Shown in pieces: positions 1 to 32,349 of a DNA stretch of 32,349 bases. Both the position numbers and the translations under genes were made by a program. Position 1 is the first letter of the stretch. The number at the start of each line of letters is the position of its first letter. This stretch comes from Streptacidiphilus carbonis (lineage in GTDB: Bacteria > Actinomycetota > Actinomycetes > Streptomycetales > Streptomycetaceae), in contig NZ_BBPM01000074.1 of assembly GCF_000787775.1 (NCBI RefSeq), forward strand, positions 1 to 32,349. The letters are read 5' to 3'. The notes beneath the pieces were generated by a model. The model searched no databases. It saw only the letters and a list, made by a program, of their open reading frames with translations, and was not told the DNA's origin.

Positions 1-26
1 GTGGACCCGGTGTTCTGCGAGGGCAT
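1..26 (-). CDS. Start of an unidentified gene running off the left edge (partial)
   Basis: An ATG at 26-24 on the minus strand opens a frame that leaves the window after eight full codons (MPSQNTGS). A textbook ribosome binding site (AAGGAG, complement of 35-40) lies eight bases upstream, so I treat this as a real start. It follows adenosine kinase and metK on the same strand, so it is probably the third gene of that cassette. Eight residues are too few to name it. Other S-adenosylmethionine cycle genes (S-adenosylhomocysteinase, methionine synthase, methylenetetrahydrofolate reductase) would fit the context, but that is only a guess. Confidence 0.55.
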
Positions 27-126
27 GCCCGGTACTCCTTGAGCTCTGTGCGTTCCGACGGATGTCGGGGCGTCGCGGGTGAAGCGGTCGAACGTGAGGT
101 GCCGCAGGGCGGAGCCGGGCCGCCGG

Positions 127-1095
127 TCACCGCCGGCCGGTCTCGGCGGCCGCCTCGGGACCGTACGCCGCCCGCAGCCGGGCTGACAGGTCGTCATGGT
201 CCAGCAGATACTCCTGGGTACCGACCGTCTCCAGGACCACCGCGGCCAGGGCGCAGCCCAGTTGGGCGCACCGCTCCGGCCCCAGTCCGTCGGCGAGCGC
301 GGCGAGGTAGCCGGCCCGGAAGGCGTCGCCGCCGCCGGTCGGATCGGCCACCCGCGCCGCCGGCACCGCGTCGACCTCCACGGTCGGCACGCCGACCTGC
401 TGGATCCGGGCGCCGGCCGCGCCCCGGGTGGTGATCCAGGCGCCGGTGCGGCCGAGCACCTGCTGCTCGGTCCAGCCGCTGCGCTCCTGCAGCAGCACCG
501 ACTCGTACTCGTTGGCGAAGAGCATGGCGGAGCCGTCGATCAGTTCGCGGACCTCGTCCCGGTCCAGCCGAGGAAGTTGCTGGGAGGGGTCGGCCGCGAA
601 GGGGATGCCCAGTCTCCGGCTGTCCCGGGTGTGCCTGAGCATCGCCTCCGGGTCGTTGGGCGAGACCAGGACCAGGTCGAGGCCGCCCACGCGGTCCGCG
701 ACCGCGCCCAGGTCGATCCGGCGCGCCTCGGCCATGGCGCCGCTGTAGAACGTCGCGATCTGGTTCTGCGCGGCGTCGGTGGTGCAGACGAAGCGAGCGG
801 TCTGCTGATGCTCCGACACCAGCACGGAGTCGGTGTCGACCCCCTGCTCCTTGAGCCAGACCTGGTACTCGGCGAAGTCCGTCCCGACCGCACCGACCAG
901 GACCGGCGACAGTCCCAGCCGCCCCAGCCCCAGGGCGATGTTGGCCGCGACTCCGCCGCGCCGGACCTCCATGGTGTCGGCGAGGAAGGACAGCGAGACG
1001 TGCTCCTGGCGGTCCGCGACGAACTGCTCGGTGAAGCGTCCGGGGAAGACGAACAGGTGGTCGGTGGCGATGGAGCCTGTGGTGGCGATCCTCAT
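127..1095 (-). CDS. adoK: PfkB-family carbohydrate/nucleoside kinase, probable adenosine kinase
   Basis: This 322-residue PfkB (ribokinase) family protein very probably phosphorylates adenosine to AMP with ATP in the cytoplasm. The N-terminal glycine motif RRGGVAANIALGLGRLG (about residues 45-61) and the C-terminal signature DPTGGGDAFRAGYL (about 251-264), which holds the anion-hole glycines and catalytic Asp, are both intact. The DPTGxGDAFRAG form matches actinobacterial adenosine kinases better than fructokinases. The ATG at 1095 has a strong GAAGGAG site just upstream. It lies 33 bases after the metK stop on the same strand. Removing adenosine pulls S-adenosylhomocysteine hydrolysis forward, so the pairing with metK suggests methyl-cycle support. 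Ribokinase or another sugar kinase remains possible from sequence alone. Confidence 0.8.
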   Translation of the reverse strand: MRIATTGSIATDHLFVFPGRFTEQFVADRQEHVSLSFLADTMEVRRGGVAANIALGLGRLGLSPVLVGAVGTDFAEYQVWLKEQGVDTDSVLVSEHQQTARFVCTTDAAQNQIATFYSGAMAEARRIDLGAVADRVGGLDLVLVSPNDPEAMLRHTRDSRRLGIPFAADPSQQLPRLDRDEVRELIDGSAMLFANEYESVLLQERSGWTEQQVLGRTGAWITTRGAAGARIQQVGVPTVEVDAVPAARVADPTGGGDAFRAGYLAALADGLGPERCAQLGCALAAVVLETVGTQEYLLDHDDLSARLRAAYGPEAAAETGRR

Positions 1096-1128
1096 GACGC
1101 TCCTTCAGGTCGGTTGGAAGGCCCGTGC

Positions 1129-2337
1129 TCAGCTCTCGACGGCGCGCTTCAGGGCCTCGGCGCGGTCGGTGCGCTCCCAGGTGAAGTCCGGCAGCTCGCG
1201 GCCGAAGTGGCCGTAGGCGGCGGTCTGCGAGTAGATCGGGCGCAGCAGGTCCAGGTCGCGGATGATCGCGGCGGGGCGCAGGTCGAAGACCGTGGTGACG
1301 GCTTGCTGGATCTTCAGGACCGGGGCGGTCTCGGTGCCGAAGGTCTCCACGAACAGGCCGACCGGTTCGGCCTTGCCGATCGCGTAGGCGACCTGGACCT
1401 CGGCGCGGCGGGCCAGGCCCGCGGCGACGATGTTCTTGGCGACCCAGCGCATCGCGTAGGCGGCCGAGCGGTCGACCTTGGAGGGGTCCTTGCCGGAGAA
1501 CGCGCCGCCGCCGTGGCGGGCCATCCCGCCGTAGGTGTCGATGATGATCTTGCGGCCGGTCAGGCCCGCGTCACCCATCGGACCGCCGATCTCGAAACGG
1601 CCGGTCGGGTTCACCAGCAGCCGGTAGCCCTCGGTGACCAGCGCGATGCCCTCGTCGGCCAACGCCTTCAGCTCCGGCTCCACCACGAACTCGCGGATGT
1701 CCGGCGCCAGCAGCGAGTCCAGGTCGATGTCCGAGGCATGCTGCGAGGACACCACCACAGTGTCCAGCCGCACCGCGTTGTCACCGTCGTACTCGATGGT
1801 GACCTGCGTCTTACCGTCCGGACGCAGGTAGGGAATGGTCCCGTTCTTGCGCACCTCCGACAACCGCTTGGCCAGCCGGTGCGCCAACGTGATCGGCAGC
1901 GGCATCAGCTCCGGCGTGTCGTCGCACGCGTAGCCGAACATCAACCCCTGGTCACCCGCACCCTGCCGGTCGAGCTCGTCCTCGTCGCCCTCGACCCGGT
2001 TCTCGTAGGCATCGTCGACACCCTGCGCGATATCCGGGGACTGCGCCCCGATCGACACCGACACCCCGCAGGACGCGCCGTCGAAACCCTTCTTGGACGA
2101 GTCGTAGCCGATCTCCAGGATCTTCTCCCGGACCAGCTGCGCGATCGGCGCATACGCCTTGGTGGTGACCTCACCGGCCACATGCACCTGACCAGTGGTG
2201 ATCAACGTCTCCACAGCGACCCGCGACGAGGGGTCGTCCTTGAGGAGCGCATCGAGAATGGTGTCGCTGATCTGATCAGCGATCTTGTCGGGGTGACCCT
2301 CGGTCACGGACTCCGAAGTGAACAGGCGACGGGACAT
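1129..2337 (-). CDS. metK: S-adenosylmethionine synthetase
   Basis: A full-length 402-residue methionine adenosyltransferase that makes S-adenosylmethionine from methionine and ATP. The start is the ATG at 2337 ([18 protein letters not shown]), preceded by AGGAGAAGC; the frame stays open further upstream, but that part does not resemble the family. Visible hallmarks are the N-terminal [18 protein letters not shown] (ATP and metal binding), [10 protein letters not shown] near residue 120 (the flexible-loop signature), and [22 protein letters not shown] (P-loop-like signature 2). The length equals that of typical Streptomyces MetK. The adenosine kinase gene follows by 33 bp, implying one transcript. 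A plasmid or arm-borne copy would be a second metK, as often found beside methyltransferase-rich biosynthetic genes. Confidence 0.97.
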
Positions 2338-2666
2338 GCTTCTCCTGAGGTGTGAGCTCTCCGGGAAGGAAAAGTGACGAGCAGACAGGGGACTGTTCGA
2401 GATCCGCGTCAGCGGCGCCCCCCGGAATGGCGCTGGTGCCCGCGGCGCGGGGACTTCCGGCAGGCATCGAACATACCCCCAGGCCGGGGCGGCGGTGAAG
2501 GAAAGCCCTGCGACAGCACACCGGCGCGCCGCGGCCTCCGTCCCGTCGACAGGACGGAGCACCCGGCCCGGCCTCTGCTCAGACGGAGCCAGGCCGCGTA
2601 CGGACCGCACGCGGCTGCGTCAGAACCATCGCCCCGGCCCCGGAACGACCAGCGGCGCCCGGCAGT
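2338..2666. other. Intergenic region upstream of metK
   Basis: About 330 bp separate the metK start from the end of the replication-module gene on the same strand. It must contain the metK promoter if metK is transcribed separately. I looked for a SAM-class riboswitch core on the minus strand and did not recognise one. The frame upstream of metK stays open because of GC bias but is not family-like. No repeat or convincing terminator stood out. Confidence 0.5.
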
Positions 2667-3056
2667 TCAGCGCCCCGTCTCACCCGCCGCGGCCGGCTGG
2701 GCCCGCCCCTCGGACCGCTCCGTCTTGCGTCCCTTGCTGCCCGGGGCCAGCGACCGGGCGTCCACGGCCTCGGCCGGCGCTCCGGTGGCGTACAGCCCGT
2801 CGGGGTCCGTGTCCCGGTCGTGCGGCAGCAGCCAGAACACCCGGCGCCGGAAGGTCCCGGACGAGCGCGACGGCTTGGCCCCCGGTCCCAGCAGGGCGTA
2901 TCCGACCATCCGGCCGTCGCGGTGGTAGGCGGGCCGGCTGCGCCGGGTCGGCAACCGGTCCAGGCTCTGGCGCACGTAGTCGAGCCGGCTGATGTCCTCG
3001 AGCCAGACCAGATTGGTCTCGTGACTGATCTCGTCCTCGCTGATGAGCGCGCTCAT
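2667..3056 (-). CDS. Small hypothetical protein coupled to the primase-helicase genes
   Basis: A 129-residue protein of unrecognised family. Its ATG overlaps the stop of the upstream helicase gene as ATGA (3053-3056), so it is almost certainly translated by coupling and belongs to the replication module. The N-terminal half is ordered-looking and amphipathic (MSALISEDEISHETNLVWLE, then LDYVRQSLDRLP). The middle has FRRRVFWLLPHDRDTDPDG, and the tail is rich in Lys, Arg, Gly and Ala, probably disordered. No catalytic motif, membrane segment or signal peptide is visible. A role as accessory factor or regulator of the replication proteins is inferred only from the gene order. Confidence 0.7.
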   Translation of the reverse strand: MSALISEDEISHETNLVWLEDISRLDYVRQSLDRLPTRRSRPAYHRDGRMVGYALLGPGAKPSRSSGTFRRRVFWLLPHDRDTDPDGLYATGAPAEAVDARSLAPGSKGRKTERSEGRAQPAAAGETGR

Positions 3057-4606
3057 GCAGTCTCCTCGTGGTCGAGCATGCCGATGCCCGGGTAGTACTT
3101 CCGCTGGTTGGACAAGATCATCTGCTTGGGCGAAGCCAGGCCGACCACCTCGCGGATACGCGCTGCGAAGGCACGCGACGAGAACGGTGGAGCCCCCTCA
3201 TTGTGGCACCAGCTCCGGTACGTGGCGTAGAGCTGGGCCTGTTCCGCCCGCAGCGCCGGCTCCAAACGGCAGGTCTCGCCGATGAAGCGCCCGGTGTGGT
3301 CCTCGGTCTCGGCGTACGCGGAGGTCGCGATCCGGACCCGCTCCGGGCCGGTGAGGTCCTTGTCCCCGCTCAGGTAGCGGCGGGCGCCGGTGATGAGCCA
3401 GCGGATGATCCCCGGTCCCTCCTCGGTGACCAGCACGTCCGCCAGGTTGTCGATCTTGCGGTCGTCGGAGACCACCCGCTCGAACGGGATCAGCCGCATC
3501 CGCCGCCAGAACGCGAAGCCGCCGGTCCCCACCTCGGGCCGGTGGTTGCCGAGCAGCCAGAGCTTGTGCGTCGGCTCGAAGCTGAAGAAGTCCTGACGCA
3601 TCCGGCGGGCCTTGATCCGGTCGCCGCCGGTGAGCAGCTTGACCCGGGCCTCGTCGAAGCGGTCGCCCGGCTTCACCTCGCTGCACACGATGACCCGGCG
3701 GCCGTGCAGCTCGGCGAGGTCGGTCGGGTGCCCCTCGTACGGACGGGCCATCAGGAACCCCGGCGGCGCCGCGTCCGCGTAGTCGCCGAGCAGCTTCATC
3801 AGCACGTCCAGAAGGACGGACTTGCCGTTCTTTCCGGAGCCGAACAGGAACGGCATCACCTGGGCGCCCACGTCGCCGGTGACCGAGTACCCGAGCAGCA
3901 GCTGCAGAAAGCTGATCATCTGCTCGCCCTCGGGCCCCTCCCCGAAGGTGTCCGTCAGAAACCGGTCCCAGCGCGGCGTGGGCACCAGCTCGGGAGCGAC
4001 CGCGGTGGAGCGGGAGTGGAAGTCCCGGCTCGGGGCCGGCGCGTGGACCAGCCCGGTGCGCAGGTCCACGATCCCCGCCGGCGTGCACAGCGCGTACGGG
4101 TCGGCGTCCAGGTGCTGGGCGTTGAGGACCATGCCGGGGGCCGACTTGGCCTGGGCCAGCATCGCATTGATCCCGCTGGTGCTGAGCGACCGGCGGCGGT
4201 GCTGCTGCAGCGCCTGCGCCGAGTGCCGGCCCCGGGCGTCATGGGTGGCGATCGACTCCGCGAGGTCCCCCGCTGCCCAGAGCACGGTGTCGTCCTCATC
4301 GATCTGCCAGCGGTTGCTGTCCCAGCGGTACCAGCCCAGGCCCGGGACATGGCGGTAGTCGTCGGCGTAGAGCCTGACGAACAGCTTGGCGTTGCCGCGG
4401 TCGCTGAGCGTGTCCGGCAGCAGTCCGTCCGCGGTGACCACCGGCCCGGTCCCCGCCTCCGGAACCGCCGCGGGAGCAGCGGGCTGCTGCTCCGAGCGGG
4501 TCAGGATCTGCGCCGCGACCGCCTGGGCGTCGAAGGACCCTTCGTCCTTCGCCGACGCCGTCTCCCGCACGAAGCTGTCAAAGCCGTTGGCCTGCACCGC
4601 GGTCAC
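3053..4606 (-). CDS. D5/P4-type SF3 helicase (plasmid/phage primase C-terminal-domain family)
   Basis: A 517-residue replicative helicase of superfamily 3, the type found in plasmids, integrative elements and phages. Residues 65-200 match the D5 N-terminal region (NAKLFVRLYADDYRHVPG, then W-rich stretches). The Walker A is GSGKNGKS (256-263), Walker B-like VIVCSEV is at 305-311, and the sensor motif KLWLLGNHRPEVG contains Asn354. FAFWRRMRLIPFE follows, as is typical of the family. The GTG at 4606 overlaps the stop of the primase-polymerase gene (GTGA). The frame is open 76 codons further up, but that part is the shadow of the neighbour. It presumably unwinds origin DNA while the upstream protein primes. 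All core residues are intact. Confidence 0.88.
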   Translation of the reverse strand: MTAVQANGFDSFVRETASAKDEGSFDAQAVAAQILTRSEQQPAAPAAVPEAGTGPVVTADGLLPDTLSDRGNAKLFVRLYADDYRHVPGLGWYRWDSNRWQIDEDDTVLWAAGDLAESIATHDARGRHSAQALQQHRRRSLSTSGINAMLAQAKSAPGMVLNAQHLDADPYALCTPAGIVDLRTGLVHAPAPSRDFHSRSTAVAPELVPTPRWDRFLTDTFGEGPEGEQMISFLQLLLGYSVTGDVGAQVMPFLFGSGKNGKSVLLDVLMKLLGDYADAAPPGFLMARPYEGHPTDLAELHGRRVIVCSEVKPGDRFDEARVKLLTGGDRIKARRMRQDFFSFEPTHKLWLLGNHRPEVGTGGFAFWRRMRLIPFERVVSDDRKIDNLADVLVTEEGPGIIRWLITGARRYLSGDKDLTGPERVRIATSAYAETEDHTGRFIGETCRLEPALRAEQAQLYATYRSWCHNEGAPPFSSRAFAARIREVVGLASPKQMILSNQRKYYPGIGMLDHEETA

Positions 4607-5709
4607 CGGCGGAACCCTGGTACCAGGGGACGCCGCGCACCCGCGCTGAGCCCGCCGCGGATGATCGCGGCGCAGCGCACCTGCTGCCCGGGTCTGGCTC
4701 TTGACGCGGCGTCGGTCAGCGCACGTTCGGCCTCGGCTGCGGAGAGCACCCCCGCCGCGACAAGACCGCCCGCGGTGTAGGCGGCACGGTTGAGCTTCTC
4801 CGAGAACCCGGCCCCCTCGGACACGGCCGCGCAACCGGCCACCGCGGCCAGCACCGAGTCCAGCGTCCGACCGTGGCGCCCCGGGCCGGCCGCCGACGCC
4901 ACCGCCTGCCGGGCCCGCGGCGGTACCGGACGCGGGGTGTGCGCGGGAGCCGCCAGCAGGTGCCCGGTCCGCCCGAGTTCACGGGCGATCCAGCTCGGCA
5001 GCGGTCGCGGCTCCCGCGCCCCGGCCACCGGCGTATAGGTCCCCGCCCCGGTGACATGGCCGGGCGTGACGATGTAGCCGCCGTGGGCACGCACATCCAC
5101 CTGCCAGGCCAGCGCACGCCCGCCGCCGGAACCCGCGGAGCTCTGCCACCGGTCCCCCGGCTGCGCCCGGTACCAGACGTGCATCCCCCCGGAAGGGGTG
5201 CGCACCCGCAGCGTGCTCCGGTCATGCTCAGGACTCGTCTCACCACGCAGCGCCGCCAGCACGGCAAGGGTGTGGAACCCGTTGGCCAGCCCCCGCAGGT
5301 CGACCTCCGCGTGCACCGCCACCCCCGGCAGCAGGCGGTCCCGGCCCGGCAGGGCGCAGGTGTGCGCGTCGATGTCGAGCACCACCAGCCCGGCCGGCCC
5401 GCAGGAGACGCCGACTCCGAGCCGGGAGCCGCCACCCCACCAGCGCTCGAGGTGGCCCGGGTCGAGACTGGCGGCCCGGAACCCGTGGCACCCGCGCCCG
5501 TCGGCCAGACAAGGACAGCCCTGGTAGGTGTGCCCGGCGGCCCGGCAGGCCTCGCAGTTGCGGACCGGGGTCTTGCGCCCGGCAGCCAGCGGATGCACCG
5601 GCCACCCGTGGCCCACGCACCAGCGGGCCGTGGCCAGAGCCGTCCCGGCCACAGCCGGACGTCCCGGGCGTCTTGAGTCTCTGCGTGGATCGTGCTGCTC
5701 AGATACCAT
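4603..5709 (-). CDS. Bifunctional DNA primase/polymerase (prim-pol, AEP superfamily)
   Basis: A 368-residue archaeo-eukaryotic-type primase-polymerase. The metal-binding DxD lies in VVLDIDAH (Asp112 and Asp114), and the catalytic His in TPSGGMHVWY (His177), the usual order for this family. A Cys-rich insertion between residues 52 and 74 (Cys52, Cys55, Cys65, Cys67, Cys74) could bind zinc, as in many actinobacterial homologues. The C-terminal ~100 residues resemble the helical region after the prim-pol core and contain LNRAAYTAGGLVAAGVLSAAEAERALTDAA-type helices. The ATG at 5709 is preceded by a GGGGGA element. Its stop overlaps the helicase start by GTGA, giving a primase then helicase then small-protein operon. 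Together these form a self-contained initiation module, typical of plasmids, integrative elements or phage satellites. Confidence 0.88.
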   Translation of the reverse strand: MVSEQHDPRRDSRRPGRPAVAGTALATARWCVGHGWPVHPLAAGRKTPVRNCEACRAAGHTYQGCPCLADGRGCHGFRAASLDPGHLERWWGGGSRLGVGVSCGPAGLVVLDIDAHTCALPGRDRLLPGVAVHAEVDLRGLANGFHTLAVLAALRGETSPEHDRSTLRVRTPSGGMHVWYRAQPGDRWQSSAGSGGGRALAWQVDVRAHGGYIVTPGHVTGAGTYTPVAGAREPRPLPSWIARELGRTGHLLAAPAHTPRPVPPRARQAVASAAGPGRHGRTLDSVLAAVAGCAAVSEGAGFSEKLNRAAYTAGGLVAAGVLSAAEAERALTDAASRARPGQQVRCAAIIRGGLSAGARRPLVPGFRR

Positions 5710-6374
5710 CCCAATCCCCCGTCAGCGACTCAAGCGACTCAACGACGGATGAACCTTAGCGAAGCTGGTCAGCAAAAAGGGATGCTGCAGTCACAAGAAA
5801 CTCATGAACTCCCTGTGCCCTCAGGCCCACACAAGCGGAACAGCAGCCACCGACGGGCGACCGGCCGCCTTTCGGTAGCTGGCCCAGGATCGATCCTAAC
5901 CGCAGGTCAGACCCCTCCCGCTCGGCACAGTAGCTACTCAAGCGACCCAACTCGCTGTATATGACACGCACACGCGCACACCCATTGGGCCCCATATACC
6001 GGAACCATGGGTCGCCTCGGTCGCTGAATCCCCTGAAAACAGCCCCCGACCTGCATTCACCATCGAAACCGAAAGAGCGACTGACACCCTCTCCAGTCGC
6101 CCGCCGTCAGTCGCTCCCCGCGCCAGGACCCGCCGCACCGACCCTGCCTCCAGTGGTCCTCAAGCGAACCTGGAGCAGTCCTGCAGACCAATCGCAGATG
6201 TGGGTCGCTTCGGTCGCTTCCGTCGCTCAGCGCCCACCCAGTCCGCCCCCGCCCCGGTGACCGATCAGCCGGGGCGGAGAGACCCGGGACTCTCCCACCA
6301 AGACTCCCGGTGCCTGCCGCGAACGGGCGGGCCCGACGATCGATCGCGTCCCTTGTCAAGCTCACGAACGAGAG
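5710..6374. repeat. Non-coding region with 9-bp TCGCTTSGG-type repeats; candidate origin
   Basis: No convincing gene occupies this stretch. It is less GC-rich than its surroundings and contains repeated AGCGACTCA / GTCGCTTCG words. A perfect tandem pair AGCGACTCA lies at 5724-5741. A three-unit run on the opposite orientation lies near 6204-6230 (GGTCGCTTC, GGTCGCTTC-like, GTCGCTCAG). Further copies are near 5940, 6010-6024, 6076-6082, 6095-6100 and 6109-6115. Because the block sits just upstream of the primase-polymerase operon, it could hold the origin or operator for that module. A stem-loop (GCCCCGG / CCGGGGC, 6251-6275) and a near-palindrome centred on CCCGGG (6276-6295) lie at its right side. 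Confidence 0.4.
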
Positions 6375-6438
6375 AACGGGACCCCCGGTAGATCCCTGTG
6401 GTGTCGAGCCCAGAGATCGTTGTACCGGAGGTCCCGTT
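6375..6438. terminator. Long inverted repeat, probable terminator for the lectin gene
   Basis: Arms 6375-6390 (AACGGGACCCCCGGTA) and 6423-6438 (TACCGGAGGTCCCGTT) pair with 15 of 16 matches around a 32-base loop. It lies 61 bases downstream of the lectin stop codon on the minus strand. It could end that transcript or be a protein-binding palindrome belonging to the neighbouring repeat region. Confidence 0.45.
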
Positions 6439-6498
6439 GTCGCGGCATTCTGTCACCCTGCCACCGTGGCGTCAGCCTAGAGTGGTGGGCCGCATGGT

Positions 6499-7059
6499 TC
6501 AGCTGACGTCCATGAAGTTCCACCCCTGGTACCCGTCGCTCCAGGAGGGCTGGTTGCACACGTACCCGCGTACGCCGTACTGCGATTCGTCCAGGCACTC
6601 GTTGTAGCCGCGCAGTTGGTTCTGGAGGATCTGGGTGGTCGCGTGATAGCTGGTAGCCACCCTGGACATTTTCCAGCTCTGCCAGCCGTTGATGTAATTG
6701 CTGTAGCCGCAGGCAAACGCCCGCAGGCCGTACTGGGGAGACCAGTCGAGGCATCGGCCGGTGTTGACGTTCTTCAACTGGGCGTCATTGTTCGTGTCGA
6801 GCTGGGTGACTTCCCAGGCCTGCCAGCCACCTGCCACGCTGTTGGCGTTGCAGGGGTACATGCGCAGGCCGTACTGCAATGAGTCGTCCAGACAGTTCCC
6901 ATCCCACTGGGAATTGATCACGTAGTGCTCGTACGGAGTCCAGTACTCCGCGTAGTAGCCGTTGGGCCAGGCCACGTCGGCCTCAGCGGTTCCGGTGCCG
7001 GCGACGGCCAGGCCGGTGACGAGGCCGAGCGTGGCGAGTATGGCAAGAGTCCTCTTCAT
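6499..7059 (-). CDS. Secreted ricin-type beta-trefoil lectin-like protein
   Basis: A 186-residue exported protein made almost only of three related repeats. A Sec signal peptide (Lys-Arg, hydrophobic core, cleavage likely after AEA near residue 27) precedes the mature part. Each repeat has the pattern CLD...QYGLR..PC...WQxW: NCLDDSLQYGLRMYPC, then RCLDWSPQYGLRAFAC, then ECLDESQYGVRGYVC. Each ends in a Q-x-W (WQAWEV, WQSWKM, YQGWNF), the R-type lectin hallmark. It is therefore a free-standing carbohydrate-binding domain without a catalytic partner. The ATG has AGGAGAT eleven bases upstream. It is divergent from the HTH/NB-ARC regulator across 197 bp, which may control it. The ligand cannot be told from sequence. 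Confidence 0.82.
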   Translation of the reverse strand: MKRTLAILATLGLVTGLAVAGTGTAEADVAWPNGYYAEYWTPYEHYVINSQWDGNCLDDSLQYGLRMYPCNANSVAGGWQAWEVTQLDTNNDAQLKNVNTGRCLDWSPQYGLRAFACGYSNYINGWQSWKMSRVATSYHATTQILQNQLRGYNECLDESQYGVRGYVCNQPSWSDGYQGWNFMDVS

Positions 7060-7256
7060 TTCCGATCTCCTGGTTCCCGCGTGGGAGTCGACCCGTTGCC
7101 GTCCCCCGCCTGCAGCCGCTTGGTCCGGACCGGCTACCAGCGCGAAGCGGCGCGACCAGGCTGCCTCGACGGGCTGCCCGGAGTCCCGTATCCCGTACGA
7201 ATCCGAACAGCCTCCCTAGACTCTGCCTGTCAGGACCACAGCTACATGGGGGCAGC

Positions 7257-9608
7257 GTGGGTGAGCAGCCAGGCAGGATGCCGGATCCGGGTGCGGCCGC
7301 TGATCTGGCCGAGTTCGTCGGCCTGCTGGGCGAGTTGCGAGCCTGGGCGGGGATGCCGTCGTACCGGGTGCTGGCGAAGCGTGTCGGGTTGAGGATGCGA
7401 CCGCCGCGCGTCGTGTCCGCGACCACGGTCGTGGACGCCTTCAGGGTGGGGCGGCAGCGTCTGGATCTGGACCTGGTCCTGGCGATCGTCCGTGCGCTGG
7501 GCGTGGATGAATCCGAAGCGAGTCGCTGGCGCGCTTCATGTGTGAGGGTGCACGTTGGCGCCAAGAGCGGCAGCCAGGTGGGGGTGAAGGGCGCGCAGCC
7601 GGTCGAAGGGATACTCCCGGCGGAGCTGTCAGCAGATCTGACTGATTTCACCGGCCGGGTCACCGAGGCCGAGCAGCTGGCGGCTGTTCTGATGAGGACC
7701 CCGTCCGGGCCGGCGGCGCCGGTGGTCCTTTCCGCGATCAGCGGTGCCGGCGGGATGGGCAAGACGTCGCTGGCCGTGCACGTCGCCCACCGCGTCCTCG
7801 AGCAGTTTCCCGACGGTCAGCTGCAGGCGGACCTTCACGGCGCTGACGTACAACCGTCCGCTCCCCATGACGTGCTCGCCCGCTTCCTGCGGGCACTGGG
7901 CGTCGTTCCGGGGCGAATCCCTTTCGATCCCGACGAGCGCGCGGCGCTGTACCGCGGCCTGCTCTCCCGGCGGCGGGTACTGGTCCTTCTGGACAACGTC
8001 AAGGATGCGGCGCAGGTGCGCCCGCTGCTTCCGGGCAGCGGGCGCAGCCGGGTTCTCATCACGAGTCGAAGCACACTCCCAGGCCTGGACGGGGCACACC
8101 GGATCTCCCTTGGTGTCCTTGGCCCTGACGACTCGCTGGAGCTGTTCACCCGCATCGTGGGCCGAGGTGTCGTGGCGGCGGAGTCGGACGCGGTGCGGGC
8201 GGTGCTGGAGATCTGCTCGGGCCTGCCGTTGGCGGTCAGGATCGCCGCCAGCCGTCTCACTGCAGCGCTCGACCCCAGTGCCCGGGAGCTGGCCCGGCGC
8301 CTGGCCGACGAGCGGTCCCGGCTGGACGATCTCATGGTCGAGGACCGGGCGGTCCGGGCGACCTTCGCAGTCAGCTACGTCGGGTTGCCCGACGACCAGG
8401 CGCGGGCGTTCCGACTTCTCGCGGTCAGCACCTGTCCGTCGGTCACGGTCCCGGCGGCTGCCGCCATGCTCGCCCTACCGGCGGATGTCACCCAGCGACT
8501 CCTGGACGCGCTGGCCGGCACCCACCTACTGCAGTCCCCGGCGCCGGGCCGTTACGAGTTCCACGACCTGCTGCGCGTCTTCGCGGCCGAGCGGGCCCAG
8601 GCAGACGAGACCGCGGCTGCCCGGGACGCGGCGCTGGACCGACTGCTGCGTTGGTACCTGCACAGCAGTGCGGCGGCCTCCCGCCGCCTCAACCCGTCAC
8701 GGCGTCATGTCACCTTGGAGGCGCCTGCCCCGGACTGGAGTCCACTGGACTTCGGCGACTACGACCAGGCGCTCGCCTGGTGCGAGGCGGAGCGCGCCAA
8801 CCTAGGGGCTGCGGCCGCTCAGGCGGAACAGACCAGCCGGCATGAGATCGGCTGGAAACTGCCGATCACCATGTGGGACCTGTTCCACAGGCGACAGTGG
8901 CAGCAGGACGGGATCCGGTGCTACGAGAGCGCACTGTCCAGTGCGCAGGCTCTGGGCGACCCCCAGGCGGAGGCCTGGGTGCTGGTCAGTCTCTCCAGCG
9001 GCTACCAGGAGGCTGTGCGGCTGGCCGATGCCGCGGACTGTTTGGACCGCGCCATGGAGATCCGCAGGAAGCTCGGCGACCTCCATGGGCAGGGCTCCTG
9101 CTTGCTCAACCTCGGCTACGTGTACACGGAGATGGGCCAGTCGGCGGAGGCGGTCGGCGTGCTGAAGCAAGCGCTGGACATCTTCCGCGACCTTGGGATC
9201 GCGGCCGGTGAGCTCGCGGCGCGAATCAACCTCGGGCTGGCACTGCAGAAGCTGGGCGACTACCCCGCCGCCGTCGAGCACCACCAGCAGGCACTGGAGA
9301 TCGCCGTGAAGACCGAAGACCCCTTCCACACCGGCAGGACGCTCACGAACCTCGCGGGCGCCGTCTTCCACCTCGGCGACCTCGACGAAGCCGCCCATCA
9401 CGCAGAACGGGCCGTCAAAATAACCCGCGACACCGGCAACCCGATCGACGAAGGCTACGCCCTCGAAACCCTCGGCCAGGTCCACGCCGCCCGCGGCCAG
9501 TGGGCGATGGCCCACCAGCACTGGCATGACGCCCACGCCGTCCTCGCCCCCACCGGCCACTCCCACGCCACGGTGGTCCTCAACCGGCTCACCTCACAAC
9601 CCCAGTGA
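7257..9608 (+). CDS. STAND-type regulator: HTH, NB-ARC NTPase and TPR repeats
   Basis: A 783-residue signal-transduction ATPase with AfsR-like architecture but no SARP domain. Residues ~20-95 resemble the Cro/C1-like N-terminus common in Streptomyces NB-ARC proteins (LRAWAGMPSYRVLAKRVGL...). The P-loop SGAGGMGKTS is near 162-171, Walker B VLVLLDNV at 241-248 (Asp246), and sensor LITSR at 267-271. GLPLA occurs in the expected helical position. The C-terminal ~220 residues are TPR repeats (LGDLHGQGSCLLNLGYVYTE and similar). It is presumably an inducible transcription factor whose ATPase is gated by the TPR sensor. It starts at GTG 7257 behind a GGGGG stretch and is divergent from the lectin gene. 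Some STAND NTPases act in phage defence, but no effector domain is seen here. Confidence 0.85.
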   Translation: MGEQPGRMPDPGAAADLAEFVGLLGELRAWAGMPSYRVLAKRVGLRMRPPRVVSATTVVDAFRVGRQRLDLDLVLAIVRALGVDESEASRWRASCVRVHVGAKSGSQVGVKGAQPVEGILPAELSADLTDFTGRVTEAEQLAAVLMRTPSGPAAPVVLSAISGAGGMGKTSLAVHVAHRVLEQFPDGQLQADLHGADVQPSAPHDVLARFLRALGVVPGRIPFDPDERAALYRGLLSRRRVLVLLDNVKDAAQVRPLLPGSGRSRVLITSRSTLPGLDGAHRISLGVLGPDDSLELFTRIVGRGVVAAESDAVRAVLEICSGLPLAVRIAASRLTAALDPSARELARRLADERSRLDDLMVEDRAVRATFAVSYVGLPDDQARAFRLLAVSTCPSVTVPAAAAMLALPADVTQRLLDALAGTHLLQSPAPGRYEFHDLLRVFAAERAQADETAAARDAALDRLLRWYLHSSAAASRRLNPSRRHVTLEAPAPDWSPLDFGDYDQALAWCEAERANLGAAAAQAEQTSRHEIGWKLPITMWDLFHRRQWQQDGIRCYESALSSAQALGDPQAEAWVLVSLSSGYQEAVRLADAADCLDRAMEIRRKLGDLHGQGSCLLNLGYVYTEMGQSAEAVGVLKQALDIFRDLGIAAGELAARINLGLALQKLGDYPAAVEHHQQALEIAVKTEDPFHTGRTLTNLAGAVFHLGDLDEAAHHAERAVKITRDTGNPIDEGYALETLGQVHAARGQWAMAHQHWHDAHAVLAPTGHSHATVVLNRLTSQPQ

Positions 9609-10030
9609 CGCAGAAGGCTGTCGGAACGCGTCCGCGTTGCGCACGCACCAGTCCGCGAACGTGCGTGGCCTGCGTTTGAGCAGCCGGGATGCCGGAGGCG
9701 CGGACGATTTCCTCGCGCTCGTGGTGCCAGCGGCCCATGGCGGGCATCGGGTCGCCGAGGACGTTGATGGAGGACAGGTGGACGATGTGGCTCACCCCGC
9801 CGGCCTCGGCGGCGGCGACCGCGAGGGCCGTGTGGTCGATGCGGATGCCGGGCGTGAGCAGGAACAGCTTGTCGACACCGTCGAAAGCGGGCGTCAACGT
9901 CGCTGGCTCATTCAGGTCGCCGACCAGGAGTCCGGCGCGTTCGGGCAGCCCGGTGGCGCAGGCGGGGTCGCGGACGAGGCCGTACTGTGACGCGCTGGCC
10001 GAAGCCGCCTTCCAGCCTTGCCTCCAGCGT
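9589..10030 (-). pseudogene. Degraded NmrA-like NAD(P)-dependent reductase
   Basis: The minus strand encodes the middle of an NmrA/atypical short-chain dehydrogenase: LVRDPACATGLPERAGLLVGDLNEPATL, then FDGVDKLFLLTPG, then AEAGGVSHIVHLSSINVLGD and GRWHHEREEIVRASGIP. The order and spacing match this family. The segment before LVRDPA (GQRVTV) lies in another frame, so a frameshift is needed near 9975. The nucleotide-binding GxxGxxG start is not recognisable, and after RASGIPAAQ the frame loses similarity. About one third of the usual ~280 residues remains. It converges on the STAND regulator gene with a few bases of overlap. I regard it as inactive. Confidence 0.7.
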
Positions 10031-10477
10031 CCGCGCAGCCGTCTCCGCCCGCGGATCAGCAGCCTGGACCGTTATCTCTGTCTCCTGGCAGCACTCCTGA
10101 GCCGACGTCAGCGATACGCCACCGTACCCACCACGCCCAGAGTGGCGAGCGGGTCGACGTCCTGCCCGACCGCACAGGGCGGGCGGCGCTGCCAAAGGTC
10201 CCTGGTCAAGATCGCCAGCGTCACGGGTCTGTCCCCGTGATCGGCAACGGCGTCGACGGTGCGCAGCGGCGGTGCGGACCGGCGTCCGTGCAGGTCGGCG
10301 GCAGGATGCGGGACGGCACGGCGGGCGACGGCACGGGGGGTTCCGGCCGTACATGTCACAGCACTGTCCTGGGGGCGGCCCGGGCGCAACGGTTCCACCG
10401 GGAGGGCAGTCCCTGTTCTCGAAAGCCCCGCTTGCACCGAGCACCGGGCACCACCGCTCCCTCTGGAGGAGAACACC

Positions 10478-11098
10478 GTGCGCGTCCGCAACGTCGCCTT
10501 CGCCGCCCTGGCCGTCACCGCTGCTCTCTCGCTCAGCGCCTGCAACGACCACATGGACACCGCACAGGGCGCCCCGACCGCCGCACCGACGACGTCCACC
10601 GGCACGCCGCCCGCCGCCGCACCGACGACGTCCACCGGCACGCCGCCCGCCGCCGCACCGGCCGGCTCCGGCGCGGCCGGAAAGACCGCCAGGTGCCGGA
10701 CCGCGGACCTGACCATCACCGCCGCGGACGGCACCATCACCGGCGACCCCGACAACACCGTCGTGGTCGAGCTGAAGAACCACACCGGCAAGGCCTGCAC
10801 GCTGTCCGGATACGCCGGCGTGGACCTGAAGACGCCCTCGGGCGCACTGTCCGCGCAACGCTCCGGCGAGCCGGTCACCACGGCCGTCGTGGCACCCGGC
10901 AAGTCGTCCTACTTCGGCATCAGTTACCCGCCCAACAACACGGGCGGCTCCGGCCTGCGGATCACCGGCCTGGTGGTGACCCCGCCGGACGAGACCCAGC
11001 CCGTCACCCTGCCCTGGCCGGGCGCCGGCTCGCTGCCGGCCATGGACAGCAACCCGGTGAAGATCGGCCCGATGGGAAGCGCCGGCCAGGGCCAATAA
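10478..11098 (+). CDS. DUF4232-like secreted lipoprotein
   Basis: A 206-residue predicted lipoprotein. The signal peptide ends in the lipobox LSAC (lipidated Cys about residue 24), so it should be anchored on the outer face of the membrane. A low-complexity Ala/Pro/Thr linker carries an exact duplication of PTTSTGTPPAAA (36-bp tandem repeat around 10581-10656). The globular part (RCRTADLTITAAD, then NHTGKACTLSGYAGVDL, then VVAPGKSSYFGISYP) has the layout of DUF4232, a family of unknown function common in actinomycetes. The start is GTG 10478, which has GGAGGAGAA just upstream; the frame is open earlier without a better site. It stands alone, with pseudogenes on both sides. Confidence 0.82.
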   Translation: MRVRNVAFAALAVTAALSLSACNDHMDTAQGAPTAAPTTSTGTPPAAAPTTSTGTPPAAAPAGSGAAGKTARCRTADLTITAADGTITGDPDNTVVVELKNHTGKACTLSGYAGVDLKTPSGALSAQRSGEPVTTAVVAPGKSSYFGISYPPNNTGGSGLRITGLVVTPPDETQPVTLPWPGAGSLPAMDSNPVKIGPMGSAGQGQ

Positions 11099-11103
11099 CA
11101 GGC

Positions 11104-11319
11104 CTAGGCGGGCGCGTGCCAGGTGTCTGCGGAGACAGCCTCGACCTCCTGGAGGCGGTGCAGCAGCCGCTCGTGGTCGCGCTCGGCCTTCTACCCCTGC
11201 TATGAGGTGGCCCGCTTCACTCCGGGGCGCTCGCCCTTGCGGCCAGCCTCCAGGACCAGGGCGACCGGCGGCAGGCTCTCGCGGCCGGTGTCCGCGGGCA
11301 GCGCGATCGGACCAGTCGT
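11104..11319 (-). pseudogene. Coding remnant downstream of and in frame with parB, broken by amber codons
   Basis: Directly after the parB stop (TAG at 11322-11320) the same frame continues with strongly coding-like sequence. GPIALPADTGRESLPPV, then EAGRKGERPGVKRATS are followed by TAG, two codons, TAG, then KAERDHERLLHRLQEVEA and DTWHAPA, and finally TAG at 11106-11104. Codon choice is GC-rich at third positions throughout. I read this as a lost C-terminal extension of ParB, or a small separate gene, whose CAG or TAC codons mutated to TAG. I do not recognise the family. Amber readthrough is conceivable but unsupported. Confidence 0.45.
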
Positions 11320-12390
11320 CTACTCCGCGTCGAGCTGGTTGGTCCTGCGCATGTTGGTGGCCACGCCGTGCAGGACGCCGGCCAGGTCCAGAAGTCCCTG
11401 GAGGGACAGCCGCTCGATCAGGGCCTGGGCGATGTCCTGGGTCGGCGTGGAAGTAAGCCACTCCCCCACCGCGGCACCAACGGACACGGGAGCGAGCCCG
11501 GTCCGCGGCTCCGGCACGCTACGACCACGCACCGGCTCCGGCGGGTAGGTGATAACGCGGTTATCACCCGGCGCCCCCGTGGCCGATTTCTCGACGCTAC
11601 CCGGATCGGCCTCCGCCGACTGATTGATAACGGGGTTATCACCCGGCGGGGCAGTCTCGGTCGGCGGCGGGGCGAGAACGGAGGGCTGTGGCGGAGTGGC
11701 GGCAGTTGGCTTGTGCAGGTCCCGCTCGTGGGCGTCCAGTTGCTGTTCCAGCGGCAGCGCGGCGTAGTCGCGGGCTGCTTTCACGCCCAGCGTGCCGGTG
11801 GCGACCTTTGTTTGCAGGTCGGGGTGCAGGCTCAGCAGGGCAATGCGCTGGGAGACGAACGCCTGGGTCTTACCGATGCCGGCGGCGACCTTGCGCTGGG
11901 AGACGCCTTTGCCCGCCGGCGGCTTGTCCGTCAGCACCCGCAGGGCGCGGGCCTGCTCCATGGGATTCAGGTCCACGCGGAGCATGTTCTCGGCGATGGC
12001 CCACATCAGGGGGTCCACGGCGGCGGCGTCGTTGACCATGGCGGGGATCCGGTCGCGGCCGGCCAGCCGGCTGGCTTCGATGCGTCGGTGGCCCGCGACC
12101 ACGACGTAGCCGGCGCCGGTGAGAGTGTCGGTGTGCTGGGGGTGGTGCTTGAGGAACGCGGTGACCGTGCACACGGTGACCGGTGCGATGACGCCGATCT
12201 CGGTGACGCTGCCCAGGAGTTCGCGGAACTCCGGATCCGTATGGTCGATGACCTCGCGGGGGTTTTCCGGGTTGAACGCCAACTCGTCCAGCGTCAGGTG
12301 GATGTCGGGGTGGCGTCGGGCGGCTTCGGTGGGCTCGTCCAGTGGTTCGCCGTCGAGCATGTCGGCGAGGTTGACGCGGCGGGCGCTCAC
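11320..12390 (-). CDS. parB: ParB-family centromere-binding protein (first partition system)
   Basis: A 356-residue ParB/Spo0J-type protein. The N-terminal CTPase/sulfiredoxin-like fold is visible: a NPENPRE box-I-like stretch near residue 42, VVVAGHRRIEASRLAG (box II) near 98-113, and ENMLRVDLNPMEQARAL (box III) near 135-150. A helix-turn-helix follows (VSQRKVAAGIGKTQAFVSQRIALL), then a Pro-rich linker and a short helical C-terminus. GTG 12390 overlaps the parA stop (GTGA), so the two are co-translated. Two perfect TGATAAC-N3-GTTATCA palindromes lie inside the linker-coding part and encode GDNPVIN and GDNRVIT. It should load on parS and direct segregation of this replicon with ParA. Confidence 0.9.
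   Translation of the reverse strand: MSARRVNLADMLDGEPLDEPTEAARRHPDIHLTLDELAFNPENPREVIDHTDPEFRELLGSVTEIGVIAPVTVCTVTAFLKHHPQHTDTLTGAGYVVVAGHRRIEASRLAGRDRIPAMVNDAAAVDPLMWAIAENMLRVDLNPMEQARALRVLTDKPPAGKGVSQRKVAAGIGKTQAFVSQRIALLSLHPDLQTKVATGTLGVKAARDYAALPLEQQLDAHERDLHKPTAATPPQPSVLAPPPTETAPPGDNPVINQSAEADPGSVEKSATGAPGDNRVITYPPEPVRGRSVPEPRTGLAPVSVGAAVGEWLTSTPTQDIAQALIERLSLQGLLDLAGVLHGVATNMRRTNQLDAE
11548..11568. promoter_or_regulatory. parS-like palindrome 1 (inside parB)
   Basis: A perfect inverted repeat with 9-base arms GGTGATAAC and GTTATCACC around GCG. It shares the core TGATAAC-N3-GTTATCA with two other sites in this locus, so it is probably the binding site of this ParB. Confidence 0.65.
11625..11641. 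promoter_or_regulatory. parS-like palindrome 2 (inside parB)
   Basis: A perfect inverted repeat TGATAAC, spacer GGG, GTTATCA, 57 bp from the previous site's last base and still within the parB linker-coding region. Same core as the other two sites. Confidence 0.65.
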
Positions 12391-13106
12391 TTGGCGCCTC
12401 CATTGATGATGAGCTCCAGGGCGAGCTTGTCGAAGTCCTGGCGGGCCTGCAGGGAGACGCGGTTGGCGTCGTACTGGGTCACCACCCGGCCCTCCGCGGA
12501 TGCTCGGGTGTGCACTTTGTAGTGCCGGACGACGGTCTTGGCGAGGTGGCCGCGGTCGGACTTCCGCACGAAGTCCTGGGTCTGCTCCAGGTCGACGCTG
12601 CCGTCCCGGGGGTCCCAGTTGTTGATGACGACCGTGTAGGGGAGCTTGCGGGGCTGGACGACCTGGCGGATGGTGCGCAGGGTGGGCTTGAAGCCCAGGG
12701 GTTCGGGTTCGATGGGCAGGATGACGCTGTCGGCGTTGTCGAGGACGGCGCGCAGGATCTCCGCGGCGCGGCCGTCGCCGAGGGGGTCGGCCTGGTCGTC
12801 GTCCTCGGACAGGTCCAGCCAGCCGGGGGTGTCGACGAAGATGTGCTTGACGCCGGTGATCTTGCGGAGTTTCGCGAGCCCGGCGAGGTCCTTATGGGCC
12901 TGCGCGAACAGGAACGGCAGGTCGTCGCCGACCCGGTCGGCCCACCAGGAGGTGGATCCCTGCGGGTCCACGGAGACGGCCAGAACGGAGGGGGATCCGT
13001 TGGGCTGGACGCCGATTGCTTCCGCGGTGACCGCGGCGAGGTTCACGGTCAGCGTCGATTTCCCGACGCCACCCTTCTGGTTCAAAAGAACATGGACATG
13101 CGCCAT
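12387..13106 (-). CDS. parA: ParA-family partition ATPase (first partition system)
   Basis: A 239-residue ParA/MinD-type ATPase that positions the replicon together with the ParB encoded next. The deviant Walker A is NQKGGVGKSTLTVNLA (Lys11 and Lys16), the SVDPQGSTSWW switch I is near 48-58, and IFVDTPGWLD is the Walker B region. The ATG at 13106 gives a family-perfect N-terminus (MAHVHVLLNQKGG) and has GGAG nine bases upstream; the frame is open for over 100 codons further but that part is unlike ParA. It has no N-terminal DNA-binding extension, so autoregulation is more likely through ParB. A copy of the palindromic site lies about 100 bp upstream, in the promoter zone. Confidence 0.92.
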   Translation of the reverse strand: MAHVHVLLNQKGGVGKSTLTVNLAAVTAEAIGVQPNGSPSVLAVSVDPQGSTSWWADRVGDDLPFLFAQAHKDLAGLAKLRKITGVKHIFVDTPGWLDLSEDDDQADPLGDGRAAEILRAVLDNADSVILPIEPEPLGFKPTLRTIRQVVQPRKLPYTVVINNWDPRDGSVDLEQTQDFVRKSDRGHLAKTVVRHYKVHTRASAEGRVVTQYDANRVSLQARQDFDKLALELIINGGAK

Positions 13107-13204
13107 GTGAGGCTCCGTATGCTTCCCGATGGTGCTGGTACTTCGGACCGCCCCAGCATTCCAGACGATCAGGGCGGATCGGACACCGGTGCCGCCCTGC
13201 CCGC

Positions 13205-13221
13205 TGATAACCCCGTTATCA
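13205..13221. promoter_or_regulatory. parS-like palindrome 3 (upstream of parA)
   Basis: A perfect inverted repeat TGATAAC, spacer CCC, GTTATCA, ending 99 bases before the parA start. Its position suggests both partition and autoregulation of the parAB transcript by ParB. Confidence 0.68.
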
Positions 13222-13399
13222 CCGCCGACCCCGGTCCCGTCGGCGGGTGCGGGGCGTTCTGGCTCGCTGCGGGGAACCTGTGCGAAAGGGCCGCGCATCG
13301 AAGCCGCATGCAGTCGGCGGGGGCTCCTGGTCGCGGCAGCACAGCTGCGTGCCGTGACGACGGGCCGCTCCGACAGCGCGGGTCCGCGCCCGGCGGCCG

Positions 13400-13606
13400 A
13401 CTGGCCGTGGAGATAGCCGGAGCACTGACGATCCCCGACCCGTCCCACATGAAAGACCGTTGGATCCTGGTCCTCGACGACGTCTTCACCATCGGCTACA
13501 CACCCTGAGCGCAGCCGCCGGGATGCTCAAGCGAGCTGACGCACACCGTGTCCAGGGCCTCGCGCTGGCGCACCAACCATGCACCGAGCACCCCTGACCC
13601 AAGCAG
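13400..13606 (+). pseudogene. ComF-like phosphoribosyltransferase, C-terminal fragment with frameshift
   Basis: The plus strand encodes ALTIPDPSHMKDRWILVLDDVFTIGYT. VLDDVFTxGxT is the PRPP-binding loop of ComF-type phosphoribosyltransferases. The frame then hits TGA. Two bases over, the protein continues as LSAAAGMLKRADAHRVQGLALAHQP and ends at TGA 13604-13606, exactly the expected ComF tail. The break sits in ACACAC just before 13505 and looks like a two-base slip. No N-terminal half (zinc finger, substrate region) is recognisable upstream, so the gene is both truncated and frameshifted. ComF proteins are linked to DNA uptake or nucleotide metabolism. Confidence 0.65.
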
Positions 13607-14220
13607 CCACGGCCCCTGAACGGCCCCGTACCCACCACACCGGCAACCCGAATTGGCCCCACTACCGGCCAAGGGGACCAGCCACGGGGCAGCTCTTTCT
13701 CGTACACGGTGCCGCCGATTCCCCTCCGGCACAGCATCCGACGATACTCAAACGCACGCTCAACCCCGCTCCGAGAGAGCAGTTCTGCACCCGTATTCGC
13801 ACTCTCGCGTGCACCGAACAGCTGGGCAAAGAGACCTGTTTCCGCCTGCTGACTGCTCATAAAAGGACAGGAGCAGGCCGCTGCCGCGGACAGCACCAAG
13901 CGATCTCGCGTCTCCCGGAGCCCTACGCTCCGCGCCCCGCACGGTCCTTCTGGTGCCCGCGGAGCGCCGATCCGGACCTGGTGTGGAGACGTCACGGACT
14001 CCTCAACAGCACCCCGGCCGTGCGTCGTGGTGGCACGGACGGGAGTTGTCGACACCTGGGTTCAGGGGCCCGCCCCTGACTGGGATCCGATGACAGGCCG
14101 GGCGACGCTGCGCTGCGCAGTGGCCGCCGGCATCGGCGCGGATGGCGATGGTGGCACTGTGTCGGCGTAGGTGCCCCGGCGGCAGGACCTAAGGCGTCGG
14201 CTGGCCCGTCAACCGGAGTT
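13607..14220. other. Stretch without recognisable genes
   Basis: About 600 bp between the ComF-like remnant and the AT-rich repeat field. A minus-strand open frame crosses much of it, but its translation has no recognisable motif and its third-codon-position composition is not that of the real genes nearby. I see no clear repeat or RNA gene. Confidence 0.4.
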
Positions 14221-14224
14221 GAGC

Positions 14225-14480
14225 TGGGAATATAACGATACATAGAGGGAGTTCACGATCGCGCAAGCGTATCGGCACGGTCCGTTTGATTCCTTGGGCA
14301 CATGGGCCGATACAACGATCCATATAACGATAGACCCGGACGGGCACCCACTCCGCGGCACCCTGCCCAGTCCTGGATATAACGATAGATATCGTGAGAC
14401 ATATAACTAGCCACATACCTATCTCGATAGCTATGCACGCAACGATACTTGTTGCTAGTTCCCTAACCTTATGAGTTGTG
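14225..14480. repeat. AT-rich iteron-like field of TATAACGATA repeats
   Basis: A sharply AT-richer block holds TATAACGATA at 14231-14240, 14323-14332 and 14378-14387. Variants are TACAACGATC at 14311-14320, a TATAACTAG version at 14402-14410 and AACGATA at 14441-14447. The copy at 14378 is followed by a reversed half (TATCGT), making an imperfect palindrome. The same AACGATG/ATAACGAT word recurs in the hairpin just after the second partition operon (17357-17406). The block is about 1 kb upstream of that operon, so it is a candidate centromere or replication iteron field. Confidence 0.55.
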
Positions 14481-14499
14481 ATCACTATCCGGATCTGCA

Positions 14500-15000
14500 T
14501 AGCGATCTACGCATCGATTTCTATACTTCTATAACTATCTCTAAGACTTACCTACTCACTTGCTGTCTTTCTAACTACCTCTCAACCTGTCGTACTTTCT
14601 TTCCTGCTGTCGTTCCGCCGGTCTTGCTGACTGACTTTCCTTCTAGCTGACGTACGGTCTGCCTATCGCACCGTCGACCTGTCGGACTGACTACCTTGCT
14701 GTCGAGCTGCCTTGCCTTCTTGCTGTCGACCTGTCTCACTGCCTACCTAGGTCACTGTCTTACTGACGGTCGACCGGCCTTTCTGTCGTGCTGCTCTACT
14801 GCCTGTCGGATGAGCTAGCTGACTGCGTTGCTGTCGATCTGCCTGTCGGTCGACCTGGCTGCTCTGGTTGCTGCCTTTCCGTCGTTCTGTCTGCTCGTCT
14901 GCCCGATGTACCGACTTCCTACGGGGCGGTGGATCTGACTGTCGGTCGGTCTCGCCGCCTGACAGCGTGACGGTCGATCTGCCGATCCGACGGACCGGCT
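14500..15000. repeat. Pyrimidine-rich non-coding tract with many CTGTCG words
   Basis: The plus strand is strongly C+T rich, and the GC content rises steadily from left to right. CTGTCG occurs at 14587, 14607, 14679, 14699, 14723, 14783, 14803, 14831, 14843 and 14939, usually in contexts such as GCTGTCGACCTG. There is no long credible reading frame. The strand asymmetry and repeated word point to a structural or protein-binding region rather than decayed coding DNA. Confidence 0.5.
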
Positions 15001-15308
15001 GGCGTGAGTGCTGCGGAACTGTCCGTCCTGTGCCCTGTCAGGCCGTCGGATCGGTCAGGCGACGCCGACACGGACGAGCGGACCGCGGCCCCGCCTCCTC
15101 ATCGGCTCCAAGCCCGGCCCCACAGCCGGTGCGCCGACCGGCTCCGGCATTGCGGTCGTCCCACCGGCGCCCAGGTCATCCAGCCGGTCGGATCCGTTCA
15201 TACCGGGCCGGTGGGAGGGCATGAGCGCAAAAATTTCCTCACTGAGGGGCCAATGCGCGCGTCGGCCCACGGGGGAGTAGTGCCGACTGTTATCTTCGAG
15301 ACGGAACA

Positions 15309-15324
15309 TCGTGTGACACGAGAA
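15309..15324 (+). promoter_or_regulatory. Shared 16-bp operator, copy A (upstream of second parA)
   Basis: TCGTGTGACACGAGAA contains the near-palindrome CGTGT-G-ACACG. An exact reversed copy lies at 17606-17621 upstream of the small HTH gene. The position, about 140 bp before the second parA start, suggests an operator for one regulator acting on both transcripts. Confidence 0.55.
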
Positions 15325-15463
15325 CAGAAGCGTTACTGGCGAGTCGGTTCAACGGCTCACCAGGGGCGAGCAAACGGACAATGTGGCTTAAGTCGCCTCA
15401 GGTCCGTGTGCGGACCTGATCTTGTGTCACTGGGCCGGAGACGACAGGGAGTGTGGTGGGGGC

Positions 15464-16348
15464 ATGCAGGTGCTCACGGTGGCGAACCAGAAGGGCGGCG
15501 TCGGCAAGACGACGACGACCGTCAACCTCGCGGCGTCCCTGGCCCTGATGGGGGCCCGCACGCTGGTAGTGGACCTGGAGCCGCAGGCCCAGGCCGGCAC
15601 CGCGCTGGGCCTGAACATCCCCTCCTCCGAGGTGTCCCGGTCGCTGGGCTGGGCCCTGCAGGCCCACGTACAGGGCATCGAGACAGACCTGCCCGGGATC
15701 ATCTACGACCGCAGTACTTTGCTGGAGCCCTTCGAGACCACCGGTGTACTGCACCTGCTGGCCTCGGAGGAGTCGACCATGAGCCGCGCACAGGACCTGC
15801 TGGTCGGCGCCGGCTTCGCAGCCACTCCGATACTCCGCCGCATGCTGCTGAGTCTGGAGTCGCAGTACGACTTCGTCGTCATCGACACCCCGCCGGCGAT
15901 CTCCTCCCTGGCGGCGGTCGGCTGGGCCGCGGGGGACTGGGTGGTCACCGTCTGCTTCCCCGAGTACGCCACCGTGCGCGGGGCCGTCACCCTGGCCGGG
16001 TCGGTCAAGTTCGTCGCGAAGAACACCGACAACGAGTGCCGCCCGCAGTACCTGGGCGCCGTGCTCAACAAGTCCAACCCGCCCTCGAACTGGAAGCAGC
16101 AGGAGGTCGACGTCCGCGAAGGCATGATCTCCTCGGGGCTGATGCCGTTCATCGGGGACATCCGCCAGAGCGACCTGATCTCACGCTCTTTCGCCGGCGG
16201 GGTACCGGCCGTCCTGGGCTACACGAACCTGCCGCCGGGCAAGCAGTACGCCGCCCTCATGCAGGAGGTCCTGACCCGCATGGACACCCCCCAGGACCAG
16301 TGGCAGATCGCACCGGCGCCGTTCGCGGAGGTGGAGAGCGTTGTCTGA
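15464..16348 (+). CDS. ParA-family ATPase (second partition system)
   Basis: A 294-residue ParA-type ATPase distinct from the first one. Walker A is NQKGGVGKTTTTVNLAASLA (from residue 8), switch I is VVDLEPQAQAGTALGLN near 37-53, and the Walker B region is FVVIDTPPAISS near 136. It lacks the extended N-terminal DNA-binding domain. The ATG at 15464 follows GGTGGGGGC and gives the standard family N-terminus. The next gene starts inside its last codons, so both proteins are co-translated. I expect it to work with the downstream ribbon-helix-helix-like protein and the AACGAT repeat field as a segregation system. A regulatory ParA homologue without partition function is the alternative. Confidence 0.88.
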   Translation: MQVLTVANQKGGVGKTTTTVNLAASLALMGARTLVVDLEPQAQAGTALGLNIPSSEVSRSLGWALQAHVQGIETDLPGIIYDRSTLLEPFETTGVLHLLASEESTMSRAQDLLVGAGFAATPILRRMLLSLESQYDFVVIDTPPAISSLAAVGWAAGDWVVTVCFPEYATVRGAVTLAGSVKFVAKNTDNECRPQYLGAVLNKSNPPSNWKQQEVDVREGMISSGLMPFIGDIRQSDLISRSFAGGVPAVLGYTNLPPGKQYAALMQEVLTRMDTPQDQWQIAPAPFAEVESVV

Positions 16349-17339
16349 CGCCAGCAAGCCGGCGAACGGCACGCGCAAGAAGAAGACCCCGAGCGCGTTC
16401 AAGCGCCCGGGCGGCGAAAGCATGTTCAGCTCGGTGATCGCCGGCGCCGACGAGGTGGTCGCCAACTCCTTCATCGCCCAGGGGAACCCGGCTCCCACAG
16501 GCCCGCCCGCCGCGTTCCGCGCCCCTGCACCCAACGGGCCGGCCCAACCTACGCCGGCTGCGGCTCCCGCAGCGTCCCCGGCTCCCGCTGCTGCGCCGGC
16601 GGAAGCACAGCCCGCGCCCGCGTCCAGCCCTTCACCGGCGCCCGCGCCCGCGCCCACCGTAGCCGTGGCGCCGGCGCTCGAACGGGCAGAGACTGTGGGG
16701 CCGTCAGCGGCCGTCCCAACGGCGCTGCCTGTGGTCGAGGAGCGGCCGGTGCAGGTAGTCACCGCCCCGCAGGCCGTAGTTGAGCCTGCTGCGGCGCTGC
16801 CTGCCCAGCCCAAGGCCGAGCCGCCGACCGCCGCAGGGCGTGCCCCGGCGCAGCGTCGGCGTCCCGTGCGTCGTGCCGGTGGCTGGGCGCACCAGGCGGT
16901 GACCGAGAGTTTCGCCGACTCGGTGATCTCGTCGAACACCTGGACCACGCTGGGGTTCCGGATCGTGCCGGAAATACTGACCGCGGTGAAGGCGCGGTTG
17001 GCCGCGGACCGGCGCAGTTCGGGTAATGCGAAACTGGCGGTCGGTCACTACCTGGATGCGGCGCTGCGCAACGCGCCGGCGGAGGTGGGGGACCAGGTCG
17101 CATCCGCGCAGGCGTTCTTGACGCAGCGTATGGGTGTGGTCGATTCGGGTCGGCAGTCGACCTATCGGGTCGGGCCGCAGGCGCGGGCGTTGGCGACGAG
17201 CTTGAACGCGGCTTTGCAGGAGGCCGATCACGCGCGCAAGGGCATCTTCGTGGTGTCGGCGGCGCTGGAGTCGCTGCTGGCGTCGCTGGAGACGGAGGGC
17301 GAGCTGCCTTCGCCGAGCTTGTTCGCCCGGGAGGGCTGA
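16341..17339 (+). CDS. Pro/Ala-rich protein with C-terminal ribbon-helix-helix-like region; candidate ParB analogue
   Basis: A 332-residue protein in the position of a ParB partner but unlike ParB. The basic N-terminus (KKKTPSAFKRPGG) leads into about 140 residues of Ala/Pro-rich linker. The ordered C-terminus begins near residue 185 (VTESFADSVISSNTWTTLGFRIVPEILTAVKARLAADR). The stretch TLGFRIVPEILTAVKARLAADRR resembles the strand-helix start of ribbon-helix-helix DNA-binding domains. More helices follow. TTG 16341 is the only start that keeps the N-terminus and overlaps the parA stop by eight bases. RHH centromere binders are known partners of small ParA proteins. The family assignment is my inference. 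Confidence 0.65.
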   Translation: MSDASKPANGTRKKKTPSAFKRPGGESMFSSVIAGADEVVANSFIAQGNPAPTGPPAAFRAPAPNGPAQPTPAAAPAASPAPAAAPAEAQPAPASSPSPAPAPAPTVAVAPALERAETVGPSAAVPTALPVVEERPVQVVTAPQAVVEPAAALPAQPKAEPPTAAGRAPAQRRRPVRRAGGWAHQAVTESFADSVISSNTWTTLGFRIVPEILTAVKARLAADRRSSGNAKLAVGHYLDAALRNAPAEVGDQVASAQAFLTQRMGVVDSGRQSTYRVGPQARALATSLNAALQEADHARKGIFVVSAALESLLASLETEGELPSPSLFAREG

Positions 17340-17356
17340 GGGCTTTCACCAGCTGG

Positions 17357-17406
17357 TTATAACGATGGGTGCACCGATGGCTATGCCGATCGGTGCACCC
17401 ATCGTT
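17357..17406 (+). terminator. Perfect 18-bp hairpin after the second partition operon
   Basis: Arms AACGATGGGTGCACCGAT (17361-17378) and its exact complement (17389-17406) flank a 10-base loop, 22 bases after the stop codon. It would work as a terminator, although there is no T-run. It also embeds GTGCAC palindromes and the ATAACGAT word of the upstream repeat field, so it may equally be a protein-binding site of this partition system. Confidence 0.6.
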
Positions 17407-17681
17407 GTTGTGTCCTCCGGTGCGATGGCTATACCGCTCTAACTGTCGATCCGACGAGTGATCCGACGGTCTTTCTGTCTAACGACGGTACTGCTCAGCT
17501 ATTTAGCTATCTGTGTGTCACTAGAGGGTCATCCGTCGACGGGCGGTCAGAACCCGGCATTTGCGGGCAAGATGCGGCAGAAATCGGACAAGTCGGCATG
17601 ATGGATTCTCGTGTCACACGACGAAAGCGTCTCTGGTTGCGTTAATGTGATCCTGCAACACATGGGATCCCTGGGAAGGCA
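17407..17681. other. Intergenic region upstream of the small HTH gene
   Basis: About 275 bp, AT-richer than average. It resembles the 14.5-15.0 kb tract in word use (CTGTCGATCCGACG at 17443, a second GATCCGACGG, TTTCTGTCTAAC). It carries operator copy B at 17606-17621. No credible gene is present. Confidence 0.5.
17606..17621 (-). promoter_or_regulatory. Shared 16-bp operator, copy B (upstream of HTH gene)
   Basis: An exact inverted copy of the 15309-15324 word, lying 63 bases before the first possible ATG of the small HTH gene. It is a likely operator for autoregulation by that protein or by a partition protein. Confidence 0.55.
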
Positions 17682-17684
17682 GAA

Positions 17685-18152
17685 ATGATGACTCGCGCGC
17701 TCTCCGCCCACGCCGTCGCAATAGCGGCCGGCGTCAGCCAGACCTGGGCCTGGAAGGCCCGCGACTCCGGCATCATCCTGGCCCCGCACTCCGAGGACGA
17801 CGTCATCGCCCTGCGCGTGTACGTGTGCGTCTCCCAGCTCGCCTGGCCCGGCGAACGCCGCGCCCGCTCGGAGAAGCACGAACTGCAGTTGTGGCAGACC
17901 CTGGCCGTCAACGCCGCCCGCGACGCCGTCTCGGACCGCACCACCACCCAGGACACCGTGCTGTGGGTCATGCCCGACGCCGTCCGCGTGGTCACCACCC
18001 CCGGCGAACGCGCCGCCTTCGAACTGGACATGCTCGGCGGCCGCACCGCCATGCGCATCCCCGTCGGCAAGTGGATCGCCGAACTCGAGGACACCCTCAC
18101 CAGCATCCCCACTCCCCGCCTGCGCGGCACCACCGCGAAGGCCACCCCCTGA
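17685..18152 (+). CDS. Small helix-turn-helix-like protein of unknown family
   Basis: A 155-residue cytoplasmic protein. Its first ~25 residues (HAVAIAAGVSQTWAWKARDSGIILAP) look like a helix-turn-helix or MerR-type recognition segment. DVIALRVYVCVSQLAWPGERR, then LWQTLAVNAARDAV form helices, and the second half (DTVLWVMPDAVRVVTTPGE, MRIPVGKWIAELEDTL) looks like an alpha/beta sensor or dimer domain. The start is ATG 17685; an ATG three bases earlier is equally possible. The 16-bp near-palindrome shared with the second parA promoter lies about 65 bases upstream, and a hairpin follows the stop. I infer a regulator linking the partition and replication genes. It does not resemble terminal protein Tpg in length or sequence. 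Confidence 0.7.
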   Translation: MMTRALSAHAVAIAAGVSQTWAWKARDSGIILAPHSEDDVIALRVYVCVSQLAWPGERRARSEKHELQLWQTLAVNAARDAVSDRTTTQDTVLWVMPDAVRVVTTPGERAAFELDMLGGRTAMRIPVGKWIAELEDTLTSIPTPRLRGTTAKATP

Positions 18153-18156
18153 GACC

Positions 18157-18195
18157 CCGGGCTGGAGTGCACAAGCCACCCGCACCCCAGCCCGG
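18157..18195 (+). terminator. Stem-loop after the HTH gene
   Basis: Perfect 9-base arms CCGGGCTGG and CCAGCCCGG with a 21-base loop, starting five bases after the stop. It probably separates the HTH gene from the larger gene that follows. Confidence 0.5.
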
Positions 18196-18434
18196 AACAC
18201 CCTGACCCCGACCCCCGCCAGCAGGTGATGCCCACCCCCACAACCGCATAGCGACCCACCGCCCGCACCGGACGCCCAACGCGCCCACCCACGCCGGGCC
18301 GTGGGTTTTGTGTTCCCTCCGGCAGCCTCGACCCGCTGCCGCGAATCAACACGCCCATTTTCAGGTTCCGGACACCGCTGCCCTCCGGAGCACGGCTTTT
18401 TGCGCCCTTTTCCCGCACGCTCCGGAGGATCCGC

Positions 18435-19910
18435 ATGCCCGCCAGCACCACGCACCGCTCCACCCGCACCGCTCCACCCGCACGCTTCACCCCCTGCTCC
18501 GCCCCCGACCTCCTGCCCGCCCTGGCGATCCCCGCTCGCCAGCAGTGGATCGGGACCACCACCGGCCGCGTCGCCACCGACGGCTACTCATGGCTCCAGG
18601 CCGTCCACTGGGTCATCGGCTCGGGCCTGTACACCCCCCGCCGCAGCCACGGCCCCCAGGACATGGGCCCCACCACCGAACGCCTGGCCAAGCTGCTGGC
18701 CGACCTGAGCCCCTGCCGCCCCGGCATCGACTACCTGGTACGCCGACTCGGCGTGGGGGAGCGGACCGTGCAGTACCACCTGGACATGCTGCGCGAAGCC
18801 GGGCTCGTGGCCTACATCGAGCGCGGCACCCGCAGCCGCGGCCGGAGCGCGCGAGCCTCCCACTTCGCCCTCCTGATCCCGGCCGCCTTCGACACCGCCC
18901 TCGGAGTGCGCACCACCGGCGACGGTGCCCACCGCCGCATCACCGGCGTCGCCGAAGCCAGTCGCGCACTCCTGGCCAACCTCGGCCACCGCGCCACCCG
19001 TCGCGCCCCCAGGGCCCCCAAGCCCAAGCACACCCCCCCGACCGCACGCACCAGGACCACCACTACACCCCACCCGTCCCGCCCGACACAGGCGCTCCCC
19101 AGCGGCCCAGCAGACCTCTGCCGTTGCACCCCAATGGAGGGTGGTTGCTGTACTTGCCCTGCTGACGGTTCTCCCATCCTTCCCCCTGAGAGCAAGCTCG
19201 CTCCCGGGCATCGCCACCAGCCCGCCCCCACCCACCGACAGGCCACGCGCGGCCGCGCCCGGACCCTGAACCGCGTCGGCCGCCGCTACCAACTCGCCTG
19301 GGAACTCGTCCAGCAGGTCCCCTGGCTCAACCGCGCCGCCGTTGCCCGGATCGCCTGGGTCATCCGGGACATGTCCGACGCCGGATGGACCACCGACGAG
19401 GTCCTGGGCTGGCTGGACAGTACCCCGGTCCCCGAACGGATCCACCGGCCCTCGGCCTTCCTCGCAGCCCGGGCCGAGGCCGCACACCAGGTCATCACCA
19501 CCCCCCAGCAGCGCGCCCGACTCGCCGAGAGCCGCCGTGACACCCGCCGCGCCACCGCCGCACGGCACCTCGACTGGGACGGAGCCTGGTCCCAGCCCAC
19601 CAACCCCACCATCCGCCAGCAGGTCGCAAAAGCCCTGGCCGCGCCCATCCACGGCACCGCAGCCGACACCGGAGCAACCCTCCACGGCGCCGACGACCCG
19701 CAACTGCTCCTGGACGACCTCACCCGCGCCGAGGTGGCCGACCTCCGGGCGCTGGCACAGCAACACCCGGACCTCATCCGCATGGCCATCGAGACCCAGG
19801 GCGAGGCATACGCCCGCCGTCTCTACACCAACGCCGTCATCGACCAGTTGACCCGCAACCCCCAGCCCAGCGCCACCCTGCTCCAGCCCCGACCCGGTCG
19901 ACAGCCGTGA
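18435..19910 (+). CDS. Winged-helix protein, candidate plasmid replication initiator
   Basis: A 491-residue protein. Residues ~85-150 form a winged-helix domain (LLADLSPCRPGIDYLVRRLGVGERTVQYHLDMLREAGLVAYIERGTRS). A Cys-rich knot (CRCTPMEGGCCTC, about residues 228-240) interrupts a Pro/Thr/Arg-rich linker and may bind a metal. The C-terminal half is helical (AWELVQQVPWLNRAAVARIAWVIRDM, then WTTDEVLGWLD, then a basic stretch). Proteins of this general build occur on actinomycete linear plasmids beside partition genes. No nickase Tyr or ATPase motif is visible, so iteron-binding initiation or transcription control are both possible. ATG 18435 follows GGAGGATCCGC. GC skew of codons is typical of a real gene. 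Confidence 0.7.
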   Translation: MPASTTHRSTRTAPPARFTPCSAPDLLPALAIPARQQWIGTTTGRVATDGYSWLQAVHWVIGSGLYTPRRSHGPQDMGPTTERLAKLLADLSPCRPGIDYLVRRLGVGERTVQYHLDMLREAGLVAYIERGTRSRGRSARASHFALLIPAAFDTALGVRTTGDGAHRRITGVAEASRALLANLGHRATRRAPRAPKPKHTPPTARTRTTTTPHPSRPTQALPSGPADLCRCTPMEGGCCTCPADGSPILPPESKLAPGHRHQPAPTHRQATRGRARTLNRVGRRYQLAWELVQQVPWLNRAAVARIAWVIRDMSDAGWTTDEVLGWLDSTPVPERIHRPSAFLAARAEAAHQVITTPQQRARLAESRRDTRRATAARHLDWDGAWSQPTNPTIRQQVAKALAAPIHGTAADTGATLHGADDPQLLLDDLTRAEVADLRALAQQHPDLIRMAIETQGEAYARRLYTNAVIDQLTRNPQPSATLLQPRPGRQP

Positions 19911-19977
19911 CCGGCCGTCGACTCGTCCAGCACTCAGATACGGGATCGCCCCCCGAAGCCCCATCGCAGGGGGTCGA

Positions 19978-20270
19978 TCACCTGCTCAGCCTCGTCCAGG
20001 GACGGTCGATCTTCGGGCTCAGAACACGCTGGCGGCTCTTCAGGATCTCGTTCTCCTGCCGCAACTCCGCAATCTCCCTGTGCGGTTGCCGCAATTCGTC
20101 CGCCTCGGCGGTGGCGGGCCAATCCTTGCTTTCACCGCCGTCGGCCTCGGCTCGACGGACCCAGTTCCGCAGGTCCTCCTTGCGGATGCGCAGGTCCCGC
20201 GCGACGTGCGCAAAGGGCCGGCCGGTGGAGTGAAGCCCGCGGATTTGCGCGCTCTCGCAGTGCGTCGAGG
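19978..20270 (-). pseudogene. IS3-family OrfA remnant
   Basis: The minus strand encodes STGRPFAHVARDLRIRKEDL, then RNWVRRAEADGG, then REIAELRQENEILKS, and near the stop KIDRPWTR. This is the helix-turn-helix plus leucine-zipper layout of IS3-group OrfA. The conserved ILKSASxFF segment is garbled, needing a +1 and a -1 shift, and no OrfB or inverted repeats follow. The N-terminus is unclear beyond 20270. It is non-functional. Confidence 0.72.
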
Positions 20271-20292
20271 GGCTCCGTGGCAGGATCGCCTG

Positions 20293-20694
20293 ATGCTACG
20301 ACTCTTGGGTTTCATCATCGACTGCCCGGACCCGATGGAGCTGGCTACCTTCTACGCCCAGGTGACTGACCGGGCCATCGGGGAGGGCAGTGACGACAAC
20401 TTCGCCCGCATCGCTTTCGGTGAGGTTGATCTGGCCTTCCAGCGGGTGGAGGACTACCGCCCCCCACGCTGGCCCGACGACGAACACCCCAAGCAGTACC
20501 ACCTCGACTTCGAAGTGGGCGAAATCGAGCCCGAACAGCGTCGCGTCCTCAGACTCGGTGCAACGCTGCACAAGGACTTCATCGGACCCGAGGGCTACGG
20601 CTGGCAGGTCTACACCGACCCAGTCGGGCATCCGTTCTGCCTGTGCCGCCACGAAGGGGTCACGTGGACCGACAAAGGCATGGTGTGGCCCTGA
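20293..20694 (+). CDS. VOC (glyoxalase/bleomycin-resistance fold) family protein
   Basis: A 133-residue single-copy VOC protein built from two beta-alpha-beta3 halves. The first half starts MLRLLGFIIDCPDPMELATFYAQVT, and the second contains YHLDFEVGEIEPEQRRVLRLGA, ending DPVGHPFCLC, which is the classic glyoxalase-like end. Metal-ligand candidates are His in QYHLDFEV and Glu in the body. The start is ATG 20293 with AGGA ten bases upstream; the frame is open upstream but antisense to the IS3 remnant. The substrate is unknown; homologues are annotated only as VOC or glyoxalase-like proteins. It is flanked by broken genes, so it may have arrived with them. Confidence 0.8.
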   Translation: MLRLLGFIIDCPDPMELATFYAQVTDRAIGEGSDDNFARIAFGEVDLAFQRVEDYRPPRWPDDEHPKQYHLDFEVGEIEPEQRRVLRLGATLHKDFIGPEGYGWQVYTDPVGHPFCLCRHEGVTWTDKGMVWP

Positions 20695-20805
20695 CCCTGA
20701 TCAGGTTGATCAACCAGTGAGGGCGAAATCGTCCTGCTGGGCACGGACGTCGACCGTCCGAAGTGCTGGACGCAATGCCAGCTCCAGCAGGAGGTCGCTG
20801 TTGGA

Positions 20806-21513
20806 GTGGACGCAGGCAAAGGGAGGGCTTCGGTGCCGGGCACGTCCGGTCTGCCGCCTGTCTGGCTGCGCCCTCGAAGACCCCGCCGGATCACCACGTG
20901 CGTCGCCTGCGCGGCTGCCCAGGACCCGGGGTTCCTCATCAAGATCATGCAGGTACGGTCAGCCGACGTCTCCTTCGTGCTCGACGAACTGACCGGACCG
21001 CACCCGGCATGGAGGGCGGCATCTCTGATCGACCCGGCCCGGATCGCAGTGGCGGGCCAGTCCCTCGGGGGCGCCACCGCCGTCGCAGTCCTGCTGGAGG
21101 ACTCCCGTCTACGCGCCGGAATCGACATGGACGGCACCACCTACGCCCCGATCCCAGACAGCGGGCTGCCGAGGCCGTTCATGTTCCTGGGCACGCAGGC
21201 CAACCACAGCCCAGGAGGCCCGGACACCAGCTGGGACCGGGACTGGAAACTCCTGACCAACTGGAGGCGCTGGCTCGTCGTGGCCGGAGCGCAACACATG
21301 TCCTTCACCGACCTTGGGCTGCTGAACGACCAACTCGGCCTCGGCCACAACGCCGTCCTGCCCGGCACGCAGGGCATGGAGATCACCCGCCGATACGTCA
21401 GAGCCTTCCTCGACCTGCACCTGCGCAACCAGCCGCAACCCGTACTGGACAAGCCGTCAACGCGCTACCCGGAAGTCAAGTTCTGCCACCCGGACACCCA
21501 TACCTGCCAATAG
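20806..21513 (+). pseudogene. N-terminally truncated alpha/beta hydrolase (PAF-acetylhydrolase-like)
   Basis: The similarity begins near 20950 (VRSADVSFVLDELTG). It continues through the nucleophile elbow IAVAGQSLGGATAV (catalytic Ser), a DMDGT loop and GAQHMSFTD (catalytic His) to the natural end. This matches the C-terminal ~190 residues of secreted lipase / PAF-acetylhydrolase-like enzymes. The preceding ~48 residues (from GTG 20806) are unlike the family, so the signal peptide, first strands and oxyanion-hole loop are missing. It probably was cut by a rearrangement. It may still be translated but is unlikely to be active. Confidence 0.68.
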
Positions 21514-21529
21514 CGCCTCTTCGGAGGCG
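21514..21529 (+). terminator. Short stem with TTCG loop after the truncated hydrolase
   Basis: CGCCTC, TTCG, GAGGCG begins one base after the TAG stop. A six-pair GC stem with a stable tetraloop is a plausible terminator. Confidence 0.5.
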
Positions 21530-21941
21530 TCGTGGAGTAGTGATCCGTGGTTTTGGTAGGGTCCTCGGCATGTCCTACATGTTCGTTCGCCTCCGTACCG
21601 CCTAGGACGTCTGCCGCCGCAGTCGCTCAGCGACCGGCGCCAGCCGAGGAACCAGCAGAAGGCCATCGTGTCTGACGGCACTGCCCTGCGGGTGCCGCTC
21701 GGCCCTGACCGTCGACGCGCACTCTTGCCGGTGAGTACATCCACGTCGTGTGCTGCCCCTGACCAGGTGGCTGACGCTGGTTGATCGCTGCCGTCGGCCT
21801 GCGTGCGCCCGGCCACTGAACCGTGATGCGCCTGGCGACAGGCGTGCCCGTTTCTCTCTTGGACTTCGGCGGCGCACCGCGTCGGTATCAGTCCTTCAGG
21901 CATGCCTGCTGCGCCGCCCACCGAACATAGGACTGACACGA
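21530..21941. other. Stretch without recognisable genes
   Basis: About 410 bp between the two hydrolases. Short open frames exist on both strands, but none has recognisable motifs or a good ribosome binding site. It may contain the promoter of the second hydrolase. Confidence 0.4.
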
Positions 21942-22838
21942 ATGACATCTGTCTCCAGCAACTCTCCCCGTCCGCGCCAGGCCCGCGAGGCCGATGCGAC
22001 GTTCGTGCTCGTGCACGGCGTGTGCGCCAGCTCGTTCATGTGGGCTCCCGTCCAGCGCGAGCTGGCGCTGCTCGGGCACCGCAGCTTCGCCGTGGACCTG
22101 CCGGGACACGGTTTTGACGCGCAGTACTCTGCCGCGTACCAGGCCCCGCAGGACCTTGACGCGTGGGCGGCCGAACCGTCCGAACTGGCCGGGGTCACCC
22201 TTCAGGACAACGTCGACATGGTCGTCGACGTCGTCCGGCGGCTGGCCGAGCACGGTCCGGTGGTCCTGGTGGGCGCCAGCCTCGGTGGAACCACCATCAC
22301 TGGGGTAGGCAACACGATTCCTGACCTGGTGGGGCGGCTCGTCTACATCTCCGGCTGGTCCTGTGTGGAACGCTCCAACCCCATCGCATACATGCAGGAG
22401 CCCGAGTTCGCCGACAACCTGATGGCCCCGCTGGCCGCGCTGAACGTCGGCAATCCCGCCGAACTCGGCGTCGGCCGGGCGAACTACCGCACCGCCGCCC
22501 CGGTCATGCTGGCCGAGCTCAAAGCGGCGATGATGGCGGACAGCACCGATGAACAGTTCCGGGCCTTCCTCAACATCCTGCAGCCGGACGAGTCCCTGGC
22601 GGTGATGATGTCCGACGCCCGCGGCCACGCGGACACCTGGGGCACCATCGCCCGCTCCTACATCCGTCTTACCGAAGACCGATCGCTTCCCGTGGCCATG
22701 CAGGACCGCCTGATCGCCGAAGCCAACGCGCTGACGCCCGGCAACCCGTACGACGTGCACACCCTGGCCACCAGCCACGTCGGGTTCCTGCTCAAGCCGG
22801 CGGAAGTGGCCGGCATCCTCGACCAACTGACCGTCTGA
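21942..22838 (+). CDS. Alpha/beta hydrolase
   Basis: A 298-residue alpha/beta-hydrolase of the esterase-like type. The oxyanion strand is FVLVHGVCASSFMW near residues 25-38, followed by AVDLPGHGFD near 55-64. The nucleophile elbow VVLVGASLGGTTITG gives the catalytic Ser near residue 112, and the His is probably in TLATSHVGFLLKP near residue 279. The ATG at 21942 has AGGAC about ten bases upstream. No signal peptide, so it is cytoplasmic. The HG..S.. and LPGHG pattern resembles plant-type salicylate/methyl-ester esterases and their bacterial relatives, but the substrate cannot be stated. A strong hairpin follows. Confidence 0.85.
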   Translation: MTSVSSNSPRPRQAREADATFVLVHGVCASSFMWAPVQRELALLGHRSFAVDLPGHGFDAQYSAAYQAPQDLDAWAAEPSELAGVTLQDNVDMVVDVVRRLAEHGPVVLVGASLGGTTITGVGNTIPDLVGRLVYISGWSCVERSNPIAYMQEPEFADNLMAPLAALNVGNPAELGVGRANYRTAAPVMLAELKAAMMADSTDEQFRAFLNILQPDESLAVMMSDARGHADTWGTIARSYIRLTEDRSLPVAMQDRLIAEANALTPGNPYDVHTLATSHVGFLLKPAEVAGILDQLTV

Positions 22839-22866
22839 CCCCAAAGGCGCAAACCACTACCTAGCG

Positions 22867-22905
22867 CATTGGTTGGGGGCAGCCCACGGCTGCCCCCAAC
22901 CAATG
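22867..22905 (+). terminator. Perfect 18-bp hairpin, terminator of the hydrolase gene
   Basis: Arms CATTGGTTGGGGGCAGCC (22867-22884) and its exact complement (22888-22905) with a CAC loop, 28 bases after the stop codon. An unusually strong stem for a terminator. Confidence 0.75.
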
Positions 22906-23196
22906 AACGCCGCAGGCAAGCCCTACGAACTCGCCAACGGATCAGGAGTTGGCCTCCGAAGCCCCGGCTGCCGTGCGGTAGGCGGAGCTGCAACAGCGGG
23001 CAAAGAGGCGGCCAGGGGAACTGGGCCGTAGGTCGTGGAGGTCGAAGACTGGCTGGCCCATCCTCGTCGGCCCGCATCGCTGGCGCGGAGGGTCGAAGTT
23101 GGCTGTTGGACGATTCCGTGCGTCCGCTGGACATCCCCCAGCGGGGCGAGCAGGATCCCCAGCGCACCACTCGCTGAAGGAGAAGGGGGCGGACGG
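22906..23196. other. Stretch without recognisable genes
   Basis: Nearly 300 bp between the hairpin and the next gene. Open frames here show no motif. It should contain the promoter of the 124-residue protein gene. Confidence 0.35.
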
Positions 23197-23571
23197 GTGG
23201 AAGACCGGGACATCGAGACGGCGCGGGCGTTCATCGAGGAGCAGAACCCTCACGTGCCGAAGGAGCTCCGCCACGCGTTGCTCGCGGACCACATCGCCCT
23301 GCGTGACGCCTTGGCCAGCATGGAGGGCTTCTGGGAGCGGATGCAGGACGGCGACCCGAATGACTTTGTCGACGACATGCTCCGGCTGGCCGGCGTCTGC
23401 AACGGGGTCACCCTGCAGGCCCTCGCCCGCGACCGGGCCCAGTACGTCGTTGAGAACAACGTCGCGCCGGAACTGCCGCTGGAGCAGTGGAACCAGATGG
23501 TGGAACTGACGGGAACGGGCTTCCTGGACGGCTTCATCATCGGGGCCAGGTTCATGCGTCTGCGCCCCTGA
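23197..23571 (+). CDS. Hypothetical 124-residue helical protein
   Basis: An acidic, almost all-helical soluble protein with no family that I recognise. It begins VEDRDIETARAFIEEQNPHV and continues with ELRHALLADHIALRDALASM, FWERMQDGDPNDFVDDMLRL and LEQWNQMVELTGTGFLDGFIIGARF. No signal peptide or Cys motif is present. GTG 23197 is chosen because GAAGGAGAAGGGGG lies just upstream and because coding-like composition starts there; the open frame extends 54 codons further without similarity. It stands alone between a hairpin-terminated gene and a transposase remnant. Confidence 0.65.
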   Translation: MEDRDIETARAFIEEQNPHVPKELRHALLADHIALRDALASMEGFWERMQDGDPNDFVDDMLRLAGVCNGVTLQALARDRAQYVVENNVAPELPLEQWNQMVELTGTGFLDGFIIGARFMRLRP

Positions 23572-23789
23572 CCGCTTGCCCCACCCGTTAGGGCGATACC
23601 CCACTCCCGCCAACAGATGACGGCTTATCAGCCTGGTGCCGTCAGGCAGGGCAGCCGTGGGGAAGCTGCTGCCCTGCCGCCGCCGTCGTGCCCGGCGGGA
23701 GCCCGCTGACTGGCCGGGCGGCGTCCGGCGCAGATGCCGCACTCACTGATCGGGCGGGGAACGACTGATGGTGCCGGTCTGGGTGCCGA

Positions 23790-23965
23790 CGCGGTCTGTC
23801 CGGTTACTCTCTCGATGTCGTTCAAGGGCGCCGCGGTAGTGGCGACGTGCACGATGACGTGGGGCCGGTCGGGTTCGCAGACTTCCGTGAAGTGGCCCTT
23901 GTAGCCGCGCCAGCCCGTGCTGCCCTTGATGCACGGGGAAGCTTCAGCAGGGGTCAGTGCCCCGG
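23790..23965 (-). pseudogene. IS1182-family transposase fragment
   Basis: The minus strand encodes SPCIKGSTGWRGYKGHFTEVCEPDRPHVIVHVATTAAPLNDIE, written here as successive pieces: GSTGWRGYKGHFTEVCE, then DRPHVIVHVATTAAPLND. This is the conserved K-x-G-T-x-W-x-GYK-x-H-x-TE-T-C region of IS1182-type DDE transposases (normally ~450+ residues). Only about 55 residues remain and no terminal repeats are evident. A dead relic adjoining the start of the secreted propeller gene. Confidence 0.65.
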
Positions 23966-24048
23966 AGGATAGTGCAACTGGCTGATGGTTGCCGGCGTCG
24001 AGCGCGTGCCGTCCGGGGGTGGGGCGTGGTGTGGGCGACAGTGCCTCC

Positions 24049-26022
24049 ATGCGTCGACGCCGTCAGCTCCTCTTTGTCGCGATTCTGCTCGCCTGCCTTG
24101 GTGCGGGCGCCGTCACCGAGGCCGGTGGTGCCGTCCGGGCGGCCGCCGCGTTCAGTCAGGACGGCGTTGTGCGGAGCGGAGCGACGCCGCTGGGGCAGGT
24201 CGAGGTGACGCTGCTGGAGGCCGGTACGCGCGCGGGCGCCCAGCCGCGTGTGCTCGCCGGCGCGTGCAGTGGGCCGGACGGGCGGTTCCACTTGGTCTAC
24301 CGTCCACCCACGGATGCCGCTGCGGTCCTGTATCTGATCGCTGACGGTGGCCCGCAGGCGCCCGCGTTGCGGCTCGCCGCCGTGCTGGGGGGCGGGGGCG
24401 GGCCCGACGTCGTGGTCAACGAGCGCACCACCGTCGCGGCGGCGTACGCGTTCGCGCAGTTCACCCGCGCAAGTTCCGTCTCTGGCGACAGTCCGGGCCT
24501 GCCGAACGCCGCTGCGATCTCGCACAATCTGGCCGACGTCCGCACCGGCGGGATTGCGCCGCTGCTCGCCGCGCCACCCAACGGGCAGGAGACCTCGACC
24601 CTGGCCGCGTTCAACACCCTCGCCGACCTCCTCGCGGTCTGCGCGCGCGGCCGCGGCTGCGAGGACCTGCTGCAGTTGGCCCAACCACCGGGACAGCCGC
24701 GGCCGGGCGACACGTTCCAGGCCGCCGCCGACATCGCCCGGACGCCGGGGAACCAGGTGGCCGCGCTCTTCGCGCTGGCCCGGACCGAACCGCTCTACCG
24801 GCCGGCGCTGGCCGCCGCGCCCGACGCTTGGACGCTGGCCCTGCGCTACGACGGCAACGGCCACGAGATCAACGGACCGGGGAACATCGCCTTCGATGCG
24901 GCCGGTAACGCCTGGGTCAGCAACAACTACCGTTTCGCCCTGGACCCGCGCACCCCGGTCTGCGGTGGGCGGACCGTGCTGGCCGTCTCGCCCACCGGGA
25001 CGGACCTGCCCGGCGCGCCGTATCGAGGCGGCGGTCTCTACGGTGCTGGGTTCGGCGTCGCCGTCGACCGGGCCGGGCGGGCGTGGGTCTCCAACTTCGG
25101 GTTCCAGGGCACCGGATGTGCGGTGGACCCGAGCCGTCACGACGTCTCCGTGTCGGAGTTCGCCGCCGACGGCCACGCGCTGTCGCCGGCGTCCGGCTGG
25201 CGCTTCGGCGGTATCAGCCAGCCGCAGGGCACCGTGGCCGACCGGTCGGGGAACATCTGGATCGCGAACTGCGGCAACCGCAGCGTCACCCGCATCCCGA
25301 AGGGACGCCCGGAGCTGGCCCGCAACCTCGCCCTGGGCGGTGTCGGCCTGGTCAAGCCCTTCGACATCGCCGTCGACCCGGCGGGACGGGCGTGGGTCAC
25401 CGGCAACGGCAGCGACAACGTGGTGGAGCTGGCTCCGGACGGCCGTCCGCTGCGAACGGTGACCCCGTCGGGGCTGCACCGGCCTCTGGGCATCGCCTCC
25501 GACAGCGAGGGGAACCTGTGGGTGGCCGACAACCGGGTCCTGCCGGTGCCCTGTGCGGGCGGTACGACCGCGGACTTCACCTCCGCGCTGAACGCCGTCC
25601 CGGCCGGCGGGATGCGACCCGGTGTGATGATGATCCGGCCGGACGGCATCTCCACGCCGACGTCCTTCACCAACGGCGGGCTGGTGCTCCCGTGGGGCGT
25701 GGCGATCGACGGGGACGACCACGTCTGGGTGGCGAACTTCGCCGGACAACGGCTGGCCGAGCTGTGTGGGGCACGCGTGGCGATGTGCCCGCCGGGCTAC
25801 CGGACGGGCCGGTCGATCTCGCCGGCCGCGACCGGGTACAGCAGCGACGGGCTGGTCAGGAACACGGGCGTACAGATCGACCCGTCCGGCAACGTGTGGC
25901 TCGCCAACAACTGGCGGACGGTCCCCTTGCAGACCAATCCCGGAGGCCACGAACTCGTCGTCTTCGTCGGGCTCGCCGCACCCGTGCGTACCCCGCTCGC
26001 CGGGCCGCCACAGCACCCGTGA
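24049..26022 (+). CDS. Secreted NHL/Vgb-type beta-propeller protein
   Basis: A 657-residue exported protein. ATG 24049 begins a Sec signal peptide (MRRRRQLLFVAILLACLGAG, cleavage probably near AVRAAA). Residues ~40-110 look like a small beta-sandwich/carboxypeptidase-regulatory-like domain, followed by a helical spacer (TLAAFNTLADLLAVC). From ~residue 275 five or more propeller blades repeat the pattern GxAVDxxGxAWVSN: FDAAGNAWVSNN, VDRAGRAWVSNF, ADRSGNIWIANC, VDPAGRAWVTGN, SDSEGNLWVADN, IDGDDHVWVANF and IDPSGNVWLANN. Such propellers resemble virginiamycin B lyase, but I see no antibiotic-lyase-specific evidence; binding or scaffolding outside the cell is as likely. Paired Cys suggest disulphides. 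Confidence 0.85.
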   Translation: MRRRRQLLFVAILLACLGAGAVTEAGGAVRAAAAFSQDGVVRSGATPLGQVEVTLLEAGTRAGAQPRVLAGACSGPDGRFHLVYRPPTDAAAVLYLIADGGPQAPALRLAAVLGGGGGPDVVVNERTTVAAAYAFAQFTRASSVSGDSPGLPNAAAISHNLADVRTGGIAPLLAAPPNGQETSTLAAFNTLADLLAVCARGRGCEDLLQLAQPPGQPRPGDTFQAAADIARTPGNQVAALFALARTEPLYRPALAAAPDAWTLALRYDGNGHEINGPGNIAFDAAGNAWVSNNYRFALDPRTPVCGGRTVLAVSPTGTDLPGAPYRGGGLYGAGFGVAVDRAGRAWVSNFGFQGTGCAVDPSRHDVSVSEFAADGHALSPASGWRFGGISQPQGTVADRSGNIWIANCGNRSVTRIPKGRPELARNLALGGVGLVKPFDIAVDPAGRAWVTGNGSDNVVELAPDGRPLRTVTPSGLHRPLGIASDSEGNLWVADNRVLPVPCAGGTTADFTSALNAVPAGGMRPGVMMIRPDGISTPTSFTNGGLVLPWGVAIDGDDHVWVANFAGQRLAELCGARVAMCPPGYRTGRSISPAATGYSSDGLVRNTGVQIDPSGNVWLANNWRTVPLQTNPGGHELVVFVGLAAPVRTPLAGPPQHP

Positions 26023-26025
26023 GGG

Positions 26026-26097
26026 AACCACCCCAGTCATGGTTCTGCATGTGCCCCGTCGGTGCTCGGTCGGGACCAACTGCAGCTGGGGGTGGTT
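26026..26097 (+). terminator. Large-loop inverted repeat after the propeller gene
   Basis: AACCACCCCAG (26026-26036) pairs with CTGGGGGTGGTT (26086-26097) with one bulge, across a 49-base loop. It begins four bases after the stop. A weak terminator candidate. Confidence 0.35.
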
Positions 26098-26118
26098 GGC
26101 TCACTAGGCGTGGGTGTG

Positions 26119-26600
26119 ATGCGCGATTTGATCGCCGCGTTCAGCGCTGCGGTTAGGGGGGCGGCTGTCCGAGACCGGGTGGCGAAGGCGTTCGGGCGAT
26201 ATCTACATGTTCGACCTTGGTGACGGCTTCCAGGCCTGGCTGGGTCTCAAGCGCGCTTCGAAGCACCATCCCTTGGCGATCAACCCGGTCGTCGGGCTTC
26301 GCTATGACCCTGCTGAGCGTCTTCTTGCGGGGCTTCTGGGCGAGCTGCCAGGGCCGTCGGCGACGATTGCCTGGCCTGTTGGATATCTGACGCCCCGGAA
26401 CAGGTTCCTGCAGCTGAAGGTGTCAACCGAGGATGATGCCGAACCGGCCGCGGAGGAACTGCTTGAGCTGGTGTACGACTACGGACTGCCGTTCGCCCGG
26501 CACCATGCCCAATCCCGACCGGGCAAGACTGCTCCTCCCGGTCCTGCAGCACCTGCAGGGCCAGGATGAGGCAGCTCGCGAGTCCCAGGCTGCGATCGCC
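26119..26600 (+). pseudogene. Frameshifted gene of unknown family
   Basis: The frame from ATG 26119 (MRDLIAAFSAAVRG) must shift in a run of six G (26156-26161) to continue as RLSETGWRRRSGDIYMFDLGDGFQ, then WLGLKRASKHHPLAINPVVGL. That is the well-preserved middle of a DUF4304-like small protein. A second shift near 26510 would join LVYDYGLPFARHHAQ to DRARLLLPVLQHLQGQ and its helical tail. With two breaks I call it a pseudogene. ATG 26207 could give a shorter 120-residue product, but that start is inside a conserved strand. Confidence 0.6.
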
Positions 26601-26612
26601 TCGGGACGACCA

Positions 26613-26828
26613 TCAGGTCTGGGTGTCGACTTGGTCGAGGGCGACGACGAGTTCTTCGACCAACATCTGGTGCTGCTCTCGTTCGGTATGCCGTGCTGGG
26701 CTGGTCAGGACCATCGTCTTTGCCAAGCCAAGAGCGTCTGGCCCAGCGCCCAGCAGTTCGCGAGTGACGATGATGGAGTCCATCACGCCGATTCCACGCG
26801 TGCTCAGCATCTCCTGGACGGCTGGCAT
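26613..26828 (-). CDS. Small bL12-C-terminal-like protein, possibly cut by the IS
   Basis: A 71-residue protein: VQEMLSTRGIGVMDSIIVTRELLG, then LGLAKTMVLTSPARHTEREQ, then VEELVVALDQVD. The helix-strand-helix order resembles the small actinobacterial proteins with a ribosomal L7/L12 C-terminal-like fold, whose function is unknown. ATG 26828 lies only 23 bases from the IS256 element boundary at 26852, and the frame stays open into the IS. Its real N-terminus and promoter may therefore have been lost at insertion. Assignment is tentative. Confidence 0.5.
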   Translation of the reverse strand: MPAVQEMLSTRGIGVMDSIIVTRELLGAGPDALGLAKTMVLTSPARHTEREQHQMLVEELVVALDQVDTQT

Positions 26829-26887
26829 CTCGGTGCCCGTCGCCAGCGGGTGTGTCAAGAAAACGGCGGATCTGCCCTGTTGGATGG

Positions 26888-27178
26888 TTACTTGATGTCG
26901 GTGGGCATGCGGCCTTCGAAGGCGATGGCGAAGGCGTTCAGGGGGGCCTTCCAGCGGATGGTCCAGCGCTTGCGGCCGTTGCCGGTCAGGTCGAGCGACA
27001 TCAGCGCCATGTAGACGCACTTGAGGGCTGCCTGCGGGTTTGGAAAGTGCCCCCGGGCCCGCACGGCCCTACGGATCCGGGCATTGACGGACTCGATCGC
27101 GTTCGTCGAGCAGATGACTTTCCGGATCTCCACATCGAAGGCCAGGAAGGGCACGAACTCGGCCCAGGCGTCGGACCA
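26888..27178 (-). pseudogene. IS256 transposase, C-terminal piece
   Basis: Encodes WSDAWAEFVPFLAFDVEIRK, then VICSTNAIESVNARIRRAVR and the tail to DIK and TAA at 26890-26888. The Glu of STNAIESVNARIRR is the third member of the DDE catalytic triad. It has no start of its own and is the severed end of the transposase whose N-terminal part lies at 29664-30647. Confidence 0.88.
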
Positions 27179-27227
27179 GAGCGGGCATTTGATTGCCCGT
27201 AGTCGTGTAGCTCCTGAGGATTCGCTG

Positions 27228-27611
27228 GTGGTGACGCATCCGTTCCACCCGTGGTCGGGGCGGCGGGTGCGGGTGTGCGTGACGCTGCGCCGCCGGGGCG
27301 GGCTGGTCTATGTGTGCACGCTGGGTGATGGGATCACGGTCACGCTTCCGCAGTCATGGACGGACCGAGGGCCTGTGGCTAACGGGCTCCGGCTGAGCGT
27401 GGACACCCTGGCAGACTTGTCTGCGCTGGTCGATGCACTCGTGCGCCGTGGCGGTGCGCCGGTCCCCGCGGTCAGCGTGGAAGCAGAACCCTCCACGACG
27501 TGCCGCACGGAGGTGACCGAGCGTGGTTCTCGCCCAGACGGTCCGTGCGGCTGCCGTGCCGATGGTGGCGAACATGCTGGAGGCTGCGTGGCGGAAGCAG
27601 GCCGCGGATGA
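27228..27611 (+). CDS. Small DUF5372-like protein upstream of the recombinase
   Basis: About 127 residues. The core VVTHPFHPWSGRRVRVCVTL, then YVCTLGDGITVTLPQSWTDRGP, then LRLSVDTLADLSALVDAL matches small proteins (DUF5372 type) that sit beside recombinase genes in actinobacterial and other mobile elements. Their role is unknown; an accessory or directionality factor is plausible. The tail is Cys/Gly-rich (TTCRTEVTERG..CGCRADGGEHAGGC). GTG 27228 has AGGA upstream; GTG 27231 is an alternative. The stop overlaps the recombinase ATG (ATGA, 27608-27611), so they are coupled. Confidence 0.72.
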   Translation: MVTHPFHPWSGRRVRVCVTLRRRGGLVYVCTLGDGITVTLPQSWTDRGPVANGLRLSVDTLADLSALVDALVRRGGAPVPAVSVEAEPSTTCRTEVTERGSRPDGPCGCRADGGEHAGGCVAEAGRG

Positions 27612-29650
27612 ACGCGAATGCGAAGGTCACCGCCTCGCACCGCTCGAGGCAAGCGATCGTGTATGTGCGCCAGTCGACACTGCTGCAGGTGCGCGAGAAC
27701 ACCGAGTCCACCGCCCGCCAGTACGCGCTCGCCGACCGCGCCCGCGAACTGGGCTGGGCCGACCAGGACATCGTCGTCATCGACGCGGACCTTGGTCTCT
27801 CGGGACGCTTCTCCGGGCTTCGGCCCGGCTTCGGGCAGGTCGTCACCCGGGTCTGCCTGGGCGAGGTCGGCGCCGTGTTCGGCCTGGAGGTGTCCCGACT
27901 TGCCCGCTCGTCCGCGGAGTTCGGCCGCCTGCTGGAATTCGCCCGCCTCACCGACACCCTCCTGATCGACGCGGACGGCGTCTACGACCTCGGCGACTTC
28001 AACGACCGCCTCATCCTGGGCCTGAAGTCCACGATGAGCGAGGCCGAATTACACGTTCTGGCCGGCCGCCTGCACGGAGCCCGCCGAGCCGCGGCCGAAC
28101 GCGGCGACCTGCGGCTGACGCTGCCCGTCGGCCTCCTCCACGACGCCGACGGCCAGACCATCCTGGACCCGGACGAGGAGGTCCGCGAAGCGATCGCGGA
28201 CGTCTTCCGCCTGTTCGAGCAGCACGGATCCGCCCTCGGCGTGGTGCGCGCGTTCGCCGACCGCAGGTTCCCGCGGCGGGACACCGGCGTGTGGGCCGGC
28301 AGGCTGGGCTGGGGCCGGCTCACCCACGGCCGGGCCGCCGACGTGCTGCGCAACCCGGCCTATGCGGGTGCCTACGCGTTCGGCCGCACCGCCACCAGCC
28401 GCAAGGTCCGGCCCGACGGCACCGTCGTCACCTGCGTGAACCGGCTGCCACGCGACCAGTGGAAGGTCCTGATCCCCGACCATCACGAGGGATACGTCTC
28501 CTGGCAGCAGCACCTGGACATTCAGGCGAAACTGGCCGGGAACCGCACCCAGGCCGGTGCCCGGCCGCCCCGCGAGGGTGTCCCGATCTGTCAGGGCATC
28601 ATCTTCTGCGGCTCGTGCGGCTTCCCGATGGGCACCCGCTACCGCCGGGCCGACAACACCGCCGACTACGTGTGCATGCGCGCCCGCAGCGACGCGGTGA
28701 CCACACCCGGCTGCCACTCGGTCGCCGCGGCCGCGATCGACCCGGTCGTCGAACGGCTGCTGCTGGACGCACTCACTCCCGACCAGGTCCACCTCGCCCT
28801 TGCCGCCGCCAGGGACGTCCACCAGCGGCACCACCGATCCCACCGCGCGGCTGAGCTCGCCGTCGAACGCGCCCGCTACGAAGCCGACCGGGCCGAACGC
28901 TCCCTCAGCCAGGTCGAACCGGAGAACCGGCTGGTCGCCCGCTCGCTGGAGGCCCGCTGGGAGACCAAGCTCGCCGCACTGGCCCAGGCCGAGCAGCACC
29001 TGGCCGACCTGCAGGCGGCCCAGCCCGCGCTACCTGAACCCGACCGGCTCAAAGCCCTGGCCGAGGACCTGCCCCGACTCTGGCAGGCACCCACCACCAC
29101 ATCCAGGGACCGAAAACGCCTGATCAGGACCCTGATCGCAGACGTCACCGTCCGGCACGTCGACTTCGCCGACGCCCACGTCGGCATCCGCTGGCACACC
29201 GGCGCGGTCGACGAGATCGTCTGCGCGCGCCGGACCAACCGCACCCCGAGCCAGGCCGTCGAGATCATCCGCGACCTACTCGACACCAGCACCGACGCCG
29301 AGATCGCCGACCACCTCAACCAACTGGGCCTGAAGACCGGAAACGCGCGGCCGTTCAGCGTCGCCTCGATCCGCTTCGTCCGCGCCAAATACGTCATCGG
29401 CTCCGTCCGCAGCGACCCGACCGGGCCCGGCGAGATCACCGTCCCCGAAGCCGCCCGGATCCTCGGCGTCCACGAAGCCACCGTCTATCCCTGGCTCCGC
29501 AGCGGCGAACTCCCCGCCCGCCAGGGACGGCACCACCGCTGGTGCATCCCCTGGAACGACGCGATCGAGCAGCACTGGCAACAGCGCGTCGCCGCCGAAC
29601 CCAGGATCAGACGGCCAAACCCCAACAACGAGAAAGGACAGGCAGTATGA
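27608..29650 (+). CDS. Large serine recombinase
   Basis: A 680-residue site-specific recombinase of the large serine family. Residues ~15-155 are the resolvase catalytic domain with the nucleophile in AIVYVRQSTLLQ (Ser23) and EVSRLARS (Arg97, Arg100). The recombinase domain follows (RAFADRRFP...LRNPAYAGAYAFGR, ~210-260). A zinc ribbon uses Cys334, Cys337, Cys356 and Cys369, then a coiled coil at ~400-475. Unusually, the extreme C-terminus holds an excisionase/MerR-like helix-turn-helix (VPEAARILGVHEATVYPWLRSG, ~615-636). The ATG overlaps the upstream gene's stop. It presumably inserts and excises the 2,485-bp element in which it lies. All catalytic residues appear intact. Confidence 0.92.
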   Translation: MNANAKVTASHRSRQAIVYVRQSTLLQVRENTESTARQYALADRARELGWADQDIVVIDADLGLSGRFSGLRPGFGQVVTRVCLGEVGAVFGLEVSRLARSSAEFGRLLEFARLTDTLLIDADGVYDLGDFNDRLILGLKSTMSEAELHVLAGRLHGARRAAAERGDLRLTLPVGLLHDADGQTILDPDEEVREAIADVFRLFEQHGSALGVVRAFADRRFPRRDTGVWAGRLGWGRLTHGRAADVLRNPAYAGAYAFGRTATSRKVRPDGTVVTCVNRLPRDQWKVLIPDHHEGYVSWQQHLDIQAKLAGNRTQAGARPPREGVPICQGIIFCGSCGFPMGTRYRRADNTADYVCMRARSDAVTTPGCHSVAAAAIDPVVERLLLDALTPDQVHLALAAARDVHQRHHRSHRAAELAVERARYEADRAERSLSQVEPENRLVARSLEARWETKLAALAQAEQHLADLQAAQPALPEPDRLKALAEDLPRLWQAPTTTSRDRKRLIRTLIADVTVRHVDFADAHVGIRWHTGAVDEIVCARRTNRTPSQAVEIIRDLLDTSTDAEIADHLNQLGLKTGNARPFSVASIRFVRAKYVIGSVRSDPTGPGEITVPEAARILGVHEATVYPWLRSGELPARQGRHHRWCIPWNDAIEQHWQQRVAAEPRIRRPNPNNEKGQAV

Positions 29651-29663
29651 AGCCGACTTCCCA

Positions 29664-30647
29664 CAGCCTGACAACGGCCGGATACTTCGCTCCCCAGAGC
29701 TCGCTGAACTCCAAGAACCGCTCGGTGGCCGCGGCCTCGCTGGGCGCGGTGTAGACCGGCCGCAGAGCCTTCGCCATCTTGTCCCAGTCCGCGCGCGACG
29801 CGTAGCGGAAACTGTTCCTCAGGAGGTGCACGATGCACGTCTGGACAATCGTTCGAGGCCAGACCGTCGCCACCGCGTCGGGCAGTCCCTTGAGGCCGTC
29901 GCAGACCAGCATCAGCACATCGTCCACGCCGCGGTTCTTCAGCTCGGTGAACACCTGCAACCAGTGCTTGGCGCCCTCGCCGCCGTCGCCCGCCCAGATC
30001 CCCAGGATCTCCCTGGTGCCCTCGACCGTGACGGCCAGGGCCACGTAGATGGGCCGGTTCGCGACCTGGTCGTTTCGGACTTTCACGTTGATGGCGTCCA
30101 CGAACACCACCGGGTAGACCGAGTCCAGCGGACGCGATTGCCATTCGGCCATGCCGTCCATGACCTGGTCGGTGATGGTGGAGATGGTCTGCTTGGACAC
30201 GTTCGCCCCGTAGACCTCGGCCAGGTGCGCGGCGATCTCGCCGTGGGTCAGCCCCTTGGCCGACAGCGACAGGACCATTTCGTCGACGCCGGTCAGCCGG
30301 CGCTGGCGCTTGCGCACGATCTGCGGTTCGAAGCTGTTCTCCACGTCGCGGGGCACGGCTATCTCGACCGGGCCCACATCGGTGAGCACGGTCTTGGTGC
30401 GGGTGCCGTTGCGGCTGTTGCCGCCGTCGCGCCCGGCCCGGTCGTGCTTCTCGTAGCCCAGGTGGTCGGTCATCTCGCCCTCCAGGGCGGACTCAAGCAC
30501 CCGCTTCGTCAGCTGCTGCAGCAGCCCGCCCTCGCCGGTCAGCTGCAGGCCACCGGCACGGGCCCGGTCCACCAGCATCCCGATCAGCTGGTCGTCCACC
30601 GCCTCAGCCGTCGAAGTGTCCACGGTCTCAGTCGTCACGTCAGTCAC
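29664..30647 (-). pseudogene. IS256 transposase, N-terminal piece
   Basis: Starting at GTG 30647 (MTDVTTETVD, GAGGA upstream), this part has the family N-terminus (LLQQLTKRVLESALEGEMTD, HLGYEKHD), PVEIAVPRDVENSFEP, the first Asp in VFVDAINVKVR and the second in LVCDGLKGLPDAV. It ends at ...FSELWGAKYPAVVRL before the crossover point. As it stands, translation would run on into 19 foreign residues (WEVGFILPVLS...) and stop at 29607. The catalytic Glu is on the other piece, so no active transposase can be made. Joined, the two pieces give a 424-residue protein. Confidence 0.9.
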
Positions 30648-30773
30648 TGGTGAATCCTCTTCCCCAGGCAAGCCATCCGGCTACCTGGCACGGCGGGTGA
30701 TCCGCCGTTAATTCGACACTCCCGGTCCTGGCAACCAGCGTTCAGTCGGAGAAGACGTGGCCGCTGCTATCGC

Positions 30774-30992
30774 TCAAAACTGCCAGCCTCGGAGAGCCCA
30801 CCTCCAAAAGGCAGGCCAGAGGACCCGGGCGAGGAGCTCAAAGGTACCCACGAACATCACGGCCGCTACCAAGACGCCAAGGGCCACAGCAAGTGGGAGC
30901 TGTGCGGACCGGCTACTGAGCCGCCGTCCGGTCTCGGCAGCTTCGTCTGGCTCGAAGCCGACGTAACCCGGTCGGGGTGACGGAGAAGACAT
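30774..30992 (-). CDS. Small single-pass membrane protein
   Basis: A 72-residue protein with a polar, proline-rich N-terminus and one clear transmembrane segment (LPLAVALGVLVAAVMFVGTF, about residues 34-53) followed by an amphipathic Trp-rich tail (LWPAFWRWALRGWQF). ATG 30992 is taken as the start; GTG 31001 is possible. Two palindromes of operator type lie 37-75 bases upstream. Small membrane proteins under such operators are known as spread (Spd) components of Streptomyces conjugative plasmids, but I cannot assign it to that group with certainty. Confidence 0.6.
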   Translation of the reverse strand: MSSPSPRPGYVGFEPDEAAETGRRLSSRSAQLPLAVALGVLVAAVMFVGTFELLARVLWPAFWRWALRGWQF

Positions 30993-31028
30993 GGGTACCA
31001 CCGTGGCCGGTGTCGCCCTCGTGGATCA

Positions 31029-31066
31029 GAGTTCGCGTACTCATCTGCAGTTGAGTACGCGTACTC
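31029..31066. promoter_or_regulatory. Pair of 14-bp palindromic operators
   Basis: GAGTACGCGTACTC at 31053-31066 is a perfect palindrome. GAGTTCGCGTACTC at 31029-31042 differs by one base. Their centres are 24 bp apart. They lie directly upstream of the small membrane protein gene on the minus strand and just beyond the helicase remnant. Such paired palindromes suit a GntR- or TetR-type repressor. Confidence 0.65.
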
Positions 31067-31074
31067 ACTAGGTG

Positions 31075-31268
31075 TTACCAGTGGAGTCCGTGCTCCTTCA
31101 GGGCCGCCAGCTGCGCCGCGCTCAGCTTGTCCTTGCGGCTTTTGGTGTTGGAGATCCATACCCCCAGCTTCACGGGGTGCCGCCCTCCAGCTCTTCCGTG
31201 TGGGCCCTGGGTACCACCACGGAGCCGGTGCGTTCGTTGTACTGCCGCAGGGCTGCCAGGCCCCCGGG
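31075..31268 (-). pseudogene. Helicase-associated-domain fragment of a telomere-type helicase
   Basis: The minus strand reads GLAALRQYNERTGSVVVPRA, then HTEELEGGTP, a one-base loss near 31173, then VKLGVWISNTKSRKDKLSAA, then QLAALKEHGLHW and TAA. LAALRQY..G...VPR.H and LGVWLSNTKSRRDKL..EQ..ALA.LGL.W is the helicase-associated repeat found at the C-terminus of long helicases near Streptomyces telomeres. Only the last repeat survives, with the frameshift. Its position, 1.1-1.3 kb from the right end, fits a telomere-proximal relic. Confidence 0.68.
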
Positions 31269-31391
31269 TGAAGGCCGTAGAGCGTCCCCCAGAGCCCTTC
31301 GCGGGCGCCTGCTGCTCCGGTGCGGGGACTCATGACCTCGTGGCTGGCCTGGGCGACGCTGGAGCTCGGTGTCTCTGTGTGAGGGGGGAAA

Positions 31392-31601
31392 GTGAGCTCT
31401 GGGTCTCGGCAGTTTCTGTCTCGTTTGATGGTGCCCGTCCTTCTGCCGGTCGTCGGGTTCGTGTGCCTGCTGCTGGCCGCGACGGGCTTCTGGGCCACGG
31501 TGGGGATGGTGCTCGTGGGCTTGGTGGCATGTGCGGGTCTGGTTGCTTGGCTCGGCGTGTGGCTGTTCTTGAGGTCCCTTTTCAAGCACTACGGGCTGTA
31601 G
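31392..31601 (+). CDS. Small two-segment membrane protein
   Basis: A 69-residue protein with two hydrophobic segments (LMVPVLLPVVGFVCLLLAATGF and VGMVLVGLVACAGLVAWLGVWLF) and a basic, cytoplasmic-looking C-terminus (LRSLFKHYGL). GTG 31392 follows a GGGGGGAAA ribosome binding site. No family recognised. It is the last credible gene before the telomere-like end. Confidence 0.6.
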   Translation: MSSGSRQFLSRLMVPVLLPVVGFVCLLLAATGFWATVGMVLVGLVACAGLVAWLGVWLFLRSLFKHYGL

Positions 31602-32010
31602 GGGCATTGGCTTGCTCGTTTGTGTGCGCAGCCTGTTAGGTGTCGGTGGGGTTGCGGTGGTGGTGTGTCAGGTGTTTTCAGCGGCTGGTTTGTTGGTGTT
31701 GCGGTGAAGTGTGGGTGTCGTCCGGGATGGCGCTTGGCTGGTCTGTACGCGCAGCTCACCGGGGAGTCAGGGCATTGCGCTTGCTCAGTGGCTGCACGCC
31801 GCGATTAGCTGCGTCTGCAGTCCCTGGGCCGGGAATGGCTTACCCGGACGGGCCGTCAAAAGCCGAACCACGCCGTTGACAGGCTCGGTCCCGGTAGGCA
31901 TGAAGAGCAACTACGATGATTCCTCACGGAGGGCCAGAGCGACCCATCGGGAGTGGCTCAGTTTTCGTAAAACGCGTAGCCTGCAATTCTGATGCATAGC
32001 TCAATAGAAT
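31602..32010. other. Non-coding stretch between the last gene and the telomere-like region
   Basis: About 400 bp with short overlapping open frames that look like chance products of G-rich, repetitive GT sequence (many GGTGTTG/GTGGTG words at 31630-31720). From about 31905 the sequence becomes AT-richer. No gene, RNA or terminator can be supported. Confidence 0.45.
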
Positions 32011-32059
32011 CAAGAATTAAACCCCGTCAGACGGAACCCTCTCACGCTTCCGAATCTGT

Positions 32060-32349
32060 CGAACCGCCCCACAGGGGCCACGCTGCCAGGTTGCTCCGCG
32101 CGGAGCGCGGTCAAGCCAGCCACAGAAGAGCCGTAGCAGCGCAGCCGACAGCAACCCAGCCAACCCAAGCACTTCAACGATATAAACCCATTGGCAGACA
32201 CGGGGCTTGGAGCGAAGCGGAAAGCCCCAACCCCAGCCAGTCCGAAGCGAAGCGCGGACACCCGTCGGCGAAGCCGGCCCTGCGCGAAGCGCAGGCGCGT
32301 CCCCGCGCAGCGGGGACGTCGTCGGCGAAGCCGACGCACCGTCAAGCGC
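32060..32349. repeat. Telomere-like region of packed hairpins at the right end
   Basis: Inverted repeats with very short loops crowd the last 290 bases. CGTCGGC-GAA-GCCGACG is at 32320-32336. CGTCCCCGC-GCA-GCGGGGACG is at 32298-32318. CCTGCGC-GAA-GCGCAGG is at 32279-32295. CGGC-GAA-GCCG is at 32266-32276. GGGGCTT...AAGCCCC around a GCGAAGC core is at 32202-32228. GCTCCGCGCGGAGC is at 32093-32106, and GCCCC-ACA-GGGGC at 32066-32078. Hairpins with GCGAAGC or GCGCAGC tips are the hallmark of Streptomyces telomeres. The outermost 13 bases are not part of a hairpin, so the type differs from the common chromosomal telomere. Confidence 0.75.

Follow-up and report, generated by a model that had tools for sequence, protein, structure and literature searches.

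A two-gene serine-recombinase element inserted in frame-preserving fashion in an IS256 transposase gene of Streptacidiphilus carbonis, and the mobile-element targets of its relatives

A stretch of 32,349 nucleotides from Streptacidiphilus carbonis (contig NZ_BBPM01000074.1), hereafter the window, carries a 2,485-bp element with only a DUF5372-like gene and a large serine recombinase (LSR) gene, which splits the transposase gene of an IS256 insertion sequence. The element is interpreted as a minimal integrated LSR element that was moved by site-specific recombination and belongs to a family in which many members are specialised on conserved motifs of mobile elements, a reading to which a probability of roughly 0.85 is assigned. 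A first-pass annotation made from the letters of the window had delimited the element and proved correct; the find is larger than that annotation stated.

The host gene lies on the minus strand and is interrupted between two pieces (Table 1), the first of which ends in VVRLW and the second of which reads (W)SDAWAEF. Both are recognised by Mutator/IS256 profiles, and the matches run on contiguously from one piece into the other, as positions 18-311 and then 311-372 of 379 for Pfam PF00872 and as positions 1-273 and then 276-336 of 338 for the NCBIfam model transpos_IS256. Joining the pieces at the shared CCA by script yielded a protein of 432 aa with no inner stop, which is 84.4% identical to the intact IS256 transposase of a genome from the same bacterial family (G313); the alignment of 417 columns has 2 gap positions, and the lines displayed over the junction are gap-free. 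These results bear out the original proposals that the pieces join at CCA to read RLWSDAWAEF with no base gained or lost and that the target is another mobile element, the common case in the family; the proposed limits and length are likewise correct, the insert measuring 2,485 bp whichever CCA copy is counted, and in intact IS256 relatives no residue is gained or lost at the insertion point. Within 11 kb, G313 has one IS256 copy that is occupied (L052) and another that is empty, with the site sequence CATCGGACCACAGCTTG; the two are only 81-83% alike, which indicates that this is not a fresh event. The site used in the window is occupied at both junctions in L052, at the right junction only in L014 (the remainder being cut or N) and at the left junction only in L016 (the right end being lost), a recurrence that is more than chance. 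The Glu of TNAIES follows the insertion site at a distance of about 27 residues. At the tentative 11-bp inverted ends of the host IS256, no target duplication was seen by eye.

Table 1. Features of the element and its IS256 host in the window
Feature	Position	Strand	Basis
Tentative left end of host IS256, AACGGCGGATC	26862..26872	+	11-bp perfect inverted match to 30699-30709, E 0.041
IS256 transposase, C-terminal part, contains CSTNAIESVN	26888..27178	-	PF00872 positions 311-372
Serine-recombinase element, 2,485 bp plus one extra shared CCA copy	27176..29663	.	Contiguous transposase profiles, gapless junction alignment, empty site in G313
Left junction, shared CCA; most likely core CC = 27176-27177	27176..27178	+	Aligned ends of IS256- and RT-inserted relatives, in-frame join
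DUF5372-like small gene; start GTG 27228 or 27231	27228..27611	+	PF17342 24.8 bits; homologues in relatives
Large serine recombinase, 680 aa; ATG 27608	27608..29650	+	Sequence, Pfam and NCBIfam profiles
Conserved right-end motif GCAGTATGAAGCC, with the LSR stop codon inside; then 6 nt and core	29642..29654	+	Aligned stop regions of relatives
Right junction, second CCA copy; most likely core CC = 29661-29662	29661..29663	+	Aligned ends of relatives, in-frame join
IS256 transposase, N-terminal part, 337 codons, ORF taken from TTG 30671	29661..30671	-	PF00872 positions 18-311
Tentative right end of host IS256	30699..30709	-	Inverted match to 26862-26872

Profile and ORF analysis agrees with the annotation that the two genes are the sole contents of the element. 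They fill its 2,485 bp with no relaxase or other mobilisation gene, so that it does not class as an integrative and mobilizable element (IME), and, as the LSR start overlaps the DUF5372-like stop by ATGA and the LSR stop codon lies within the conserved end motif, the element is almost entirely coding. The recombinase contains a resolvase-type catalytic domain with Ser (YVRQST motif), then Recombinase and zinc-ribbon domains and a C-terminal HTH_17/excisionase-like domain, and passes the Pfam cut-offs for PF00239 (56.3 bits), PF07508 (54.4 bits) and PF13408 (28.7 bits). Its best NCBIfam match, XisF, reaches 61.5 bits against a cut-off of 375, which places it outside the XisF equivalog, and DUF4368 is absent from the window's Pfam matches up to E 0.1, which places it outside the DUF4368 multi-targeting LSR clade. 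The DUF5372-like protein falls just below the curated PF17342 cut-off of 25 bits and matches the annotated DUF5372 neighbours of relatives; an AlphaFold2 model from the single window sequence (mean pLDDT 41.6) was too poor for a fold search. Its frame is open upstream across the junction into antisense transposase, to 27021, and a fused false ORF is possible in gene calling at 27021-27611. One long DUF5372 gene from 27021 was rejected, since homologues share sequence only from (V)THPFHP onward.

That the window copy is an inactive relic seems doubtful. Such a relic would fit the borderline score of the small gene and a genome that has one full copy and, on contigs C52 and C130, broken relatives (on C130 a 487-bp fragment at 92%); on the other hand, the LSR remains open over its whole length and retains the catalytic motif, the right end is conserved, and both host transposase pieces are still open.

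The ends of the element can be compared with those of its relatives. In recombinase sense, GCAGTATGAAGCC followed by six nucleotides and CC forms the right end in the window, in L052 and in L066, L068 and L069, the last three being three of the four aligned sense-oriented insertions in reverse transcriptase (RT) genes; the first bases are different in L110, and L014 reads TAAAGCC. On the left side these loci likewise line up from this CC, by reading of the alignment. The nearest relatives thereby share the window's ends instead of having clearly different ones, and the core dinucleotide is narrowed from the shared CCA to, most likely, CC. Family-wide, 13 of 60 loci have a (T/A)ATGAA motif near the LSR stop, versus 3 of 1,300 random windows within LSR genes; only some family members are marked by it. 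An in-frame join at a named 2-bp core was obtained in all 20 loci tried; more than one such join is possible in 9 of these, and in three of six RT loci (L068, L070 and L110) joining at CC produces Ala in place of the Thr read on the N side, which makes cores other than the window's less sure. For L061, an uninterrupted IS4 relative reads RWEVESTYFAIKK, in agreement with a GA join.

The element ends and the shared CCA are compatible with recombination between attP and attB sites at a 2-bp core. An excised circle would carry an attP made of both element ends, and the LSR, as the presumed catalyst, would recombine it with an attB within the coding sequence of a mobile-element enzyme by cleavage at the core, here CC, in the Trp codon of RLW/SDAWAEF. 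The reverse reaction, excision, would restore the host transposase gene exactly. The DUF5372-like partner may be a directionality or accessory factor, which is a guess.

The window element falls within the Y4bA/DUF5372 family, defined by an LSR with the YxRQS[ST] signature and an upstream DUF5372-like gene. Homologues of the LSR were sought in overlapping draws of 14 genomes of the genus, 394 of the bacterial family, 396 of the phylum and 394 of the class, among which 4, 11, 10 and 11 genomes, respectively, had a match at the set limits (each figure including the window's own genome); among named matches, Streptacidiphilus neutrinimicus (L014) is closest at 93%. A plasmid collection was also searched with the LSR (455 records, 60 among the matches listed), and 13 hand-picked records were taken, plus further copies in three of them. 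In total, 65 LSR loci were examined, window included, 24 of them from plasmid records. Of the 65 LSR reading frames, 58 have the RQS motif at their start, the other seven being cut or frameshifted at the N end. Two relatives came from a scan of a genome-contig collection, none was confirmed in a viral contig collection, and a phage collection searched in near mode gave no match. Outside the 65 stand fragments (G000 C130 and C64, G009 C2 and C4, G010 C1 at two places, G792 C65, G1038 C28 and G784 C280), copies 2 and 3 of G314 (L062 and L063), L174, the copies beside L175 (L141, L176 and L177) and second LSRs within L169-L171, L173 and L179. The window genome (G000) carries a second family member on contig C42 (L066), 57% identical and lying inside a group II intron RT gene; the C42 protein has extra matches to the C-terminal HTH region, and the LSRs of L066, L068, L069 and L107 are among several of 813-892 aa.

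In a tree of 50 LSRs, the window and L052 form a pair (100/100) within a 13-row clade (100/100), in which nine of the other 11 are labelled with the RT motif (some one-sided), one hits an IS481-type gene and one is without a target call. Target type therefore changes between close branches, which argues for specialisation on conserved motifs as a class, with switches.

Host elements and their occupants can also travel together. In G314, an IS4-type element with an LSR element inside is present in three copies at least 99.95% alike, each with its own 8-bp target duplication (GCTTTAGG, CCTAAAGT and CCTAAAGG); a genome search with the C-terminal part found no intact IS4-type copy there, the hits being the three interrupted copies and scraps. 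Plasmid p_1 of Sinorhizobium meliloti RCAM1115 has four composite IS21 copies of about 5.9 kb, 97-99.9% alike, one of them split again by other DNA and three with duplications (TTCGAG, ATCTCC and CAGCT). It also has one uninterrupted IS21 with the empty site RPRRPRDKAKVEAAV, whose two flanks are 99.5% (1,487 bp) and 92.5% (946 bp) identical to their occupied counterparts. Composite copies bearing target duplications indicate that the composites transpose as units, which may involve either transient excision or action in trans.

From the frame-perfect insertion it follows that the host element may be silenced reversibly and the occupant carried along when the host transposes. It is accordingly conceivable, at slightly better than even odds, that this widespread serine-recombinase family consists of hyperparasites of mobile DNA, whose attachment sites are codons of active-site or otherwise conserved motifs and which combine reversible silencing with riding along. 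Their apparent targets would comprise transposases, group II intron RTs, IstB, IS66 TnpB, RepSA-type Rep, tyrosine recombinases and their own kin. A more cooperative version, in which the element is a DNA-level switch of the host insertion sequence whose regulated excision turns the transposase on to the profit of both partners, appears unlikely: it would suit the frame-perfect insertion and the transposition of the G314 composites from a genome in which all three copies are interrupted and no intact one was found, but a lost or related intact copy could act in trans, and an intact IS21 does exist on the RCAM1115 plasmid.

The principal reading, of an LSR element specialised on mobile-element motifs, is supported by the targets. 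Pieces of one mobile-element protein flank the LSR element on both sides in 28 of the 65 loci, and such a piece is present on one side in 24, with no target call in 13; the target sites of related gene pairs, which the annotation had suggested determining, are thus mobile elements in most assignable loci. A profile match was obtained on each side in 21 of the 28 (Table 2), and the N and C matches overlap or lie at most three positions apart in 19 of these, with 12-16 positions between them in L169 and L170. The other seven (L052, L055, L060, L116, L117, L168 and L171) have a one-sided profile at most plus a motif reading; the profile scan gave no family for the N side of L117 and L060 or the C side of L055 and L116. 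Four copies of identical LSR sequences (L165, L168, L170 and L171) are included in the 28.

Table 2. Two-sided target loci with a profile match on each side (end of N piece/start of C piece, in profile positions)
Target	Loci
IS256	Window (see Table 1)
IS3	L057 313/310, L071 316/311, L077 315/313
IS4	L061 292/288
IS701	L059 327/319, L113 328/316
IS481-type	L109 142/132
ISNCY	L073 241/236
IS21 IstA	L165 and L175 227/226
IstB	L076 205/198
IS66 TnpB	L167 45/39
Group II intron RT	L066 72/69, L068 74/71, L069 72/69, L110 72/70, L070 and L072 73/68
LSR (XisF model)	L169 88/105, L170 87/100

The one-sided loci are L014, L016, L053, L056, L064, L074, L082, L083, L089, L092 (RepSA), L103 (ISL3), L107, L108, L111, L112, L114, L118 (phage integrase), L119, L120, L140, L166, L173, L178 (IstB) and L179 (IS66), the calls for L014, L016, L107, L166 and L173 having been made without a profile scan. 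In L107 an RT piece to the left is paired with a piece of an unrelated transposase to the right, possibly through recombination between two insertions. The loci without a target call are L015, L054, L058, L065, L067, L075, L079, L094, L115, L121, L122, L123 and L172; in some of them the contig ends at the element, and L115 seemingly lies by a tRNA-like stretch, as judged by eye.

The insertions fall at recognisable motifs: RWEVE in IS4, RRWVVER in IS5, RRWHVEE in IS701, NPVEG in IS630, CYD..NAAxES in IS3 and K-VE in IS21/ISNCY, at or beside the catalytic Glu. Further motifs are IGxPT in IstB, NRRRD in IS66 TnpB and DGxYDP in LSRs. RT insertions occupy the LGIPT-VxDR block, at profile positions 70-74 in 9/9 N-side pieces and 63-71 in 8/8 C-side pieces scanned for that site, while L074, L119 and L140 use a second RT block. 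On a plasmid of Mesorhizobium sp. AR07 (L169, L170, L171 and L173), closely alike elements are nested in LSRs of the same family at DGxYDP, a form of self-parasitism.

As a control, 66 target pieces were searched by tblastn, own pieces excluded, within 250 bp after the LSR stop. A mobile-element piece lay there in 27 of 51 family loci and in 0 of the 28 LSR loci of the genus counted as non-family (Fisher 2.5e-7, a value that is only a guide since the loci are not independent); the proportion in the family is depressed by the many target families with a single representative. The 51 were reached by dropping L014, L015, L016, L064, L108 and L123, together with eight more loci with less than 150 bp of flank; own pieces were excluded in leave-one-out fashion, with L073, L165 and L175 grouped, but a hit in L168 may still stem from the piece of its near-twin L167. 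The 28 contain L215, actually a family member at the same place as L064, and two loci parsed to short ORFs (L192 and L198), while L199 (flank 72 bp) and L212 (a family locus) were left out. At another place in the locus, eight of those counted as non-family matched a reference, in six cases the RepSA piece.

Loose LSR specificity, with survival only in dispensable genes and targets supplied by plasmids rich in insertion sequences, would remove the need for specialisation. This is quite improbable, in spite of the share of plasmid loci, several with other transposases nearby, of the expected loss of insertions in essential genes, and of a multi-targeting LSR clade described in an LSR atlas (PMC10083194). 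The recurrence of RT insertions in one codon window would not be expected from random dispensable genes, and no clear host-gene insertion was seen in the 65 loci, though the 13 without a target call could hide some.

The rhizobial plasmid pNGR234a provides evidence that the elements move independently of their hosts. A 3,325-bp stretch, 100% identical, interrupts transposases of ISNCY (L073) and IS21 (L165), and an additional 79% copy occupies a third place; an identical element in two unrelated transposases with different flanks implies movement without the host insertion sequence. It is hence highly improbable that the element is only carried within composite insertion sequences, as a single old insertion spread by DDE transposition, and is not itself mobile: the IS4-type and IS21 composites do move as units, but the identical pNGR234a element and the differing targets of close LSRs, with many host families struck, speak against it.

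The Y4bA/Y4pH elements of rhizobia, such as those of pNGR234a, with genes named Y4bA, Y4bB, Y4bC and Y4pH, resemble the window element in the YxRQS signature of the LSR and in the DUF5372 partner (Y4bD/Y4pK = DUF5372), and differ in being about 3.3 kb long with two extra small genes, as against 2.5 kb. Among other known systems, XisF of the fdxN element is a serine recombinase that excises DNA and thereby restores a gene; here that gene would encode a transposase. Inteins and homing introns also occupy highly conserved protein motifs and are removed after transcription or translation, whereas removal of the window element would be possible at the DNA level only. Serine-integrase IMEs within Tn5252-type ICEs (PMC5704250) sit inside the genes Maff2, SNF2 and traG and are likewise LSR elements internal to another mobile element's gene; they are tabulated there with replication-type genes and few ICE target genes, whereas the window element has two genes only and its family uses transposases, RTs and the like. 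The LSR atlas (PMC10083194) reports conserved internal target sites and a 2-bp core logic comparable to those of the window, with targets such as Mg chelatase, prolyl isomerase and competence genes, and a multi-targeting clade commonly with DUF4368, for which the window LSR has no match.

The window element thus adds a member to a family for whose choice of targets the titles and abstract openings of the open-access papers listed gave no description. This habit explains why LSR genes of the Y4bA/DUF5372 type lie among broken transposases, and the comparison yields ends and likely cores for about 20 elements, which are ordinarily hard to see. It further directs attention to natural LSRs whose sites lie in highly conserved sequence and which may serve as integration tools, and raises the question of whether recombinase parasites hold off and release insertion sequences in nature; if true, the hyperparasite family would be a DNA-level counterpart of inteins. 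As a minor observation, L116 has four CRISPR-like 31-nt repeats with 61-nt spacing (7335-7548), near an IS630 split by a family member.
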